Source of the DNA: Planctomycetota bacterium | GTDB taxonomy: Bacteria > Planctomycetota > UBA1135 > UBA2386 | DNA: 64,000 nucleotides | Assembly: GCA_020848735.1 (NCBI GenBank) | Contig: JADLHO010000077.1 | Coordinates: 1-64,000, forward strand | Direction of reading: 5' to 3' | Shown here: piece by piece, positions 1 to 64,000 of the stretch | How the letters are laid out: every line of letters begins with the position of its first letter | How positions within the stretch are numbered: the stretch's first letter is position 1 | The notes under the pieces: generated by a model | What the model was told of the DNA's origin: nothing | What the model saw: only the letters and a program-made list of their open reading frames with translations | Databases searched by the model: none | Translations under genes and position numbers: made by a program

Positions 1-197
1 CCCTCAGTTCCTTTCTTGTCGGAGGAACGGAAGGTCTTGATCATCCCGGCACTGACGCTCTTGAGCAGCTTGCTGAAGGCTTCCGCCAGTTCGGCGTCTC
101 TGCCGTCATGGCTGATGAAAACCATGGGGCTAGACGAGCCACTCGTGGACGGAAGGTCCTCGTCGGAAGGCGTCTTCGTCTTGTCGCTTTCGGCCAT
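1..197 (-). CDS. TIR-domain protein, N-terminal part (runs off the left edge)
   Basis: Reading the minus strand from an ATG at 197 gives 65 codons without a stop before the window ends. After a Ser/Thr-rich leader of about 24 residues, residues 26-35 read VFISHDGRDA, followed by a helix with AELAEAFSKLL and then KTFRSSDKKGTEG. This is the start of a TIR domain (first strand, the FISH motif and helix A). TIR proteins of bacteria are often NAD-cleaving effectors of anti-phage defence, but the catalytic glutamate and any partner domain lie outside the window, so the activity is not shown here. A GGAG ribosome-binding site lies 6 bases before the ATG. Base composition is lower in GC (34 of the first 60 bases) than in the rest of the window, which suggests transfer. 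No other gene of the unit is visible. Confidence 0.8.
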   Translation of the reverse strand, partial: MAESDKTKTPSDEDLPSTSGSSSPMVFISHDGRDAELAEAFSKLLKSVSAGMIKTFRSSDKKGTE

Positions 198-1057
198 CGT
201 GTCTCCGTTCAGGTTCGCCGCCTAACGTGAATTGGACAAATTTGCATAACACTCGGGAACGCAGCCAGCCGGTCTGCCTAACACAGCCACCTCCAGGCCG
301 CCACCATCCGCGAACTGGCCTGAGGAGCCGCATCGGGAGGTGCTCGGGGGCGACACCGACCACGTTAGACAGACCTGAATAACTCGTGGCCGGTTCGAGC
401 GCTGGACTGGGATGGGCCAGCCAGGGGGCTTCGCGACGCTTCCGAGGCAACGTCCTTGCGCCTCAGTTACCCGCCGAGGATCGCTGGACGCGCGCCGACC
501 GGGCCAGGGGGACCTGGGACGAGAGCATCCTGCCGCCAGGGGTGCCGAACGACACTCGTCGGTCGTCACCCTTCGCCGCGGACCCTCGTGCGCACGCGCG
601 GCGACTCTCTCAGCGGCGATTGCGCGACTCTGCTCTCGTACCCCGCAGCCCAAGGTCTTGGAGCGGGCGACTCCGCCGCTCCAATGCGGCGTCGGGCCAA
701 GCGTGTCGTTCACGGCAGCGGGAACGTCGCGCCGCGCGTCTTGTGACGCCACATTGAGTTCGAGCGGAGCAGGACTGAGGACGCTTCGGAAACTCGCAGC
801 GCTCAAGCACGGCTCGAGCACTCCTGCAGACCACGTCGATTCTGCCGCCGCGACTCGCGTCCCTCCCTCGATCGACACGCGAACCGCGCGCCGCGCATCC
901 TCGCACGGCACCATCGCGCTGCACCTCCAGGGGATCGGAACGGTTTCACCCATCGAGCCTTCGCCTCGCTCAGGCCGCGAACCCTAGCGATCTCCCCCAC
1001 ACCCCACAAGCACCAGACCCCGCTCGCAGCACCCCGCCCTCCCGCTACAAGACCGCA
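198..1057. other. About 860 bases without a convincing gene
   Basis: Apart from the palindrome at 271-375 and the core-like site at 220-226, nothing here can be supported as a gene. Open frames exist on both strands (for example 412-987 plus, 222-953 minus), but their products are rich in Arg, Ser and Ala, lack any domain, and overlap each other in all frames as random GC-rich sequence does. No tRNA or rRNA was recognised. The last 100 bases presumably hold the promoter of the aminopeptidase gene starting at 1058. Confidence 0.5.
271..375. repeat. Large imperfect palindrome resembling an integron attC site
   Basis: Outer arms at 271-282 and 364-375 are 12 bases each and complementary with one mismatch. 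They contain GCCTAAC (276-282) and GTTAGAC (364-370), which fit the RYYYAAC and GTTRRRY core patterns of attC sites, 95 bases apart from end to end. Nested arms lie inside: CACCTCC 288-294 with GGAGGTG 336-342, and AGGCC 295-299 with GGCCT 317-321. A third core-like GCCTAAC lies at 220-226, only 22 bases before the TIR start codon. Length and architecture fit attC, but no integrase gene and no second full site are visible, so this remains a candidate. Confidence 0.4.
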
Positions 1058-2947
1058 ATGCCCGCTCTCCGGTCCCAGCCCACCCTCGCCCTCCTCACCC
1101 TCCTCGCCGCCTGCGCCAGCCCTCCACCCGCACCCGATTCCCCCAACCCCGTGCCCGACGACCCCCACAGCCAATCCCGCCCGAACGAAACGCGCGTCAC
1201 GCACCTCGCGCTCGACCTGAGCGCCGACTTCGCCAGCCAGAGCCTCACCGGCACGGCGCAGCTCAGCCTGCAGCGCCTCGTCCCCGGTGCGCCGCTCGTC
1301 CTCGACACGGCGCCGTCGATCAGCGTGCTCTCGGTCCACGCGGCCGACGGCAGCCCCCGCCCCTTCCTCCTCGCCCCCGCCGACCCGATCCTCGGCTCCG
1401 CCCTCACCATCCCGCTCGAGCCGCAGGACCAGAGCGTCAGCGTCCGCTACTCCGTCCGCAGCGACGCCCGCGCGGTGCAATGGCTCGCCCCCGAGCAGAC
1501 CGCGTCCCGCCGCGGCCCGTTCCTCTTCACGCAGGGGCAGGCGATCCTCACGCGCTCCTGGATCCCGCTCCAGGACAGCCCCGGCGTGCGGATCACCTGG
1601 GAGGCGACGATCCGGCAGAACGACCATCCCGAGCTCGCGGCCGTGATGAGCGCGCAGAGCCGCAGCTCCACGGCGCCCGGCATCACGCAGTTCGCGATGC
1701 CGCATCCGGTGCCGAGCTACCTCATCGCCCTCGCGATCGGGGCGCTGGAACGGCGCGAGCTCTCGCCGCGCTGTGCGGTCTGGGCGGAGCCCGGGCTCGT
1801 CGAGCTGGCGGCACAGGAGTTCGAGGACGTGGAGCGGATGGTGAGCACCTGCGAGTCGCTCTACGGCCCCTATCGCTGGGGGCGTTACGACGTGCTGGTG
1901 CTGCCGCCCTCGTTCCCCTTCGGGGGGATGGAGAATCCCTGCCTGACCTTCGCGACGCCGACGATCCTCGCGGGCGACAAGTCGCTCGTGGCCTTGATCG
2001 CGCATGAGCTGGCGCACTCGTGGTCGGGCAATCTGGTGACGAATGCGACCTGGCGCGACTTCTGGCTGAACGAGGGCTTCACGGTCTACGTCGAGCAGCG
2101 GATCGTCGAGGCGATCTTCGGGGCGGAGCGCGCGCGGGCGGAGACGCAGAATGGGATCACGCAGCTCGAGAGCGAGCTCGCGAGCCTGCCCGAGGGGGAT
2201 CAGCGGCTGCATCTGGAGCTCAGCGGTCGCGACCCCGACGACGCGATGACCGCCGTCGCCTATGACAAGGGCGCGGCCTTCCTCCGCCGCCTCGAACTCG
2301 CCTTCGGCCGCGCGCGCTTCGACCGCTTCGTGCGCGCCTGGTTCGACGAGCACGCGTTCCGCAGCCTGACGACCGAGCAGTTCCTCGCCTTCCTGCAGAC
2401 GCGCCTGCTCGACTCCGACCGAAGCGCCGCCGCGGCGATCGACGTCGCCGACTGGGTCCACGGCAAGGGCCTGCCCGCCGACTGCCCGCGGCCGCGCTCG
2501 GAGCTGCTCGAGGCGAGCGACGCGGCGCGCGAGCGCTTCGTCGCCGGCGCCTCGGCGGCGAGCCTCGCGGCCGGCGCCTGGTCGACCCCGCAGTGGCTGC
2601 GCTTCCTGAACTCGCTGCCGGCGGCGCTGGACCGCGCGCGGCTCGTCGAGCTCGACGAGGTCTACGGCCTCACCCGCAGCGGCAACAGCGAGCTGCTCGC
2701 GGCCTGGCTCGAGCGGAACCTGGCGGCGGGCTACCTGGGCCTCCCCCCCGCGCTCGACGCCCGGCTCGGCGGCTTCCTCCGCGAGGTCGGCCGGCGGAAG
2801 TTCGTGAAGCCGCTCTTCGCCGCGCTGGCGAAGACGCCCGAGGGCCTCGTGCGCGCGAAGGCGATCTACGCCGAGGCACGGCAGCGCTACCACGCGGTGA
2901 CGCGCGGCACGATCGATCAACTGCTCGGCTGGTCAGCGGGCGGCTGA
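1058..2947 (+). CDS. M1-family zinc aminopeptidase, lipoprotein
   Basis: Predicted secreted aminopeptidase of the M1 (gluzincin) family, 629 residues, close in size and order to leukotriene A4 hydrolase-type members. A short signal sequence ends in a lipobox LAAC with Cys19, so the mature protein should be lipid-anchored on the periplasmic side. The exopeptidase motif GGMEN is at residues 289-293. The zinc site is HELAH at 316-320 with the third ligand Glu339 in NEGF. The C-terminal third is helical and fits the helical-repeat tail of the family. The start was chosen because it gives the signal peptide. It is followed after 55 bases by the molybdoenzyme genes on the same strand, with no evident functional link. 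The zinc site and GxMEN motif make the family assignment firm; the natural substrate is unknown. Confidence 0.88.
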   Translation: MPALRSQPTLALLTLLAACASPPPAPDSPNPVPDDPHSQSRPNETRVTHLALDLSADFASQSLTGTAQLSLQRLVPGAPLVLDTAPSISVLSVHAADGSPRPFLLAPADPILGSALTIPLEPQDQSVSVRYSVRSDARAVQWLAPEQTASRRGPFLFTQGQAILTRSWIPLQDSPGVRITWEATIRQNDHPELAAVMSAQSRSSTAPGITQFAMPHPVPSYLIALAIGALERRELSPRCAVWAEPGLVELAAQEFEDVERMVSTCESLYGPYRWGRYDVLVLPPSFPFGGMENPCLTFATPTILAGDKSLVALIAHELAHSWSGNLVTNATWRDFWLNEGFTVYVEQRIVEAIFGAERARAETQNGITQLESELASLPEGDQRLHLELSGRDPDDAMTAVAYDKGAAFLRRLELAFGRARFDRFVRAWFDEHAFRSLTTEQFLAFLQTRLLDSDRSAAAAIDVADWVHGKGLPADCPRPRSELLEASDAARERFVAGASAASLAAGAWSTPQWLRFLNSLPAALDRARLVELDEVYGLTRSGNSELLAAWLERNLAAGYLGLPPALDARLGGFLREVGRRKFVKPLFAALAKTPEGLVRAKAIYAEARQRYHAVTRGTIDQLLGWSAGG

Positions 2948-3002
2948 TCCTGCGGCGCGTCTTGCGTATCGTCCCGCCGCTCCCGCTCGCTCGTTCCCCC
3001 TC

Positions 3003-4523
3003 ATGCAGTACGGCTTCATCCTCGACCACCGGAAGTGCATCGGCTGCCACGCCTGCACGGTTGCCTGCAAGGCGGAGAACGAGGTGCCGCTCGGCTCCTT
3101 CCGCACCTGGGTCAAGTACACGGAGATCGGCGTCTTCCCGCAGGTGAAGCGCCACTTCGCCGTGCTGCGCTGCAACCAGTGCACGAAGGCCCCCTGCGTG
3201 ACGATCTGCCCGGTGAACGCGCTGAGCAAGCGCGCCGACGGCATCGTCGACCTCGACAAGGACGCCTGCATCGGCTGCAAGGCCTGCATGCAGGCCTGCC
3301 CCTACGACGCGATCTACCTGAACGAGGACACGGGCGGCGCCGAGAAGTGCCACTTCTGCGCGCACCGCGTGGAGCAGGGGCTGAAGCCCGCCTGCGAGAT
3401 CGTCTGCCCCGAGGAGGCGATCGTCTCGGGCGACGTGCACGATCCGGAGAGCCGCGTGAGCCGCCTGCTGAAGGAGACCGGCCAGCGCGTCGTGCGGCGC
3501 CCCGAGCAGAACACGGGGCCCAACGTCTTCTACCTCGGCATCGACGAGGTCTCGCTCGAGCCCGGACTCGCGCGCGAAGGCGAGGCCTGGCTCTGGTCCG
3601 AGCGCCGCCTGCCGGCGCCCGACCTGCCGCCGGACTTCCCCGTGCACCCGACCGCGCGCACCGTGCTCGACGTCGACCACGACGTGCACTGGGGCGGCAA
3701 GGTCGCCGCATACCTCGTCACGAAGGGCATCGCCGCGGGCGCGGCCCTGCTCGCGCCCGTGCTGCCCCTGCTCGGCATCCGCGGGCTCGCGGGCGACTGG
3801 CTGCCGGAGCTGCTCGCGCTCTGGTTCACGCTCGTCACCGTGGTCCTGCTCGTCTCCGACCTGAAGCGGCCGATGCTCTTCTTCCGCCTGCTCACGCGGC
3901 CGAACCTCAGGAGCTGGCTCGTGAAGGGCGGCCTCGTGCTGAGCGCCTTCGCCGCGGTCACGAGCGGCGTGCTGCTCGCGCGCGCGCTCGGCTACGACGA
4001 CGCGGCCGAGGCGCTGCGCTGGGTGAACGTGCCGCTCGGCCTGCTGACGGCGATCTACACCGCGTTCCTCTTCCAGCAGTGCGAGGGTCGCGACCTCTGG
4101 CAGGCGCCGGGCGCGCTCTCCGTGCAGCTCACGGCGCAGGCGCTCATGCTCGGGGCCGGCCTGATCTGGCCCGCCGCCCTCGTGCAGGGCAGCGGCCACG
4201 CGCTCTTCCCGCTCGCGATCGCGCTCGGCGCCTTCGTCCACCACGCGGTCGCCGCGCAGAAGCAACGCGGCCCGCACGCGACCGCGAACGCGCGCCAGGC
4301 CGCGGCCATCCTGCCGCGCATCCCGCTCGCCCCGGGCCGCGGCGGCAGCGCCTTCCGCACCGGACTCGCGATGACGAGCGCCGCCGGCCTCGCGACGCTC
4401 GCGCTCGGCTTCACGCCGCTCGCCGTCGGGATCGCGTTCGCGGTCTGCCCCGTGCTGCTCGCCGGGTTGATGTTCTACGAGCAGGCCTTCGTGCGCGCCG
4501 CGCAGCTCCCCCCGCTCTCCTGA
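3003..4523 (+). CDS. Four-cluster ferredoxin fused to membrane anchor (molybdoenzyme subunits B+C)
   Basis: Electron-transfer subunit of a complex iron-sulfur molybdoenzyme. Residues 1-140 are a DmsB/PhsB-like ferredoxin with sixteen cysteines in four groups: 12/15/18/22, 57/60/65/69, 89/92/95/99 and 116/119/131/135. After a linker (about 140-235) the remaining 270 residues form several hydrophobic helices, including segments near 240-262, 270-290 and 310-335, resembling the DmsC-type quinol-oxidising anchor. B and C subunits are usually separate proteins, so here they are fused in one chain of 506 residues. The catalytic subunit starts 11 bases after the stop codon. Electrons would pass between membrane quinone and that subunit. 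The start codon lacks a clear ribosome-binding site, but the first cluster begins at residue 12, so little could be missing. Confidence 0.85.
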   Translation: MQYGFILDHRKCIGCHACTVACKAENEVPLGSFRTWVKYTEIGVFPQVKRHFAVLRCNQCTKAPCVTICPVNALSKRADGIVDLDKDACIGCKACMQACPYDAIYLNEDTGGAEKCHFCAHRVEQGLKPACEIVCPEEAIVSGDVHDPESRVSRLLKETGQRVVRRPEQNTGPNVFYLGIDEVSLEPGLAREGEAWLWSERRLPAPDLPPDFPVHPTARTVLDVDHDVHWGGKVAAYLVTKGIAAGAALLAPVLPLLGIRGLAGDWLPELLALWFTLVTVVLLVSDLKRPMLFFRLLTRPNLRSWLVKGGLVLSAFAAVTSGVLLARALGYDDAAEALRWVNVPLGLLTAIYTAFLFQQCEGRDLWQAPGALSVQLTAQALMLGAGLIWPAALVQGSGHALFPLAIALGAFVHHAVAAQKQRGPHATANARQAAAILPRIPLAPGRGGSAFRTGLAMTSAAGLATLALGFTPLAVGIAFAVCPVLLAGLMFYEQAFVRAAQLPPLS

Positions 4524-4534
4524 TCGAGACCCCG

Positions 4535-7321
4535 ATGACGACCGACACGAACGACGGCATGCGGGTCACGCCGCTCGAGAACTTCCCGCCGCCCGAACGC
4601 TGGCTCGACTGGACGGAGCTCGATGCGAAGTCCTGGCCGCGGCGCGTGATGCGCAGGTTCACGCTCGTCCCCACCATCTGCTTCAACTGCGAGGCCGCCT
4701 GCGGGCTCGTCGCCTACGTCGATCGGGACACGAAGGAGATCCGCAAGGTCGAGGGCAATCCCTACCACCCGGGCTCGCGCGGCCGCAACTGCGCGAAGGG
4801 CCCCGCGACGCTCAACCAGGTCAACGACCCCGACCGCATCCTCTGGCCGCTGAAGCGCGTCGGCCCGCGCGGCAGCGGGCGCTTCGAACGCGTGAGCTGG
4901 GACGCGGTGCTCGACGAGCTCGCGGGCCGCATCCGCAAGGCGATCGTCGAGAAGCGGCTGACCGAGGTGATGTACCACGTCGGCCGTCCCGGCCACGACG
5001 GCTACATCGAGCGCGTGCTGCAGGCCTGGGGCGTCGATGGGCACAACAGCCACACGAACGTGTGCTCGGCGGCGGCGCGGCTCGGCTACACGGCGATGAC
5101 CGGCTACGACCGGCCCTCGCCCGACTACGCGAACGCGAAGTTCATCCTGCTCATCTCCGCGCACCTCGAGACGGGCCACTACTTCAACCCGCACGCGCAG
5201 CGCATCCTCGAGGGCAAGATGGCCGGGGCGAAGCTCGCGGCCGTCGACATCCGGCTCTCGAACACCGCGGGCATGGCCGACTGGTGGCTCGCGCCGCGGC
5301 CGGGCACCGAGGCGATGATGCTGCTCGGCTTCTGCAAGCTCGTGCTCGACCTCGGCAAGCAGGACGACGCGTTCCTGCGCACCTGGGTCGACTGGCGCGG
5401 CTGGCTGAAGGCCCGGCAGAAGCGCGGCGGCTACGAGGCCTTCCTCGCCGACCTGCGCGCGTACTACGCGGACTGCACGCTCGCGCGCGTCGCGGCGATC
5501 ACGGGGGTCGCCGAGGCCACGCTGCGCGAGGTCGGCACCGAGCTCGCGAACGCGGGCTCGCGCTTCGCCGCGCACGTGTGGCGCAACGCCGCGAGCGGCA
5601 ACGAAGGCGGCTGGGAGGTCGCGCGCTGCCTACAGCTCCTCTCCACGCTGCTCGGTGCGGTCGGCACGGTCGGCGGCACGAATCCCAACGCGACGAACAA
5701 GTTCGTGCCGCGCCCGCACACGGTGCCCGCGCCGCAGACGGTGTGGAGCGAGCTGCTCTACCCGCGCGAGTGGCCGCTCTCGCACCACGAGCTCTCGTTC
5801 CTGTTGCCGCACCTGCTGAAGTCGGGGCGCGGTCGCATCGACACGTACTTCACGCGCGTCTACAACCCGGTCTGGACGAACCCCGACGGCCTCGTCTGGG
5901 TCGAGGCGCTGCGCGACGAGGCGCTCGTCGGCTGCCACGCGGCGCTCACGCCGACCTGGAACGAGACCGCGCGCTGGGCCGACTTCGTGCTGCCGATGGG
6001 CGTCGCGACCGAGCGTCACGACCTCATGAGCCAGGAGACGCACGCCGCGCGCTGGATCGGCTTCCGCCAGCCGGTGCTGCGCCGCGAGAAGGAGCTCCAC
6101 GGCGAGACGGTCGAATGGACCTGGCAGGCCAATCCCGGCGAGGTCTGGGAGGAGGACGAGTTCTGGATCGCGCTCTCGTGGCGCATCGATCCCGACGGCT
6201 CGCTCGGCATCCGCAAGCACTTCGAGTCGCCGTATCGACCGGGCGAGCGGATCACGATCGACGAGTACTACCGCTGGATCTTCGAGAACTCGGTGCCCGG
6301 CCTGCCTGCCGCGGCGGCGGAGCTCGGGCTCACGCCGCTCGAGTACATGAAGCGGCACGGCTGCTTCCTCGTCGAGGACCGCTGCTACGAGGCGCACCGC
6401 AAGCCACTCGGCGAGGCGGAGCTCAGCGGGGCGAGCCTCGATACCGAGGCCGGCGTGGCGCGCAAGGGCGACGCGATCCTCGGCGTGCTCGACGAGGCGG
6501 GACGGCCCTGCGCGGGCTTCCCGACGCCGAGCAAGCGCATCGAGATCTGGTCGGGCACGCTCGCCGAATGGGGTTGGCCCGAGCACGCCGCACCGGGCTA
6601 CATCGAGAGCCACGTCGACGAGGCACGGCTCGACCGCAGCCGCGCCGAGTTCGTGCTCGTCTCGACCTTCCGCCTCCCGACGCTGATCCACACGCGCTCG
6701 GCGAACTCGAAGTGGCTGAGCGAGCTCTCGAACACGAACCCCGTCTGGATCCATCCGAGCGATGCGGAGCGCCTCGGGATCGGCGCGGGTGATCTCGTGC
6801 GCGTCTCGACGCGCATCGGCCATTACGTGAATCGGGCCTGGGTCACCGAGGGCGTGCGGCCCGGCGTCGTCGCGTGCAGCCATCACATGGGGCGCTTCAA
6901 GCAGCGCGGCGACGAGCACGGCGTGAATCGCTGGCAGCAGCACGAGAGCGACATGCAGGAGACGGCGCCCGGGCAGTGGCGCATCCGCCGCACGGCGAGC
7001 GTCACCGCGTTCGACAGCGCCGATCCCGACAGCCGCCGCGTGTGGTGGCGCGAAGGCGGCGTGCACCAGAACTTCACGTTCCCCGTGCAGCCCGACCCGA
7101 TCTCGGGGATGCACTGCTGGCACCAGAAGGTCACGGTCGAGAAGGCGGCGCCCGGCGACAGCTACGGCGACACGGTCGTCGACACGCGGGCCTCGATGCG
7201 CGTCTTCGAGGAGTGGCTCGCGCGCGCGCGTCCCGCCTCGGCGAAGCTCGGCCTGCGGCGGCCGCTCCACTTCAAGCGCGTCGCGCGGCCGGCCGAGGCC
7301 GCCTTCCGCCTGCCCAGATGA
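4535..7321 (+). CDS. Molybdopterin oxidoreductase, catalytic subunit
   Basis: Catalytic subunit of the DMSO-reductase superfamily, 928 residues. A [4Fe-4S] site is formed by Cys49, Cys52, Cys56 and Cys86. The molybdopterin domains follow, and Cys177 in SHTNVCSAAARLG sits where the family places the molybdenum ligand, suggesting a cysteine-ligated enzyme as in thiosulfate/polysulfide reductases and formate dehydrogenases. The C-terminal part (about 700-850) carries the dinucleotide-binding beta-barrel. No twin-arginine signal is visible at the N terminus, so the enzyme probably faces the cytoplasm. The open frame extends upstream to 3035, but that part is antisense-like shadow of the Fe-S gene; the ATG at 4535, 11 bases after its stop, is chosen. 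The electron acceptor or donor cannot be told from sequence. moaC at 39577-40113 supplies one step of its cofactor. Confidence 0.85.
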   Translation: MTTDTNDGMRVTPLENFPPPERWLDWTELDAKSWPRRVMRRFTLVPTICFNCEAACGLVAYVDRDTKEIRKVEGNPYHPGSRGRNCAKGPATLNQVNDPDRILWPLKRVGPRGSGRFERVSWDAVLDELAGRIRKAIVEKRLTEVMYHVGRPGHDGYIERVLQAWGVDGHNSHTNVCSAAARLGYTAMTGYDRPSPDYANAKFILLISAHLETGHYFNPHAQRILEGKMAGAKLAAVDIRLSNTAGMADWWLAPRPGTEAMMLLGFCKLVLDLGKQDDAFLRTWVDWRGWLKARQKRGGYEAFLADLRAYYADCTLARVAAITGVAEATLREVGTELANAGSRFAAHVWRNAASGNEGGWEVARCLQLLSTLLGAVGTVGGTNPNATNKFVPRPHTVPAPQTVWSELLYPREWPLSHHELSFLLPHLLKSGRGRIDTYFTRVYNPVWTNPDGLVWVEALRDEALVGCHAALTPTWNETARWADFVLPMGVATERHDLMSQETHAARWIGFRQPVLRREKELHGETVEWTWQANPGEVWEEDEFWIALSWRIDPDGSLGIRKHFESPYRPGERITIDEYYRWIFENSVPGLPAAAAELGLTPLEYMKRHGCFLVEDRCYEAHRKPLGEAELSGASLDTEAGVARKGDAILGVLDEAGRPCAGFPTPSKRIEIWSGTLAEWGWPEHAAPGYIESHVDEARLDRSRAEFVLVSTFRLPTLIHTRSANSKWLSELSNTNPVWIHPSDAERLGIGAGDLVRVSTRIGHYVNRAWVTEGVRPGVVACSHHMGRFKQRGDEHGVNRWQQHESDMQETAPGQWRIRRTASVTAFDSADPDSRRVWWREGGVHQNFTFPVQPDPISGMHCWHQKVTVEKAAPGDSYGDTVVDTRASMRVFEEWLARARPASAKLGLRRPLHFKRVARPAEAAFRLPR

Positions 7322-7366
7322 GGCTGGCCAGATGAGGCTGCCCAAATGAGGCTGGCCAGATGAGCG
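7311..7366 (+). repeat. Four 14-base tandem repeats forming a stop/start chain between two genes
   Basis: Four copies of TGSCCARATGAGGC (7311-7324, 7325-7338, 7339-7352, 7353-7366; the last ends in CG). Each copy contains ATGA, at 7318, 7332, 7346 and 7360. The first ATGA holds the stop codon of the molybdoenzyme gene and the fourth holds the start codon of the next gene. Because 14 is not a multiple of three, each inner ATG reads exactly five codons (MRLAR, MRLPK, MRLAR) and stops in the TGA of the next copy, giving three successive ATGA overlaps. The array looks like slipped-strand duplication of an original ATGA gene junction. Confidence 0.9.
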
Positions 7367-8991
7367 GCGGCAAGCTCGCGCGCCTCGCCGCTCGCTTCGG
7401 CGAGACGCTGCCCGTCCGGTCCGGCGCCTCGCTCGACGCCGCGCAGCCGCTGCTCGCGCTCGACGACCCGCTCCTCGACGAGCTGCTGGGCGAGCTCCTC
7501 GATGCGGAGGGCGAGGCGACGGAACCGCTCGCGGCGCTGCGCGACGAGCTCGCGGCCTTCGCGGAGAGCGATGCACCGATCGCGCTCTTCGCCGACAGCG
7601 CGTCGGCGCGCGCGCGGATGCTGCGGGCCACGCGGGCGGCGGCGCGCCCGAACGTGCTCGTGCTCGGCGGCCGTCGCGAGGGTCTGCCGGAGGGCAGCGA
7701 GTCCATCCCGTTCGCCGCGCTCGCGACGGCACCCGCGCGCATCGCCGCACTCGCCGACTCGCTCGCGTCCGTCGTGCTCGAGCCGCGCGGCGAGCTGGCC
7801 CTGCTGCGTGCGATCAGCGCGGCCTGCCATGCCGTCGGCGCGCGCGTGCTGCTCGACGAATCGCGGACGGCCGGACGCGTCGCCGCGCGCGGCGTGGGCC
7901 AGGAGGCCGGTCTCGATGCCGACGCGGTCCTGCTCGGCGAGTCGATCGCGTGCGGCCTGCCCTTCGCCGCGGTGATCGGGATCACCGAGCCCGCGACCCA
8001 GGTCCGGCCCTTCGTCGCGTGCGTCGTGCGCGCGGCCCTGCAACGCCTGGCGCTGCGACCCGTGCACGACGAGCTCAGCCGCCGCGGCTCGCGTCTGCGC
8101 ACCGCGTTCACCGACGCCTGCCGCGCGGCCTCGCTGCGCGCTCGCCTGCTGGGACCTGCGGCGCTCGTCGAACTCGCGTTCGAGACTCAGCAGGGCATCG
8201 ACGGCGAACGGCTCACGGCGCGCGCGGCGCGCGAGCTCGCGGCCGAGGGTTCGCACGCCGCCCGCGAGATCGCCTGGCCCGCGACGCTCACGCAGGCGGA
8301 GGAGGCGCGGCTCGCGCAGCGCCTGCAGGCGCTCGTGCGCCGCATGCAGCAGCTGCTCGTGCAGCACGACTCGTGGCTCGGCGCTGCACTGCCCTGGCCC
8401 TTTCCCGATGCCAGGCCCGCGCTGCGCGGCGCGAGCCTCGTGCCGTTCCGCCATCCCAAGGCGACGGCCGCGACGCTCCGCGTCGCCGGCGGAACCCTCG
8501 AGCTCGAGCTCGCGGCCGCGGAGCTCGGTCCGGGCGGCGCGGGCGGCTGCTGGCTCCCGTTCCGCCTCACGGGCGACTTCGAGCTGCGGCTGCACTACGC
8601 GCTGCGGACCTGGTCGAGCGGCGACGACGCGGCGTGCTTCTCGCTCTTCGCGCAGGCGGAGGCGGAAGCCGTCCAGCACCAGGTGCAGGTCGGCGCGACG
8701 CGGAACGGCAACGTGTTCACGACGACGCTCGCCTCTGTCCGCAGCTCGCCGCGCGCCGCTGCCGCACCCGAGGCCTGGCTCTCGCTCGCGCGCCGCGGCG
8801 ACACGCTCCTCGCCGCCTGCCGCGCGCTCGACGACGAGGCGTGGACGGTACTCGACGAGCGTCGCCCCGTCGCGCGCGAGCCGCTGGTGCTCGGCTGCAG
8901 CCTCGCGGCGCGCGGGCGCTGCGGCGGTCTGCAGGTCGCCGTCCTGGCCTTTCTGATCGAGGGCGAGCTCGCGCCGCGTCAGGGCAGGTAG
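7360..8991 (+). CDS. Class-III aminotransferase-like protein without catalytic lysine, with beta-sandwich tail
   Basis: 543 residues in two parts. Residues about 90-225 resemble the PLP-binding large domain of glutamate-1-semialdehyde aminomutase and class-III aminotransferases: LLDESRTAGRVA (Asp166 at the position that contacts the pyridine nitrogen) is followed by LLGESIACGLPFAAVIG, which lines up with the family pattern LGKxIGGGxPxGAxGG. Glu194 stands where the Schiff-base lysine should be, so normal transamination is not expected. Residues about 385-540 look like a concanavalin-A-like beta-sandwich (CWLPFRLTGDFELRLHYAL). The start at 7360 is coupled to the molybdoenzyme stop through the 14-base repeats. 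It ends convergently with the gene on the other strand, overlapping by 13 bases. Function unknown; a carrier, sensor or degenerate relic are all possible. Confidence 0.6.
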   Translation: MSGGKLARLAARFGETLPVRSGASLDAAQPLLALDDPLLDELLGELLDAEGEATEPLAALRDELAAFAESDAPIALFADSASARARMLRATRAAARPNVLVLGGRREGLPEGSESIPFAALATAPARIAALADSLASVVLEPRGELALLRAISAACHAVGARVLLDESRTAGRVAARGVGQEAGLDADAVLLGESIACGLPFAAVIGITEPATQVRPFVACVVRAALQRLALRPVHDELSRRGSRLRTAFTDACRAASLRARLLGPAALVELAFETQQGIDGERLTARAARELAAEGSHAAREIAWPATLTQAEEARLAQRLQALVRRMQQLLVQHDSWLGAALPWPFPDARPALRGASLVPFRHPKATAATLRVAGGTLELELAAAELGPGGAGGCWLPFRLTGDFELRLHYALRTWSSGDDAACFSLFAQAEAEAVQHQVQVGATRNGNVFTTTLASVRSSPRAAAAPEAWLSLARRGDTLLAACRALDDEAWTVLDERRPVAREPLVLGCSLAARGRCGGLQVAVLAFLIEGELAPRQGR

Positions 8992-11171
8992 CGCGAGAGC
9001 CGCCCGCCGATGCGCGTCGCCACGCCGCGCGGGAGCTTCGACCAGAGGCGTCGCGGCCCTTCGAGCTTCGGATTGCTCGGGTGGAAGTCGGGCAGCTTCG
9101 CGCCTTCGTGCAGCAGCAAGAAGTCGTAGTTCAGGCGCTCGGGTTCGAAGCCCATGTGCTCCTTGAACTTCGCGGCGCCGGTCTCGCGGCGGCTGCGGCC
9201 GAAGTCGAAGTTGCGGAGTCCGCGTGCGATCGCCCACTCCATGATCTGGCAGTAGGCGAAGTCGGAGACGCCCTTGCCGCGGCTGTCCGCCGAGGAGCCC
9301 GAGTAGTAGGCGTAGATCGTGTCCTTCCAGACGAAGGAGAGCACCGCGCACTGCGCGGCACCGCTCTGGTCCTTCACCACGTGGATCACGACCGCGTTGC
9401 CGAACTCCTCCTTGAGGTTCTGGAACCAGCGGAGCGGCAGGGACGGCGTGCCGAGGCGGCGCTTCTCCTCCGCGAAGAGCGAGAAGAAGAGCTCGACCTG
9501 ATCGGTGGTCTCGCAGACGAGGTTGAACTTGTCGCGGGCCCGGCGCACCTCGGCGCGCGCCTTCTTCGGGATCGCGGGCAGCACCTCCTCGACCGTGGCG
9601 GGGAGCTGCTTGCGGAACGTGACGTACAGCTCGTAGGGCACGCGCTCGCCCGGCCGCGCCTCGAGGTGTCGCAGCTCGAGGTAGCTCGCGCCGAGACGAC
9701 GGCCGTACTGCGCGGCCGCATCGAGCAGGGGCTGCTGGAACTCGAGCTCGCGCACGAGCAGACCGCCGTAGACCGCATAGGGCACGGAGATGAGCTGCTT
9801 GCCGATGAACGGGCTGCGCACGAAGAAGAGCGGCAGCAGCCCGCACCACGCGCGCCCGCGTTCGCAGACGAGGTAGTGGGCCTGATGGTGGAAGGTCTCC
9901 TCCACCACGCGGCGCCAGCCGCTGAGGTGGAAGAAGCTGCCCTGCGGGTGGTCGCGCACGAAGCTGTCCCAATGCGCGTCCTCGCCGGGCAGGAGCTCGC
10001 GCACGCGCGTGGGCAGACCGACGGCGGCCGCGGGCGCATCGGCGCCGTTCCCGTCGGCACCGTCACCGGCGGCGACTCGGGCGCCCGACGCGGCCGGCGC
10101 GTCGCCGCTCGCACCGGTGCCGAGATGGCGCACGACCCCGTTCGCACCGACCGCCGCGAGGTCCTCGTGCTCCTCGAGCTCCGCGTCCTCGTTCGGCGCG
10201 GCCCGGTCCTCGGGCTCACCGCCGAGAACCTCGTCGACCTTGTAGTCCCGCATCTGCCCGGCCTGCGTGAAGATGATGATCTCGCCGATCACGCCGAGCC
10301 CGATGAGCTGCACGCCGAAGGCCGCGAGGATCACGCCGAGCACGAAGGCCGGCCGGTTCGCGAGGCTCTCGGCCTCGAAGACCTTCGCGTAGAGCGGCTC
10401 CACGCAGAGCGCGACGCCGATCAGGATCGCGAGCACGCCGAGGATGCCGAAGAAGCGCAGCGGCCGCTGCGTGAAGCGCGTGAGGAAGCTGATCGCGAGG
10501 ATGTCGAGGACGCGGCGCACGTAGACGCCGATGCCGTAGAAGGCGATCGTCCCCCGCTCCTCGCGGTGGCGGACCTTGATCTCGACGACCTTGAAGCCCT
10601 GGCGCTGCGCGAGCACCGGCAGGAAGCGGAACAGCTCGCCGTAGACGTTGACCTCCTCCAGGACCTGCCGGCGCATGCCGCGCACGCCGGAGTTGAGGTC
10701 GTGGAAGCGGATCCCCATCACGACGCGCAGCACCCAGTTGAACAGCGTCGACTGGAGGCGGTTGAGCCAGGGATCGACGCGCGGGTGACGCCAGGTCGCG
10801 ACGAAGTCGGCACCGGTCTCGAGCGACTGCACCACCTTGAGCAGGTCCTCGGGCTCGACCTGGTGGTACTGCGGCACGCTGAGGATCAGGCTGCCGCGGG
10901 CCCGCGCGGCGCCGGCGGAGAGCGCGATCGACTCGCCGAGGCCGGCGCCCTGCAGACGCACGACCTTCACCGGCAGTTCGGCGGCGAGCGCGTTGAGCGT
11001 CTCGAGCACGTTGCGGTGCACGCCGTCGAGCACGAAGACGAGCTCGTACTCGTAGCCGTGCTCGCGGAACGGCGCGGCGTAGCCGGCGGCGAGCGCCCGC
11101 ACGTCGACCGAGGGGTTGTCGATCGGGATCACCAGCGAGACGAGCTCGCCGGGTCGCTGCGGATCGCTCAC
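8979..11171 (-). CDS. GT2-like membrane protein fused to FemAB-like acyltransferase
   Basis: A 730-residue fusion. Residues 1-235 have the fold pattern of DPM1/GtrB-type GT2 glycosyltransferases, followed by two membrane helices near 265-285 and 305-325. A charged, Ala/Gly-rich linker (about 340-395) leads to a FemAB/GNAT-type domain (about 400-730) of the kind named FemAB-related, PEP-CTERM system-associated. The GT2 half lacks the DxD metal motif: where the neighbouring GT2 protein has SMDGDLQND, this one has SVPQYHQVE. It may therefore bind rather than transfer sugars. The GTG start overlaps the stop of the upstream glycosyltransferase gene as GTGA, so the two are translationally coupled. 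The likely role is modification of a surface polymer or protein together with the exosortase locus at 19-30 kb. The domain calls are firm; the substrate is unknown. Confidence 0.75.
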   Translation of the reverse strand: MSDPQRPGELVSLVIPIDNPSVDVRALAAGYAAPFREHGYEYELVFVLDGVHRNVLETLNALAAELPVKVVRLQGAGLGESIALSAGAARARGSLILSVPQYHQVEPEDLLKVVQSLETGADFVATWRHPRVDPWLNRLQSTLFNWVLRVVMGIRFHDLNSGVRGMRRQVLEEVNVYGELFRFLPVLAQRQGFKVVEIKVRHREERGTIAFYGIGVYVRRVLDILAISFLTRFTQRPLRFFGILGVLAILIGVALCVEPLYAKVFEAESLANRPAFVLGVILAAFGVQLIGLGVIGEIIIFTQAGQMRDYKVDEVLGGEPEDRAAPNEDAELEEHEDLAAVGANGVVRHLGTGASGDAPAASGARVAAGDGADGNGADAPAAAVGLPTRVRELLPGEDAHWDSFVRDHPQGSFFHLSGWRRVVEETFHHQAHYLVCERGRAWCGLLPLFFVRSPFIGKQLISVPYAVYGGLLVRELEFQQPLLDAAAQYGRRLGASYLELRHLEARPGERVPYELYVTFRKQLPATVEEVLPAIPKKARAEVRRARDKFNLVCETTDQVELFFSLFAEEKRRLGTPSLPLRWFQNLKEEFGNAVVIHVVKDQSGAAQCAVLSFVWKDTIYAYYSGSSADSRGKGVSDFAYCQIMEWAIARGLRNFDFGRSRRETGAAKFKEHMGFEPERLNYDFLLLHEGAKLPDFHPSNPKLEGPRRLWSKLPRGVATRIGGRLSRYLP

Positions 11172-12163
11172 CGGGACGCCTCCACCGCCGTGATCGAGAC
11201 CCGCCGACGGAAGAAGCGCGACGCCTTGAGCTGGAGCTCGGCGATGAATCCGAACATGAACACGTTGAGCGTCAGGAGCGCGAGGATCGCGGCACCGGAC
11301 AGGTAGATGTCGTCGTAGTCCGACAGGATCTGCCAGGTGCCGTGGTCGAGCTTCACGAACGCGATCGCGAGCAGGAGCAGACCGGCGAGGAAGAGCGGCA
11401 GCGCGAGGATGCCGAACCAGCGGATCGGGTGCGCCGAGAACTGGATCAGCATCTTGATGACCACGAGGTCGAGCACGACGCGGAAGATGCGGCTCAGGCC
11501 GTACTTGCTCTTCCCGTAGCGACGCGGGTGGTGGCGCACGGGGATCTCCGCGATGCGCGCGCCGAGACCCGCGCCGAGCGCGGCGATGAAGCGGTGCATG
11601 TCGGAGTAGAGGTTGAGGTTCCGGATGACCCAGCTCCGGTAGGCCTTGAGCGAGCAGCCCGTGTCGTGGATCGGCACGCCGGTCGCCCAGCGGATGAGCT
11701 GGTTCGCGATCATCGACGGCAGGAGGCGCGTGACCATCGCGTCCTTGCGGTGGCGACGCCAACCGCACACGACGTCGTAGCCGGCGTCGAGCCGCTCGAG
11801 CAGGCGCGGGATGTCGGCCGGATCGTTCTGCAGGTCGCCGTCCATCGAGACCACGCGTCCGCCGCGCGCGGCCGCGAAACCCTGCGCCATCGCGGCGGTC
11901 TGGCCGAAGTTGCGGCGGAAGAGGAAGACGCGCAGGTGCGGGTCGTCGGCGGCGAGCCGGCGCAGGGCATCGCGCGTGCCGTCGGTGCTGCCGTCGTCGA
12001 CGACGAGGAGCTCGTAGCGGCCGCCCCAGGCGCGCAGCGTCTGCGTGAGCGCCTCGTGCAACGCGACGATGTTCTGCACCTCGTTGTAGACGGGCACGAC
12101 GACGCTGAGCGTCGGCGCGGCGCTCGCGCGCTGCTTCCTGGCCGCGGATCGTGCCTTCGTCAT
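11168..12163 (-). CDS. Polyprenyl-phosphate GT2 glycosyltransferase
   Basis: 331 residues, GtrB/DPM1 type. It starts with LSVVVPVYNE, carries VVDDGSTDGT for the nucleotide and an intact metal motif in SMDGDLQND, then has two hydrophobic helices near residues 235-260 and 275-300 that would hold it in the inner membrane. Such enzymes load a sugar onto undecaprenyl phosphate for use on the periplasmic side. The ATG at 12163 is preferred since the catalytic domain begins about 18 residues later; the open frame continues upstream to 12400 without any recognisable domain. It is followed by the FemAB fusion with a GTGA overlap. Confidence 0.82.
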   Translation of the reverse strand: MTKARSAARKQRASAAPTLSVVVPVYNEVQNIVALHEALTQTLRAWGGRYELLVVDDGSTDGTRDALRRLAADDPHLRVFLFRRNFGQTAAMAQGFAAARGGRVVSMDGDLQNDPADIPRLLERLDAGYDVVCGWRRHRKDAMVTRLLPSMIANQLIRWATGVPIHDTGCSLKAYRSWVIRNLNLYSDMHRFIAALGAGLGARIAEIPVRHHPRRYGKSKYGLSRIFRVVLDLVVIKMLIQFSAHPIRWFGILALPLFLAGLLLLAIAFVKLDHGTWQILSDYDDIYLSGAAILALLTLNVFMFGFIAELQLKASRFFRRRVSITAVEASR

Positions 12164-12230
12164 CGGGTCGTTCGGAGGGAACCGCGCAGGATAGCCGCTC
12201 AGTCGAGCACCTTTCGCCATGCGATCCCGA

Positions 12231-12587
12231 TCAAGTTGCGGACACGAGGCCGCGCACGACGGCCGCGAGCGCGAGACCGAGGACCGCGGCGAGCGCGCCG
12301 AGAGGAACGAGGGACCGGGCGCGCCAACGCCGCGGGCGCGGGCCCGGCAGGATGACCGCGAGCGGTGTCGGTTCGGGCGGCGACAGGACGAGCCGCTCAC
12401 CGGGCAGCTCGGGCAAGGCGCTCGGCGCGGTGAGCGGCTCCTTCGCCGGGCTGCCCTTCCACTCCCGGTGGAGACGCAGCGCGGCGGGTCCGCGCGTCGG
12501 GACGGGCCGCGCGTCTCCCGCCAGGAGGGTGAAGGGCGGCGATGCGATCGCCGCTTCTCCGTCGTCTGCTTCCGAGAGGCCCGCCAC
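12231..12587 (-). CDS. Small hypothetical protein with C-terminal membrane helix
   Basis: 118 residues, not recognised. The N-terminal two thirds are Pro/Ala-rich and probably unstructured, with LHREWKGSPAKEP near the middle. An Arg-rich stretch then leads to a single hydrophobic helix at the very C terminus (SLVPLGALAAVLGLALAAVV). The GTG at 12587 is chosen because GAGGG lies 5 bases upstream; an ATG at 12635 in the same frame would overlap the start of the divergent kinase-like gene. It resembles a tail-anchored protein. The tail does not carry a VPEP-type sorting motif, so it is not called a PEP-CTERM substrate. It lies 67 bases upstream of the glycosyltransferase gene and may share its transcript. 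Confidence 0.5.
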   Translation of the reverse strand: MAGLSEADDGEAAIASPPFTLLAGDARPVPTRGPAALRLHREWKGSPAKEPLTAPSALPELPGERLVLSPPEPTPLAVILPGPRPRRWRARSLVPLGALAAVLGLALAAVVRGLVSAT

Positions 12588-12633
12588 GTTGTCCCTCTTC
12601 GGCCGTCGACCGACCGGGGATGTACCCTTGGTC

Positions 12634-13698
12634 ATGCCCTCGGCCCCGCGCATCGCCCTCGTCTCGGACCGGGACGGGGAGCTGTACCGCGCGCTCCGCG
12701 CGAGCTTCGCCGGGGCGCGGCTCGAGGTCTTCGAGGACGCCGCGCGGTCCTTCGAGGCGCTCCGCACGCTCGCACCGGCGATCCTCGTCCACGGCGCGCC
12801 CGAGGACGCCGAGGAGCTCGGCGTGCTGCGCGTGCTGCGCGCGGCCCTGCCCGGCACCGCCCTCGTGCTCGCCGCGCACCGCGAGCACGAGCTCGTCGCC
12901 GCGCGCCACGCGGAGCGCCTCGGCGCGCGTCTGCTGCTGGCACCCTTCACCCAGGCCGGACTCGCCGCGGCGATCGCCGCCGCGCGGCGCGGCCCCGACC
13001 TGCCGGGTCCCGACGCCCATCTCGATCTCCTGCGCGGCATCGCCGACGAGATCAACAACCCCCTGCTCGCGGCGGGCGGTCAGCTCCAGCTCGCCGAGTG
13101 CCTGCTCGAGCCGCGGCGCGACGCCGACGCGCTCGCGCGCCTGCGCGCCGCCCGCGCGGAGCTCGACCGCATCGCACGGAGCATCCAGCGCATCGCGCTG
13201 CTCGCGCGCGTGCGCGGCCTGCGACACCCCCTGCCGGCCTTCGACCTCGTGGCGGCGCTCGACGAGCTCTTCGCCGAGCCCGAGTTCGCGGTCCGCGCGG
13301 CGGACCGCTTCGTCCGGGCCGCGGACCTGCACGCCGGCGAGGCGATCCCGCCGATCGCCGCGGATCGCGACAGTCTGCCGTCGGCCCTGCGCCTCTTCCT
13401 CGAGGCGAGCGCCGCGCTGGCCGGTCGAACGCCGGCCGCGCTGACGTTGCAGGGGACGCCCGAGTCCGTGCGGCTCGTGGTCCGGATCGAGAGCGACGCC
13501 GCGCGCGCGCTCGCGCCGCAGGACGCCTTCGAGCCCTACCACCTCGCCAGGGTGCTGCGCGGCACCCCCCACGGGCTCGCGCTCTTCCTCGTGCAGTCGG
13601 TGGTGCACGCCCACGGGGGCGCGGCCCTCGCCGAGCGCGAACCGGGCCTGGGCCTCGTCCTCCGCCTCGAGTTGCCCCGGGTCGCGCCCGGCGCCTGA
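12634..13698 (+). CDS. Degenerate receiver / histidine-kinase-like protein
   Basis: 354 residues, soluble, no membrane helices. Residues 1-120 have the alpha/beta pattern of a receiver domain, but the phosphoacceptor strand reads ILVHGAP, with no aspartate. Residues 130-200 match a HisKA dimerisation helix: GIADEINNPLLAAGG corresponds to the family pattern AHEINNPL, with Asp138 in place of the phosphorylated histidine. The C-terminal part keeps an ATPase G2-like end (HGLALFLVQSVVHAHGG), but the N-box is not evident. So both phosphorylation sites are missing. It sits 90 bases upstream of a sigma-54 response regulator on the same strand and may modulate it by binding instead of phosphotransfer. 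The start is the ATG that gives the receiver-like first strand; no good ribosome-binding site is seen. Confidence 0.6.
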   Translation: MPSAPRIALVSDRDGELYRALRASFAGARLEVFEDAARSFEALRTLAPAILVHGAPEDAEELGVLRVLRAALPGTALVLAAHREHELVAARHAERLGARLLLAPFTQAGLAAAIAAARRGPDLPGPDAHLDLLRGIADEINNPLLAAGGQLQLAECLLEPRRDADALARLRAARAELDRIARSIQRIALLARVRGLRHPLPAFDLVAALDELFAEPEFAVRAADRFVRAADLHAGEAIPPIAADRDSLPSALRLFLEASAALAGRTPAALTLQGTPESVRLVVRIESDAARALAPQDAFEPYHLARVLRGTPHGLALFLVQSVVHAHGGAALAEREPGLGLVLRLELPRVAPGA

Positions 13699-13764
13699 GC
13701 GCGCGCGTCCCAGCCGGGTGAGGTCCGCTCAATCCGACGCTCGCCGTCGTTCGATAGCCACAGC

Positions 13765-13780
13765 GTCCGGATTTCCGGAC
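13765..13780. promoter_or_regulatory. Perfect palindrome just before the NtrC-type regulator start
   Basis: GTCCGGA-TT-TCCGGAC is a perfect inverted repeat of 7-base arms with a 2-base centre, ending 8 bases before the ATG at 13789. It covers the place where the ribosome-binding site should be, so it could be an operator for autoregulation or an RNA hairpin limiting translation. Confidence 0.4.
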
Positions 13781-13788
13781 GGTGTGCG

Positions 13789-15195
13789 ATGCGCGTCATC
13801 CTGATCGCCGATCCCGACCCCGAGACCGCCGCCGCGCTCGCCGAGAGCGCGCGCCGGCGCGACCTCGAGCTCGTGCGCGTCGGCGGCGCCGACGCGGCGC
13901 TCCGCGTGCTCGGCGAGCGCGACGTCGACCTCGTCGTCGCCGACTGGCACCTGCCCGGACTCGGCGGCTTCGAGCTCCTCGCCGAGCTCTTCGCGCGCAG
14001 CCCGGAGAGCTCGGTGGTGTTCTGCGCCGCGTTCGGCACCGTCGAGGACGCCGTCGAGGCGCTGCGCCGCGGCGCCCGCGACTTCCTCTGCAAGCCGTTC
14101 ACCGCCGAACAGCTCGGGCTCGCGGTGGAACGCGCGCTCGACAGCGCGCGGCTCGTGCGCGAGAACCGCTCGCTCCGCCGGGCGCTCGACGAACGCGTCG
14201 GACTCGATCGGGTCATCAGCCAGGACCCGCGCATGCAGCGCATCGCGAAGGTGGTGATGGCGGTCGCGCGCACGCGCTCGACGGTGCTGCTCACCGGGGA
14301 ATCGGGCACCGGCAAGACGCTCGTGGCGCGCGCCATCCACCGCGCGTCGGACCGCGCCGAAGGCCCCTTCGTCGAGGTGAACTGCGGTGCCCTGCCCGAG
14401 ACCCTGCTCGAGTCGGAGCTCTTCGGCCACGTGCGCGGCTCGTTCACGGGCGCCGTCAAGGACCGTGCGGGCAAGTTCGAGGAGGCGCGCGGCGGCACGA
14501 TCTTCCTCGACGAGATCGGCACGGCCTCGCACGGCCTGCAGGTCCGGCTCCTCCGCGTCCTCCAGGACCGCGTCGTCGAGCGCGTCGGCGAGAGCAAGAG
14601 CCTCCCGGTCGACGTGCGCGTCATCCTCGCGACGAACGTCGACCTGAAAGCCGAGGTCAAGGCCGGCCGCTTCCGCGAGGACCTCTACTACCGGATCCAC
14701 GTCATCACCGTCGAGATGCCGCCGCTCCGCGAGCGGCGCCTCGACATCCCGCTGCTCGCCGAGCACTTCCTCCGTCGCTTCACCGGCGAGAACCAGCGCG
14801 CCGTGCGCGGTTTCACGCCCGCCGCGATGGCGAAGCTCGTGGCCGCGTCCTGGCCGGGCAACGTGCGGCAGCTCGAGAACGTCGTCGAGCGCGCGGTGGT
14901 GCTCTGCGAGGGCGACGAGATCGACGCGCACGATCTGCCCGCCGAACTCGAAGCCCTGCCCGGCGGCGATCCGCCGAGCCCGGAGTCGATGCTCGCACCG
15001 AGCGACGCCCTCCTCCCGCTCAAGGTCGCTCTCGAGGGACCGGAGCGCGCGATCATCGAACGCGCGCTGCGCCACTTCGGCGGCAACCGCGAGCGCGCGG
15101 CCGAGAGCCTCGGCATCAACCGCAGCACCTTGTTCTCGAAGATGCGCCGCCTCGGCATCCACGAGCCGCGTTCCCAGGCCCCTTCGCGGCGCTAG
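13789..15195 (+). CDS. NtrC-family sigma-54-dependent response regulator
   Basis: 468 residues with the full three-domain order. The receiver has acidic residues at Asp8 and Asp10 and phosphoacceptor Asp52 in VVADWHLPG, with the conserved KPF near residue 104. The AAA+ domain has Walker A GESGTGKT at 170-177, the sigma-54 contact loop GSFTGA at 217-222 (a Ser variant of GAFTGA), and Walker B FLDEIG. The C terminus carries a Fis-type helix-turn-helix (RERAAESLGINRSTLFSKM). It should activate RNA polymerase with sigma-54 at distant promoters. Genomic position between glycosyltransferase genes and the exosortase locus recalls the PrsR regulators that control exosortase/EPS loci, but that identity is inferred. 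Its natural kinase partner may be the degenerate protein upstream or one encoded elsewhere. Confidence 0.9.
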   Translation: MRVILIADPDPETAAALAESARRRDLELVRVGGADAALRVLGERDVDLVVADWHLPGLGGFELLAELFARSPESSVVFCAAFGTVEDAVEALRRGARDFLCKPFTAEQLGLAVERALDSARLVRENRSLRRALDERVGLDRVISQDPRMQRIAKVVMAVARTRSTVLLTGESGTGKTLVARAIHRASDRAEGPFVEVNCGALPETLLESELFGHVRGSFTGAVKDRAGKFEEARGGTIFLDEIGTASHGLQVRLLRVLQDRVVERVGESKSLPVDVRVILATNVDLKAEVKAGRFREDLYYRIHVITVEMPPLRERRLDIPLLAEHFLRRFTGENQRAVRGFTPAAMAKLVAASWPGNVRQLENVVERAVVLCEGDEIDAHDLPAELEALPGGDPPSPESMLAPSDALLPLKVALEGPERAIIERALRHFGGNRERAAESLGINRSTLFSKMRRLGIHEPRSQAPSRR

Positions 15196-15209
15196 CATCC
15201 ACGCCCTCG

Positions 15210-18200
15210 ATGTTCCGACGCTCCCTCAGACTCCTGCTCGCCTGCGTGATGCTCGTGCTCGCGCTGGTCGTCGGGTACGCGTTGCTGGGCTTCTCCGGTC
15301 CCGAGGCGACGCTCGAGGCCGCCCGCCAGGAGTTCGCCGCCGCGCGCTACGCGAAGTGCGTGCGCCTGCTCGATCTCACCGAGTCCTCGCTCGGGCCGCG
15401 CACCGACGTCGCCCTGCGCCGTGAACTGCTCGACCTGCGCCGGCTCGCCCACACCGAGACGGGCAACTGGCTCCCCGCGCTCCGCGACGTGCGCAAGCTC
15501 CGCGAGATCGACCCCGAGGACCTCGATCTCGCGCGTGCGGAGATCGAACTCGCGATCCGCTCCGGCGACCCCGAGACCGGCCTCGCGCTCGCCGAGAAGT
15601 TCCTGGTCGACCACCCCGACGACGGCGCGGTCCTCGGCTTCGCCGGCATCGCGTGCCAGGCCCGCTACCAGGAGCTCATCGCCGCGATCGTGCAGGAGCT
15701 CGGCAGCCAGCTCGATCCCACGACGAAGGAGCTCGCCTTCGCCGCGCTGCGGAGCTGGCTCTACCGCGATCCCTCCGATCCGCTCGCGGGTCTCGGGCTC
15801 GAGCGCTTCAACCAGGTCCTGGGCGCGAGCCGTCCCGACCTGCTGATCAACGCCGCGAACCGCCAGTCGCTCACGGCGATCCACAGCCTCATCGCGAAGT
15901 CGCAGGGCTTCTTCCGGCGGGCGCTCGAGGCGAAGGACGCGCCGATCGAGGCCTATTCGGGCGTCGCCTACTCGATGCAGCAGGGCGAGCGGACCGACGA
16001 CCAGCAGTGGCTGGCCGAGCTGTTCATCCACCGCTTCGAGACGGTGCACGCGCTGCGCGCCGCGATCGACCTCGCGAACCTCCACCTGCAGCACGGCCGC
16101 TGGCAGGCGGTCGTCGAGGTGTCCGAGCGCTTCCTCCCGCGCGGCACCTGGTCGCAGCGGCTCGAGGAAGGGCGCCTCGATGCCAGCGTGAAGGAGATCT
16201 ACCTCGCGACCGCGCGTGCGCTCGATCAGCTCGGCGACGCGACGCGCATCCGCACGCTCGCCGCGGAGGTCGAGGCGATCGAAGCCGACGGCCGCATCAG
16301 CCTCGCACCGGAGAGCCTGTGGATCCTCGCGATCGACGCACGGCGCCGCGATGCCCGCGCCGATGCGCTGAAGCTGCTCGGCGAGTACGAGCGCGAGCTC
16401 ATGGGGCTGCCGCAGGAGCCCATCGTCGTCGAGCGGCGCATCCGCGCGTTCGACGAGCGCATCGCCCTCGCGAAGCGACAGAACTGGGGACAGCAGTTCT
16501 TCGAGTACAGCTACCGCACGCTCGCGATCCTCGACCCGACCAGCCCGAAGCGCTACCTCGACCAGACCTACTTCCGCATCCAGAGCAACGACCCGCTCGG
16601 CGCGCTGCTCGACGTGCGCAACGCGCTGCGCGTCGCGGCGCAGGACGAGGAGGTGCTGCGCGCGCAGGCGCTGGCGACCGACGAGTCGCTCAAGAAGAGC
16701 GATCGCCACGCCGAGGCGCAGTTCGCGCGCTGCACGCAGCTCGAGATCCTCGTGCCGGATGCGCCCGACGCGCTGATGCCGCTGATCGCGGAGATCGCGC
16801 TGACCCAGAAGCGCCCCGACATCGCGCAGAGCTGCGCCGAGATCGCGATCAAGCGCTTCCCCTGGGCGCGTTGGCCGCGGCACATCCTCTGCCGCGCCCT
16901 GCTCGACCGGAACGAGCCGCTCGCCGCCGAACGCGCCGCGAGCGAGCTGCTCTCGTTCCACGACGGCGACCCGCAGGGGCTGCTCGACCTGCGCGAGGCG
17001 CGCATGGCGCTGGACCGCCCCTACGACGACCTGCTGCGCCGCTTCCTGCTCTCGAGTCGCCGCGACGGCATCGTCGCCGCGGCGCTGCTCCGCCGCGCGG
17101 CCTCGCGCGACGAGCTCGCGCTCGCGAACCACTTCGCGGGCACGGTCGATCGCTTCTTCCGCGACGAGCCCGAGGCGCTCCTCGCGGTCGCCGACGTGCA
17201 GGAGCGCAACCTCGAGCTCGAGAAGGCGCGCGACACGTTGGCCGAGGTCGGCCGCATGACGATCGCCACGCGACCGGCGATCTTCGCCCGCAGCTACGAC
17301 CGCTACGCCGTCATCTGCGCGAAGCTCAAGGTCCCCGAGCCCGAGCTGCAGGCGATGGTCGAGCGGCTCCTCGTGCTGCACGAGCAGGAGACCGAGCGCC
17401 TCACGAGCCTCGCGGAGCAGTTCTTCACCGCCGGCCAGGCGCGCTGGGCCTACCTGCTGCTCACGCCGGTGATCAACGAGGACGTGCACCGCGAGAAGCG
17501 CTCCGGGCACCAGTACCTCCTCGCCGGCCGCATCGCGTTGACGCTCGGTCTCGACAGCGCGGCCGAGGCGCACTTCACGCGGGCCCTCGCCTTCCAGGAC
17601 GGCGTCGGCGCGAGCCGTGACCTCGCGCTCCACCTCCTCGCCAGCGGCCGTCCGCTCGACGCGCAGAACAGCTACTGGGAGTCGGAGGTCAGCGACCTCG
17701 TCTCCGCCAGCCTCTTCGCGCGCTTCGGCGGCGCGAAGCTGCTGCCGGCCGTCGGCTGGGTCCGTCGCCGGCTCGAGACCGCCCCCGCCGACCTGCCCAC
17801 GCTCGTGCTCGCCGCGCTCCTGCGCATCGAACGCGGCGTTCCCAACCCGGCGGCGGACCTCGCCCAGCGCGCGTATCCCGAGCTGCTGGACGTGATCACG
17901 TTCCTCGATGCGCAGGGCTTCGAGGCCCACGCGCAGCGGCGCCTCGAGGTCCTGCTCGCGAAGTCGCCGAACGATCCGATCGCCCTCACCCTGCAGGCGC
18001 GCCTGCTCGCGCGCAACGGCCAGCCCGACGCCGCGCTGCAGACCTTGCAGCGCGTGATCCAGGACGCACCGCTGCTCGTGCCGGCGTACGACGAGGCGGC
18101 GCGCATCATCGACTCGACCGGAGTCAGCGTGCTGGGCGGCGACGTCCTCGAGACGTCCTTCGTCCGCCCGGAGCTGCTCGCGAGCGGGCTCTCGACGCCG

Positions 18201-19250
18201 AGCATGGTCGCCCTGGCCACCAAGCGGCACGTCAGTGCGCTCGTGAGCCAGATCGGCGGTCGCGTCGAACGCGCCGAGGAGCTCGCCGGGGTGTGGATCG
18301 CCTCGGCCGCGAGCGGTGCGATCGGTCTCCAGCAGATCGAGCTGCTCGGCTTCATCGGTCGACCCGACCTCGCGCTGCGGCTCGCCGACGCGGTGGAGCC
18401 GCACGTCGCGGCCGAACAGCTCCCCCGCTTCCAGACGACCTACTTCCTGCTCGCCGACCTGGCGCTCCGCACGAAGCCCGACGAGGCGCTGGAGAGCCGG
18501 GTCCGCAACCACGCGGAGGAGATCATCCGCGCGGCCGGCCCCAACGGCGCCGTCGTGAACTACCTGATCGACCGCGAGGTCGCGCTCCGCGGTCCGCTCG
18601 TCGGTTCGCGCGAGGAACCGCGCCTGCGCCGCATCGCGCTGCTCCTCGATCAGCTCTTCGTCAAGCTCCGCAAGGGCACCGACGAGGCCAGCGAACTGAC
18701 CATGGAGCGCTCGCTGCGCCGCTATGCGGAGCTGCACGGCCGCGCCGCGGCGCTCGAGATGCTCGACGAACGCCTCGAGGCCGAGCCGACGATCCTGTCG
18801 CTCTGGGTGCTGCGCGCCGAGTGGCTCGTGGCCGAAGGCGAACCGAAGGCCGCGCTCGAGAGCCTGCGTTGGAGCTACGACTACCTGCCGCAGCACGATC
18901 TCGCGCTGCACTGCGTCGAGCTCGCGGTGCGCCACGGCGAGTTCGGCGACGACGACCGCGCGGCCTTCGCGCGCCTCCGCGAGGTGCCGGCCCTCGGCGA
19001 GACGCCGCGCGCGCGCTTCGTCGCCGCGCTCATCGCGGTGCGCGACGCCGAGTACCAGAAGGCCGCCGAGCTCTTCGCGGGCGGTGCCGAGGCCGCGGAT
19101 GGCGCGCAGCTCTACTTCCGCGCCTTCGCGCTGCTCTGCCTCGATCGCGCCGCCGACGCGAAGGCCTCGCTCGACGAGCTCGTGCGCCGCTATCCGGAGA
19201 GCCCGCTCACGTCGAGCTCGGCCCACTTCGCGCGCCAGCTCTCGCACTGA
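15210..19250 (+). CDS. Very large TPR-repeat protein with N-terminal membrane anchor
   Basis: 1346 residues. A hydrophobic helix at about residues 8-28 (LLLACVMLVLALVVGYALLG) without a good cleavage site suggests an anchor, with the rest in the periplasm. The body consists of many helical TPR-like repeats (for example around ALRDVRKLREIDPEDLDLA and ALTLQARLLARNGQPDAAL). It begins 14 bases after the regulator gene, so it should share its transcript. The position next to exosortase genes recalls the TPR protein PrsT of such loci, but it is longer than usual and the match is not certain. The upstream open frame that continues into the regulator is a shadow. The last 61 bases overlap the convergent polysaccharide deacetylase gene. 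Confidence 0.72.
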   Translation: MFRRSLRLLLACVMLVLALVVGYALLGFSGPEATLEAARQEFAAARYAKCVRLLDLTESSLGPRTDVALRRELLDLRRLAHTETGNWLPALRDVRKLREIDPEDLDLARAEIELAIRSGDPETGLALAEKFLVDHPDDGAVLGFAGIACQARYQELIAAIVQELGSQLDPTTKELAFAALRSWLYRDPSDPLAGLGLERFNQVLGASRPDLLINAANRQSLTAIHSLIAKSQGFFRRALEAKDAPIEAYSGVAYSMQQGERTDDQQWLAELFIHRFETVHALRAAIDLANLHLQHGRWQAVVEVSERFLPRGTWSQRLEEGRLDASVKEIYLATARALDQLGDATRIRTLAAEVEAIEADGRISLAPESLWILAIDARRRDARADALKLLGEYERELMGLPQEPIVVERRIRAFDERIALAKRQNWGQQFFEYSYRTLAILDPTSPKRYLDQTYFRIQSNDPLGALLDVRNALRVAAQDEEVLRAQALATDESLKKSDRHAEAQFARCTQLEILVPDAPDALMPLIAEIALTQKRPDIAQSCAEIAIKRFPWARWPRHILCRALLDRNEPLAAERAASELLSFHDGDPQGLLDLREARMALDRPYDDLLRRFLLSSRRDGIVAAALLRRAASRDELALANHFAGTVDRFFRDEPEALLAVADVQERNLELEKARDTLAEVGRMTIATRPAIFARSYDRYAVICAKLKVPEPELQAMVERLLVLHEQETERLTSLAEQFFTAGQARWAYLLLTPVINEDVHREKRSGHQYLLAGRIALTLGLDSAAEAHFTRALAFQDGVGASRDLALHLLASGRPLDAQNSYWESEVSDLVSASLFARFGGAKLLPAVGWVRRRLETAPADLPTLVLAALLRIERGVPNPAADLAQRAYPELLDVITFLDAQGFEAHAQRRLEVLLAKSPNDPIALTLQARLLARNGQPDAALQTLQRVIQDAPLLVPAYDEAARIIDSTGVSVLGGDVLETSFVRPELLASGLSTPSMVALATKRHVSALVSQIGGRVERAEELAGVWIASAASGAIGLQQIELLGFIGRPDLALRLADAVEPHVAAEQLPRFQTTYFLLADLALRTKPDEALESRVRNHAEEIIRAAGPNGAVVNYLIDREVALRGPLVGSREEPRLRRIALLLDQLFVKLRKGTDEASELTMERSLRRYAELHGRAAALEMLDERLEAEPTILSLWVLRAEWLVAEGEPKAALESLRWSYDYLPQHDLALHCVELAVRHGEFGDDDRAAFARLREVPALGETPRARFVAALIAVRDAEYQKAAELFAGGAEAADGAQLYFRAFALLCLDRAADAKASLDELVRRYPESPLTSSSAHFARQLSH

Positions 19251-20095
19251 GCGAGCGCCTCGGCGAGACCGACGAAGCGGAAGCGCGCGAGCAGCCGGTC
19301 GAGCTTGGGCAGCGTGCGCGCGAGGTTCACGTAGTGGCGGAAGCCCCGCAGCCCGCCGACCTTCACGCGCGGCTGCTCCGGATCGACCTCCCAGGGATGG
19401 AGATACACGCATCCCGGCCAGCCTTCGGCGGCGGCCTGACGCAGGCCGCGCTCCATCACCCAGAGCGGGAAGAGCCGCAGATAGCCCCCGCCGCCGACCG
19501 GCACGCGACGCCCCAGGATCCGCACGGTGAGCGGTGGGAACTCGGCGAGCTCCCCCTGGGCGGTGCGCAGCCGATAGGGCCGCACGGGCGCCCCCTGGAT
19601 GCCGTAGTCCGGATGCGTGACCGGGTAGATGGAGCTGTCGAGCACGTAGCCCTCCTCCGCGAGGATCGCCGGGGCCCAGAGCGTGCGCGACGTGATCGAC
19701 CAGGTGCAGGCGCGGAAGCTGACCGGTGCGCGGCCCGTGAGCTCGCCCAGCACGCGGGCGGTCCGACGCAGGTCCTCGCGGAAGCCCTCGGGCCCGAGTT
19801 CGTCGAGCACGCGGTGGTCGTAGCCGTGCGACCCGATCTCGTGGCCCGCTGCGGCGATCTCGCGGACGAGCTCGGGCACGCGCTCCGCGACCCAGCCCAG
19901 CACGAAGAAGGTCGCGCGCGCTCCGCGTCGGGCGAAGAGCTCGAGGAGGCGCCGCGTGCTCGCGGCACAGCGCAGCTCGAGCTTGTCCCAGTCGGCACGG
20001 TCGACGTGACGGGCCAGGTTCAACACCTGGAACCAGTCCTCGACGTCGACCGAGAGCGCGTGGGCGAGCGGTGGCGTGGTGGCGGGCGGATTCAT
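19190..20095 (-). CDS. Polysaccharide deacetylase, exosortase-associated type
   Basis: 301 residues, a NodB-homology carbohydrate esterase. The metal and catalytic pattern is visible: SVDVEDWFQ at residues 14-22 with the paired acidic residues, FFVLGWVAER, then HEIGSHGYDH with two histidines. The C-terminal extension (VYLHPWEVDPEQPR) is typical of the deacetylase subfamily linked to exosortase loci. It would remove acetyl groups from the exported polysaccharide. The ATG at 20095 overlaps the stop of the EpsI-like gene as ATGA. The 3-prime end overlaps the TPR gene of the other strand by 61 bases. Confidence 0.88.
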   Translation of the reverse strand: MNPPATTPPLAHALSVDVEDWFQVLNLARHVDRADWDKLELRCAASTRRLLELFARRGARATFFVLGWVAERVPELVREIAAAGHEIGSHGYDHRVLDELGPEGFREDLRRTARVLGELTGRAPVSFRACTWSITSRTLWAPAILAEEGYVLDSSIYPVTHPDYGIQGAPVRPYRLRTAQGELAEFPPLTVRILGRRVPVGGGGYLRLFPLWVMERGLRQAAAEGWPGCVYLHPWEVDPEQPRVKVGGLRGFRHYVNLARTLPKLDRLLARFRFVGLAEALAQCESWRAKWAELDVSGLSG

Positions 20096-20721
20096 CGCAG
20101 TTGGTCGAAGACGGCGGGGACGAGCGTCTGCAACGCGGCGCGGCAACGCTCGTCGGCCGCGGCCACGCCGTCCTCCCCGACCCAGGTCTCGACGCGGATC
20201 AAGGCACCCGTCAGATCCTGCCGCAGGAGCGCGCGCGGCGCGTGGTGGAGGAAGAACTCGAGGTACGAGCCCGTCGCGAAGCGCGGCGGCGCCAGGTAGG
20301 CGTAGTGGCTCAGGTACTCGAGCCGATAGCGGCGCGAGAAGAGCCGCAGGCGACCGAGCTCGAAGCGCTCCGCATCGAGCGCGAGCGTCGCGGTGCCGTC
20401 CTCCACCAGCGTCATGTCGTCGCCCCTCAGACAGGTGTCGGGCGCGTGCACGCTCTTCCAATTCGCGCCGTGATAGACGACGTAGACGAAGACCTGACCC
20501 TGCGGCGCGCGGTAGGTGCGCAGCACCGCGTCCCGCGTGCCGAGCGCCTCCGCGAGCTCGTCGGTGATCGGGCTCTCCGCGACCATCGCGTACGGACCGA
20601 GCCGCTGCGGCAGCTCCGCCGCACGGCGCCGCTCCGCACCGCGCGGGCGGTCGATGGCGAGCCAGAGACAGAGCGGCGCGATCAGCCACAACAGGATCGA
20701 ATGGCGCAGGAGCGAGCGCAT
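20092..20721 (-). CDS. EpsI-family exosortase-associated protein
   Basis: 209 residues with one N-terminal hydrophobic helix (LLRHSILLWLIAPLCLWLAI) and a periplasmic domain. The segment VYVVYHGANWKSVHAPDTCLRG matches the EpsI/exosortase C-terminal-domain family, in which a conserved Cys lies in a HxPxxC context. The role is not fully known; the protein accompanies exosortases and is thought to act in EPS assembly or substrate processing. The ATG at 20721 shares one base with the stop codon of the exosortase gene, and the stop overlaps the deacetylase start. So the three are tightly coupled. Confidence 0.82.
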   Translation of the reverse strand: MRSLLRHSILLWLIAPLCLWLAIDRPRGAERRRAAELPQRLGPYAMVAESPITDELAEALGTRDAVLRTYRAPQGQVFVYVVYHGANWKSVHAPDTCLRGDDMTLVEDGTATLALDAERFELGRLRLFSRRYRLEYLSHYAYLAPPRFATGSYLEFFLHHAPRALLRQDLTGALIRVETWVGEDGVAAADERCRAALQTLVPAVFDQLR

Positions 20722-21542
20722 CAGGATCGCCTCCTCTTCGACAGGACCGCATCGAGCGCGAGCAGGGCCGCGAGGTCGATGACCCACTCGAAGAGGTTCG
20801 CGAGGTCGTGCCCGGTGCCGAGCGCGGTGGGCACGCCGCAGTACCGCGCGATGACGCAGATCATCGCGATCCGCAGCGCATTGGTGACGACCGCGATCGG
20901 TGCCGCGGCGAGCAGGATCACCCAGCGCCGTGCGCCGCGTTGCTCGCCGAAGAAGAAGGCGAAGACGTAGCCGAGCGTGACGAGTGCGAGCAGCGAGCGG
21001 AGCCCCGAACACGCATCCGCGACCGGCAACGTGCCCTCGAGGCCGTGGAAGGCGATCGACGCGCGGTCGCGCAGGCCGTCGGCACCGAAGACGTTCGCGA
21101 TCGCGAGCCCGGCCTCGATCGCGATCTCCTTCAGCTCGAACGCGACGCGGCCGCTGGCGACGAGCGGCAGGGGGACCACGAAGGGCAGGAGCCCGAGCAC
21201 CGGCAGCAGGCGACGGAAGCGCGGCCCACCCTCGGTGAGCAGCACCGCGCCCGGCACGCTGAGCACGAGGCTCGCCGCGCTCAGCGAGTCGATCGCGAGC
21301 GCTGCGCCGGCCAGGTGCATGAGGAGTCCGGGACCGAGCAGCCACCAGGCGCGGGGTTCGACCTGCGCGTCGAGCTGCGTGAAGCGGCGCCGATGCCACG
21401 CGACCCAGAGCACCGCGAGGCTGACGACGAGCGGCGCGTACTCGTAGTACGCGTCGCGGAAGTGCCAGGTCCCCCAGATCCACGGCCAGGTCGCCCCGTA
21501 GGCGAGCACCAGCGGCAGGTAGACCGTGGGCAGGCGCTTCAT
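20721..21542 (-). CDS. Exosortase (transmembrane transpeptidase-like protease)
   Basis: 273 residues, about eight hydrophobic helices. The active-site signature is complete: Cys178 in ADACSGLRSL, Arg224 in TNALRIA and His245 in GTGHD. These are the catalytic Cys-Arg-His of the exosortase/archaeosortase family, which cleaves C-terminal sorting tails at the membrane. The ATG overlaps the stop of the upstream GT4 gene as ATGA. The context (EpsI, deacetylase, Wzz- and Wza-like proteins, O-glycosylation ligase-like protein) is that of an XrtA/EpsH-type locus. No protein with a clear PEP-CTERM tail was found in the window, so the substrates must be encoded elsewhere. Confidence 0.9.
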   Translation of the reverse strand: MKRLPTVYLPLVLAYGATWPWIWGTWHFRDAYYEYAPLVVSLAVLWVAWHRRRFTQLDAQVEPRAWWLLGPGLLMHLAGAALAIDSLSAASLVLSVPGAVLLTEGGPRFRRLLPVLGLLPFVVPLPLVASGRVAFELKEIAIEAGLAIANVFGADGLRDRASIAFHGLEGTLPVADACSGLRSLLALVTLGYVFAFFFGEQRGARRWVILLAAAPIAVVTNALRIAMICVIARYCGVPTALGTGHDLANLFEWVIDLAALLALDAVLSKRRRS

Positions 21543-22747
21543 GGTCGCTGTGCCCCGCCGGCGGCGAGGCGCTCGTACGCGGCGATCACGCGCTTCGCGT
21601 TGCCGCGCCAGGTCCAGTCGTTCGCGACCAGGTCGCTTCGGCCGCGCTCGCCGATGCGGCGCGCGGCGTCGCGATCGACGACGAGCCGCGCGGTGGCCGC
21701 GCGGAGCGAGTCGGCGTCGCCCGGCACGAAGAGCACGCCGTTCCGGCCGTCGACGACCAGCTCCTCGAGGTTCGGCTGCTTCGGGCAGAGCGTCGGCACG
21801 CCGGCCGCGAGCGAGTCGAAGAGCTTGAGCGGCGACGCATAGCGGTTGATCGCGGGGATCAGCGCCGCGTCGAACGCACACACGTGGCCGGGGAGCAGCT
21901 CGCCCGGCACCGCGCCCAGCACGTGCACCCGCCCGGTCACGCGCAAGCGCTCCGCGGCGGCCTGCACCTCGGAGAGGGCCGGTCCTTCGCCGACGAGCAC
22001 GAGGTGCAGCGACGCGAACTCGGGCCGTGCGAGCATCTCGACCGCGAGATCGAGCCGGTGCCAGGGTCGCATGTAGCCGACGACCCCGAGCGCGAACGCG
22101 TCCGCGCCGATGCCGAGCTTCGCGCGCAGCGCACGGCCGGCGGCGTGCGCCGCCTCGCCGTAGCGCGCGGGCACGGCGCCATTCGGCACCACGACCGTGC
22201 GCTCCGCGCGCGCGCCGAGCTCGATGCAGATGCCGCGCAGCACCTCGGTCACGGCGAAGACGACGTCTGCCCCGGCGAGCACGCGGCGCTCGGTCGCACG
22301 CGCGCGGCGCGGGAAGCGCAGCAGCCCGAGCGTCGCCATCTCGTCGACGAAGGGCGAGTTCACCTCGAGCAGGAGCGGCACGCCGAGCGCGTGCGCGGCG
22401 CGCAGGCCGGAGTCGCAGTGCAACGCGTGGCGCTCGTAGATGAAGTGCGGGCGGAACGCGTGCGCCGCGCGCCGCAGGCGTGCCGCGCCCTGAGCTCCGT
22501 ACGCGATCTCGAGCAGCTCGATCGCGACGCGCGGCAGGCGCAGCTTCGTCCACAACCCGCCGCCGCGACGCGCGCCCGGCGACGCGGTGGCACCCGCCGA
22601 CGGCCGCGCGCCGGTCTTCTGCACGAGAGCGCACTCGAGGACCTCGTGGCCCTCCTCACGCAGCGCCTCGATGAGCTCGCGCACGTGCACCGCCTGGCCA
22701 TCGTCGGCGCGGATGCGGTGGTGATAGAGGATGCGGTAGCCGCTCAT
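21539..22747 (-). CDS. GT4-family glycosyltransferase
   Basis: 402 residues with a GT-B fold. The N-terminal half begins RILYHHRIRADDGQAVHVRELIEAL, typical of GT4 enzymes. The C-terminal half holds the nucleotide-sugar site with LVLVGEGPALSEVQ and later AINRYASPLKLFDSLAAGVP, where the acidic residue usually seen in the EGFGxxxxE pattern is replaced by Asn/Pro-Leu-Lys context. The protein resembles the glycosyltransferases of exosortase/EPS loci. It should act in the cytoplasm on the lipid-linked repeat unit. Start and stop both overlap neighbouring genes as ATGA. Confidence 0.83.
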   Translation of the reverse strand: MSGYRILYHHRIRADDGQAVHVRELIEALREEGHEVLECALVQKTGARPSAGATASPGARRGGGLWTKLRLPRVAIELLEIAYGAQGAARLRRAAHAFRPHFIYERHALHCDSGLRAAHALGVPLLLEVNSPFVDEMATLGLLRFPRRARATERRVLAGADVVFAVTEVLRGICIELGARAERTVVVPNGAVPARYGEAAHAAGRALRAKLGIGADAFALGVVGYMRPWHRLDLAVEMLARPEFASLHLVLVGEGPALSEVQAAAERLRVTGRVHVLGAVPGELLPGHVCAFDAALIPAINRYASPLKLFDSLAAGVPTLCPKQPNLEELVVDGRNGVLFVPGDADSLRAATARLVVDRDAARRIGERGRSDLVANDWTWRGNAKRVIAAYERLAAGGAQRP

Positions 22748-23919
22748 GCCGCGAAGGCCTCCTCGAACGCGGCCGAGAGCGCGGCGATCGGCTCGTCCCA
22801 GGAGAAGCGCCGCCCCCAGGCGGCGATGCGCTCCGCGTCGCGCGGCATGCCGAGAACGCGCGCGACCTCGCGCGCGAGGGCCTCGGCGTCGCCGACGCGC
22901 ACGAGGGCCCCGGCCACGGGCGAGGCCAGGAGCTCCGGCACGGCCCCGACCGGCGTCGCGACCACGGGCACGCCGCTCGCGAGCGCCTCGGTGACGACGT
23001 TCGGCCAACCCTCGCTCTCCGAGGGCAGCACGAGGAGATCGGCAGCCTGCAGGAGCGTCGCGACCTCGTCGGGCGAGCGCGCGCCGAGCAGGTGCAGGCG
23101 CCCCGGCGGCGCGAGATTCACGAGCACCTCGCGCTCGGGGCCGTCCCCGGCGACCGCGAAGTGCACCGCCGCCGGCAGCTTCCGCAGCGCCTGCGCCATC
23201 ACGTGGAAGCCCTTGCCGCGGACGAGGCGACCGACGCCCACGACCAGCGCACCCGCGCTCGGGAGACCGAGCCGCTCCCGCGCGAGCGCCTGGTCGCCGG
23301 GCCGGAAACGGGCGAGGTCGACGCCGTTGCGCACGAGCGCGACGCGCCCGTCGGGCAGCCCGGCGAGTTCGGCGAAGCCGCGCCGCAGCGGCTCACCCAC
23401 CGCGAAGAGCCGCCTTGCGCCCGCGGCGACCGCGCGGATCTGCGCGGCGATGCGCGGGTCCTTGCCGAGGACGTTCACGTCGCTGCCGCGCGCCGTGACG
23501 AAGACCGGCACGCCGAGCTCGGCGCCGAGCCGCAGCGCCGCGACGCCATCGGGATAGACGTAGTGCGCATCGAGCACGACCGGTCGCTCGGCGCAGAGCT
23601 TCGCGAGCAGCGCCCGTGCTCCGGCCACCATGCGATCCGCCTGGCGCCGCATCGAGAAGCCGGGGATGTGGCGGTAGCGCGGGTGATGCACGGGCACGCC
23701 GTCGACCTGCTCCTGCGCCGGCATCGCCGCGAACGCGCGGTCGATCGCGCGGCGGCGCAGCAGCGCGGGCACCTGCGGCACGGGACACACGACCTGCCAC
23801 GCGGCACCGGTCGCCGCCGCGACGCGCTGCATCCGCTCCTTCACGAAGAGCCCGTGGCGGGGCATCGCCGCCGACGGGAACAGGTTCGTGAAGGTGACGA
23901 TCGCGCCGCGTCGGCTCAC
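22744..23919 (-). CDS. GT4-family glycosyltransferase
   Basis: 391 residues, GT-B fold. Landmarks: TFTNLFPSAAMPRHGLFV at the N terminus, DAHYVYPDGVAALRL, FVTARGSDVNVL, VGVGRLVRGKGF, and SEGWPNVVTEALASGVPVVAT, which is the EGxxxxxxE sugar-nucleotide motif of the GT4 family. It is related to WcaL/EpsD-like transferases. The GTG at 23919 is chosen because GTGA overlaps the stop of the amidotransferase gene; another in-frame GTG lies two codons upstream. It works on the same polysaccharide as its neighbours. Confidence 0.85.
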   Translation of the reverse strand: MSRRGAIVTFTNLFPSAAMPRHGLFVKERMQRVAAATGAAWQVVCPVPQVPALLRRRAIDRAFAAMPAQEQVDGVPVHHPRYRHIPGFSMRRQADRMVAGARALLAKLCAERPVVLDAHYVYPDGVAALRLGAELGVPVFVTARGSDVNVLGKDPRIAAQIRAVAAGARRLFAVGEPLRRGFAELAGLPDGRVALVRNGVDLARFRPGDQALARERLGLPSAGALVVGVGRLVRGKGFHVMAQALRKLPAAVHFAVAGDGPEREVLVNLAPPGRLHLLGARSPDEVATLLQAADLLVLPSESEGWPNVVTEALASGVPVVATPVGAVPELLASPVAGALVRVGDAEALAREVARVLGMPRDAERIAAWGRRFSWDEPIAALSAAFEEAFAA

Positions 23920-25766
23920 GTCCACCTCCGCAGGAAGCGTCCGAGGCAGAGGACGGCCCAGAGCAGCTCGCGGTGATCGCGGAGTCCGGAGCGATGCTCG
24001 CGGAGACGGGCCTGCACCTGCTGCGTGTCGAGCACCGCGTCGAGGCGCTCGTCGCCGAGGAAGCCCTCGAGCTGGTCGCCGCAGCGACCCGCGAGCCACG
24101 CGCGCAGCGGCAGGCTGAAGCCCTGCTTGGGTCGATCGAGGTTCGCGCTGCCGAGGCGCGCGCGCAGGGTCTCGCGCAGGAAGCCCTTGGTCGCACCCCC
24201 CATCAGCTTGAGCGCGCTCGGCAGGCGCGCCGCGAGCTCGACCAGCTCGTGGTCGAGGAAGGGCGCACGCACCTCGAGCGAGACCGCCATCGAGGCGCGG
24301 TCGACCTTCACGAGGATGTCGCCAGGCAACCAGGTCGCGTAGTCCGTCGCGGCCGCGCGGGCGAGCGGGTCCTGCGCATCGGACGCGTGGTAGGCGGCGC
24401 GGATCGCGGCGAGCGGATCGCGCCCGGCGTCGCGCCACGCGGGTCGCAGGAGCGGAGCGAGCTCCTCGGGCAGCACCGCGCTGACCGATCGCGCATAGGC
24501 CTCGGCCGGATCGCGCGCGAGGTTCTCGAAGGTGCGCTTGTAGCGCAGGAAGCGCGGCAGCCAGTCGAGCTTCGGATACGCGATGCCGAGCCCCTTCCAG
24601 ACCGCGCGCGGCAGCAGCCCGCGCACGCGGTTCTCGATCCGATCGAACTTGTAGCGGCGGTAGCCGGCGAAGGCCTCGTCGCCCCCGTCGCCGGAGATCG
24701 CGACCGTGACGTGGCGCCGCGCGAGGCGGCTCACGTGGTAGGTCGGCACCGCGCTGCTGTCGGCGAAGGGCTCGTCGAAGGTCGCGTCGAACCAGTCCTG
24801 CTCGAGCAGGTCGTCGACCGCCAGCTCCTCCTCGTGCAGCGTCGCCCCGCAGTGCGCGGCCGCACTGCGCGCGTGCACGCGCTCGTCGAGCCGCGGGTCG
24901 TCGAAGCCCATCGTGCACGCGACCACGCGCCCGACCCCGACGCGCGCCATGCTCTCCACGACCGCGAAGCTGTCGACGCCGCCGGAGAGGAAGGCGCCGA
25001 GCGGGACCTCCGACATGAGGCGGATGCGGACGGCCTCGTCGAACTTCGCGAGGATCGCCTCGCTCCAGTCGGCGACGCTCCGCGTCTCGGTGTGCGCGTG
25101 GCTCAGGCGCCAGTAGCAGCGCGTCGTGATGCGGCCGTCGCGCACGGTCATCGAGTGCGCGGCCGCGAGCTTGTGCACGTCGGAGTAGACGGTGCGCGGG
25201 TCGGGCACGTAGCGCAGGCAGAGGAACTCGCCGATCCCGCGCGGGTCGAGCTGACGCGAGACGCCACCGTGCGCGAAGAGCGCCTTGGGCTCCGAGGCGA
25301 AGACCAGGCGGCCGGCGGTCTCGGTCCAGTACAGCGGCTTCTTGCCCAGTCGATCGCGCGCGCAGAACAGCGTCCGCGTGCGCTCGTCGACGAGCGCGAA
25401 CGCGAACATCCCCCGCAAGCGCTCGGGCAGGCGCTCGCCCCAGGCGCGCCAGCCGTGCAGCAGCACCTCGGTGTCGCTCTTCGTGCGGAAGCGGTAGCCC
25501 GCGGCCTCGAGCTCCTTGCGCAGGTCGAGGTAGTTGTAGATCTCGCCGTTGAAGGTGACCCAGACCTCGTCGGCCCCCATCGGCTGCGCACCCTCGGCGA
25601 GGTCGATGATCGCCAGCCGGCGATGCACGAAGCCGTAGCCCGCGCCGAAGCGCGTGCCGGAGCCGTCGGGGCCCCGGTGCGCGATCGCATCACCCATGCG
25701 GACGAGCACGCCGACGTCGATCGGCGCGTGCGCGTCGTGCGCGAAGATCCCTGCGATGCCACACAT
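23916..25766 (-). CDS. asnB: Asparagine synthase-type amidotransferase, exosortase locus
   Basis: 616 residues, two domains. The N-terminal Ntn glutaminase starts MCGIAGIF, with Cys2 as nucleophile after Met removal, followed by the RGPDG and NGEIYNY motifs. The synthase domain has the pyrophosphate loop SGGVDS (in LGAFLSGGVDSFAV) and ISGDGGDEAFAGY. Enzymes of this type in exosortase loci form a subfamily thought to amidate a sugar acid or other EPS component instead of making free asparagine. The next gene is coupled by GTGA. Upstream there is a 69-base gap to the ligase-like gene. Confidence 0.9.
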   Translation of the reverse strand: MCGIAGIFAHDAHAPIDVGVLVRMGDAIAHRGPDGSGTRFGAGYGFVHRRLAIIDLAEGAQPMGADEVWVTFNGEIYNYLDLRKELEAAGYRFRTKSDTEVLLHGWRAWGERLPERLRGMFAFALVDERTRTLFCARDRLGKKPLYWTETAGRLVFASEPKALFAHGGVSRQLDPRGIGEFLCLRYVPDPRTVYSDVHKLAAAHSMTVRDGRITTRCYWRLSHAHTETRSVADWSEAILAKFDEAVRIRLMSEVPLGAFLSGGVDSFAVVESMARVGVGRVVACTMGFDDPRLDERVHARSAAAHCGATLHEEELAVDDLLEQDWFDATFDEPFADSSAVPTYHVSRLARRHVTVAISGDGGDEAFAGYRRYKFDRIENRVRGLLPRAVWKGLGIAYPKLDWLPRFLRYKRTFENLARDPAEAYARSVSAVLPEELAPLLRPAWRDAGRDPLAAIRAAYHASDAQDPLARAAATDYATWLPGDILVKVDRASMAVSLEVRAPFLDHELVELAARLPSALKLMGGATKGFLRETLRARLGSANLDRPKQGFSLPLRAWLAGRCGDQLEGFLGDERLDAVLDTQQVQARLREHRSGLRDHRELLWAVLCLGRFLRRWT

Positions 25767-25835
25767 CGTCGCTGCTGTTCCTGTCGGGCTCGGTCGAGAT
25801 GGAGTCGGTCGGTCGGTGGGGACGCGGGTGCCGGC

Positions 25836-27263
25836 TCAGCCGGGGCGCGCCCAACGCGGCGCTCCCGGCAGGCCGAACTGCGGACGCCCCCACACGGGGC
25901 GGGTGCTCTCGGCGGGCAGCTCGGAGCGCGGCGGCGCGGTGTTCGGGGACGCCGGCGCAGCGGCGAGCGCGGCGGGACCAGCCGGGGCCGTCGCCGTCTG
26001 GAACACGTGCGCCCGCACCGTGAACCAGAGCGCGGTCGCGAGGCCCGCGACCTGATAGGTCAGGTCGAAGTGGCCGCGGTTGAGGAAGAAGCCGCCGATG
26101 ATGAAGCCCAGCATCGAGGCCTCGATCATGTTCGAGTAGCGGATCGCCCACGCCATGTCCCCGTGTCGCTTGGCGATCGCGCGGATGTTGCGCCCGACGA
26201 AGAAGACCGAGAAGAGGATCACGAGGAAGAGCGTGATCGCGATCGTGCCGTTCTCCGACCAGATCTGCAGGTAGGAGTTGTGCGTGACGCGGGTGACGAC
26301 CGGCATGCCGGGGAACACGATCGCCGCGTGCGTCTGGTAGTTGGCCTGGAAGTTCTTGTGGCCGACGCCGAGCAGCGGATGGTGCTTCACCATCGAGAGC
26401 GCGATCTGCCACGAGACCAGGCGGCCCTGCACGGACCCGTCCTGCTGGCCGGTGCGGACGTCGTCGATCGTCCGGTAGCGCTCGCGCACGCTCTCGGGCG
26501 CGAAGAGCACGAAGGCCGTGAGCAGGATGCCGAGACCCAGGAGCGCGCGGATCAGGCGGCCCGAGCGCCAGGCCATGAAGAGGAACACGGCGCTGAGCGC
26601 GAGGAAGCCGCCGCGCGAATGCGTGAGCACGATCGTGACGACCGTGAGCCCGACCGCCGCGAACGACGCGAGGCGCACGAGCTTCCACTTCTCCGCGGCA
26701 CCCAGGTAGAAGATGAACGGCAGGCACATGACCATGCCGAGCGCGAAGTCGTTGTTGTCCTCGAGCATTCCACCCGGGCCCTGGTGGATCGCCGAACCGC
26801 CGGTGGCGATGCCGTGCAGGCCACCCTTCACGCCGAAGAAGCCCAGCGAGATCGCGATGATCCACGCGAGGCCGCGCACGCGGTCCTTCGTGTCGCACTG
26901 ACCGCTCGTGAAGAGCGCGACCGCGATGATCTTCGTGAACTCGAAGAGACCGGTGAAGATCTCGCCGTCGAACTTCCGCGCCGGGATCGTGCTGACGTAG
27001 GTGATCAGCAGGAGCGTGACCATCGCCGTGGTCCGCGTGTCGCGCTTGAAGAAGCGCCGCTCACCGCGCTCGCGCGCGAGGTAGCCGGCGATCATCGTGA
27101 TCCCGACGTAGAGGCTGAAGCGCATCGTCTGCGCGAAGCCCCAGCAGAGATCCTGCGGGCGCATGTAGGCGAGCCACGTGAAGACCAGGAGTCCCACGTA
27201 GGGCCGCCGGAAGCAGATCGGCAGGCTGGCCAGGACCGCGAGGAAGACGACGAGGTCGCGCAT
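25836..27263 (-). CDS. O-antigen ligase-like membrane protein (exosortase-associated)
   Basis: 475 residues with about ten hydrophobic helices and a large periplasmic loop, the plan of the Wzy/WaaL superfamily. The start MRDLVVFLAVLASLPICFRRPYVGLL-like region, the PQDLCWGFA motif and the loop with LLGVGHKNF and THNSYLQIWSENG match the O-glycosylation ligases found with exosortase A. It would polymerise glycan or transfer it from lipid carrier to an acceptor on the periplasmic side. The last 60 residues are a hydrophilic Pro/Ala-rich tail. The start lies 10 bases downstream of the Wzz-like stop. Confidence 0.85.
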   Translation of the reverse strand: MRDLVVFLAVLASLPICFRRPYVGLLVFTWLAYMRPQDLCWGFAQTMRFSLYVGITMIAGYLARERGERRFFKRDTRTTAMVTLLLITYVSTIPARKFDGEIFTGLFEFTKIIAVALFTSGQCDTKDRVRGLAWIIAISLGFFGVKGGLHGIATGGSAIHQGPGGMLEDNNDFALGMVMCLPFIFYLGAAEKWKLVRLASFAAVGLTVVTIVLTHSRGGFLALSAVFLFMAWRSGRLIRALLGLGILLTAFVLFAPESVRERYRTIDDVRTGQQDGSVQGRLVSWQIALSMVKHHPLLGVGHKNFQANYQTHAAIVFPGMPVVTRVTHNSYLQIWSENGTIAITLFLVILFSVFFVGRNIRAIAKRHGDMAWAIRYSNMIEASMLGFIIGGFFLNRGHFDLTYQVAGLATALWFTVRAHVFQTATAPAGPAALAAAPASPNTAPPRSELPAESTRPVWGRPQFGLPGAPRWARPG

Positions 27264-27273
27264 CGACCGTCCG

Positions 27274-28905
27274 TCACTTCGCCTTGTCGACGCCGAGCAC
27301 GCGGTCGAGCGCCTGCAGGACGATCGGCGGCAGGCTGGTCGGGTTCACGTAGTAGACGGTGACCAGCGAGAGCGTCAGCACGACGAAGGTCGCGGCGACG
27401 AGCGAGACCCGGCGGCGGTGGCGCACGGTGCGCGATCGCTCCTCGGCGGTCTCGAGGTGGGCCATCATCCCGAGCACGGGGACGCCGAGCGCGTAGCCGA
27501 CGTCGTCGACCGTCTTGAAGGTCGAGCGGATGAAGTCGAGCAGGAGCACGAGGCCGATCGCCGCGGCGAGGCCCACGATGCTGCCGGCGAGGGCGACGAG
27601 GAGGAAGCCCGGCTCGGTCGGTGCCGGCGGCACCACCGCCTCCACCTGCTCGAAGGGCTCGCCGGTGCGCGTGCGCTCGAAGCGCGCGTGCTGCTCGATC
27701 TCCGCGAGGACGGCCGCCGTGTGGCGCTCCTCGAGGACGCGCTTGTCCTGGAGGAGGCGCTCGTAGCCGGCGTACGCGATCGTCACGCGGCGCCCCTCGG
27801 CCTCCGCCTCGTCGCGGCTCTTCTTCGCGTTCTCGATCGCGACCTTGAGGTCGTCGAGGCGCCCCTGCAGCTTGCGGTGCTGCTCCTTGAGCTCGGCGAA
27901 GCGCGGATTCGGCACCAGGTACTGCCCCGGCGCCGAGCCATCGACGGAGCCGCCGAGCAGCTCGGTGATCTGGCGCTCGATGCGCTCGACGTTCTCCGCG
28001 GCGTTGCGTTGCGCGGCCGAGCCGACCCGGCGGGTCGTCGCGATGAACTTCTCGCGCTCGAGTTCCTCGCGCAGGTGATCGATCTGGACCTGGGTCTGCG
28101 AGTCGAGCGTCCGCTGGACCTGGTTGTTCGGCAGCACCGCCGGGACGCTGCCGTCCGAGAGCTGCTCGGAGATCGCCTTGTGCTCGCGGTCGGCCGTGAG
28201 CCGCTCCTGCTCGAGCTCGCGGATCCGTTCGGTCTCCTCGCGCACGCGCGTCGCGAGCGTGCCCTGCTCCGAGGCGATCCAGGCGGTCGGCTCGACGTTG
28301 GCCTGGATCCGGTGTTCGTACTGGTAGGCCGTGATCTGCTCGAGCTTCGTGTCGAGGGCCTTGCCGGCATCGCGCACGGCCGAGGCCGCGCGCGTGTTGG
28401 CGTCGTGCGCGTCGCGCTCGAGGCCGCGGTTGATGTCCTCGATCCAGATGCGACGCAGGGTGTTCGCGAGCAGGGCCGCGCGCTCGCCGTCGAGGTCCCG
28501 CACCTCGATCCCGATGTTGACGTAGCCGTCGGGGTTCGGGGTCGAGGTCATCACCTTCGTGCGACCCTCGAGCCGCGCGATCGCCTCGAGGCGATCGATC
28601 GCCGCGGGGTTCGTGCCGATCAGGTTCAGCTTCTCGAGCGCGGCGGGGATCGTCTGCGGGATCGTCAGCTCCGCGTTGTTCACCTTCGCGAACATGGGGT
28701 CGCGCGCCGTGCGCGACGACGGATCCGCGGCCCCACCCTTGTAGGTGATCATCGTCTTCGCGATGTAGTACCGCGGGATGAAGAAGGCCACGACCGCGCC
28801 GACCAGGAGCCCGACGAGGCTCATCGGGATCACCTGCCAGCGCCGACGCTTGACGAGGTCGACGTAGCGGGCGAACGAGATCGGCGGGATGTCGAGCTGG
28901 TTCAC
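27274..28905 (-). CDS. Wzz-like chain-length determinant protein
   Basis: 543 residues. Two membrane helices frame a long periplasmic part: one at about residues 27-47 (VIPMSLVGLLVGAVVAFFIP) and one near 425-450, with a third near 505-525. The middle (about 200-390) is coiled coil with many Glu, Arg and Gln. This is the polysaccharide co-polymerase plan (Wzz/GNVR) without a C-terminal tyrosine kinase domain, as in exosortase-linked EPS loci. It would set polymer length and work with the Wza-like exporter. The GTG at 28905 starts 2 bases after the exporter stop codon. Confidence 0.85.
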   Translation of the reverse strand: MNQLDIPPISFARYVDLVKRRRWQVIPMSLVGLLVGAVVAFFIPRYYIAKTMITYKGGAADPSSRTARDPMFAKVNNAELTIPQTIPAALEKLNLIGTNPAAIDRLEAIARLEGRTKVMTSTPNPDGYVNIGIEVRDLDGERAALLANTLRRIWIEDINRGLERDAHDANTRAASAVRDAGKALDTKLEQITAYQYEHRIQANVEPTAWIASEQGTLATRVREETERIRELEQERLTADREHKAISEQLSDGSVPAVLPNNQVQRTLDSQTQVQIDHLREELEREKFIATTRRVGSAAQRNAAENVERIERQITELLGGSVDGSAPGQYLVPNPRFAELKEQHRKLQGRLDDLKVAIENAKKSRDEAEAEGRRVTIAYAGYERLLQDKRVLEERHTAAVLAEIEQHARFERTRTGEPFEQVEAVVPPAPTEPGFLLVALAGSIVGLAAAIGLVLLLDFIRSTFKTVDDVGYALGVPVLGMMAHLETAEERSRTVRHRRRVSLVAATFVVLTLSLVTVYYVNPTSLPPIVLQALDRVLGVDKAK

Positions 28906-28907
28906 GA

Positions 28908-29777
28908 TCAGAATCCGCGGTAGCCGCCGCCGCCGCTGAACAGGAGCTGGTTCTGTTCGTCGTAGACGAGGTAGTCGTAGGTCGCGCGGAACCCGGCGAC
29001 ACCGAAGGCCGCGCGAGTCACGGCACCGATCGGCTCCACGAGCTTCTCCATGAAGCGCGCGATGTGGCCGAGGAAGGTCGGCGGGATGTAGACGATGTCG
29101 TTGTGATCGATCGGCAGGTTGTACGTCGTGTTGCCGGTGTCGATGATCTCGCGCAGGTTCACGTAGACGACGAGCGGGTCCTGCGCATCGGGCTTGATGA
29201 GTCGCACGCGGCCGAGGTTCGCGAGCAGCGTGATGCGCGAGCGCGCGATCACCTCGAGGAGCGTCAGATCGCCGTGCACCATCGGCACCCAACGCGCGCC
29301 GCCCTCGACCTCGCCGAAGAGGTAGAAGCCCTTCCCGGTGGAGAAGATGCGCGCCTCGACCTCGATCGGCGTCGTGAAGACCGCGCCGAGCAGCTCGGTG
29401 ATCTGCGCCGAGAGGTCGGTCTCCTTCCGACCGAGCACGTAGACCGGCCCCACGTAGGGCACGTAGATCGTCCCGTCGATCGCGACCGGCTGGGTCTGGG
29501 TGAGCAGGTAGAGCTGCTCGTGGCCCGGCAGGCGGTAGATGTTCGGGTCGATCAGGAACTGGATCTCGTCACCACCCGCGACGAAGTTCTCGGCCCGGGC
29601 ATTGCCGTCGGCCCGCGTGCCGAAGCCGCGCTCGTGCAGGAGCTGGCGGATCCGGTCGTCCTCGACGCTCGTGCACGCCCCGAGGAGGAGCGGCAGCCAG
29701 GCGAGCAGCAGCGCCTGGAGCGTACGGAGGGAGGCAGATGGGGCCGAGTCGGCACGGCGCAGCGTTCGTCGGGTCAT
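28908..29777 (-). CDS. Wza-like polysaccharide export lipoprotein
   Basis: 289 residues. The signal peptide ends in lipobox LGAC with Cys35, so it is an outer-membrane lipoprotein. The export domain is seen in PVAIDGTIYVPYVGPVYVLG, followed by SLBB-like segments (STGKGFYLFGEVEGGARW and HGDLTLLEVIA) and NDIVYIPPTFLG, all typical of Wza/polysaccharide biosynthesis-export proteins. It is the first gene of the minus-strand export operon. The ATG at 29777 is chosen for the signal peptide; the open frame reaches 29930 without meaning. A sigma-54-like element lies about 76 bases upstream. Confidence 0.87.
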   Translation of the reverse strand: MTRRTLRRADSAPSASLRTLQALLLAWLPLLLGACTSVEDDRIRQLLHERGFGTRADGNARAENFVAGGDEIQFLIDPNIYRLPGHEQLYLLTQTQPVAIDGTIYVPYVGPVYVLGRKETDLSAQITELLGAVFTTPIEVEARIFSTGKGFYLFGEVEGGARWVPMVHGDLTLLEVIARSRITLLANLGRVRLIKPDAQDPLVVYVNLREIIDTGNTTYNLPIDHNDIVYIPPTFLGHIARFMEKLVEPIGAVTRAAFGVAGFRATYDYLVYDEQNQLLFSGGGGYRGF

Positions 29778-29832
29778 GCGGGAGCTTCTCGTCGGGCGCA
29801 CCGCAAGGGTCGACCGGCAGCGCCGCAAGCAT

Positions 29833-29846
29833 CCGGACAAGTCCGG
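29833..29846. promoter_or_regulatory. Short palindrome upstream of the export operon
   Basis: CCGGAC-AA-GTCCGG is a perfect inverted repeat 56 bases before the wza-like ATG. Its half sites are the same hexamers as in the palindrome at 13765-13780 (in the opposite order), which hints at a shared regulator, although such hexamers are common in GC-rich DNA. Confidence 0.25.
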
Positions 29847-29852
29847 GCAACG

Positions 29853-29867
29853 GCAAGAACCGGACCG
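29853..29867 (-). promoter_or_regulatory. Sigma-54-like promoter element for the export operon
   Basis: On the minus strand CGGTCCGGTTCTTGC has GG, ten bases, then GC within TTGC, the spacing of a -24/-12 promoter. GG and TTGC match the consensus, while the CAC part of the -24 box does not fully match. Transcription would begin near 29841, about 64 bases before the ATG at 29777. The window encodes two sigma-54 activators. This is a candidate only. Confidence 0.3.
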
Positions 29868-30047
29868 GAGCGTGCCGGCCCCGGCGCACGGCGCTCCGCC
29901 GCGCGTGGATTGGATTCGACTGCCTCGCATGGTGAGCCGCGCCGTCCGTCCGGGCCGAGCGCAGGACGCCGCCGCGCTGCGTTCTATCGGGAGTCCGAGC
30001 GCATCGACTGGAACGCGCCGGCGTCGGGGCGCCGACGCCGCGACGCC

Positions 30048-31061
30048 TCAACGCCGCTGGCCGTACCAGCGCTCGTAGTACTCGCGGTAGGCCCCCGAGC
30101 GGACGCGCTCCCACCAGGTGCGGTTGTCGACGTACCAGCGGAAGGTCTGGGCGAGGCCGTCCTCGAAGCGCACCGACGGCGTCCAGCCGAGTTCCGCGCG
30201 CATCTTGCCGGAGTCGATCGCGTAGCGGCGGTCGTGGCCCGGGCGATCGGTGACGTAGCGGATCAGCTCCTCGCCGCGGCCGGCGAGCGCGAGGATCTGC
30301 CGCACCACGTGGAGGTTCTCGCGCTCCGAGTCCCCGCCGATGTTGTAGACCTCGCCCGGGCGCCCCTTCTCGATCACGCGCAGCAGGGCCTCGCAGTGGT
30401 CGCGCACGTGGATCCAGTCCCGGACGTTCTTCCCGTCGCCGTAGACCGGCAGCGGCTTGCCCTCGAGCGCGTTCGCGATCATCAAGGGGATGAGCTTCTC
30501 GGGGAATTGATACGGGCCGTAGTTGTTCGAGCAGCGCGTCACGATCGCCGCGAAGCCGTGCGTGTGGAACGCGGCCCGCACGAGGAGGTCGCTGCCGGTC
30601 TTGCTCGCGGAATAGGGCGAGTTCGGCTGCAGGGGTGAGTCCTCGCGGAAGCGACCGGTCGCGCCGAGGCTGCCGTAGACCTCGTCGGTGCTGACGTGGA
30701 GGAAGCGCTTCACGCCGGCCGCACGGCTCGCGTCCAGCAGCACCTGGGTGCCCACGACGTTGGTCGCGACGAACGCCGTGGCGTCGAGCACCGAACGGTC
30801 GACGTGGCTCTCGGCGGCGAAGTGCGCGACGACGTCGGGCGCGTGCGTCTCGAAGACCGCGCGCACGGCCGCGGCGTCGCGGATGTCGCCGCGCACGAAG
30901 GTGTAGCGGGGCTCCTTCTCGAGTCCGGCGAGGTTCTCGAGGTTGCCGGCGTAGGTCAGCGCGTCGAAGTTGACGACCGCGTGCGTGGTCCGCTCGAGGA
31001 GCAGGCGGACGAAGTTGGAGCCGATGAAACCGGCACCGCCGGTGACGAGGATCTTGCTCAC
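30048..31061 (-). CDS. rmlB: dTDP-glucose 4,6-dehydratase
   Basis: 337 residues, extended short-chain dehydrogenase. NAD-binding [10 protein letters not shown] is near the N terminus, HVSTDEVYGSLG contains the Asp-Glu of the dehydratase active site, and YSASKTGSDLL supplies the catalytic Tyr and Lys. SNNYGPYQFPEKLIPLMI is diagnostic for RmlB. It converts dTDP-glucose to the 4-keto-6-deoxy sugar on the way to dTDP-rhamnose. The GTG at 31061 overlaps the rmlD stop as GTGA, and GGAGGG lies upstream. Confidence 0.93.
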   Translation of the reverse strand: MSKILVTGGAGFIGSNFVRLLLERTTHAVVNFDALTYAGNLENLAGLEKEPRYTFVRGDIRDAAAVRAVFETHAPDVVAHFAAESHVDRSVLDATAFVATNVVGTQVLLDASRAAGVKRFLHVSTDEVYGSLGATGRFREDSPLQPNSPYSASKTGSDLLVRAAFHTHGFAAIVTRCSNNYGPYQFPEKLIPLMIANALEGKPLPVYGDGKNVRDWIHVRDHCEALLRVIEKGRPGEVYNIGGDSERENLHVVRQILALAGRGEELIRYVTDRPGHDRRYAIDSGKMRAELGWTPSVRFEDGLAQTFRWYVDNRTWWERVRSGAYREYYERWYGQRR

Positions 31062-31912
31062 AGACCACCCTCCTTCAGGTAGCGCGAGAGTGCGTCGTCC
31101 CACGCGGGCAGGGGGCGGCCGCGCAGACGGGTGAGGGTCGAACAGTCGAGGACCGAGTACGCGGGCCGTGGCGCGGGTCGCCCGAGCTCCGCGGTGCTGA
31201 TGCGGGCGACGGGCAAGGTCAACCCGAGCTTGCGGACGATCGCCTCGGCGAAGCCGTGCCAGGTCACCGCGCCCTCGTTGCACGCGTGCCAGATGCCCGG
31301 TGCGGCATCGCAGTGCGGCAGGTCCAGCAGGGCCGCCGCGAGGTCCGGCGTGTACGTGGGGCAGCCGCGCTGGTCGTCGACCACGCGCAGCGGTCCGCCG
31401 GCGCGCGCCCGCGCGGCGATCGCGCCCGGGAAGTGCTTGCCGCCGGGACCGAAGACCCAGCTCGTGCGCACGATCCAGAACCGCGCCCCCGGCAGGGCCG
31501 CGAGCACCGCCTCCTCGCCGCGCCGCTTGCTCCGCCCGTAGGCGGAGCGCGGGCCGACGGGATCGTCGACGCGGTAGGGCCGCGTGCCGAGCCCGTCGAA
31601 GACGTAATCCGTGCTCACGTACGCGAGCGCGCAGCCGAGCTGCCTGCAGGCCGCGACGACGTTCGCCGTCCCCTGCCCGTTGATGCGATCGGCGCGCTCG
31701 GGATCGGCCTCACAGCCATCGACGTCGGTCCACGCGGCGCAGTGCACCACGTAATCGGGCCGCGCGGCGGCGATCCGCTCGGCGACCCACGCCGCGTCGT
31801 CGACGGGGCACTCCGCGTGTCCGAGCCCCAGCGCGCGCGAACCGCGCCGCAGGGCTTCGGCCACGACCGCGCGCCCGAGCTGTCCGGAGGCCCCGGTGAC
31901 GAGGATCTGCAT
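31058..31912 (-). CDS. rmlD: dTDP-4-dehydrorhamnose reductase
   Basis: 284 residues. Cofactor-binding TGASGQLGRAVV at the N terminus, then CAAWTDVDGCE, the STDYVFDG motif and YGRSKRRGEE with catalytic Tyr and Lys. This is the last enzyme of dTDP-L-rhamnose synthesis. It lies 9 bases downstream of rmlA and overlaps rmlB. No rmlC epimerase gene is present in this cluster. Confidence 0.93.
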   Translation of the reverse strand: MQILVTGASGQLGRAVVAEALRRGSRALGLGHAECPVDDAAWVAERIAAARPDYVVHCAAWTDVDGCEADPERADRINGQGTANVVAACRQLGCALAYVSTDYVFDGLGTRPYRVDDPVGPRSAYGRSKRRGEEAVLAALPGARFWIVRTSWVFGPGGKHFPGAIAARARAGGPLRVVDDQRGCPTYTPDLAAALLDLPHCDAAPGIWHACNEGAVTWHGFAEAIVRKLGLTLPVARISTAELGRPAPRPAYSVLDCSTLTRLRGRPLPAWDDALSRYLKEGGL

Positions 31913-31921
31913 CGCCGCGGA

Positions 31922-32659
31922 TCAGTCGTCCATGCGGTTGGCGCCACCCTCGCGCACGAGCGTGCTGGCGCGGTAGAGCGACTCGAAGGTGCCGGCGTCG
32001 GTCCACCAGCCGTCCAGCACGTCGGAGGTCAGCGTGCCGTCCTTCACGTAGAAGTTGTTCACGTCCGTGATCTCGAGCTCGCCGCGCTCCGACGGCGAGA
32101 GCTTCTCGATGAAGTCGAAGACCCGGGCGTCGTAGAGATAGATGCCGATGACCGCGAGATCCGTCTCGGGGTGCTTCGGCTTCTCGATGATCTTGGTCAC
32201 GCGACCCTTGCCGTCGACGGTGGCCACGCCGAAGCGGTGCGGATCCTCGACCTTCTTCAGCAGGATCTTCGCGCCGCGTTCCTGACGCTCGAAGTCCTGC
32301 ACGGCGCGCTTGATGTTCTTCTCGATGATGTTGTCGCCCAGCACGACGGCGATCTTGTCGCCGTCCGCGAAGTGCTTGGCGAGCCGGAGCGCGTCGGCGA
32401 TGCCGCCCTCACCCTGCTGATAGGTGTACGACACGTCCTCCAGTCCGAAGTCGGCGCCGTTCCCGAGGAGCTGCAGGAAGTGGCCGGCGCTGTTCCCCCC
32501 CGTCACGATCAGGATGTCCGTGATGCCCGCGTTCACGAGGCACTGGATGGGGTAGTAGATCATCGGCTTGTCGTACACCGGCAGCAGGTGCTTGTTGGTC
32601 ACCTTGGTGAGCGGGTACAGACGCGAGCCGAGGCCGCCGGCGAGGACGACGCCCTTCAT
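31922..32659 (-). CDS. rmlA: Glucose-1-phosphate thymidylyltransferase (short form)
   Basis: 245 residues, shorter than the usual RmlA of about 290. The nucleotidyltransferase signature LAGGLGSRLYPLT is at residues 6-18, followed by KHLLPVYDKPMIYYPI, VLGDNI with the metal-binding Asp, and EKPKHPETDLAVIGIYLYD. It makes dTDP-glucose from glucose-1-phosphate and dTTP. It overlaps the upstream epimerase stop as ATGA. The missing C-terminal helices are common in the shorter bacterial and archaeal relatives, so a related sugar-nucleotide specificity is possible. Confidence 0.85.
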   Translation of the reverse strand: MKGVVLAGGLGSRLYPLTKVTNKHLLPVYDKPMIYYPIQCLVNAGITDILIVTGGNSAGHFLQLLGNGADFGLEDVSYTYQQGEGGIADALRLAKHFADGDKIAVVLGDNIIEKNIKRAVQDFERQERGAKILLKKVEDPHRFGVATVDGKGRVTKIIEKPKHPETDLAVIGIYLYDARVFDFIEKLSPSERGELEITDVNNFYVKDGTLTSDVLDGWWTDAGTFESLYRASTLVREGGANRMDD

Positions 32660-33609
32660 CGATAGGTTCTCCGATACCAGTCGTAGGTCTTGCGCAGACC
32701 CTCGTCGAACGTGACCTCCGGCTGGAAGCCGAGGAGGGCACGGATCCGCGAGATGTCGGCGCGGGAATGCATCACGTCGCCGTTGCGCGGCGGGGCGTGG
32801 ACGGGCTGCAGCGTCGAGCCCGCGTACTCGCGCAGGACCCGCAGCAGGTCGTTGATCGTGTGGTTGCCCGCACAGGCGAGGTTCACCGTCTCGCAGCCGC
32901 TCGTCGTCGTCTCGAGCGCGAGCAGGACGCCGCGCGCGACGTCGGCGACGTAGGTGAAGTCGCGCGACTGCAGGCCATCGCCGTCGATCCGCGGCGCCTT
33001 GCCGCGCAGGAGCGCGAAGCAGAAGGCCGCGACCACCCCGGAGTACGGGCTGTCGGGCGTCTGCCGCGGCCCGAAGACGTTGAAGAAGCGCGTCACCACG
33101 ATGGGCATGCCGTAGACGCGCGCGAAGCTGCGGCAGTAGAGCTCGCCGGCGAGCTTGCTCGCGGCGTAGGGCGAGAGCGGCATCTCGCGCAGGTCCTCGC
33201 TCTTGTACGCCGCATCCTGGTCGCCGTAGGCCGACGACGAACCGGCGTACACCACCTTCATCCCGTTGCGGCGCGCCCGGTCGAGCACCACGACGGTGCC
33301 GGTCACGTTGTGCTCATGCGACTCGACGGGCTCCTCGACGCTGCGCACCACCGACGGGAGCGCGGCGAGGTGCACGACGCCACGACAACCCGCGGCCGCG
33401 CGCTCGACGTCGGACGGGCTCGTCACGCTGCCCTCGACGACCGTGAGCTCGCCCCCCCGCACGTCGGCGCGCACCTGCTCCAGGTTCTCGCGCTTCCCCG
33501 TGCTGAAGTTGTCGAGGACCACCACGGCATGGCCGCGGCGGAGCATGAGTTCGACGACGTGCGAGCCGATGAAGCCCGCGCCGCCGGTGACCAGGTACTT
33601 CGACGTCAT
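32656..33609 (-). CDS. NAD-dependent sugar-nucleotide epimerase
   Basis: 317 residues, UDP-glucose 4-epimerase-like. [16 protein letters not shown] binds NAD; YAGSSSAYGDQ supplies the active-site Ser and SPYAASKLAGELYC the Tyr-Lys pair; RFFNVFGPRQ follows. The exact sugar (for example UDP-N-acetylglucosamine or UDP-glucose) cannot be told. The ATG at 33609 overlaps the stop of the upstream epimerase as ATGA, and its own stop overlaps rmlA. It has most of its family's usual length. Confidence 0.85.
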   Translation of the reverse strand: MTSKYLVTGGAGFIGSHVVELMLRRGHAVVVLDNFSTGKRENLEQVRADVRGGELTVVEGSVTSPSDVERAAAGCRGVVHLAALPSVVRSVEEPVESHEHNVTGTVVVLDRARRNGMKVVYAGSSSAYGDQDAAYKSEDLREMPLSPYAASKLAGELYCRSFARVYGMPIVVTRFFNVFGPRQTPDSPYSGVVAAFCFALLRGKAPRIDGDGLQSRDFTYVADVARGVLLALETTTSGCETVNLACAGNHTINDLLRVLREYAGSTLQPVHAPPRNGDVMHSRADISRIRALLGFQPEVTFDEGLRKTYDWYRRTYR

Positions 33610-34580
33610 CGCAGCCGTGCCGCCCTTGCTTCTTCTCGATACCACTCGGCGAAGCGCGCGATGCCCTCCCGCAAGCCGACCCGGGACCGGAACCCGAGCT
33701 CGCGTTCCGCGAGCGCCGTGTCCGCCCAGGTCTCGCGCACGTCGCCGGGTTGTTCGGCGAGGCGCTGGAGCCTGGCCTTCTTGCCGAAGACCTCCTCCAT
33801 CGTACTGACGAGCGTCGCGAGGTCCGTCGTGTGGGATCCGCCGAGGTTGTAGACGTGGTAGCCGTCTGCACGTTGCAGCGCGGCCACGACTCCATCGACG
33901 ATGTCGTCGACGTAGGTGTAATCGCGCCGGGTCGTACCGTCTCCGAAGAAGGGAATGGCCTCCCCGGCGACAAGATGTCGCGCGAACTTGTGGATGGCCA
34001 TCTCCGGCCGCTGCCCCGGGCCGTACACGGTGAAGAAGCGCAGGCAGGTGATCGCGTTGCCGTGCAGGTGATGGTGGGTGTAGCAGATCAGCTCACCCGC
34101 CTTCTTGCTCGCCGCGTACGGCGACACAGGATGATCGACCGCGTCCGACTCCGCGAAGGGCACCTTCGTGTTGCCGCCGTAGACCGAGGAGGAGCTCGCG
34201 AACACCATCGGCACGGTCGGTCGGTGTCGCAGGGCCTCGAGCATCACCTGCGTCCCTCGGACGTTGACGTCCATGTAGCGGATCGGTTCTTCGATCGAGG
34301 GCCGGACCCCCGCGAGCGCGCCGAGGTGGATCACCGCGTCGACGTCGCGCAGCGCCTGCTCGCAGACCGCCGGCTCGCGGAAGTCCCCCTCGATCAGCTC
34401 GAAGCGCGACGGGGAACCGGCCAGGGCGACGCATTCCGCGACGTTCCGGCGCTTGATTGCCGGGTCGTAGAACGGGTCGAAGTTGTCGAGGACGCGGATG
34501 CTCGACCCGAGGCGAAGCAGGCGTCGCGCGACGTGCGAGCCGATGAAGCCTGCGCCGCCCGAAATGAGGATGTGGTTCAT
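33606..34580 (-). CDS. NAD-dependent epimerase, UDP-glucuronate 4-epimerase-like
   Basis: 324 residues. [16 protein letters not shown] is the dinucleotide site; the stretch LDNFDPFYDPAIKRRNV, the FASSSSVYGG motif, YAASKKAGELICYTHHHLHG and RFFTVYGPGQRPEMA are characteristic of UDP-glucuronate 4-epimerases, which yield UDP-galacturonate. It lies 102 bases downstream of the UDP-glucuronate decarboxylase gene, so both would draw on UDP-glucuronate. No UDP-glucose dehydrogenase is seen in the window. Confidence 0.85.
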   Translation of the reverse strand: MNHILISGGAGFIGSHVARRLLRLGSSIRVLDNFDPFYDPAIKRRNVAECVALAGSPSRFELIEGDFREPAVCEQALRDVDAVIHLGALAGVRPSIEEPIRYMDVNVRGTQVMLEALRHRPTVPMVFASSSSVYGGNTKVPFAESDAVDHPVSPYAASKKAGELICYTHHHLHGNAITCLRFFTVYGPGQRPEMAIHKFARHLVAGEAIPFFGDGTTRRDYTYVDDIVDGVVAALQRADGYHVYNLGGSHTTDLATLVSTMEEVFGKKARLQRLAEQPGDVRETWADTALAERELGFRSRVGLREGIARFAEWYREEARAARLR

Positions 34581-34682
34581 CGGGCGCGAACCGCGGGACC
34601 GGGGACGACCCGTCCGGCGCGGGCCGCGGACTGTAGGCGCAGCGCCGCGCGCCCCGCAACGGCGTTCCTCACGCGCCGCGCG

Positions 34683-35648
34683 TCAGGCCTTGGGCTTCTG
34701 CACGCGACCGCGGAAGTACTCGGCCGTGCGGCGCAGGCCCTCGTCGAGGCCGATCTTCGGCTCCCAACCACCGAGCACGCGGCGGGCCTTGCTGATGTCG
34801 GGCTTGCGCACCTTCGGGTCGTCCTGCGGCAGCGGGTGGAAGACGAACTTCGACTTCCCGCCGGTGACCTTGAGCACCGCATCGCCGAACTGCCGGATGG
34901 TCATCTCGTTCGGATTGCCGATGTTCACCGGCATCTTCTCGCTGCTGTGCAGCAGCCGCAGGATGCCCTCGACCAGATCGTCGACGTAGCAGAAGCTGCG
35001 GGTCTGCGAGCCGTCGCCGAAGACCGTGAGGTCCTCGCCGCGCAGCGCCTGACCCATGAAGGCCGGCAGCACGCGGCCGTCGTCGAGCCGCATGCGCGGG
35101 CCATAGGTGTTGAAGATGCGGACGATGCGCGTCTCGACACCGTGGTGCCGCTGGTAGGCCATCGCCATCGCCTCGGCGAAGCGCTTGGCCTCGTCGTAGC
35201 AGCCGCGCGGCCCGACCGGGTTCACGTGCCCCCAGTACTCCTCGTGCTGCGGGTGGACCTGCGGGTCGCCGTAGACCTCGCTGGTGCTCGCGAGCAGGAA
35301 GCGCGCGCCCTTCTCGCGCGCGAGGCCGAGCGCCTTGTGCGTGCCGAGGCTGCCCACCTTGAGCGTCTGGATCGGCAGCTCGAGGTAGTCGCGCGGGCTC
35401 GCGGGCGAGGCGAAGTGGAGGATGAAATCGAGACGTCCCGGGACGTGGATGTAGTTGGTGACGTCCTGGTGGAAGAAGCGGAAGCGCTCGTTGCCGAACA
35501 GGTGCTCGATGTTGGCGAGGTCACCGGTCAGCAGGTTGTCCATGCAGATGACGTCGTGGCCATCCGCCAAGAGGCGCTCGCAGAGATGGGAACCGATGAA
35601 ACCAGCACCGCCCGTCACGAGGGCGCGCTTGCGGTGACCGTCGCTCAT
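34683..35648 (-). CDS. UDP-glucuronate decarboxylase (UDP-xylose synthase)
   Basis: 321 residues. [17 protein letters not shown] near the N terminus; [28 protein letters not shown], which is the hallmark of [18 protein letters not shown] and [13 protein letters not shown] with catalytic Tyr and Lys; [10 protein letters not shown]. It decarboxylates UDP-glucuronate to UDP-xylose for the polysaccharide. The ATG overlaps the stop of the FecR-like gene as ATGA. Confidence 0.92.
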
Positions 35649-36715
35649 GGATTGTCGGAAGACGAAGCAGGGGACTTCTTGCCCGAGAGAGGATCGATGC
35701 GGAGCACGCCTCCCCCGGGCACACGGAATCGAGCACCACTCCAGGTCACGGTGCCGCCACGGGCGACCCCGGTCGCGCGGGCCACGCGGCCCTCGCTGAC
35801 GACGCGCACCTCGCCCTCGAGCGCGAGTGCATCGGCGATCGTCGCGTCGCCGACCCGCGGCATGAGCCGCACGCGTCGCCCGTTGCCGAGGACGGTCCGC
35901 TGCCCGTGGAGTTCGAGGGTGACCTCGCCGCGCGTCTCGTTGGTGCAGAGCACGCTGCCGTCGTCCTGGCGATCGAGCGAGACGCGGGCGTTGCGCAGCG
36001 ACACCACCGTGCCCTCGGCGAGCTTGATGCGGAGGAGCCGCTCGCGCGCGAAGGCGAAGACGCGGGTGAGCGCGTCGAGGCGCAGGTCGGAGCCATCCTC
36101 GGCCAGCGCTTCGAGGACGAGGCGCGAACGACCGAGCACGCGCACCGAGCCACCGCCGTGGAGGATGGCCTGGAAGTGTCCACCGCCGCGCACGTCGACC
36201 TCGGTGCCGGCGCGCACGACGCGGTAGCGGTCGTAGGGCGCGAGCGGCGTGAACGCGGTGTCCTCCAGCTCGCGCACCCAGACGTAGTCGCTCGACTGCG
36301 CGAGGATCGCCATCTCGAAGGTGAAGCCCTCGCCGTCGACGCCGAGCCAGCTCGGCCAGGCGTTCGCCGAGCGCGGCGGGATCGGCGCGGGCGGCGGCCC
36401 GCTCGCGTTGGTCTCGTAGGGCAGGGGCAGACGTCCGCCCGGGTACGAACCGAAGGTCTCCGGCGCCAGGGTCGGAAAGCCCCGGAAGCGCCGGGGGTTC
36501 GCGCCACCCGGATCGAAGGACGGCGGGACCTCACCGCGCTGGAAGAGCTGCCGGAACGCGTTGCCCGGCAGCAGACCGCCGCCCTCCTCGCGCTGCGACG
36601 GCGCGTCGGGGTCGAGCGGGTACTGGCCGGGCCGCTGCGCGCGGAGGCCCGGCGAGCCGAGCGACGCAACGCAGAGGACGAGACCGAGCAGGGCTGCAGG
36701 TTGGAGGCGGTTCAT
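35645..36715 (-). CDS. Secreted FecR-like protein
   Basis: 356 residues with a Sec signal peptide ([20 protein letters not shown], cleavage after about residue 26). A Pro/Gly-rich region (30-110) is followed by a domain of beta strands: [32 protein letters not shown] and further repeats to about residue 320, resembling the FecR ligand-sensing domain. Such proteins sit in the periplasm or on the outer membrane and often monitor or scaffold. It precedes the decarboxylase with an ATGA overlap, so it belongs to the polysaccharide operon. The FecR assignment is by pattern, not certain. No sigma factor lies next to it. Confidence 0.55.
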
Positions 36716-36776
36716 CGCGGGTTCCCCGGAGCGCGGCATGGTCTGGGATCTGTTTCGGCTCGGCAATGCCCAAGAC

Positions 36777-37460
36777 TCATCCGTCCTCGTCGATCGGGTA
36801 GCGCGGCCCCGTGAACGGCTGGGCCTCGGGCTCTTGCGGCGGGGACGCCTCGGCGGCCTTCGCGCCCCTGCCGACGAAGCCGCCGAACTCGAGCGCGAGT
36901 TCGAGCCGCGCGTGCGCCGGCAGTTGGACGAGCTGGCGGAAGCGCTCGCCGAGCACGCGGCGGAGCTCGGCGCTGACGCGCTCGAGACTCGCGCCATCCT
37001 TCGCCTGGAACTGCGCCTGCACCACGATCAGGCGCCCGCGCGAACGCGTGTCGACGTGGACCCGCAGGCGCGCGAGCTCTTGGATCCCGTCGCCGGCGGC
37101 GCGGAGGCCGGTCTCGAGCGCCTCCCGGGCGACGCGCACCGGGCCCGCCTCCGTGACGCTCACGATCGCCGCCTGCGGCCCGCGCGGCGCGAGCCCCCAG
37201 GCGAGCCAGAGCACGTCGCCGACGAGCAGCACCGCGGCCGCGAAGGCGACGAGGCCGAGCCCCGACGCATCCCGCACCGCGATCCGGAACACGCCGGGTT
37301 CGCGGTTGCTGACGGTGCTCATCGCCTCCGGCGCCGCCCAGACGAGCAGCGCGACGAGGCACGCGACGATCGCCGCCGCGATGTTCGCGAAGAGCAGCAG
37401 GCGGCCCAGGATCTGTTCGACGCCGCTCTTCACCGTCGCACCCGTGCTGGCCCTCGCCAC
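36777..37460 (-). CDS. AmaP-like membrane protein (Asp23-related)
   Basis: 227 residues. Two hydrophobic helices (about 22-44 and 70-90) are followed by a soluble domain with AREALETGLRAAGDGIQELARLRVHVDTR, which fits the membrane-anchor protein AmaP of the alkaline shock protein family. The C-terminal 30 residues are acidic and Pro-rich. AmaP in Firmicutes anchors Asp23 to the membrane; its role in Gram-negative bacteria is unknown. The start is uncertain: GTG at 37460 lies inside the 18-base repeats, and another in-frame GTG at 37433 is equally possible. It follows accC after about 110 bases. Confidence 0.55.
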   Translation of the reverse strand: MARASTGATVKSGVEQILGRLLLFANIAAAIVACLVALLVWAAPEAMSTVSNREPGVFRIAVRDASGLGLVAFAAAVLLVGDVLWLAWGLAPRGPQAAIVSVTEAGPVRVAREALETGLRAAGDGIQELARLRVHVDTRSRGRLIVVQAQFQAKDGASLERVSAELRRVLGERFRQLVQLPAHARLELALEFGGFVGRGAKAAEASPPQEPEAQPFTGPRYPIDEDG

Positions 37461-37533
37461 AGTGCCGGCCAGCGCCGCAGTGCCGGCCCTCGCCGCAGTG
37501 CCGGCCAGCGCCGCAGCGCCGGCCAGCGCCGGC
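37444..37533. repeat. Five 18-base tandem repeats
   Basis: Five imperfect copies of GTGCCGGCCAGCGCCGCA at 37444, 37462, 37480, 37498 and 37516. The unit alternates between CCAGC and CCCTC in its centre. They fill most of the space between accC and the AmaP-like gene and reach into its presumed start. Copy number is likely to vary between strains. Confidence 0.85.
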
Positions 37534-37569
37534 CTGCCGCGCGCCGCGCCGAGGCCCGCCGAGCCGCGC

Positions 37570-38916
37570 TCACCGCTGGCCGAAGTAGCGGTCGACGAAG
37601 CCGGTGTCGACCTGGCCGTTGATGAAGTCCGAGTGCTCGAGGACGCGCAGGAAGAGCGAACGCGTGGTCGCGATGCCTTCGATCTGCATCTCCTCGAGCG
37701 CGCGCCGCGCCGTCGCGAGTGCCTCGCGGCGGGAGTTCCGATGGATGATGAGCTTCCCCACCATCGAGTCGTAGTGCGGCGGCACGCGGTAGCCCTGGTA
37801 CGCGTGGCTGTCCCAACGCACTCCCGGTCCGGCGGGTGCGATCAGCGAGTCGATGCGACCGGGCGAGGGCTTGAAGTTCTGATCGGGGTCCTCGGCGTTG
37901 ATGCGGAACTCGATCGCGTGGCCGCGCCAGGCGACGTCCTCCTGGCGGAAGGACAGGCGCTCACCCGCCGCGATCCGGATCATCTCCTGGATGATGTCGG
38001 TGCCCGTGACCTCCTCGGTCACGGGGTGCTCGACCTGCACGCGGGTGTTGACCTCGATGAAGTAGAAGTTGCCCTGCTGGTCGAGCAGGAACTCCACCGT
38101 GCCCGCGGAGTGGTAGTTCGCCGCGCGGGCGAGGCGCACCGCCGCCTCACCCATCGCCTGCCGCGTCTTCGGATCGAGCACGGGACACGGGCTCTCCTCG
38201 ACGAGCTTCTGGTGTCGCCGCTGCAGCGAGCAGTCGCGCTCCCCGAGGTGGACGACGTTGCCGTGCTGGTCGGCGAGGATCTGGATCTCGACGTGCCGCG
38301 GCCGGTCGAGGTACTTCTCGATGTAGACCGTCGAGTTCTTGAAGGCGCCCTCGGCTTCGGCCCGCGCGGAGTGGTAGCCGTTGACGAGGCTGACGTCGTT
38401 GTGCGCGACGCGCATGCCGCGACCACCGCCGCCGGCGGCGGCCTTGATCAGCACCGGGTAGCCGATGCTGCGCGCGATCGCGAGCGCGTCCTTCTCGCTG
38501 TCGACGGGGCCCTCGCTGCCCGGCACCGAGGGGACCTTCGCCTCGCGCGCGATGCGCTTGGCCTCGACCTTGTCGCCGAGCGCGGCGATCGTCTCGGCCG
38601 AGGGTCCGATGAAGCGGATGTTGCAGGACTGGCAGACCTCGACGAAGTGCGCGTTCTCCGAGAGGAAGCCGTAGCCCGGATGGATGGCCTCGACGTCGGC
38701 GATCTCCGCGGCGGCGATCAGCGAGGGGATGTCGAGGTAGCTCTGACCGCTGGGGGGCGGACCGATGCACACGGTCTCGTCCGCGTAGCGGAGATGGAGG
38801 AGATCGCGGTCGGCCTCGGAATAGACGGCCACCGTCTCGATCCCGAGTTCCTTGCAGGCGCGGAGGATGCGCAGCGCGATCTCGCCGCGGTTGGCGATGA
38901 GGATGCGTCGGAACAC
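37570..38916 (-). CDS. accC: Acetyl-CoA carboxylase, biotin carboxylase subunit
   Basis: 448 residues, full length. N-terminal [17 protein letters not shown]; the Gly-rich ATP loop [11 protein letters not shown] near residue 165; [26 protein letters not shown]; and [16 protein letters not shown], which holds catalytic residues. It carboxylates biotin on AccB with bicarbonate and ATP as the first step of fatty acid synthesis. It lies 3 bases downstream of accB. The carboxyltransferase subunits are not in the window. Confidence 0.96.
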
Positions 38917-38919
38917 GGT

Positions 38920-39486
38920 TCAGTCCAGGTCGATCAAGAAGAGGGGCTGGCCGAACTCGATCGGTTCGCCGTTCTGGGCGAGCACCTCGACGACCGTGCC
39001 GGACAGCTCGGCCTTGATCTCGTTCATGACCTTCATCGCCTCGAGGATGCAGAGCGTCGAATCGGGGCCGACGCGGGAGCCGACCTCGACGAAGACCTCC
39101 GCCTCGGGAGACGGCGAGCGGTAGAAGGTGCCGACCATCGGCGACTTGAAGACGTGATGGTCGTGCGCCGCGGGCGCCGCGGCAGCGGGCGCCGCCGCGG
39201 GCGCCGCACCGAGCACGGCCGGTGCCGGGTGCAGGACGCCGGCGTGTGCCGCGGAGATCGGCATCATGGAGACGGGCCGGTCCTCCTTGAGGCGGACGCG
39301 GATCCGGGTGCCGGCGGCCTCGAGTTCGACCTCGACCGCGCCGCGCTCCACCATCACGTCGATCACCGCGCGGATCTCGGCGACGTTCTTGGAGACCATC
39401 GGCGGCGTGGCCTTCGCGCCGCCGGCGGAACGCGACCGCGCGGGACTCGCGGCCTTCGACTTTCGATTCGACTTCTTCTGCGCCAT
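38920..39486 (-). CDS. accB: Biotin carboxyl carrier protein of acetyl-CoA carboxylase
   Basis: 188 residues. A basic N-terminal extension (about 25 residues, rich in Lys and Ser) precedes the usual N-domain; an Ala/Pro linker (about 88-107) leads to the biotinyl domain with [13 protein letters not shown] and the biotinylation site EAMKVMNEI, Lys152. It carries biotin between AccC and the carboxyltransferase. Upstream 39487-39576 separates it from moaC. Confidence 0.96.
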
Positions 39487-39576
39487 GGGGTCACTCGCGG
39501 CGGATGACGTCCGCCGGCGGGGCGCGGACTGTACGGAGCGGCCCGTGGCAGCGCGAAAGCGAAATCCGCGCGGTGC

Positions 39577-40113
39577 TCAGCCCGCGCTGGTGTCGCGGCG
39601 CCAGTCCCCGCGGGTCCCGCCGGTCTTCTCGAGGAGCTCGATCGGGCCGATGCGGATGTCCCGGCGGACGGCCTTGCACATGTCGTAGACCGCGAGCGCC
39701 GCGACGCTGACGGCGCTCAACGCCTCCATCTCGACCCCGGTGACCCAGCTCGAGCGGGCGCAGCTCACGATCTCGAGCGCGCCCTCGTCGTCGGCGGCGG
39801 CCTCGATCTCGACGGTCACGGAGTCCAGCGGGATCGCATGACAGAGAGGGATGAGCCGCGCCGTGTCCTTGGCGGCCGCGATGCCGGCGATCCGCGCGAC
39901 CGCCGGGCCGTCGCCCTTGCGCAGGCCACCGCCGAGGAAGCGCGCGCGCAGCTCGGCGCCGAGTTCGACCCGGGCGCGGGCGCGCGCGGTGCGCACGCTG
40001 ACGGGCTTGCCGCCGACGTCCACCATGCGCGCCTGGCCACGGGCGTCGAGGTGGGTCAGCTCCGGCGTCGGGTCGTTCCGGGAAGGTCCGCGGTCCTGGG
40101 GGTCGCGCGTCAT
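39577..40113 (-). CDS. moaC: Cyclic pyranopterin monophosphate synthase
   Basis: 178 residues. LTHLDARGQARMVDVGGK is the typical start; GIAAAKDTARLIPLCHAIPL contains the conserved Lys and His; VEMEALSAVSVAALAVYDMCKA and IELLEKTGG complete the signature. It forms cyclic pyranopterin monophosphate in molybdenum-cofactor synthesis, needed by the molybdoenzyme at 4535-7321. The ATG at 40113 was chosen because the domain begins 18 residues later; the frame extends upstream with no family match. Confidence 0.95.
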   Translation of the reverse strand: MTRDPQDRGPSRNDPTPELTHLDARGQARMVDVGGKPVSVRTARARARVELGAELRARFLGGGLRKGDGPAVARIAGIAAAKDTARLIPLCHAIPLDSVTVEIEAAADDEGALEIVSCARSSWVTGVEMEALSAVSVAALAVYDMCKAVRRDIRIGPIELLEKTGGTRGDWRRDTSAG

Positions 40114-40354
40114 CGCGCGCACTCTACGCGGTGCGCAACCGTGACCACCCTGCGCGCCGGGCGTAGCAGGGGACGGCCGGCGGCGAAGAAAGCCGGCTGC
40201 GCGGCTGACCGGTGACCGGGCCGTGCCGTAGAACGCGGCTTGGCGTCGCGGCCCGCCGCGACCCATCCCTCCCACGGACATTTCCAGACCCGCGAGTTCG
40301 AGACTGCGGACCCAGGCGTCCGATCCACAGCCAGACATGTTCCGAGGACAACCG

Positions 40355-42706
40355 ATGCGGAAGACCACGTTGGCGGCGCTCGCCGCCTGCAGCCTGCTCC
40401 TGTTCGCCGGCGCGGCTCATGCCCAGGGTGAACTCGAGCAGCAGGTGAGCCAGGCGCTGAGCCGAGCCGATGGCGGGCCGCTCTCCGCGGTCTTCGCGAG
40501 CGGCGCGGAGCTCGCGGGAATCGGCGAGGCCGAGACGCTGGCGCGCCTCGTGAACAGCGCCGCGCAGAAGGCCGGGAACAAGGGCCGCCTCGCCGCGGCC
40601 GTCGCGCTCCGCGAGCTCGCGGAGGGCGATCTCTACGGGAAGGAGATCCTCACGCTGCTGACGCCGGTCGCGAGCTCGAGCGAGGTCGAGGAGCAGGCGA
40701 TCGCCCTCTCGATCCTCGGCGACGCCTCGCTCTTCAACGTGCGCGTGCTGCCGGAGCTGCGCACGCTGGTCGCCGCGCGGCTCGGCGATGCGCTCGCCGC
40801 CCCGCGCGTGCAGATCGAGTCGGCGCGCGCCCTCTGGAACATCGGCGACGAGAAGCAGCAGCTCCTCGCGAAGCAGACGCTCATGGGGTTCCTGCGCGCG
40901 AGCGATCGCGGCGTGGCCCTGCAGGCGGCCCTCGCGCTCGCGGAATTCAACGCCGAGCTCACCGGCGAGCTCGACCGCATCCTGCGCGCGGCCCGCAACG
41001 AGCCGACGCCCGAGGGGCGCCTCGCCGCGAGCTACCTCGCGCGCGAGGAGGACCGGCGCGTGATGTCCCGCCGGCTGCGCCAGCTCGCCGCCGAGGGCGG
41101 CGCCGCGCCGAGCGGCCCCGCCGCCGCGGCGCGCGACGAGTTCGCGCTCCTGCGCGAGCTCATCCGCCTCGCCGAGTCGCAGCACATCCGCGGCGAGCAG
41201 CTGCGCGAGAACGAGCTCCTCGAGGACGCGGCGAAGGGCCTGCTGCTCTCGCTCGATCAGCACTCCGCCTACTTCACGTCCGAAGAGTTCCAGCGCTTCT
41301 TCTTCGACCTGAACCGCGAGTACGGCGGCATCGGCGCCTTCGTCAACTTCGACAAGGACGGCATCTTCTCCATCACCCGGCCGATCTACTCGGGCCCCGC
41401 CTACAAGGCGGGCCTCAAGACCGGCGACCGGATCCTCGAGGTCGACGGCTGGGAGACCGGCGGCCGCACCTCGGAGGAGATCATCGCCCGCCTGAAGGGC
41501 CAGCCGAACACCTCGGTCGTGCTGAAGATCGCGCGGCCGGGCCTGCAGGAGAGCAAGGACGTCGCGATCGTGCGGCAGGAGATCGTCGTCCCGTCGGTGA
41601 ACTGGGAGATGCTCCCCGGCCAGATCGGCTACGCCGAGATCGTCACCTTCGCGCAGAACACGGGTGCCGAGCTGCGGACGGCCCTCGAGCAGATGAAGGA
41701 GCGCGGGATGGTCGGGCTCGTGCTCGACGTGCGGAACGACACCGGCGGCTACCTCCTCGCCGCGCGCGACGTCGTCGAGATGTTCGTCGCACCCGACAAG
41801 CTCGTCTGCTTCACGCAGGGCCGCACCGAGGAGCGTCAGGAATACCGCACGCGTCCCGGTCGCCAGCTCTCCACCGAGCTGCCGCTCGTCGTGCTGGTCA
41901 ACGACTTCACGGCCTCGGCGTCCGAGATCACCGCGGGCGCGCTCCAGGACCACGGCCGCGCGAAGGTCGTCGGCGTGCGGACCTACGGCAAGGGCAGCGT
42001 GCAGCAGATCCTCGGCCTGCGCAGCCGGCCGCCCGAGATCTTCGACGACAAGAACGAGAACGGCGTGCGCGATGAGTGGGAGTCGTTCACCGACATCGAC
42101 GGCGACGGCAAGTTCGACCCGGGCGCCCACGTCAAGATCACGGTGGCGCACTACTACCTGCCCAGCGGCCGCTCGATCCACAAGGAGATCGACCGCGAGG
42201 GCAAGGTGCTCGCGCCGGACTGGGGCATCATCCCGGACTTCCAGGTCGAGCTGCGCGACGTCAGCGCCAAGGACGCGTGGAAGAACGCGGAGCTCTTCGA
42301 GATCTTCCAGGCCGGCAAGCTCCAGGAGTACGTGCGCGCGACGGTGAAGGCCGACCCGCAGCTCAGCCTCGAGCTCGCGGACTCGGACCTCGGGGACCAC
42401 ACGCGGTACCCCGGCTTCGAGGAGCTCTACACCGCGCTCGACACGCACCTCGACCGCGACGACATCCGCCGCTGGGTCCGCTACCTGCTCCGCGACGAGG
42501 TCGCCGATCTCCGCGGCAAGGCCTATCCGGGTGGACGCGCGCTCGGCGACATCCAGGAGGACGCGCAGCTCCAGGAGGCGCTGCGGCAGGTCTTCGGGGC
42601 ACTGGGCAAGGACCTGCGCGAGGTGCCCGAGTACCGGGACGTCCTCAAGATCGCGAAGGAACTCGAGCCCGAGGCGGGCAAGTCGGGCGAGACCGCGCGG
42701 CGCTGA
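40355..42706 (+). CDS. S41-family C-terminal processing protease with PDZ domain
   Basis: 783 residues. GAGGA lies 6 bases before the ATG at 40355, which is preferred over 40337, and gives a clean signal peptide ending AGAAHAQ. Residues 20-260 are helical repeats, possibly HEAT-like. A PDZ domain (about 320-410) contains YGGIGAFVNF and AGLKTGDRILEVDG. The S41 core has LVLDVRNDTGGYL, nucleophile Ser521 in TASASEI and Lys546 in TYGKGS, the Ser-Lys pair of tail-specific proteases. An unusual insert at 564-592 holds two Asp/Asn-rich loops (DDKNENGVRDEW and DIDGDGKFD) like calcium-binding dockerin or EF-hand loops. It acts in the periplasm. It is divergent from moaC; 40114-40354 holds only the promoter region. 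Confidence 0.9.
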   Translation: MRKTTLAALAACSLLLFAGAAHAQGELEQQVSQALSRADGGPLSAVFASGAELAGIGEAETLARLVNSAAQKAGNKGRLAAAVALRELAEGDLYGKEILTLLTPVASSSEVEEQAIALSILGDASLFNVRVLPELRTLVAARLGDALAAPRVQIESARALWNIGDEKQQLLAKQTLMGFLRASDRGVALQAALALAEFNAELTGELDRILRAARNEPTPEGRLAASYLAREEDRRVMSRRLRQLAAEGGAAPSGPAAAARDEFALLRELIRLAESQHIRGEQLRENELLEDAAKGLLLSLDQHSAYFTSEEFQRFFFDLNREYGGIGAFVNFDKDGIFSITRPIYSGPAYKAGLKTGDRILEVDGWETGGRTSEEIIARLKGQPNTSVVLKIARPGLQESKDVAIVRQEIVVPSVNWEMLPGQIGYAEIVTFAQNTGAELRTALEQMKERGMVGLVLDVRNDTGGYLLAARDVVEMFVAPDKLVCFTQGRTEERQEYRTRPGRQLSTELPLVVLVNDFTASASEITAGALQDHGRAKVVGVRTYGKGSVQQILGLRSRPPEIFDDKNENGVRDEWESFTDIDGDGKFDPGAHVKITVAHYYLPSGRSIHKEIDREGKVLAPDWGIIPDFQVELRDVSAKDAWKNAELFEIFQAGKLQEYVRATVKADPQLSLELADSDLGDHTRYPGFEELYTALDTHLDRDDIRRWVRYLLRDEVADLRGKAYPGGRALGDIQEDAQLQEALRQVFGALGKDLREVPEYRDVLKIAKELEPEAGKSGETARR

Positions 42707-42733
42707 TCGCCCGCGGCCCCCGGGTCCGCGCTC

Positions 42734-42769
42734 CGGCGCCACAGGCGCCGTCACCGCCCCTCAGGCGGT
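42734..42769. terminator. Two adjacent hairpins between convergent genes
   Basis: CGGCGCC-ACA-GGCGCCG (42734-42750) and ACCGCC-CCTCA-GGCGGT (42753-42769) are perfect inverted repeats directly after the protease gene and over the stop codon of the opposing gene. There is no T-run, so termination in either direction is likely but not certain. Confidence 0.4.
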
Positions 42770-43180
42770 CTGCGGGTGGCTGATCGCGGTCAGCCGCTCG
42801 TGGAACTTCTGCGCGAAGGCGGTCTCGAACTCGAAGCCGCCCGAGAAGTCGAGGCGCGAGTCCTCGGCGCGGCGGCTGAGCAGCCCCGCGTCGACGAGGT
42901 TGAAGACCATCTCGCCGAAGTCCTCGGTCCCCCGGAGCCCCCAGCGCTGGAACACGAGCGCGGCCATCGGGCCGAACTGCTCGGACGCGTAGTCGCGGAT
43001 CCCGTCCAGGAGCTCGCGCGCCGACACGTGCCGCTCCTCGCCGGACTTCCGGTCCTTGCCGAGGCGGACCATGGTGTTGTCCAGCGCGTCCAGGAGGAAG
43101 AGGTACGCATTGCGGGCGAAGCGCCGGTCGCGCCGCCGCAAGGAGAGGATTCGCTCCTCGATGCCGTCGAATGCCGCCAT
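42761..43180 (-). CDS. Minf_1886-family protein
   Basis: 139 residues, soluble. The sequence has the features of the Minf_1886 family: an N-terminal FARNAYLFLLDALDNTM, then HVSARELLDGIRDYASEQFGPMAALVFQRWGL and TEDFGEMVFNLVDAGLL. The function is unknown; the family is typical of Planctomycetota and other PVC bacteria, which supports the assignment of the host. The ATG at 43180 starts the conserved part; the frame extends ten codons further. A 200-base gap with no recognised feature separates it from holB. Confidence 0.75.
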   Translation of the reverse strand: MAAFDGIEERILSLRRRDRRFARNAYLFLLDALDNTMVRLGKDRKSGEERHVSARELLDGIRDYASEQFGPMAALVFQRWGLRGTEDFGEMVFNLVDAGLLSRRAEDSRLDFSGGFEFETAFAQKFHERLTAISHPQTA

Positions 43181-43381
43181 CGTCGTCTTCGGAGGACTGC
43201 GTCCGCGCACGCGGACCGGCCCATGGACGACCTATCGGACTCCGACGCACCGCCCTTGACCGCGCACGCGGTCGACGGCTCCGAGGCGTTGGCGGTGCCC
43301 TGACCGAGGCACCACGGCTCGAACCCGCCCGATTCCCGGCATCGCAATCCGCCGGTCGTCGCAAGGTCACGCCGAGAGCGG

Positions 43382-44338
43382 TCAGACCGCGAAGACGCCG
43401 ACGAGCCGCAGGAGCAGACCTTCGAGCGACTGCCCCACCGGGACACCGAGCTCGAGGTCCTGCTCCGCCGCGAAGACGGCGTCGAGCGCGGTCAGGCAGC
43501 GCTCGGCGTGCGGCGGAAGGTAGCCAGGCCCCTCGGCCTCGGCAAGCAGGAGCTGGACCCCGGCGCGGAGCCGCGCGCGGAACAGCATGAGGATGCCCTG
43601 CGCCCGTTCCTCCTGCTCGAGCTTGCTCCCGCCGGCCGAACCGAGCGCGACCGCGGTCGGGTGGACGGCGCTCGGCACGGGCGCGGCGAGGAAGCGGTCG
43701 ACGGCGTCGGCGAGGACGCGGAGCGAGGGGTCGAGCAGGCGCCGCGCGAGGCCGAGCGAGCCCGCGGCGCCGGCGATGGCGGCGGCGACCGCGCTCGGCG
43801 AACTGCCTTCCGGCAGGGGCGCCGTGCCGTCGTGCAGGGCCGCGCGCAGCGTCGCGTCGTCGAGGGGCCGGATCCGCAGGCGCGCGGCGCGCGAGCGCAC
43901 CGTCTCGAGCAGGCCCTCGGGGCGCCGCGCGACCAGCAGCAGGAAGGCGTCCTCGCCCGGCTCCTCCAGGGTCTTGAGCAGCGCGTTCTGCCCCTGCTCG
44001 TTCAGCCGATCGGCCGGGTCGACGATCGCGACGCGCGCCCCGCCCTCGAGGGGGCGACGCTGGAGCTCGTCGAGCAGCGCCCGGACCGCGTCGACGGGGA
44101 TCTCCTGCCGATCCTCGGGAACCGTGAGAAGGTGGAGATCCGGGTGGTTGCCGGACGCGACGCGGCGCGCGGCGCCGCGCTCGTCACCGCCGAGCAGGGC
44201 GGCCGCGAGCTCGCGCGCCGCGTGCGACTTGCCCGTGCCCGGCGCACCCTCGATCACGAGCGCGTGCGGCAGTCGGCGACGGGCCGCGCGACGGAGCCAG
44301 TCCTGCCAGTCCTCGCCCTGGCCGAGCAGCGCCCTCAC
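43382..44338 (-). CDS. holB: DNA polymerase III delta-prime subunit
   Basis: 318 residues. AAA+ clamp-loader subunit: PHALVIEGAPGTGKSHAAREL is a Walker A, VDAVRALLDELQRRPLEGG and RVAIVDPADRLNEQGQNALLKTLEEPGEDAFLLL are characteristic of HolB/DnaX, and the sensor RSRAARLRI follows. There is no zinc-binding cysteine quartet, which fits delta-prime of many lineages only loosely. The GTG start overlaps the tmk stop as GTGA. The gene order tmk-holB is common in bacteria. Confidence 0.88.
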   Translation of the reverse strand: MRALLGQGEDWQDWLRRAARRRLPHALVIEGAPGTGKSHAARELAAALLGGDERGAARRVASGNHPDLHLLTVPEDRQEIPVDAVRALLDELQRRPLEGGARVAIVDPADRLNEQGQNALLKTLEEPGEDAFLLLVARRPEGLLETVRSRAARLRIRPLDDATLRAALHDGTAPLPEGSSPSAVAAAIAGAAGSLGLARRLLDPSLRVLADAVDRFLAAPVPSAVHPTAVALGSAGGSKLEQEERAQGILMLFRARLRAGVQLLLAEAEGPGYLPPHAERCLTALDAVFAAEQDLELGVPVGQSLEGLLLRLVGVFAV

Positions 44339-45021
44339 GCCAGCCACTCCTCGCACGCCGCGCGCACCGCCGTGGCCACCGCCTCGATGGGCCGCGTGCC
44401 GTCGACGAGCGCGATGCGCGAGCGTCCCGCTGCATCGCCGTCGCGGCGGAGCAGGGCCGCGCACCAGGACTCCGCGGCCGCGAACGAGCGCATCGCCGCG
44501 CGCACCGCGGCGTGGTAGGCGGCCGGCCGCGCCTCGATGCGATCGCGCCGACCCTCGGCCTGCAGGCGGGCCGCGGCCACGTCTTCGCCGACGTCGAGCA
44601 CGACGACGAGGTCGGGCCGCGCCACCCCGAGCAGCGCCGTCGTGACCTCGCGCACGAGGTCCTCCGGCGCGCGGGCACCGAGCGGCGCACGGCACTGGTA
44701 CGCGACCGTCGAGAGGAAGCAGCGCTCGACCACGACGACGGCGCCGCGCCGCAGCGCCGGTTCGACCTCGCGCCGCAGCATCTCCCGCCGGGCGGCGGAG
44801 AAGGCCAAAGCCTCGCTGAGGACGTCGAGCTCGCCCGAGTTCGGGTCGAGCAGCACCGCGCGCAGCGCCTCGCCGAGCGGCGTCGAGCCGGGTTCGCGCA
44901 GGTGCAGCACCTCGCGGCCGGCTTCGGCCAGGTGCCGCGCGAGGCGTCGCGCCTGCGTCGTCTTGCCGCAGCCGTCCGCGCCTTCGATCACGACGTAGCC
45001 GCCGCCGCTCCGGTCCCTCAC
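44335..45021 (-). CDS. tmk: Thymidylate kinase
   Basis: 228 residues. P-loop VIEGADGCGKTTQARRLA near residue 10, the LREPGSTPLGEALR segment with the DR(E/H)-like catalytic region, ERCFLSTVAYQ, and the LID-type region with RLQAEGRRDRIE. It phosphorylates dTMP to dTDP. GTG start overlaps the stop of the DnaA-like gene as GTGA, and its stop overlaps holB. The Cys in ERCFLST stands where most family members have DRY, a mild deviation. Confidence 0.9.
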   Translation of the reverse strand: MRDRSGGGYVVIEGADGCGKTTQARRLARHLAEAGREVLHLREPGSTPLGEALRAVLLDPNSGELDVLSEALAFSAARREMLRREVEPALRRGAVVVVERCFLSTVAYQCRAPLGARAPEDLVREVTTALLGVARPDLVVVLDVGEDVAAARLQAEGRRDRIEARPAAYHAAVRAAMRSFAAAESWCAALLRRDGDAAGRSRIALVDGTRPIEAVATAVRAACEEWLA

Positions 45022-46220
45022 GTCACGGCCTCCACCAGCGCGGCGAGTTCGGCGTCGCCGCCGAGCTCCGCTTCGATCGACTGGATCATGTAGCTCACCG
45101 CGGCGCGGGTCTTGCCGAGGAAGCGACCGACCTCGGCGCGGCTCAGGCCCGCGCGCACGCAGACGAGGGCGAGCACCTTGCGCGCCTGGCTGACGCGACG
45201 CCGCTGCGTGTCCCCCATCAGGTCGGACACCGGCACGTCGAAGCGCTCGGCGACGGCCGCCCGCACGCGCTCGAAGGTGCCGCGCGGATCGATCAGCTCG
45301 AAGTAGCGCGCGTGCCGCGGATCGTGCGCACCCTGCCGTTCGATCGACCATGCGCGGCGCAGCTCGGGGAAGCCGCCCTGCACGTCCTGCGCGAGCTTGA
45401 GGATCGCGTCGGCGCGTCCGTTGCGCGACGGCGCGCCCTCGAGTGCACGCAGGTACGCGAGGCGCGCCTCGGGCCCCGGTGCTTCCAGCTGCGTGACGAA
45501 ACCGGCGAGCAACCAGGTGCGCAGGCGCTCGTCGAGCTCCCGGATCTCGCTCGGATGCCAGCGCGACGCGAGCAGCGTCGTCTTCCCCCGCGCATGGCGA
45601 TGCTCGAGCACGTGCGCGAGTTCGACCTGCACGCGGGTGTGCCCCGCGAGACGGTGCACCTCGTCGAGGACGAGCTGCGCGGCGTCCTCGAGCTCGACCC
45701 GCCATGCGTCCGTGCGCCGCTCGCGCCGCGCGGACGCGTGGGACGCGACGAGGTCCTGACCATCCCGCCATGCGACGCCGTGGCGCGACGCGCGCCACCA
45801 GCCGAGCAGGAAGGTCTTGCCGCAGCCGGCCGGGCCGTGGAAGAGGAACTGCGCCGAGGGCAGCGTGCGTCCCTCGTGCAGGGCCTGCAGCAGCAGCCAT
45901 GCCGTCTTGTTGCTGCGATCGATGATCGGCTGCAGCGGACCGACCTCGAGTTCGTCGGGTTGCAGCGCGTGCGGCGCCGCGGTCACCGACACGCCGATCG
46001 CGGTCCCGAACGCCGCGGAGATCTCGCGCTCGAGCAGCTCGCGGTAGAGCTGGGTCACGCGTTCGGCCACGAGGCGGTTCGGCGCCTCGACGTGCAGCAC
46101 CCCGCGCTCGAGACAGAGCGGACGGAGCGCGTCGAGCCAGGCCGCCCAGACGGCCTCGCCGACCGCCGCTCTCAGCGCGGGCTGGACGCTGCGCCAGGTC
46201 GAATCGAGGACGGCCTGCAT
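45018..46220 (-). CDS. DnaA-like AAA+ protein with altered DNA-binding signature
   Basis: 400 residues with the DnaA order. Residues 1-75 resemble domain I (AVWAAWLDALRPLCLERGVLHVEAPNRLVAE-type). The AAA+ core has Walker A GPAGCGKT (129-136) and Walker B LVLDEVHR (Asp186, Glu187). Residues about 315-390 fit domain IV (ERVRAAVAERFDVPVSDLMG and RRRVSQARKVLALVCVRAGL), but the DnaA signature DHTTVLHA is replaced by TRAAVSYM. The canonical IDD in Walker B is LDE. It lies between a TPR gene and tmk-holB, not beside dnaN. It could be a second initiator, a regulator derived from DnaA, or a divergent main DnaA. Confidence 0.7.
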   Translation of the reverse strand: MQAVLDSTWRSVQPALRAAVGEAVWAAWLDALRPLCLERGVLHVEAPNRLVAERVTQLYRELLEREISAAFGTAIGVSVTAAPHALQPDELEVGPLQPIIDRSNKTAWLLLQALHEGRTLPSAQFLFHGPAGCGKTFLLGWWRASRHGVAWRDGQDLVASHASARRERRTDAWRVELEDAAQLVLDEVHRLAGHTRVQVELAHVLEHRHARGKTTLLASRWHPSEIRELDERLRTWLLAGFVTQLEAPGPEARLAYLRALEGAPSRNGRADAILKLAQDVQGGFPELRRAWSIERQGAHDPRHARYFELIDPRGTFERVRAAVAERFDVPVSDLMGDTQRRRVSQARKVLALVCVRAGLSRAEVGRFLGKTRAAVSYMIQSIEAELGGDAELAALVEAVT

Positions 46221-46274
46221 GCGGGGCCCGGCATCCTACGCCGCGCGCCCCCTCGGTCACGACCGCAGCCCGCT

Positions 46275-49217
46275 TCAGCGCTTTCCGAGCAGTTCACGCG
46301 CGGTGTCCGCGGCCTCCGACTCGGGAGCCTCGCGGATCGCGCGTTCGAAGGCCGCACGCGCCGCGTCGCCCCGCTCGAGGCGCTGCAAGGTGCGGCCCAG
46401 CGCCACGCACGCCTCCGCCTGCTGCGTCGCGAAGGCCGCGGGATCGGGCGGCTCGGCCGCGGCACCCGGTGCGGGCCCGCGGTCGAGCGCCGCCGGGATC
46501 GCGAGCAGGGCCTCGTACTCGCGCACCGCGAGCACGTCGCTCCCGACCTCGACGTAGGCCGCGCCGAGCGCCCGGTGCACCGCCCGGTCGAAGGGATCGA
46601 TCGCCACGCACTGTTCGAGCAGCTCGATCTCGCGGCGACGATCACCGGCCTCCCGCGCGAAGCCGGCGAGTTCGAGCCGCGGCGCGTAGGCGCGCGCGGT
46701 GCGGCGGCAGAAGGTCTCGAGTTCCATCATGGCCTCGATCGTGCGCCCCGCGGCGCGGTGCAGGCGCGCGAGGCGCAGCTCGGGTGAGGTCTGCTGATCG
46801 GTGCACTCGGGCCAGCAGCGCTTCGCCGCGAGGTACTGCCGGATGGCGCCGTCGTCGTCGCCCTTCGCCTCGAGGGTCTCCGCGCAGCGGAGCCGCGAGT
46901 CGAAGTCGTCGAGGCCCGTCGCGAAGGCCTTCTCCCACGCGGCGAGCGCTTCGTCGGCGAGGCGGCGTCGCCGCAGGATCTCGGCGTGGATCAGCGTGCC
47001 GGCCGGATGGTCGGGCTCCCGGACGAAGATCTCCCGCAGGTTCATGCTCGCGTCGACGTCCACGCCGCGCTGCAGCGCCGACCAGGCGAGCGCGACGTGC
47101 GCGTCGAGGTCGGCGGGATCGCGCGCGACCCGCGCCCGCAGCGCGTCGACCGCCGCGTCGCCATAGCGCGGCACGATCCGCAGGCGCGCGGTCTTCGTCT
47201 CGTGGAGCCATGCGATGAACGCGCGGTCGATGGTCCGCGTGTCGACGCCGAAGGAGCGCGCGAAGGCCGCCTCCGCCGAGAGGTCCTCCCCGTAGGCGCG
47301 CAGGAGCTGGACGACCTTGTCGAACCCGTACTCCTTCGCCAGGAACTCGACGAGCAGACCACCCTTGTAGTAGCCGAAGAGGATGCGCGGGCCGCGGAAC
47401 ACGCGGTTGAAGAGCGCGATCGGCGCGACCTCGCCGTTGGCGAGCGCGTCGACGAGTTCCCGCTCCATGCCGCGCTCCCAGGACTTGTCGCGCTGGCGCT
47501 CCTCGTACACCGAAAAGCCCTCCGTCAACCAGCGCGGCACGCGGTGCCTGCTGAGCGCGAGCGTCAGCACGTGCGTGTACTCGTGCCAGAGCGTCGCGGT
47601 CCACATGAAGTCGTTCTGGCGCAGGTCGCGGTCGACCGGCGAGACGAACGTGATGAGCGGTCCGAAGCAGGCCCCCAGCGCGGTGAAGCCGCGGAACCCC
47701 ACCGTGCGCACGGAGAAGTCGGCCCAGGTGTGGAAGGCCTCGAGCCGCACGGGTCCGTCGGGGACCAGGCCGTACTTCGCATCGAGCGTCTGCTTCGCGG
47801 TGCGGGCCTCGGGGAGCAGGTAGCGCGTGAGCACCTGGGCGTCGTCGCGGTGCAGCAGGAAGCGGAAGCCGCCGTCGTCGACGGTCTCGTACTCCTCCGT
47901 GAGGAGGTCCTGCACCGCGATCATGTTGTTGCGCCACGGGTGCACGAAGCCGCGCCGCAGTTCGCGCGCCGCGACGAGGATCTCGCGCGCCTCCTCGCCG
48001 CGGGCCGAGTAGATCAACGCCTTCGCGAGGCCGTGCATCGCGTCGACGTCCTCCTTGTCGATCGCGAGCGCCGCGCGGTAGTGCGGCACCGCGTCGGCGA
48101 AGCGATAGAGCGCGACGAGCCGATCGCCGAGGGCGAGTTCGACGCCGCCCCAGTCCGCCGCGAGTTCGAGCGCGCGCGCGCGGAAGTCCTCGAACCCCCG
48201 CGTGTCCCCGCTGACCAGCGCGACCGCCGCCCGTTGCGCGAGGGTGCGGCGGTTGCGGGGATCGACGGCGAGCGCCGCGTCGAGACCGCGCACGCCGTCC
48301 TCGAAGCGCCGGTCGTCGATCCAGGCGACCGCGCGCGCGACGAGCGCCTGCACGCAGCGCGGATTGGCAGCGAGGGCGCGGTCGAGGAAGGTCTCGGTCT
48401 TCTGCGGATCGAGCAGATGGTTCTGGGAGCGGATCCGATGGAGCGCGACCAGCGCCTCGACGATCTCGCCGTTCCGCTCGAGCACGTCGAGCAGCGCCCG
48501 TTCGCCGCTCGCCGCCCCCGACCACTCGCCGTACACGTCGAAGCGCAGCAACCCGTAGAGCGTGCGCGGCAGCCACTCGTCGGGTGCCGCGCGGACCGCC
48601 TCGACGAGCAGGCCCGAGGCCTCCTCGACGTTCTGCCGCCCCCCGAGCCGCATGCGCGCGCGGGCGCGCCAGGTCAGCGCCTCGGCGTCGCCCCCGCGAC
48701 CTTCGCTCGCGGCCCGCAGAGCGGCGAGACCGTCGTCGCGACGGCCGGTCTCGAGCAGGAGTTCGCCGAGGCGGACACGCGCCTGCGTGTCGTCGGCGCG
48801 GATCGCGAGCAGCGCGCGCAGGCCCTGCTCCGCGGCCTCGTAGCCGCCAGTCTCGAGCTCGGCCTCGATCGCGAGCAGCGCGTACTCGCGGCGCGCGCGC
48901 TCGGCCGCCGGAAGGGCCGCGACGCCGTCCTTCACCGCGCGGTACTCGCCGCCGCGCAGCGCGACGCGCAGCACGCCGAGCCGCGCCGCGAACACCACCT
49001 CGGCAGGGGTCTCGTCGGGCTTGCCCTTCGTCTCCTCCCACTCGTCGAGCAGCTCCTGCCAGAGGCTCTCGGCCTTGCGCAGCTCGCCGCGCTGGAAGAA
49101 GCGCGCGGCCGCGACGAGGTCTTCGGCGTAGGGATCGTCCTGGGCGGGAACCGCGACCGCGGGCACGCCCACGGCGAGGACGAGCAGGATGGACAGCCAG
49201 CAGGTGCTTCGGCTCAT
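46275..49217 (-). CDS. Secreted TPR protein with gluzincin-type peptidase domain
   Basis: 980 residues. A signal peptide (CWLSILLVLAVGVPAVAVPAQ) gives a periplasmic or secreted protein. TPR-like helical repeats fill residues about 30-440 and 690-980. Between them lies a metalloprotease domain with HEYTH at 545-549 and the third ligand Glu566 in WLTEGFSVYEE, the pattern of the peptidase MA-like family. The mix of TPR and gluzincin occurs in PVC bacteria, but the substrate is unknown. It lies 41 bases after the NtrC gene and 54 bases before the DnaA-like gene on the same strand. Confidence 0.78.
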   Translation of the reverse strand: MSRSTCWLSILLVLAVGVPAVAVPAQDDPYAEDLVAAARFFQRGELRKAESLWQELLDEWEETKGKPDETPAEVVFAARLGVLRVALRGGEYRAVKDGVAALPAAERARREYALLAIEAELETGGYEAAEQGLRALLAIRADDTQARVRLGELLLETGRRDDGLAALRAASEGRGGDAEALTWRARARMRLGGRQNVEEASGLLVEAVRAAPDEWLPRTLYGLLRFDVYGEWSGAASGERALLDVLERNGEIVEALVALHRIRSQNHLLDPQKTETFLDRALAANPRCVQALVARAVAWIDDRRFEDGVRGLDAALAVDPRNRRTLAQRAAVALVSGDTRGFEDFRARALELAADWGGVELALGDRLVALYRFADAVPHYRAALAIDKEDVDAMHGLAKALIYSARGEEAREILVAARELRRGFVHPWRNNMIAVQDLLTEEYETVDDGGFRFLLHRDDAQVLTRYLLPEARTAKQTLDAKYGLVPDGPVRLEAFHTWADFSVRTVGFRGFTALGACFGPLITFVSPVDRDLRQNDFMWTATLWHEYTHVLTLALSRHRVPRWLTEGFSVYEERQRDKSWERGMERELVDALANGEVAPIALFNRVFRGPRILFGYYKGGLLVEFLAKEYGFDKVVQLLRAYGEDLSAEAAFARSFGVDTRTIDRAFIAWLHETKTARLRIVPRYGDAAVDALRARVARDPADLDAHVALAWSALQRGVDVDASMNLREIFVREPDHPAGTLIHAEILRRRRLADEALAAWEKAFATGLDDFDSRLRCAETLEAKGDDDGAIRQYLAAKRCWPECTDQQTSPELRLARLHRAAGRTIEAMMELETFCRRTARAYAPRLELAGFAREAGDRRREIELLEQCVAIDPFDRAVHRALGAAYVEVGSDVLAVREYEALLAIPAALDRGPAPGAAAEPPDPAAFATQQAEACVALGRTLQRLERGDAARAAFERAIREAPESEAADTARELLGKR

Positions 49218-49258
49218 CGGCGGGAAGCCTACGGAGCGGCCCGCGGACGCGCGGGACC

Positions 49259-50607
<1,349 letters not shown>

Positions 50608-50611
<4 letters not shown>

Positions 50612-51588
50612 CCGTCGTTCTCCTCGTCGGCAGCGTCGGCGCTCGCGCCCGTGCGAGGCGGGAGGGCGCTCGCCCCGGCGAGCGGCAGGCGGATCGTGAA
50701 CGCGGTGCCGCGGCCCGGCTCGCTGTCGAGTTGGATGCTCCCGCCGTGCTGCTCGACGATGCGACGCGCCGTCGGCAGACCGAGCCCGGTGCCCTGCTTC
50801 TTCGTGCTGAAGTAGGGCGTGAAGGCCTTCTCGCGCACCTCCGGCGTCATGCCGCTCCCCGTGTCGATCACCTGCACGATCGCCTCGTGCGCACCGGCGA
50901 CACCGCCCTGCGTCCGCGTCGTGACGATCACCTCGCCGCCGTCCTGGCACGCGTCCATCGCGTTGCGCAGGAGATTGACGATCACCGCGCGGAACTGATC
51001 GGCGTCGAGTTCCACCTCGCGGTCCGCGCCATCGCCGAGGAAGCGCACCGGCACGCCGCGCTCGCGCATCTCCGGCTGCACGAACTCGACGAGCTCGCGC
51101 AGCAGCGAGTCGAGGTGCATGCGGCGCGTGTGCAGCTCGGGCACGCGCACGTAGCCGAGGAACTGCTCGAGGATCCCCTGGAGTCGCCGCACCTCGGACT
51201 CGACGACGTTCAGGCGCCGCACGATCCGCTGGTCGCGCGGCGAGTCCGGCTCCCCGAGGTCCTCCTTCACCAGTTGCAGGTTGAGGCCGATCGTCGAGAG
51301 CGGGTTCTTGATCTCGTGCGCGAAGCCCGCGAAGAGGGCGCCGAGCCGCGCGAGCTGACGGATGCGCACGGCCTCGCGACGGGTCTTCGCGGCCTCGCCG
51401 TCCTGGGCTTCCGGGCCGCCGCTCGGCGGCGTCGCCGCGGGCTCGGGCACCACAGGGTCGGCTGGCGCCACAGGGTTGGGTGGCACCACGGTGCGCCGTG
51501 GGCGGCGCGCGCCGCCGGGGCCGGTCTCGTGCGCTTGGCTGTCGCCCAACGGGATCGTTCTCGAGATGGCGTGCGGTGGACTCGGCAT
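50608..51588 (-). CDS. Soluble NtrB-type histidine kinase
   Basis: 326 residues, no membrane helices. The N-terminal 65 residues are Pro/Ala-rich and unstructured, with a short repeat (VVPPNPVAPADPVVPEP). HisKA has the phosphorylated His91 in AGFAHEIKNPLSTIG. The ATPase part has N-box NLLRNAMDAC, VIDTGSGM (G1), PYFSTKKQGTGLGL (F and G2 boxes). It phosphorylates the coupled NtrC-type regulator. A start further downstream, near residue 66, is possible. Upstream 51589-51767 is the divergent promoter region shared with the YrdC fusion. Confidence 0.9.
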
Positions 51589-51767
51589 GGATCCGTCACC
51601 GCGGTTCGCGGCCGGGCACCGTAGGCAGCCCCGCGGAGCGAGTCAAACGCGGGCCCCGCTCCGCGCAATTCTCCTCCGAAGCGCATCCAGCCCTTTGCGC
51701 GCGGCCGGCTCCGCCGCGATCCTTCGCGTCCCCGCTGCGCTCCTCCGAGCGCGGCCGGCCGAGAACG

Positions 51768-52910
51768 ATGAGTCTCCGTCGCATCGGCGTGCCCGCGCTG
51801 TCCGGGTCGTCCCCCTCGGCGGCGAACGCCGCGAGTCACGCGGCGCTCGTCGAGGAGGCCGTGCGCGCGATCCGCGCGGGGCAGATCGTCGTGCTCCCCA
51901 CCGAGACCGTCTACGGCATCGCCGCGGACCCCGGCTGCGAGACCTCGATCGCGGCCGTGCGCGCGTGGAAGGGCCGGCCGGACGAGCAGCGCTTCACGCA
52001 TCATCTCGGCGACGCCCGCGACGTCGAACGCTTCGTCCCGCAGGTTCCGCCGCGGGTGCGCAAGCTGCTCGATCGGTACTGGCCCGGTCCGTTGACCGTC
52101 GTGCTCCCGACCCACGACGGCACCAGCGTCGGCCTGCGCCTCCCCGCGCACGCCTTCGCGCGCGCCGTCGCCCGCGCCCTCGGCGGCAGCGTGTACCTCA
52201 CCAGCGTCAACGCGAGCGGTGAGCCGCCCTTCGTCGGTCCCGACGAGATCGTCGCCGCGGCCGGCGAGCGGATCGATCTGCTCTTCGACGGCGGCGCTCC
52301 GCCCCTGCGCCAAGCCTCGACCGTCGTGCGTTGGCGCGCGCCCGCGGCGCTCGATGCCCTCGGTGCCGCGGCCGAGGCCTTCGGCGAACTCGAGGTCCTG
52401 CGCGAAGGCGTCCTGAGCGCGGCGGAGATCGAGTCCCTCACCGCGCGGACCTGGCTCTTCGTCTGCACGGGCAACACCTGTCGCTCGCCGATGGCGGAGG
52501 CGATCGCGCGGCGCGAGGCGGCGCGGCGCCTCGGCACGACGGAGCAGCGCGTCCGCGCGCACGGCCTGGCCTTCGCCAGCGCGGGGATCACCGCGCGCGC
52601 CGGACTCGCCGCCAGCGACGGCAGCCGCGCCGCGCTGCGCGAGATCGGTCTCTCGCTCGATGGCCATCGCAGCAGTCCGCTCACGCCCGAGCTCCTGCGC
52701 TCCGCGGAGCGCATCTTCTGTCTCGGCGCCTCGCACCTCGTCGCCGTCTGCGCCCTCGCACCCGACGTGGCCGATCGCGCCGAACTGCTCGATCCGCAGG
52801 GCGGCGGCATCCCGGACCCCTATGGGCTGGACCTCGACACCTATCGCCGCACGCGCGAGGCGATCGAGTTCGCCGTCCAGGCGCGCCTCGACGAGATCCT
52901 CCCGCGCTAG
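51768..52910 (+). CDS. YrdC/Sua5-like domain fused to low-molecular-weight tyrosine phosphatase
   Basis: 380 residues. The N-terminal half (30-200) is a threonylcarbamoyl-AMP synthase domain: VLPTETVYGIAADPG and KLLDRYWPGPLTVVLP, then TSVNASGEPPF. That part makes the precursor of the tRNA modification t6A. The C-terminal half (from about 228) is a low-molecular-weight phosphatase with the active loop CTGNTCRS (Cys233 to Arg239) and DPYG for the catalytic Asp. Both halves look active. The fusion is known in a few bacterial lineages. Its stop codon lies in a CTAG that is also the stop of lpxD on the other strand. Confidence 0.88.
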   Translation: MSLRRIGVPALSGSSPSAANAASHAALVEEAVRAIRAGQIVVLPTETVYGIAADPGCETSIAAVRAWKGRPDEQRFTHHLGDARDVERFVPQVPPRVRKLLDRYWPGPLTVVLPTHDGTSVGLRLPAHAFARAVARALGGSVYLTSVNASGEPPFVGPDEIVAAAGERIDLLFDGGAPPLRQASTVVRWRAPAALDALGAAAEAFGELEVLREGVLSAAEIESLTARTWLFVCTGNTCRSPMAEAIARREAARRLGTTEQRVRAHGLAFASAGITARAGLAASDGSRAALREIGLSLDGHRSSPLTPELLRSAERIFCLGASHLVAVCALAPDVADRAELLDPQGGGIPDPYGLDLDTYRRTREAIEFAVQARLDEILPR

Positions 52911-53986
52911 CCGGGGGGCGCGTCGCTCCCACCCGGGAGATCCGCGTCGGGTGCGTCGCCCTCCGTCTCGAGGAGCTTGCGCCGCAGGTGCTTCACGCGG
53001 CGCAGCTCCGCCTGCAGCTCGGGGAGCTGGGCGAGCACGTGGAGGGTGCGACCCCAGCGGGACTTCTTCTGCAGCGGGTAGCCGATGAAGTCGCCGGCCT
53101 CGGTGACGTCGCCGTAGAGCACCGAGTTGCCGCCGATGCGGGCATCGTCGACGACCCGCAGGTGGCCCGCGCTCACGACGTGGCCGCCCAGCACGACGCG
53201 GTCGCCGAAGATCGTGCTGCCCGAGAAGGCTGAGAAGCCCGCTGCCGCGCAGTGCTCGCCGAACACGCAGTTGTGACCGACGTGCACGAGGTTGTCGAGC
53301 TTGGTGCCCTTGCCGATGCGCGTCGTGCCCAGCGTCGCGCGGTCGATGGTGACGTTCGCACCGAGCTCCACGTCGTCCTCGATCCGCACGTCGCCGATCT
53401 GGGGGATCTTCACCCAGCCGCCCACGTCGCGCGCGTAGCCGAAGCCGTCGCTCCCGAGCACCGCGCCGGCGTGCACGATCACGCGGTCGCCGAGCACGAC
53501 GCCGGGGTAGATGACGACGCGCGGGTAGATCGTGCAATCGCGCCCGATGCGCACGTCGGCGCCGACGATCACGCCCGGGGCGAGCAGCGTGCCGGCGCCG
53601 ATCGTCGCGCGTGCACCGACCACGCACTGCGGCCCGATCACGACCGGCTCCCCGAGCACGGCGCCATCCTCGATGACCGCGCTGGGATGCACCTCGTGTC
53701 GCGTCGCCCGCGGGACCGGGTGGAAGTGGAGCCCGATCTTCGCGAAGGCCACGTCCGCCGGCGAGGCGACGATCTGGGGCATGGGCACCTCGAGCGGGGT
53801 GCCGACGATCACCGCGCCGGCGCGGCTGCGCTTGGCGAGCTCCGCGAACTTCGGATCGCGGACGAAGCCGATCTCGCTGGGCCCGGCGGCCCGCAGGTCC
53901 GCCACGTTCGTGATGCGCAGGGCGCCATCGCCCAGCACCTGCCCGCCGACCAGGTCCGCGAGTTCTGCCACCGTCGCCGCCGTCAT
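52907..53986 (-). CDS. lpxD: UDP-3-O-acylglucosamine N-acyltransferase
   Basis: 359 residues. N-terminal uridine-binding domain, then left-handed beta-helix hexapeptide repeats (about 100-300), with LGSDGFGYARD, and the catalytic His in KLDNLVHVGHNCVFGEH. The C-terminal helix binds acyl carrier protein. It adds the second acyl chain in lipid A synthesis, which shows an LPS-bearing outer membrane. The C-terminal 15 residues (DAPDADLPGGSDAPPG) are a hydrophilic extra. It lies 17 bases downstream of the spermidine synthase-like gene. Confidence 0.94.
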   Translation of the reverse strand: MTAATVAELADLVGGQVLGDGALRITNVADLRAAGPSEIGFVRDPKFAELAKRSRAGAVIVGTPLEVPMPQIVASPADVAFAKIGLHFHPVPRATRHEVHPSAVIEDGAVLGEPVVIGPQCVVGARATIGAGTLLAPGVIVGADVRIGRDCTIYPRVVIYPGVVLGDRVIVHAGAVLGSDGFGYARDVGGWVKIPQIGDVRIEDDVELGANVTIDRATLGTTRIGKGTKLDNLVHVGHNCVFGEHCAAAGFSAFSGSTIFGDRVVLGGHVVSAGHLRVVDDARIGGNSVLYGDVTEAGDFIGYPLQKKSRWGRTLHVLAQLPELQAELRRVKHLRRKLLETEGDAPDADLPGGSDAPPG

Positions 53987-54003
53987 GGGGCGCGATGATG
54001 CCG

Positions 54004-57000
54004 TCACGGCCGACGCCGAACCAGGACGCGCAGCGCGTCCGCCGCACGGTCCCGCTCGTCCGCGCTGCCCTCGGGGTCGTAGGTCACGCGATCGCCGAAG
54101 CTCCGCAACAGGGACGCCGCCGCCGCGCGGCGCACGGTGAGTTCGCCGTCCACGAGCAGGCGCGCCAGGACCTCGGCCGCGTCCGCACTCCGCCGGCCGG
54201 CGAGCAGGACCGCGAGCGCGGCGCGGCGCGCGGGGGCGCCGTCGAGCTCGCCGCGCAGCAGTTCGGGAAACGCGAGGTCGCCGCGCCAGACCGGCCCGAG
54301 CTCGGCGAGCAGATCGCCGCCGCGCGCGCGCACCGCATCGCCGTACGCGGAGGAGCTCGCGGGGTCCGCGACCTCGCCGAGCGCACGCAGCTCGGCGTCG
54401 ACGAGCGGGCGTGTGCGCGCGGCCTCGGCCAGCGCGAGCGCGACGCGCACTCCGTACCACGCGCGCAGGGCGACCGCGCCCGGCGTGTCGCCGCTCGCCT
54501 CGCGCACGAGCGCCTCGCCCTCGGGCAGGAGGCTCACGTCCTCGAGCGGGCCACGCGCGTCCGCCGGGACGCGCGCGAGGTGGCGGCCGAAGGCCTCGGG
54601 CCAGGTCGCGGGCAGGGTCGGATCGATCGCGAGGGCGCGCGCGATCGCGGCCGCGACGCTCGCGTCGTCGTCGCGATCGCCCGCGCTCGCGACCTGCACC
54701 GCCGCCGAGCCGGGGTCGAGGCGCGCGAAGCGACGCGCGTGATCCGCGAGCGCGGCAGGCCCCTGCGCGCGCAGCTCGCTCTCGATCGCGAAGCGCCGTG
54801 CACGGAGCGCCTCCTGGTGGAGCAGCACCGAGCCCGGTGCCGATGCGAAGACGGCGCTCGCCGCCGCCGCGACCTCCCCCGGGCTCGCCGCGCCGGGCCG
54901 CCAGCCGGCCTCGCTGCGCGCGATCGCCGCCTGCAGGCGGGCGCGCCGCACGCCGGGCAGGGGCGCCGCGGCGAGGTACGCGGGAGCGCCGGCGTCGAGG
55001 CCCGCTTCGGCGACGCGCGCGAGTTCGGCGAGGTTGCCCCCGAGGAAGCCGAGCCGCACCGCGGCGCTCCAGTACCCGATGCGTTCGAGGAACGGTCGAT
55101 CGTCGCGCAGCAGCTCCACGCCGGCGAAGCTCGGGCGGAGCGCGGTGCCGACGAGCGCGATCGCGACGTCGTGGGGCGCCGCGAGCCCCGCCTCGTGCAG
55201 GGTGCGTCGCGCGTGCGGCGTGGCCGCCGCGAAGCGCCGGGTCAACGCCGCGGCGTCGGGGAGGTGCGCCTCGTGGGAGCCGACGAGCAGCGTCGCATGG
55301 TCGACGAGCCAGGCCGAACAGTGCGGGAACACGTCGGCGAAGGTCGCGAGGAGCGTGCGGTAGGTCGCCGCGGGCATCGCATGCGTCGGGACCCACTGCA
55401 CGCAGAGCCCGCGCGCACGGAGCCGGCTCGCGGCGAGCGCGTACATCTCGCGGCTGTAGAGCGCGGCGGTCCCCGGCGCATAGGGCAACAAGGGCTCCAT
55501 CGTCAGCAGGTCGAGGCTGCCTTCGCGTCGATCGGCGAGCCAGCGCCGCCCGTCGGCGACGTGCACGACCACGCGCGGGTCGACGGCGAAGCTCGCCCGT
55601 CGGGCGCCCGCGACGGGCCCGTCGCCGGCGAAGCGATCGGCGAGCGAGAGCACGGCCGGCGAGATCTCGACGACATGGATCGATCGCGCCTCGGGCCAGG
55701 CGCAGACGGCATCGGCCGTGGTGCCCGTCCCGAGCGCGACGATCGCGACCTCCTGCAGCTCGTCGCGCAGCAGGAAGGGCAGGTGCCCGAGCACCTTCAT
55801 GTAACTCGTCGTGGGGCCGATCCACGCCGCGCGGAACTCGTCGGTGAAGAGCACCAGCGCGTGCTGGCTCCGGTCGTACACGGCGGATGCGGTCGTGCCT
55901 GCGTCGCTCGCGTGTGCCAGCGGGACGTAGACGCCCGCGCGGTCGTAGCGGGACCCCGTCACGGGCGGCTCCGGCGACCAGGGCCTGCCCGGTCCCGCGA
56001 GGCCCAGCGCCGTGCTCGCGGCGACGAGCAGCAGCAGGACGCCGCGCAGCGCGAGTCGCCACGGCACGAGCAACGCGACGCCGAGCGCGAGCGCGAAGGG
56101 CGTGACGACGAAGAAGGCGCGCGGCGCCGCGAGCGGGAGCAGCTGTCCGACGAGCAGGGCGCCGCCGAGCGAGCCGAAGCCCTGCGCGCAGAACAGCGCC
56201 CCGGCCGCGCGGCCACGCGCACCCGGGATCGCGGCGAGGAGCAGCGGCACCAGGGCACCGACCGGCACCGCGACCGGCGCGGCCGCCAGCGTCGCCGCGG
56301 CGAGGATGCGGAACTGGTAGCCGATCTCGGAGCCCACGGCCTGGCGCGCGACCGCGGCGCCCACCAGCTCGTGCACGCCGAGCGCCGCGCCGAGCACCGC
56401 GAGGACCAGCGCCCAGGTCGCGCCCCGGGCCCCCGCAGGCCGCGCAGCGGCGAGCGCCGCACCGAGCGCCAGGGCGAAGAGGAACCCCGCGAGGATCCCC
56501 GAAAGGGTCGGCTGGAAGCCCTCGAGGAAGAAGGGCAGGCGGCGCAGGAGCAGGACCTCGTAGCCGATCGCGACGAAGCCCGAGGCCGCGGCGAGGCGCA
56601 CGGCAGCGGCGGGGAGCGCGCTGCGCGCGGGCTCCGCGGGCGACGGCGCGGGCGGCGGCGTGCGCGCCGCGGGTCGCAGCAACCAGGCGGCCAGCAGATA
56701 CGCGAGCGCGGCGAGCGCGAAGCAGAGGCGGAGGCCGAGCTCGGGGACGAGGACGTTGCCCGTCGCCCAGGCGGCCAGCACCGAGCCGAGGGTATTGCAG
56801 GCGACGAGCAGGGCCGGGACGCGGGAGCCCGACACGCCGTCGAAGACGCGCGGGAACGCGTAGCCCATCGCGAGGCCCGGCGCGCCCGCGAGCAGCAGTG
56901 CCAGCGCCAGTCCCGGCCAGGGCGGCAGCGGCGGCAGGCGACCGAGGGTCCAGGCGACGAGCGCGATCGCGATTGCGGTCGCGAAGTAGCCGCGTGCCGC

Positions 57001-57207
57001 GGAGCGGCCGCTCGGTTCGCCGGCCATGCGCGCGGCGAGCGCCCCGCCGAGGCCGAGGGCGGCGACGAAGGCACCGACGACGAGCGCGGCCGACGCTGCC
57101 GTGTTGCCGAGCACCAGACCGAGCGCCCGCAGGACCGCGGTTTCGAAGCAGAGCCCGCCGAAGCCGGCGAGGGTCACGGCGAGGGCGCGCGCTGCCCGCC
57201 CGCTCAC
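54004..57207 (-). CDS. Polytopic spermidine synthase-like protein with HEAT-like tail
   Basis: 1067 residues in three parts. Residues 1-425 hold at least ten hydrophobic helices, in the style of a transporter. Residues about 440-640 are a Rossmann methyltransferase/spermidine synthase-like domain, with VALGTGTTADAVCAWPEA and HVVEISPAVLSLADR as its glycine loop and acidic cofactor contact, followed by DLLTMEPLLPYAPGTAALYSREMY. The remaining 400 residues are Ala-rich helices, perhaps HEAT or TPR-like. Whether it makes polyamine is unknown; many membrane members of this family have lost or changed the activity. The GTG start overlaps the ptsN stop as GTGA. Confidence 0.72.
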   Translation of the reverse strand: MSGRAARALAVTLAGFGGLCFETAVLRALGLVLGNTAASAALVVGAFVAALGLGGALAARMAGEPSGRSAARGYFATAIAIALVAWTLGRLPPLPPWPGLALALLLAGAPGLAMGYAFPRVFDGVSGSRVPALLVACNTLGSVLAAWATGNVLVPELGLRLCFALAALAYLLAAWLLRPAARTPPPAPSPAEPARSALPAAAVRLAAASGFVAIGYEVLLLRRLPFFLEGFQPTLSGILAGFLFALALGAALAAARPAGARGATWALVLAVLGAALGVHELVGAAVARQAVGSEIGYQFRILAAATLAAAPVAVPVGALVPLLLAAIPGARGRAAGALFCAQGFGSLGGALLVGQLLPLAAPRAFFVVTPFALALGVALLVPWRLALRGVLLLLVAASTALGLAGPGRPWSPEPPVTGSRYDRAGVYVPLAHASDAGTTASAVYDRSQHALVLFTDEFRAAWIGPTTSYMKVLGHLPFLLRDELQEVAIVALGTGTTADAVCAWPEARSIHVVEISPAVLSLADRFAGDGPVAGARRASFAVDPRVVVHVADGRRWLADRREGSLDLLTMEPLLPYAPGTAALYSREMYALAASRLRARGLCVQWVPTHAMPAATYRTLLATFADVFPHCSAWLVDHATLLVGSHEAHLPDAAALTRRFAAATPHARRTLHEAGLAAPHDVAIALVGTALRPSFAGVELLRDDRPFLERIGYWSAAVRLGFLGGNLAELARVAEAGLDAGAPAYLAAAPLPGVRRARLQAAIARSEAGWRPGAASPGEVAAAASAVFASAPGSVLLHQEALRARRFAIESELRAQGPAALADHARRFARLDPGSAAVQVASAGDRDDDASVAAAIARALAIDPTLPATWPEAFGRHLARVPADARGPLEDVSLLPEGEALVREASGDTPGAVALRAWYGVRVALALAEAARTRPLVDAELRALGEVADPASSSAYGDAVRARGGDLLAELGPVWRGDLAFPELLRGELDGAPARRAALAVLLAGRRSADAAEVLARLLVDGELTVRRAAAASLLRSFGDRVTYDPEGSADERDRAADALRVLVRRRP

Positions 57208-57674
57208 GTCGACTCGCGTTCCTTCTCGCGGACGATCGCGAGCAGCTCGGCGGGACCGGCAGCAGCGAGCATCGCGTCGCGGACCTCGCGCCGGGCGAGC
57301 AGCTTGGCGATCTCCGCCAGCGTGCGGATGTGCAGGAGCTTCTTGCTCCGCGGGATCACGAGACAGACCAGGATGCGCGCCGGAAGGCCGTCGAGCGACT
57401 CGAAGGGGATGCCGTGTCGCGCGATGCCCAGCACGGCGACGACCTCGTCGATGCCGTCGACCGCGGCGTGCGGGATCGCGATCCCGCTCTCCATCCCCGT
57501 CGTCATGCTCCGCTCTCGCGCGAGCAGCGCATCCTGCACGGCGCCGAGCGCCGCGTGCGGGATCGCCCCGGAACGTGCCGCCACCTCGGCGAGTCCGCGG
57601 ATCGCGCTCCACTTGTCGGTGGCGTCGAGCGGCTGCACCACCAGTTCCTCGCGCAGCAGTTGCGACAGCTTCAT
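57204..57674 (-). CDS. ptsN: PTS EIIA-Ntr-like protein
   Basis: 156 residues, the usual size of EIIA-Ntr. The phosphorylated histidine is His69 in GIAIPHAAV, followed by FESLDGLPARILVCLVIP and HIRTLAEIAKLL, all typical. It would be phosphorylated by a PTS-Ntr chain and regulate other proteins; no HPr or enzyme I is in the window. The gene heads the minus-strand unit ptsN, spermidine synthase-like, lpxD, and is divergent from gspD. The region 57675-57899 between them holds both promoters. Confidence 0.9.
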   Translation of the reverse strand: MKLSQLLREELVVQPLDATDKWSAIRGLAEVAARSGAIPHAALGAVQDALLARERSMTTGMESGIAIPHAAVDGIDEVVAVLGIARHGIPFESLDGLPARILVCLVIPRSKKLLHIRTLAEIAKLLARREVRDAMLAAAGPAELLAIVREKEREST

Positions 57675-57866
57675 CGGGTCGTCGGATCGGGCGAGCGGTT
57701 GATGGATACCGCACGCGCAGGACCGCGACAAACGATTCGACGAAAAGCAGCCTTCCCTGCGCTCCCGGGCCGCAATAAAAAGCCGCGCCGCGCCGTCCGA
57801 GGGCGTCGATCCGTGGGTCCGGCAGGCGAGCCAGCGCTCGCCTCGGTGACTGCGGACGCTCGATGA

Positions 57867-57884
57867 GGGCGGCTCCTGCCGCCC
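57867..57884 (+). promoter_or_regulatory. Hairpin in the gspD leader
   Basis: GGGCGGC-TCCT-GCCGCCC is a perfect 7-base stem with a 4-base loop that ends 15 bases before the gspD ATG. Lying so close to the ribosome-binding region it may affect translation of the type II secretion operon. Confidence 0.35.
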
Positions 57885-57899
57885 GGCGGAAACCCAACC

Positions 57900-60254
57900 A
57901 TGCGTGGTCAGCACGACGTGATCGAGTCACTCGCGAGCGACGCCGTCGCCCAACTCTCTCCTTCCGCCCAGGCCCCCCGCGAACGGCGGCGCCGGCCGTG
58001 CCGCGCCCGGTCGCGGCTCCTCGCCGGTCTCGCGGGGCTCGTCCTCTGGGCGCTCGGCCCCGTCCCGCTCGCGGCGCAGGAGAACCAGGAGGCCGGGGGC
58101 GTGAAGCTGGAGGTGACGGGCGATCAGATCGCGCTCTCGGTCAACGAGACGACCGGCGTCCCCATCAAGGACTTCATCAAGCTCGCCCAGAAGATCACGG
58201 GGAAGGTCTTCACCTTCAACGACCAGGAGTTCCAGGCGCAGGGCACCAACATCAACTTCATCGGGACGGTGAGGTTGAAGCGCGAGGGCTTCTACAGCTT
58301 CTTCCAGACGATGCTGTACATCCGCGGCTTCGCCTGCGTGCCGCGCTCGGGGACCGGGGAGCAGGAGACCGTCGAGATCATCAGCCTCGCGAGCCCCCGC
58401 CGGAACGAGATCACCGCGGCCGCGCGCTACGTCCCGGTCGAGGAGCTCGAGCAGTACGCGACCCAGACCGGCGTGCAGGTGCTGACCACCGTGCCGCTGC
58501 GCTACGTCAATGCCCAGAACGCGGCGACCCAGGCGCGGCCGTTCTTCACGCTCCAGGGCAACACCTCGGTCGGCGGGCTCACGACGGGCACCCTCGATTC
58601 CCGCTCGATGATGCTGCAGGGCTTCGGCCCGCAGGTCTGGGCGGCATACCAGCTCCTCAAGCTCGCGGACGTCCCCCCGCTCGCGCCCGACGAGGAGACG
58701 CGCGTCGTCAAGCTCGTCAACGCCACCGCGGAGGAGCTGGAGCCCGTGCTGAAGCAGGTCCTCGAGGACCGCGCGCGCCGCATCCAGGCCGCGCAGGTCG
58801 CCGGCGGCCAGGCCGTGCAGGCCGGTGCACCCGACGCGGTGCAGGTGCTCGCGCTCGCATCGCTGAACGCGCTGCTCGTCAGCGGTTCGCCCGATCGCAT
58901 CAACGAGGCGCTCGACCTGATCGCGCAGCTCGACGTCCCGATCGAACTCTCCGGCGGTGACATCCACGTCACCCAGCTCCGCAACGTGCTCGCCGAGGAC
59001 CTCGCGAACACCCTGCGCAACTTCCTCCGCGAGGACCAGGTCGCCGAGACGCAGGCGCAGGCGGGCCAGCAGGCCGCGACGCGCCGCCCGCGTCAGACCG
59101 TGATCATCGCGCACCCCGAGAGCAACACGATCCTCATCTCGGCGGCGCAGTCCAAGTTCCGCCAGATCGAGCGCATGATCCAGGAACTCGACGTGCGCCA
59201 GCCGCAGGTGCTCATCGAGGCCGCGCTCGTCGAGCTCTCGACGAGCGACCTCGATCAGCTCGGCGTGGAGCTCGGCGCCCTGGACATCGCCGACGGCAAG
59301 TTCACGCGGCCCTTCGGCTTCACCCAGTACGGCATCTCCGAGTTCCAGGACACGAACGGCGACGACCTGCCGGACACGCGCCTGCCCGACTTCGAGAACC
59401 CGCTGCAGGGCTTCACGGGCGGCATCATCAGCAGCGACGACTTCGCGATCCCGCTGCTCGTCAACGCGCTCGCGCAGGACACGCACAGCAACATCCTCTC
59501 GCTGCCCAGCATCGTCGTGAACAACAACGAGAACGCGCTGGTCAAGAGCGAGGAGAACCGCCCGACGCAGACGACCACGCAGGGCAACAACTCGACGCAG
59601 ACCGGTGTCGGCCAGCCGCGCGTCGCCGGTATCGAGCTCAACATCTCGCCGTCGATCAGCACGAACGACTACCTGCGCCTCAACATCGACATCAACGTGT
59701 CGCGCTTCGTGGGCCAGGCCGACCCGACGACCGGTGGCATCACCATCAGCCGTCAGGTCAAGACGCAGGTCACGCTGCCGAGCGGCAGCACGGTCGTGCT
59801 CGGCGGCATCATCGAGGACCAGCAGACGACCTCGAAGTCGGGCATCCCCTTCCTGAAGGACATCCCGTTGCTCGGGATCCTCTTCAGCACGAGCCGCGAC
59901 GAGAACACGAAGACGAACCTCTACTTCTTCGTCACGCCGACCATCCTCGACGAGCCCGACTTCAGCGACCTGCGCGAGGTGAGCCAGCGCAAGAAGCTCG
60001 AGGCGTCCGAGTACATCGGCGATCGCCGCCTGCGGATCGTCGACTCGAAGTGGCTCGGTGGTCAGCGCGCGACGCTCGACGACCGCGACGCCACCATCGA
60101 GGAGCTGGATCGCTACGGCGGCTTCGAGCTCCCGCACCGCGTGCGCCCGACGACCGCTCCCAAGACCATCGACGGCAAGACCCCGTCGGGGCCCCTGATG
60201 CCCAGCGGCACGAATCCCGACGGCTCGACGCCCACCGGCGACGTCAATCGCTGA
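57900..60254 (+). CDS. gspD: Type II secretion secretin
   Basis: 784 residues. A long basic N-terminal stretch (about 38 residues) precedes a hydrophobic signal (LLAGLAGLVLWALGPVPLAAQ). N-domains span about 75-420, with a Gln/Ala-rich linker near 385. The secretin barrel (430-690) has VLIEAALVELSTSDLDQLGVELG, LSLPSIVVNNNENA, STVVLGGIIEDQ and DIPLLGILFSTSRDE, all signatures of the secretin family. It forms the outer-membrane pore. It heads the cluster gspD-E-F-G; gspE begins 5 bases after its stop. The C-terminal 60 residues are hydrophilic and unlike the family. Confidence 0.93.
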   Translation: MRGQHDVIESLASDAVAQLSPSAQAPRERRRRPCRARSRLLAGLAGLVLWALGPVPLAAQENQEAGGVKLEVTGDQIALSVNETTGVPIKDFIKLAQKITGKVFTFNDQEFQAQGTNINFIGTVRLKREGFYSFFQTMLYIRGFACVPRSGTGEQETVEIISLASPRRNEITAAARYVPVEELEQYATQTGVQVLTTVPLRYVNAQNAATQARPFFTLQGNTSVGGLTTGTLDSRSMMLQGFGPQVWAAYQLLKLADVPPLAPDEETRVVKLVNATAEELEPVLKQVLEDRARRIQAAQVAGGQAVQAGAPDAVQVLALASLNALLVSGSPDRINEALDLIAQLDVPIELSGGDIHVTQLRNVLAEDLANTLRNFLREDQVAETQAQAGQQAATRRPRQTVIIAHPESNTILISAAQSKFRQIERMIQELDVRQPQVLIEAALVELSTSDLDQLGVELGALDIADGKFTRPFGFTQYGISEFQDTNGDDLPDTRLPDFENPLQGFTGGIISSDDFAIPLLVNALAQDTHSNILSLPSIVVNNNENALVKSEENRPTQTTTQGNNSTQTGVGQPRVAGIELNISPSISTNDYLRLNIDINVSRFVGQADPTTGGITISRQVKTQVTLPSGSTVVLGGIIEDQQTTSKSGIPFLKDIPLLGILFSTSRDENTKTNLYFFVTPTILDEPDFSDLREVSQRKKLEASEYIGDRRLRIVDSKWLGGQRATLDDRDATIEELDRYGGFELPHRVRPTTAPKTIDGKTPSGPLMPSGTNPDGSTPTGDVNR

Positions 60255-60259
60255 AAGCC

Positions 60260-61972
60260 ATGCTGCACGACCGCATCCGCACGCGCCTGCTGCAGAGCGC
60301 CGGGCTCCGCGACGACCAGATCCGCGAGGCCCTCCAGATCGAGAGTGAGTCGGGGCAGACGCTCGACCAGATCCTCGTCCAGCGCAACCTGCTCGACGAG
60401 GAGCGCTGCCTCCAGTTCTTCTCCGAGTTCCTCGGCCTCGAGCGTCGCGAAAGCCTGGAAGGCGTCGCGGTCCCCTCGCCGTTCATCCAGAACGTGCCGG
60501 TGCAGTTCGCCCGCACGCACGGCATCGTCGCGATCCAGAGCGACGGCCGCACGACGAAGGTCGCGACCTCGCGGCCGCTGGACGTCAAGCCGATGGACGA
60601 CCTCGCGACGATGCTCGGCACGTCCTGCGAGGCGGTCCTCTGTCCCCGCTCCGAGATCGCGAACCTCATCAACCGCGCCTACCGCCACAAGGCGGACGGC
60701 GTCGACGAGGCCCTCGACGACATCGAGGACCAGGACATCATCGGCCTCGCGGCGAAGATCGAGGAGTCGGAGGACCTGCTCGACGTCGCCAACAAGGCGC
60801 CGATCATCAAGCTGGTCAACATGCTGCTGTTCCAGGCGCTCAAGCTGCGCGCCTCGGACATCCACCTGCAGCCGTACGCGGAGCGTCTCCAGGTGCGCAT
60901 GCGCATCGACGGCGTGCTCTACGACACCGAGGCGATCCCCAAGAAGGCGCAGGAGGCGATCGTCTCCCGCGTGAAGGTCATGGGGAAGATGGACATCGCC
61001 GAGCGCCGCCTCCCGCAGGACGGCCGCGCATCGATCCGCATCGGCGACGGCGACGTCGACGTGCGCATCTCGACGGTGCCGGTGCAGAACGGCGAGCGCA
61101 TCGTCTTCCGCATCCTCGACAAGACGACCAAGGTCTACTCGCTCGACCAGATCGGGCTCGACCCCGAGAACCTGAAGATCATCCAGCGGTACATCAACTA
61201 CTCGCACGGGATCGTCTTCGTGACCGGTCCCACGGGTTCGGGGAAGACCACGACCCTCTACGCCGGCCTCAACGAGATCAACTCGCCGAAGCTCAACATC
61301 CTGACGATCGAGGACCCCGTCGAATACAACCTCGACGGCATCAGCCAGGTCCAGGTCAACGTGAAGAAGGGCCTGACCTTCGCCGCCGGACTGCGCGCGT
61401 TCCTGCGCCAGGATCCCGACGTGATGATGGTCGGCGAGGTGCGCGACTCGGAGACCGCGGACATCGCGATCCGCGCGGCGCTCACCGGACACCTCGTCTT
61501 CTCGACGGTGCACACGAACGACGCTGCGTCGACCGTGACCCGCATGCTCGACATCGGCATCGAGCCCTACCTCGTGTCGTCGTCGGTGCTCTGCGTGATC
61601 GCCCAGCGCCTCGTGCGGACGATCTGCCCGCACTGCCGCGAGCACACGAAGACCCCGGACGACCGCCTCCGCTTCCAGCTCGAGGAGCTCCGCCTCACGC
61701 CGGACATGTTCCCGAACGGGATCGCCTACGGCCGCGGCTGCGACGAGTGCTTCCACTCGGGCTTCTCCGGCCGCACCGCGATCTACGAGGTGATGCCGAT
61801 CGACGCGATCATCCAGGAGCAGATCGTCAACAAGGCGACCGCCAGCGAGATCAAGCGCGGCGCGCTGGAGCGTGGCCTGCGCACGCTCCGCATGGACGGC
61901 GTGCAGAAGGTCCTGCAGGGCATCACCTCGGCCGAGGAAGTGCTCCGCGTGACCCAGCTCGACGTGCTGTGA
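60260..61972 (+). CDS. gspE: Type II secretion ATPase
   Basis: 570 residues. N-terminal domain (about 1-160) typical of GspE/PilB. The core has Walker A GPTGSGKTT (323-331), the Asp box ILTIEDPVEYN, Walker B VMMVGEVRDSETADIAIRA and the His box GHLVFSTVHTNDAAST. Four cysteines bind zinc: Cys456, Cys459, Cys494 and Cys497. It powers pseudopilus growth. The ATG at 60260 is chosen, 5 bases after gspD; the frame upstream is shadow of gspD. Confidence 0.95.
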   Translation: MLHDRIRTRLLQSAGLRDDQIREALQIESESGQTLDQILVQRNLLDEERCLQFFSEFLGLERRESLEGVAVPSPFIQNVPVQFARTHGIVAIQSDGRTTKVATSRPLDVKPMDDLATMLGTSCEAVLCPRSEIANLINRAYRHKADGVDEALDDIEDQDIIGLAAKIEESEDLLDVANKAPIIKLVNMLLFQALKLRASDIHLQPYAERLQVRMRIDGVLYDTEAIPKKAQEAIVSRVKVMGKMDIAERRLPQDGRASIRIGDGDVDVRISTVPVQNGERIVFRILDKTTKVYSLDQIGLDPENLKIIQRYINYSHGIVFVTGPTGSGKTTTLYAGLNEINSPKLNILTIEDPVEYNLDGISQVQVNVKKGLTFAAGLRAFLRQDPDVMMVGEVRDSETADIAIRAALTGHLVFSTVHTNDAASTVTRMLDIGIEPYLVSSSVLCVIAQRLVRTICPHCREHTKTPDDRLRFQLEELRLTPDMFPNGIAYGRGCDECFHSGFSGRTAIYEVMPIDAIIQEQIVNKATASEIKRGALERGLRTLRMDGVQKVLQGITSAEEVLRVTQLDVL

Positions 61973-62029
61973 CGCGCCGCGAACGGCGACATCGAGACAA
62001 CGACCCGAGCGAGCCGACGGAGCCAACGC

Positions 62030-63253
62030 GTGCCCATCTTCGAATACAAGGCCGTCGACGGCGAGAACAAGCAGAAGCGCGGCATCATCGACGCCGACTC
62101 GGCGCGTGAGGCCCGCATCAAGCTGCGCACCGAGCGGCTCTACGTCACGGACCTCAAGGAGCGCGTCCGGCGCGTCCGGCGCTTCCAGGTCAAGGGCATC
62201 ACCGGCGTCGACACGCCGAACAAGCAGCGCACCGAACAGATCGCCGCGGTGACGCGGCAGATGGCCTCGCTCCTGAAGTCGGGCATCCCGCTCGCCGAGT
62301 CCCTGCGGATGGTGATCGAGCAGGCACCGGACCGACGCATCGAAGCCGCGTTCCGCGACATCCGCGAGAAGGTCACGCAGGGCGTCCCCTTCGGCGATGC
62401 CGTGCAGGCCCACCCGGGCTACTTCACCGAGCTGTACGGCAACATGGTCCGCGCCGGTGAATCGTCGGGCGCGCTCGACCTGGTGATGATCCGTCTCGCG
62501 GGCTTCCTGCAGAAGCAGGCCCGCCTCAAGAACAAGGTCGGCGCCGCGATGATCTACCCGATGATCATGATGATCGTCGGCGTCGTCGTCGTGGCGATCC
62601 TCATGACCGCGGTCGTCCCGAAGGTCACGCAGCTCCTCAAGCAGCGGAACGAGGAGCTCCCGCTGCCGACCGAGATCCTGATCACGGCGAGCAACTTCCT
62701 CCAGAACAACTGGTTCCTGGTCCTGGTCGGCATCCTGCTCGTCACGATCCTCTTCCAGATCTTCGTCAACTCGGCGAAGGGTCGGCTCGCCTGGGATCGC
62801 CTGAAGCTCACGGTGCCGGTCTTCGGCGACCTGATGCGGAAGCAGTCGGTGAGCCGCTTCGCGACCACCCTCGCGACGCTGCTGCGCTCGGGAGTGCCCG
62901 CGCTGCAGGCGATCGACATCACCAAGCGCGTGCTGGACAACATGGTCCTGCAGAACGCGTTGACCAAGGTCCACGATCACGTCCTCGAGGGCACGGACAT
63001 CTCCACACCGATGAAGATGACCAACGCCTTCCCGCCGATGGTCAACTACATGGTGGGCGTCGGCGAGCAGGCGGGCAATCTCGAGGAGATGCTCGAGCGC
63101 GTCGCGGAGAGCTACGACGAAGAGGTCGACATCGCGACGCAGAAGCTCACGTCGGTGATCGAGCCGCTGATCATCGTCTTCCTGGCCCTCATCGTCGCCG
63201 GCATCGTCATCGCGATCGTGCTGCCGCTGCTGAAGCTGCAGAAGGTCCGCTGA
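62030..63253 (+). CDS. gspF: Type II secretion inner-membrane platform protein
   Basis: 407 residues, GTG start with MPIFEYKAVDGE, typical of GspF. Two T2SF domains (about 65-190 and 270-395) with TRQMASLLKSGIPLAESLRM and FATTLATLLRSGVPALQAI, and three membrane helices (about 185-205, 225-245 and 375-400). It is the assembly platform for the pseudopilus. After 205 bases gspG follows; that gap (63254-63458) holds nothing recognisable except low-complexity Arg-codon-rich DNA. Confidence 0.95.
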   Translation: MPIFEYKAVDGENKQKRGIIDADSAREARIKLRTERLYVTDLKERVRRVRRFQVKGITGVDTPNKQRTEQIAAVTRQMASLLKSGIPLAESLRMVIEQAPDRRIEAAFRDIREKVTQGVPFGDAVQAHPGYFTELYGNMVRAGESSGALDLVMIRLAGFLQKQARLKNKVGAAMIYPMIMMIVGVVVVAILMTAVVPKVTQLLKQRNEELPLPTEILITASNFLQNNWFLVLVGILLVTILFQIFVNSAKGRLAWDRLKLTVPVFGDLMRKQSVSRFATTLATLLRSGVPALQAIDITKRVLDNMVLQNALTKVHDHVLEGTDISTPMKMTNAFPPMVNYMVGVGEQAGNLEEMLERVAESYDEEVDIATQKLTSVIEPLIIVFLALIVAGIVIAIVLPLLKLQKVR

Positions 63254-63458
63254 TCGACGCCCGGAGGGCGGTGTGGATGAGCCGCGATCCCCGGCCTGGC
63301 AGCGGGACTTCGCGGCGACGCCGCGGTCCGCGGGACCGACGCCGCAGAGCGCCGGAAGGTCGCTGCGACGCCCCCCGTCTCACGGGCCGAGCCCGCCTTG
63401 GCCCCTCGCTTCGCCGAGGGCTACACTCCGGGCCTCGCACGCCTCGCAGGAATCCGCA

Positions 63459-63869
63459 ATGAACTCCCCCCACACGGTCCGCCGCAGCGCCGGCTTCACC
63501 CTCGTCGAGATCATGGTCGTCATCGTGATCCTCGGCCTCCTCGCCGGAATCGTCGTCCCCAACCTCTTCAGCAACGTCCAGGAGGCCCGCGAGACGACCA
63601 CGAAAGCCAACGCGCAGGCCGTGCTCGATGCCCTCAAGCAGTACCTCACCAAGACCGGCAAGAACAACGCCGAGCTCGAGGACCTGGTCACACCCGACGC
63701 GCGCGGCGCCACGATCCTCGAGCGCGCTCAGCTGAAGGACGCCTGGGACAACGAGTTCGAGCTCCGCAAGCTCGACGGCTACATGAAGTTCGAGGTCGGG
63801 TCCAAGGGTCAGGATGGCGTGGTCGACACCGAGGACGACGTCGTCGTGCCGCCCCGTAGCGAGAACTGA
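63459..63869 (+). CDS. gspG: Type II secretion major pseudopilin
   Basis: 136 residues. Prepilin site SAG/FTLVEIMVV: cleavage after Gly12, Phe13 first residue, Glu17 at position +5. The N-terminal helix is followed by the GspG core with ALKQYLTKTGKN and the calcium-binding-type C terminus GSKGQDGVVDTEDDVV. It is the main subunit of the pseudopilus. It is 136 residues, close to the usual 140. The ATG at 63459 is chosen since it gives the short prepilin leader. Confidence 0.94.
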   Translation: MNSPHTVRRSAGFTLVEIMVVIVILGLLAGIVVPNLFSNVQEARETTTKANAQAVLDALKQYLTKTGKNNAELEDLVTPDARGATILERAQLKDAWDNEFELRKLDGYMKFEVGSKGQDGVVDTEDDVVVPPRSEN

Positions 63870-63876
63870 GACGGCG

Positions 63877-64000
63877 ATGGAACCAGGCGCCGTGATCCGG
63901 AGGAGCAGCGCAGGACCCGGCGGCGTCGCCCGCGACGCGGGGTTCACGCTCATCGAGATCATGGTCGTGATCGCGATCCTCGCGATCCTCGCGCGGCTCG
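63877..64000 (+). CDS. Pseudopilin, N-terminal part (runs off the right edge)
   Basis: The first 41 codons of a further prepilin-like protein. Leader of 22 residues ending in Gly22, then FTLIEIMVVIAILAIL with Glu27 at +5 after cleavage. It starts 7 bases after the gspG stop, so it is probably a minor pseudopilin (GspH, I or J); which one cannot be decided from this fragment. Confidence 0.8.
   Translation, partial: MEPGAVIRRSSAGPGGVARDAGFTLIEIMVVIAILAILARL

What the first reader, a model, noticed from the sequence alone, without database searches (positions are those of the whole stretch)
7311..7366. Chain of three five-codon mini-ORFs linking two genes by ATGA overlaps
The gene junction ATGA has been multiplied by a 14-base tandem repeat. 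Since 14 is not divisible by 3, each ATG in the array starts an ORF of five codons that stops at the next ATGA. A ribosome finishing the molybdoenzyme gene could pass through three stop/restart steps before starting the aminotransferase-like gene. Repeat number could then tune expression of the second gene: each added copy adds a reinitiation step. I know of no described case of such a ladder.
Basis: partly seen in the sequence, partly recalled or inferred. Interest (0 to 1): 0.75.

Follow-up and report, generated by a model that had tools for sequence, protein, structure and literature searches.

The report
Stop-start relay between two genes
Where two neighbouring bacterial genes share an overlapping stop and start signal, a 14-letter stretch has been copied so that three five-codon mini-genes now link them end to end; similar chains occur in other bacteria, but whether they control protein output is untested.

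Summary
Four ATGA signals with period 14 (7318, 7332, 7346, 7360) link a molybdoenzyme gene (A) to an aminotransferase-like gene (B), making three mini-ORFs: MRLAR*, MRLPK*, MRLAR*. In the one other genome held from the genus, the same A-B junction is a single ATGA overlap, so the array is probably a derived tandem duplication. Each copy repeats A's tail in A's frame and puts GAGG eight bases before the next ATG. A's stop and B's start are now 38 nt apart, a gap at which restart fell by 80-100% in E. coli tests (PMC10666635), so coupling would need the relay or fresh initiation. The array is not alone: with a coding check, 11 other junction arrays (units 14 or 17) turned up in 154 genomes of the order, 5 more in a phylum sample, three in named-record bacteria and one in a viral contig. 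Unit lengths that keep the relay intact (2 mod 3) look over-represented at junctions, but not significantly in matched samples, and a two-copy scan shows no bias. Mycobacterial MIRUs are a described relative, so 'no described case' is too strong. Copy-number tuning is unproven; tolerated duplication is the main rival. New variant of a known kind.

The parts
3003..4523 (+). Upstream gene: 4Fe-4S plus NrfD-like subunit (506 aa)
   Evidence: Pfam Fer4_11 4.8e-22, NrfD 2.6e-11
4535..7321 (+). Gene A: molybdopterin oxidoreductase, 928 aa, ends ...AFRLPR*
   Evidence: Pfam Molybdopterin 4.4e-14, Molydop_binding 6.2e-19; match at E <= 1e-100 in 29 of 34 family genomes, own genome included
7310..7365 (+). 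Array of four 14-base units CTGSCCARATGAGS; 28-base super-unit
7318..7335 (+). Mini-ORF 1, MRLAR*, overlaps A's stop by 4 nt
7332..7349 (+). Mini-ORF 2, MRLPK*, overlaps mini-ORF 1 by 4 nt
7346..7363 (+). Mini-ORF 3, MRLAR*, overlaps mini-ORF 2 and B by 4 nt each
7320..7323 (+). GAGG, Shine-Dalgarno-like, 8 nt before ATG 7332 (repeated at 7334-7337 and 7348-7351)
   Evidence: sequence; duplex energy of the 20 nt upstream with a generic anti-SD is -6.3, -5.6, -6.3 kcal/mol at ATGs 7332, 7346, 7360 against +1.6 at 7318
7360..8991 (+). Gene B: PLP aminotransferase-like, 543 aa
   Evidence: no Pfam family at E <= 0.001; weak NCBIfam matches to glutamate-1-semialdehyde aminomutase models (best 1.5e-6, below cut-off); 43% identical homologue starting at the ATGA directly after A in G001

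Best explanation
A 4-nt ATGA overlap between A and B, as still seen in the sister species, was expanded by tandem duplication (14 bases, then 28) into four stop-start signals. Because 14 is 2 mod 3, each copied stop-start is in register: a ribosome that ends A can restart at the overlapping ATG, make five codons, end at the next ATGA and restart again until it reaches B. Each step re-creates A's own termination context and carries GAGG eight bases before the next ATG. The duplication therefore preserves an A-to-B relay across a gap (38 nt) that might otherwise largely uncouple the genes. Shown: architecture, single ATGA in the sister, phase, SD-like element, recurrence elsewhere. Inferred: order of events, and that ribosomes use the relay. 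Open: whether copy number sets B's level.
For: Exact array and mini-ORFs. Sister genome G001 has A (85% identical) and B (43%) joined by one ATGA. A's tail R-L-P-R-stop reappears as R-L-A-R or R-L-P-K-stop in the mini-ORFs. SD-like pairing appears at every ATG after the first. In E. [quoted passage not shown] Other junction arrays with units of 14 or 17 and at least one restart step: 12 in the order including this one, 5 more in the phylum sample. Named-record cases: transporter permease/ATPase-LivF in an Acidimicrobiaceae MAG, cytochrome oxidase subunits I-III in a Sulfopaludibacter MAG, uracil phosphoribosyltransferase-TetR in Cupriavidus plantarum (gene names recalled from reading the sequences, not from a database call). 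Counted against the tool's reversed-word control, ATGA triplets exceed it at periods of 2 mod 3 (105 rows to 60) but not at 1 mod 3 (50 to 61; Fisher 0.003, rows not independent).
Against: No expression data. The phase bias is weak. Junction arrays: 17 of 79 tandem arrays for lengths 2 mod 3 against 4 of 56 for 1 mod 3 (Fisher 0.029); with at least one restart step 17 of 79 against 3 of 56 (0.013). Without the 21 period-13 arrays from genomes that the truncated period-14 list did not reach: 17 of 79 against 4 of 35 (0.30) or 3 of 35 (0.11); in the order alone 12 of 54 against 2 of 25 (0.20). By genomes instead of rows, the reversed-word control gives no difference (62 to 34 against 34 to 25, Fisher 0.40). 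Two-copy duplications in 3.9 Mb of loci show no such bias. Only one held genome carries this array. The review PMC12548453 cites studies with weaker distance effects.
Confidence: 0.55

Rival explanations
1. Neutral tandem duplication. At a gene junction a duplication of any length leaves A's end and B's start intact, so slippage products survive there without function; the mini-ORFs are a by-product and B starts on its own.
For: Array seen in one held genome only (G001 lacks it). Most tandem arrays with ATGA that I scored are not at junctions (62 of 79 and 52 of 56). Two-copy scan shows no phase preference. Bias not significant in matched samples.
Against: At junctions, lengths 2 mod 3 dominate in raw number (12 of 14 in the order with at least one step; two-sided binomial 0.013 if all lengths were equally frequent, one-sided 0.08 against the background of non-junction arrays).
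Confidence: 0.3
2. The duplication mainly gave B a ribosome binding site: the copied ATGAGG acts as Shine-Dalgarno for fresh 30S initiation at B, and the mini-ORF chain is incidental.
For: Anti-SD pairing at the first ATG is +1.6, at B's ATG -6.3 kcal/mol; G001's single junction has -2.2. In 13 of the 17 junction arrays the B start pairs better than the A-stop unit (sign test 0.049).
Against: One extra copy would do. ATGAG is purine-rich, so better pairing follows from any duplication. In 4 of 17 it is worse (L431, L523, L621, L624). Random 20-mers of this window reach -6 in 12% of cases.
Confidence: 0.12
3. Copy-number dial: strains gain and lose units, and each unit changes B's level by a fixed factor.
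For: Near-perfect short repeats are prone to slippage (general knowledge). Longer tandem repeats between rnc and fpg1 of M. tuberculosis went with higher fpg1 mRNA (PMC2734929, abstract and passages).
Against: No second strain or reads available. Units here differ from each other at a few positions, so the array is not freshly expanded.
Confidence: 0.15

Closest known systems
Termination-reinitiation at ATGA gene overlaps
   Same: 4-nt stop/start overlap, often with an SD motif in the upstream gene's end; each rung is such an overlap (PMC6728339, PMC10666635, passages read)
   Different: The pairs in those passages have one overlap between two full genes; here three mini-ORFs are inserted by tandem duplication
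Mycobacterial interspersed repetitive units (MIRU)
   Same: Repeats at gene junctions whose ORF couples to the next gene with -4 spacing, likely with minimal impact on that gene's expression (PMC12548453, passage); 12 of 41 loci vary in copy number (PMC2734929, passage)
   Different: MIRUs are 40-100 bp, dispersed and appear mobile; here a 14-bp unit made from the local junction itself, single locus, five-codon ORFs. The original 1997 MIRU paper was not read
axe-txe two-codon minigene
   Same: Mini-ORF ahead of a gene in an operon raises its expression; distance from minigene stop to next start matters (PMC8708949, abstract and section 2.3)
   Different: Single two-codon ORF ahead of the SD, not repeated; the authors suggest mRNA protection as a possible mechanism
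Bicistronic design elements of synthetic biology
   Same: Short leader ORF delivers a ribosome to the next start (mentioned in PMC12548453, passage)
   Different: Engineered; one step (recalled)
Yeast GCN4 upstream ORFs (recalled)
   Same: Several short ORFs and successive restarts before the main ORF
   Different: Eukaryotic scanning, non-overlapping ORFs

Membership tests
Coupled ATGA gene pair | Stop and start codons overlap in ATGA between co-directional genes | tested here: met
   Four such overlaps in series; single one in G001
Coupled ATGA gene pair | Translation of the downstream gene depends on the upstream one | not testable with these tools
   Needs reporters
MIRU | Repeat at gene junction with small ORF overlapping the next start by 4 nt | tested here: met
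   Mini-ORF 3 overlaps B by 4 nt
MIRU | 40-100 bp unit dispersed at many loci | tested here: not met
   14-bp unit, one locus in the held genome
MIRU | Copy number varies between strains | not testable with these tools
   No further strain found; sister species has no array
VNTR/contingency locus | Near-identical short tandem units | tested here: met
   28-bp super-unit 96% matches
VNTR/contingency locus | Reversible change of expression with copy number | not tested
   Needs strains or reporters

The most novel reading that the evidence does not exclude
Stop-start ladders are a recurrent, independently evolved class of cis-element in bacteria and phages: tandem duplication of a coupled junction builds a self-similar relay in which every rung repeats the upstream gene's own termination site, only unit lengths of 2 mod 3 survive well, and the number of rungs sets the ratio of downstream to upstream protein.
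Probability: 0.2. Interest if true: 0.8.

Novelty: new variant of a known kind. Interest (0 to 1): 0.5.

Why it matters
Whether a ribosome that has ended a gene slides along the mRNA or restarts only at an overlapping start is disputed (PMC10666635 contrasts the models). Ladders are natural experiments on this: with relay phase intact or broken, at fixed distance, they separate the two. If copy number sets output, bacteria would have a simple mutable dial for the ratio of neighbouring proteins, and engineers a small part to copy.

Tried and rejected
Conservation in relatives: A is in 29 of 34 family genomes (own included), but B was found behind A in only 2 of the 29 loci (window and G001); 4 loci hold under 200 nt beyond A (L035, L036, L038, L048) and could hide it. 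So conservation of the array itself could not be tested. My first junction table covered only loci with A on the plus strand; one search repeats it for all 29.

Strict ladder count (A stops at the first ATGA or an in-register TGA one or two units before it, B starts at the last): set aside because lengths of 1 mod 3 let B start at either of the last two ATGs, so the criterion favours 2 mod 3. One search is the fairer test. There the class 'two or more steps', 16 of 79 against 0 of 56, is partly structural and not relied on. Rows dropped before counting: arrays with spacer identity under 0.5 or a shorter inner period (order 117 to 79; phylum 26 to 25, 11 to 10, 22 to 21). Two of the 17 are imperfect ladders: L527 has a single step and in L624 A stops in a CTGA.

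Of the 9 loci listed, L121, L162 and L163 hold. L099 is a 7-base microsatellite; in L064, L065, L132 and L150 the long upstream frame is not the coding frame by GC3, and L064's downstream frame is 67 codons and not coding-like; in L136 A stops 7 nt before the first ATG. A looser count (60 codons) gave 4 for period 14 (4 tandem) and 6 for 13 (2 tandem), no clear phase bias.

RNA fold of 7290-7390: -51.1 kcal/mol, z -1.82, 12 of 200 shuffles as good: no convincing structure. Literature searches for a described short ladder; none seen in the listings beyond MIRUs. The library holds only open-licence PubMed Central papers. Not run: structure prediction, Rfam, PADLOC, PHROGs.

Full report
What is there. 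Gene A (4535-7321, molybdopterin oxidoreductase) ends in an ATGA at 7318, and gene B (7360-8991) begins in an ATGA at 7360. Between them lie two more ATGAs at 7332 and 7346. The four units are CTGCCCAGATGAGG, CTGGCCAGATGAGG, CTGCCCAAATGAGG and CTGGCCAGATGAGC. As a 28-base repeat the array matches at 96%, so the simplest history is one 14-base duplication followed by a 28-base one (inference). The three mini-ORFs are MRLAR, MRLPK and MRLAR. A itself ends R-L-P-R-stop, so each mini-ORF is a start codon fused to a copy of A's tail, read in A's frame. This follows whenever the unit length is 2 mod 3.

Where it came from. In the only other genome held from the genus (G001), A (85% identical) and B (43%) are joined by a single ATGA. 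Of 29 family loci with A, only these two have B behind it; 4 others hold under 200 nt beyond A and cannot tell. In five other relatives the fetched locus of the B homologue (about 1.5 kb on each side where the contig allowed) holds no A (L006-L010). So the gene pair, coupled by one ATGA, is probably as old as the genus, and the array arose on the window's lineage or was lost from the sister's. The unit was found nowhere else in the held genome.

How it could work. From A's stop to B's start is now 38 nt. In native E. coli pairs, extending the distance to +38 nt cut restart by 80-90% in two cases and abolished it in one; 15 nt of the upstream gene's end were enough for coupling (PMC10666635, passages). 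The review PMC12548453 notes that other studies found weaker distance effects (passages). If the strong dependence holds here, B can stay coupled to A only through the mini-ORFs. Each rung also has GAGG 8 nt before the next ATG: pairing with a generic anti-SD is +1.6 kcal/mol at the first ATG and -6.3, -5.6, -6.3 at the following ones, and -2.2 at G001's junction. Random 20-mers of this window average -3.2, with 12% at or below -6, so this is only moderately strong. Whether extra rungs raise or lower B cannot be told: restart losses multiply, but each rung is also a possible entry site.

Is it alone? No. Of the 9 loci that one search listed with long frames on both sides, L121, L162 and L163 hold under a coding check. 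By their sequences (names recalled from reading them) these are a branched-chain amino acid transporter permease/ATPase with LivF, cytochrome c oxidase subunits I and III, and uracil phosphoribosyltransferase with a TetR regulator. L136 has A ending 7 nt before the ladder. In 154 genomes of the window's order, three ATGAs at a fixed period occur in 28 (period 14), 22 (17), 14 (13), 14 (16), 12 (11) and 6 (10) genomes. With a GC3 coding check, junction arrays there are 4 of 28 tandem arrays for period 14 (including this one), 8 of 21 for 17, 0 of 5 for 11, 0 of 10 for 13, 1 of 12 for 16 and 1 of 3 for 10. In a phylum sample picked by eye from a partly truncated list: 5 of 25 arrays for period 14 and 2 of 31 for 13. 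One viral contig has five copies of a 17-base unit between frames of 139 and 105 codons (L680).

Is the phase selected? If ladder ATGs are really used, units of 1 mod 3 should be disfavoured, since with two copies the restarted ribosome enters B out of frame. Raw numbers agree: 17 of 79 against 4 of 56 (Fisher 0.029). But 21 of the 56 come from genomes that the truncated period-14 listing did not cover. Matched, it is 17 of 79 against 4 of 35 (0.30), or 3 of 35 with at least one restart step (0.11); in the order alone 12 of 54 against 2 of 25 (0.20). The tool's reversed-word control gives the background of tandem triplets: for 2 mod 3, 105 ATGA rows against 60 control rows; for 1 mod 3, 50 against 61 (Fisher 0.003, but one array gives several rows). 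Counted as genomes it is 62 against 34 and 34 against 25 (0.40). So tandem triplets as such are not peculiar to ATGA. A search for two-copy duplications in all 3.9 Mb of loci held at that point gave, at 80% identity or more, 2 for 2 mod 3, 6 for 1 mod 3 and 4 for 0 mod 3, some of them pieces of longer arrays: no support. The phase argument is a lead, not a result.

What it resembles. It is a series of ordinary ATGA couplings. The nearest described natural analogue is the MIRU of mycobacteria, said to insert at start codons so that its own ORF is coupled to the next gene with -4 spacing, likely with minimal impact on that gene's expression (PMC12548453, passage). There, too, copy number varies at 12 of 41 loci (PMC2734929, passage). 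At rnc-fpg1, tandem repeats fill a junction that is only 1-54 bp in the other mycobacteria of that paper's table, and longer arrays went with more fpg1 mRNA (PMC2734929); the passages I saw do not say that those repeats form coupled ORFs. A two-codon minigene that raises txe expression, with distance to the next start as a key parameter, is another relative (PMC8708949, abstract and section 2.3). I found no paper on a short ladder of this kind in the listings of eight searches.

Verdict. A real and recurrent architecture; relay use is plausible but unshown; tolerated duplication remains a serious rival; copy-number tuning is speculation. It is worth a cheap reporter test.

Noticed in passing
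L010, about 1330-1440: In G015 the FemAB-like gene facing the B homologue ends ...SRYLP-stop and is followed by two more tandem copies of its last codons with the stop (period about 36): another duplication at a gene end.
   Followed up: no
window 37444-37531: Highest-scoring tandem array of the window: period 18 (36), unit GTGCCGGCCAGCGCCGCA, length a multiple of 3, possibly an in-frame coding repeat.
   Followed up: no
L488, L520, L511, L515: Relatives carry ATGA-containing arrays of 16 or 17 bases and up to 6 copies that did not pass as lying between two long co-directional genes.
   Followed up: partly
L162: In the cytochrome oxidase I-III ladder the spacers have diverged (78% identity over the array) while all four ATGAs remain, but the search required ATGAG, so this may be selection by search.
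   Followed up: no
window 7360-8991: B's homologues in five other family genomes (30-33% identical) have no A in the fetched locus.
   Followed up: partly

Follow-up and report, generated by a model that had tools for sequence, protein, structure and literature searches.

The DnaAL proteins described here form a conserved family of DnaA paralogues in which the residues of DNA recognition and of the ATP switch have been rewritten. Most bacteria encode a single DnaA, and the helix with which it reads DNA counts among the best-conserved elements of their replication. Our case study is the copy encoded in the window, that is, the whole stretch of 64,000 nucleotides that was analysed; we consider, with a probability of about 0.5, that this copy is a neofunctionalised paralogue with a regulatory role rather than that of chromosomal initiator. 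Such a stable paralogue, with helix and switch residues uniformly replaced, amounts to a natural experiment on which parts of DnaA serve initiation and which serve regulation; its overlap with tmk would also tie replication control to nucleotide supply in a directly testable way, in a phylum whose members are mostly uncultured and whose cell biology is unusual.

Gene, domains and neighbourhood

The domain order of a DnaA, already pointed out in a preliminary description of the locus, is borne out by Pfam, as the matches to Bac_DnaA (2.8e-12), DnaA_N (9.9e-9) and Bac_DnaA_C (1.4e-8) each exceed their curated cut-offs. Across the 35 members of our set A2, Bac_DnaA and Bac_DnaA_C were matched in all 35 and DnaA_N in 28, a figure equal to the number of rows from the host family (f1). 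DnaAL is, however, no orthodox DnaA, since it scores only 110 bits against the NCBIfam DnaA equivalog model TIGR00362, the cut-off of which is 344 (343.9). The AlphaFold model, built with 28 natural homologues, has a mean pLDDT of 85.7 and a pTM of 0.53, the latter leaving the orientation of the domains unsure; its top PDB fold matches are the DnaA structures 8btg, 1l8q and 3r8f, the first of which is an origin-opening complex. The gene is under purifying selection (dN/dS 0.14-0.33 by the Nei-Gojobori method, with dS of 0.3-1.1) and contains no internal stops, which excludes a decaying pseudogene. DnaAL is a fast-evolving second copy that exists besides a normal DnaA. A phage origin was also rejected, as a PHROG search with DnaAL gave no match and the gene block is conserved.

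Table 1. Features of the DnaAL locus in the window, in order of transcription (positions of the window; aa, residues of DnaAL).
Feature	Position	Strand	Evidence
TPR/peptidase-MA protein, upstream of DnaAL, gap 54 bp	46275..49205	(-)	PF13485 4.2e-9, synteny
DnaA paralogue (DnaAL), 400 aa, ATG start	45018..46220	(-)	Pfam, AlphaFold, fold matches
Parts of DnaAL: domain I ~aa 1-81, short linker, AAA+ domain III ~98-300, HTH domain IV ~315-400			
Walker A GPAGCGKTF, intact, aa 129-137	45810..45836	(-)	K135 invariant 35/35
Walker B LDEVH, intact D-E type, aa 185-189	45654..45668	(-)	E187 35/35, D186 34/35
Sensor 1 SRWHP (D->R, aa 220) and arginine-finger position W236, aa 219-236	45513..45566	(-)	column counts
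Recognition-helix region GKTRAAVSYM, aa 369-378	45087..45116	(-)	column counts, alignment with canonical DnaA
tmk (thymidylate kinase)	44335..45021	(-)	PF02223 1.8e-38
holB (DNA polymerase III delta' subunit), start codon not fixed	43382..44320	(-)	PF13177 1.6e-33
orf149, 149 aa, conserved	42761..43210	(-)	after holB in nearly all loci

Nearly all loci, down to those of families f2, f6 and f7, keep DnaAL, tmk, holB and orf149 in this order; a Pfam scan of orf149 returned no match. The stop codon of DnaAL and the start of tmk overlap by 4 bp, the usual sign of translational coupling, in the window, in most f1 loci in which tmk was located, and in several f6 loci. On the other side, the TPR peptidase is kept upstream in f1, f2, f4 and f7, and the intergenic space 5' of DnaAL measures 15-156 bp across loci. 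Upstream of the TPR peptidase, a histidine kinase and an NtrC-type regulator are detected in only a fraction of the f1 loci and in no f6 locus, so that these two-component genes are outside the conserved core. Thus, of the operon initially proposed, the coupling with tmk and holB proves deeply conserved, but the two-component genes belong to part of f1 only, and such patchy conservation gives no comparative support to the suggestion of a regulator linking replication to signalling. Operon neighbours, moreover, show co-expression and not shared function. Elsewhere in the window, a gene at 51615-52907 (+) encodes a fusion of Sua5/YrdC with a low-molecular-weight phosphotyrosine phosphatase (PF01300 and PF01451).

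Recognition helix and ATPase residues

Residue columns were counted over 35 sequences, namely 28 complete f1 copies and seven f6 copies. The change of the domain IV signature to TRAAVSYM, reported from the window alone, is confirmed by alignment: GKTRAAVSYM stands in place of the canonical G-R-D-H-T-T-V-L-H/Y-A, with TRAAVSYM facing DHTTVLYA of the host's own canonical DnaA. The replacement of DHTTVLH by TRA[A/S][V/I]xY holds in 28/28 complete f1 copies, with T371, R372, A373 and Y377 invariant, position 374 occupied by Ala in 27 of the 28 and position 376 by Ser in as many; the helix thus starts T-R-A-A/S-V/I-S/H-Y in f1 and mostly S-A-S-S-V-x-Y in f6, for D-H-T-T-V-L-H in E. coli. In the E. 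coli protein, residues 434-451 read TnCACA in the major groove and Arg399 reads TTA in the minor groove, and the T435M and R399A variants are defective in box binding (PMC5742627). The equivalent of Arg399 is invariant in DnaAL (35/35).

On the ATPase side, the LDE of Walker B had been singled out as a departure from IDD; the segment does read VLDEVHR, but this is an intact, ordinary AAA+ motif of the D-E type and no lesion. More telling, and not mentioned before, are the changes that affect the two sensors and the arginine finger. The sensor 1 Asp is replaced by Arg in all 35 f1 and f6 copies, and, within f1, this R220 is as invariant as D186 and E187 of Walker B. The sensor 2 Arg has become Pro in 27 of 28 f1 copies (P285 in the window protein) and Gly or Ala in six of seven f6 copies. 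As for the arginine-finger position, it varies in f1 between S, W, R, M, T, Q and L, with Arg in 6/28 and Trp in the window protein; f6 keeps the finger (R in 7/7), so that loss of filament formation is not common to the whole DnaAL group. Residues this uniform over 28 f1 copies mean that the helix and ATPase changes are neither noise nor sequencing error. In E. coli DnaA, Arg285, to which the finger position corresponds, is required for ATP-dependent cooperative assembly, and Arg334, the counterpart of the sensor 2 position, for ATP hydrolysis in datA complexes (PMC5742627); DnaA homologues in which the arginine finger is replaced are defective in origin strand separation (PMC8287927). Judging from this residue pattern, the window protein should keep nucleotide binding, as well as DNA binding with a new specificity, without forming a standard filament.

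Canonical DnaA of the host, distribution and origin

The host genome (G000) is a metagenome-assembled genome of an uncultured member of the Planctomycetota, of 6.4 Mb in 277 contigs, 89% complete and 7% contaminated. An orthodox DnaA with the signature GDRDHTTVLYA (RDHTTVLYA) is encoded on its contig C205; DnaAL is therefore a paralogue, and the refuting possibility raised at the outset, a sole DnaA with a lineage-wide signature, is excluded. The host dnaN and dciA are found on contig C79, apart from dnaA; the three genes stand together in the relative G010. Beyond its signature, the host canonical DnaA (locus L135, 8383-10521, (-)) has a very long domain II linker with tandem RGPVD repeats. 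With Pfam, DciA went undetected in the f6 genomes G038, G042, G046, G049, G052, G055 and G058; it is present in almost every other family of the order.

Exact canonical boxes (TTATNCACA) were found in none of the 18 canonical-dnaA loci scanned, that of the host included, and a whole-genome search of the host revealed no spaced pair of canonical DnaA boxes (TTATNCACA). Nor was there any clustered motif that could be attributed to DnaAL; the repeats around its gene resemble GC-rich, codon-biased similarities. The idea of a different box is thus retained in part: DnaAL has a domain IV unlike that of any canonical DnaA examined within the order, and unlike that of the second DnaAs inspected in the rest of the phylum, which makes a changed target site likely, but the search yielded no changed box.

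In order to map the distribution of DnaAL, we used an alignment-based search of 154 class members (E<=1e-30). It is present in 31 of the 34 f1 genomes, the three misses being bins that are 65-85% complete; together with a full-length copy, 79% identical, in the same genus, this presence excludes a sequencing or annotation artefact. At the same threshold, eight f6 genomes and one f2 genome also have it, and no copy was detected outside f1, f6 and f2 among the 154 class members. The same slot is occupied in four other families by relatives with other signatures or with domain I lost; in f4 and f7, for example, a shorter relative without domain I sits at the same locus position. In f8, tmk directly follows the TPR peptidase, without a DnaA-like gene in between (most clearly in L132, L133 and L134), and none of the f8 or f5 loci showed a DnaA-like ORF; f3, a single fragmented genome, was left out of the distribution verdict. 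In our tree, the copies of f1, f6, f2, f4 and f7 lie on one side of a branch, apart from canonical DnaA, with an SH-aLRT support of 99, or 96 once the longest rows are removed. The tree carries a long-branch warning, and independent duplications joined by long-branch attraction had to be envisaged; the common location of the copies, between the TPR peptidase and tmk, argues against this explanation. Branch and position together argue for a single origin of the group followed by losses.

DnaA duplication itself is common in Planctomycetota: at least two Bac_DnaA_C matches were obtained in about 108 of 149 genomes drawn across the phylum (about 70%, the table being counted by hand). Family f49 reaches up to six DnaA C-terminal domains, and its genome G145 has two nearly identical DnaA copies (L159 and L160). 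In ten genomes read closely, the second copies usually have NHST, NHTT, KHTT or NHAT/HHAT for DHTT/DHST, and in 12 genomes with two or more DnaAs that were examined no DnaA-like gene was found to adjoin tmk. In f32 (L153, L155 and L168, from complete or near-complete genomes), a short DnaA of 336-344 aa has E-D for D-D in Walker B and an NHSTV helix; that of L153, the one scanned, lacks a DnaA_N match. The short gene begins at base 1 of the record in L153 and L155, and a longer DnaA is found elsewhere, so position-based annotation may designate the wrong initiator in f32; more generally, "find the dnaA" annotation may choose the wrong gene in Planctomycetota. Finally, host contig C107 (L189) encodes, at 711-2609 (+), a protein of 633 aa with two tandem Bac_DnaA AAA+ domains (5e-100) and no HTH match, flanked by genes for a Ras/Arf-like GTPase and a DUF4388 protein; the contig is 3.2 kb long and possibly a contamination, given that the bin is 7% contaminated, and a search of six other f1 genomes turned up no similar tandem protein.

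Proposed role and comparison with known systems

As the helix and the ATP-switch residues are alike replaced family-wide, in a gene that overlaps tmk, DnaAL is probably not an initiator but a regulator linked to replication, although the choice between regulator and another accessory role is itself deduced from sequence. DnaAL would bind ATP or ADP without building the ATP-gated head-to-tail DnaA filament, and would bind a DNA site of its own, distinct from the canonical DnaA box. Its domain I may contact the replication machinery, through either canonical DnaA or the replicative helicase. Presumably co-expressed with tmk and holB, DnaAL could then tune initiation frequency, or the transcription of replication genes, in step with the expression of dTMP kinase and clamp loader. 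A bolder version, which we regard as unlikely, makes of DnaAL a widespread, previously undescribed, tmk-coupled second DNA-recognition system of one planctomycete lineage, with a new box, which would gate replication by dTTP and replisome supply and, in f6, might even replace DciA-dependent helicase loading.

Other roles have to be weighed against that of a regulator. It seems improbable to us that DnaAL is a helicase recruitment or loading factor, akin to DnaC/DnaI or to a DciA adaptor, with domain I binding the helicase and the AAA+ domain with its modified sensors delivering it. DciA is the usual helicase loader, and it is encoded in nearly every f1 genome, including that of the window; f1 thus needs no further loader, which weakens this reading for the window, and the HTH, strongly conserved in f1, would be needless for a loader. 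The idea draws on the presence of DnaI among the AAA+ relatives of DnaAL (4m4w, E 2.6e-6), on the binding of DnaB by domain I of E. coli DnaA (PMC5742627) and on f6 itself, where DnaAL keeps its finger: DciA (PF05258) was found in 0/7 of its genomes, and an order-specific DciA profile gave weak partial matches in 3/8. We give less credence to a pure transcription factor, which would control the tmk/holB operon or nucleotide metabolism genes apart from initiation. A conserved HTH with lost oligomerisation residues would suit it, and a study of regulators in PVC bacteria counts DnaA paralogues as transcription factors (PMC4989314); domain I is nevertheless kept in f1, where a plain repressor would not need it, and the 15-156 bp 5' of DnaAL leave little promoter there.

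Less credible again is an inactivator of the Hda/RIDA type, docking on DnaA or on the clamp and triggering hydrolysis of DnaA-bound ATP. Hda works via its arginine finger, a residue that is not conserved in f1 DnaAL; inspection by eye showed no obvious clamp-binding motif at the N-terminus, and Hda has no HTH, whereas in DnaAL the recognition helix belongs to the most uniform stretches. What speaks for such an inactivator is the proximity of the clamp-loader gene holB, which fits a replisome link, the presence of Hda (3bos) among the PDB fold matches, and an NCBIfam Hda match at 1.3e-10, below the cut-off. Last in our ranking comes a second bona fide initiator, serving an alternative origin or a second replicon with its own box: the full I-III-IV domain order, the intact Walker A and B motifs and the changed recognition helix would all be expected of it, but the sensors are replaced, the finger is unconserved in f1, PHROG matches are lacking and the gene sits in a conserved tmk-holB block.

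The reading of DnaAL as a regulator can be set beside known systems. With canonical DnaA (reference models TIGR00362 and PF11638+PF00308+PF08299), it shares the succession of domains I, III and IV, the fold, Walker A and B and the minor-groove Arg equivalent to R399; it differs by TRAAVSY for DHTTVLH, sensor 1 D->R, sensor 2 R->P, an unconserved finger and a domain II that is almost absent. Hda is likewise a DnaA-derived AAA+ protein existing beside DnaA, but it has neither domain I nor domain IV, and DnaAL has both; against the Hda model TIGR03420, DnaAL reaches 41.2 bits for a cut-off of 194.8, and its HTH is present. The DnaC/DnaI loaders have a helicase-binding N-terminus, whereas that of DnaAL is a DnaA_N domain and its AAA+ part alone aligns with DnaI. 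Among PVC bacteria with more than one DnaA, the paralogues DnaA1 and DnaA3 of Chlamydiae (Waddlia) were counted as transcription factors, DnaA3 being described as confined to Chlamydiae (PMC4989314); we liken them to DnaAL by description and not by sequence. No earlier description of a planctomycete DnaA paralogue was found in the open-access papers searched. The closest parallel is offered by the second DnaAs of the phylum (RNHSTV, KNHTTV, KKHTTV, KNHATV), which are also paralogues beside a DHTT/DHST-type DnaA with the D433 position altered. Unlike DnaAL, these keep H434, S/T/A at 435, the sensor 2 Arg and mostly the arginine finger, and they group apart from it in the tree; DnaAL is therefore special by the degree and direction of its change and by its fixed position next to tmk.
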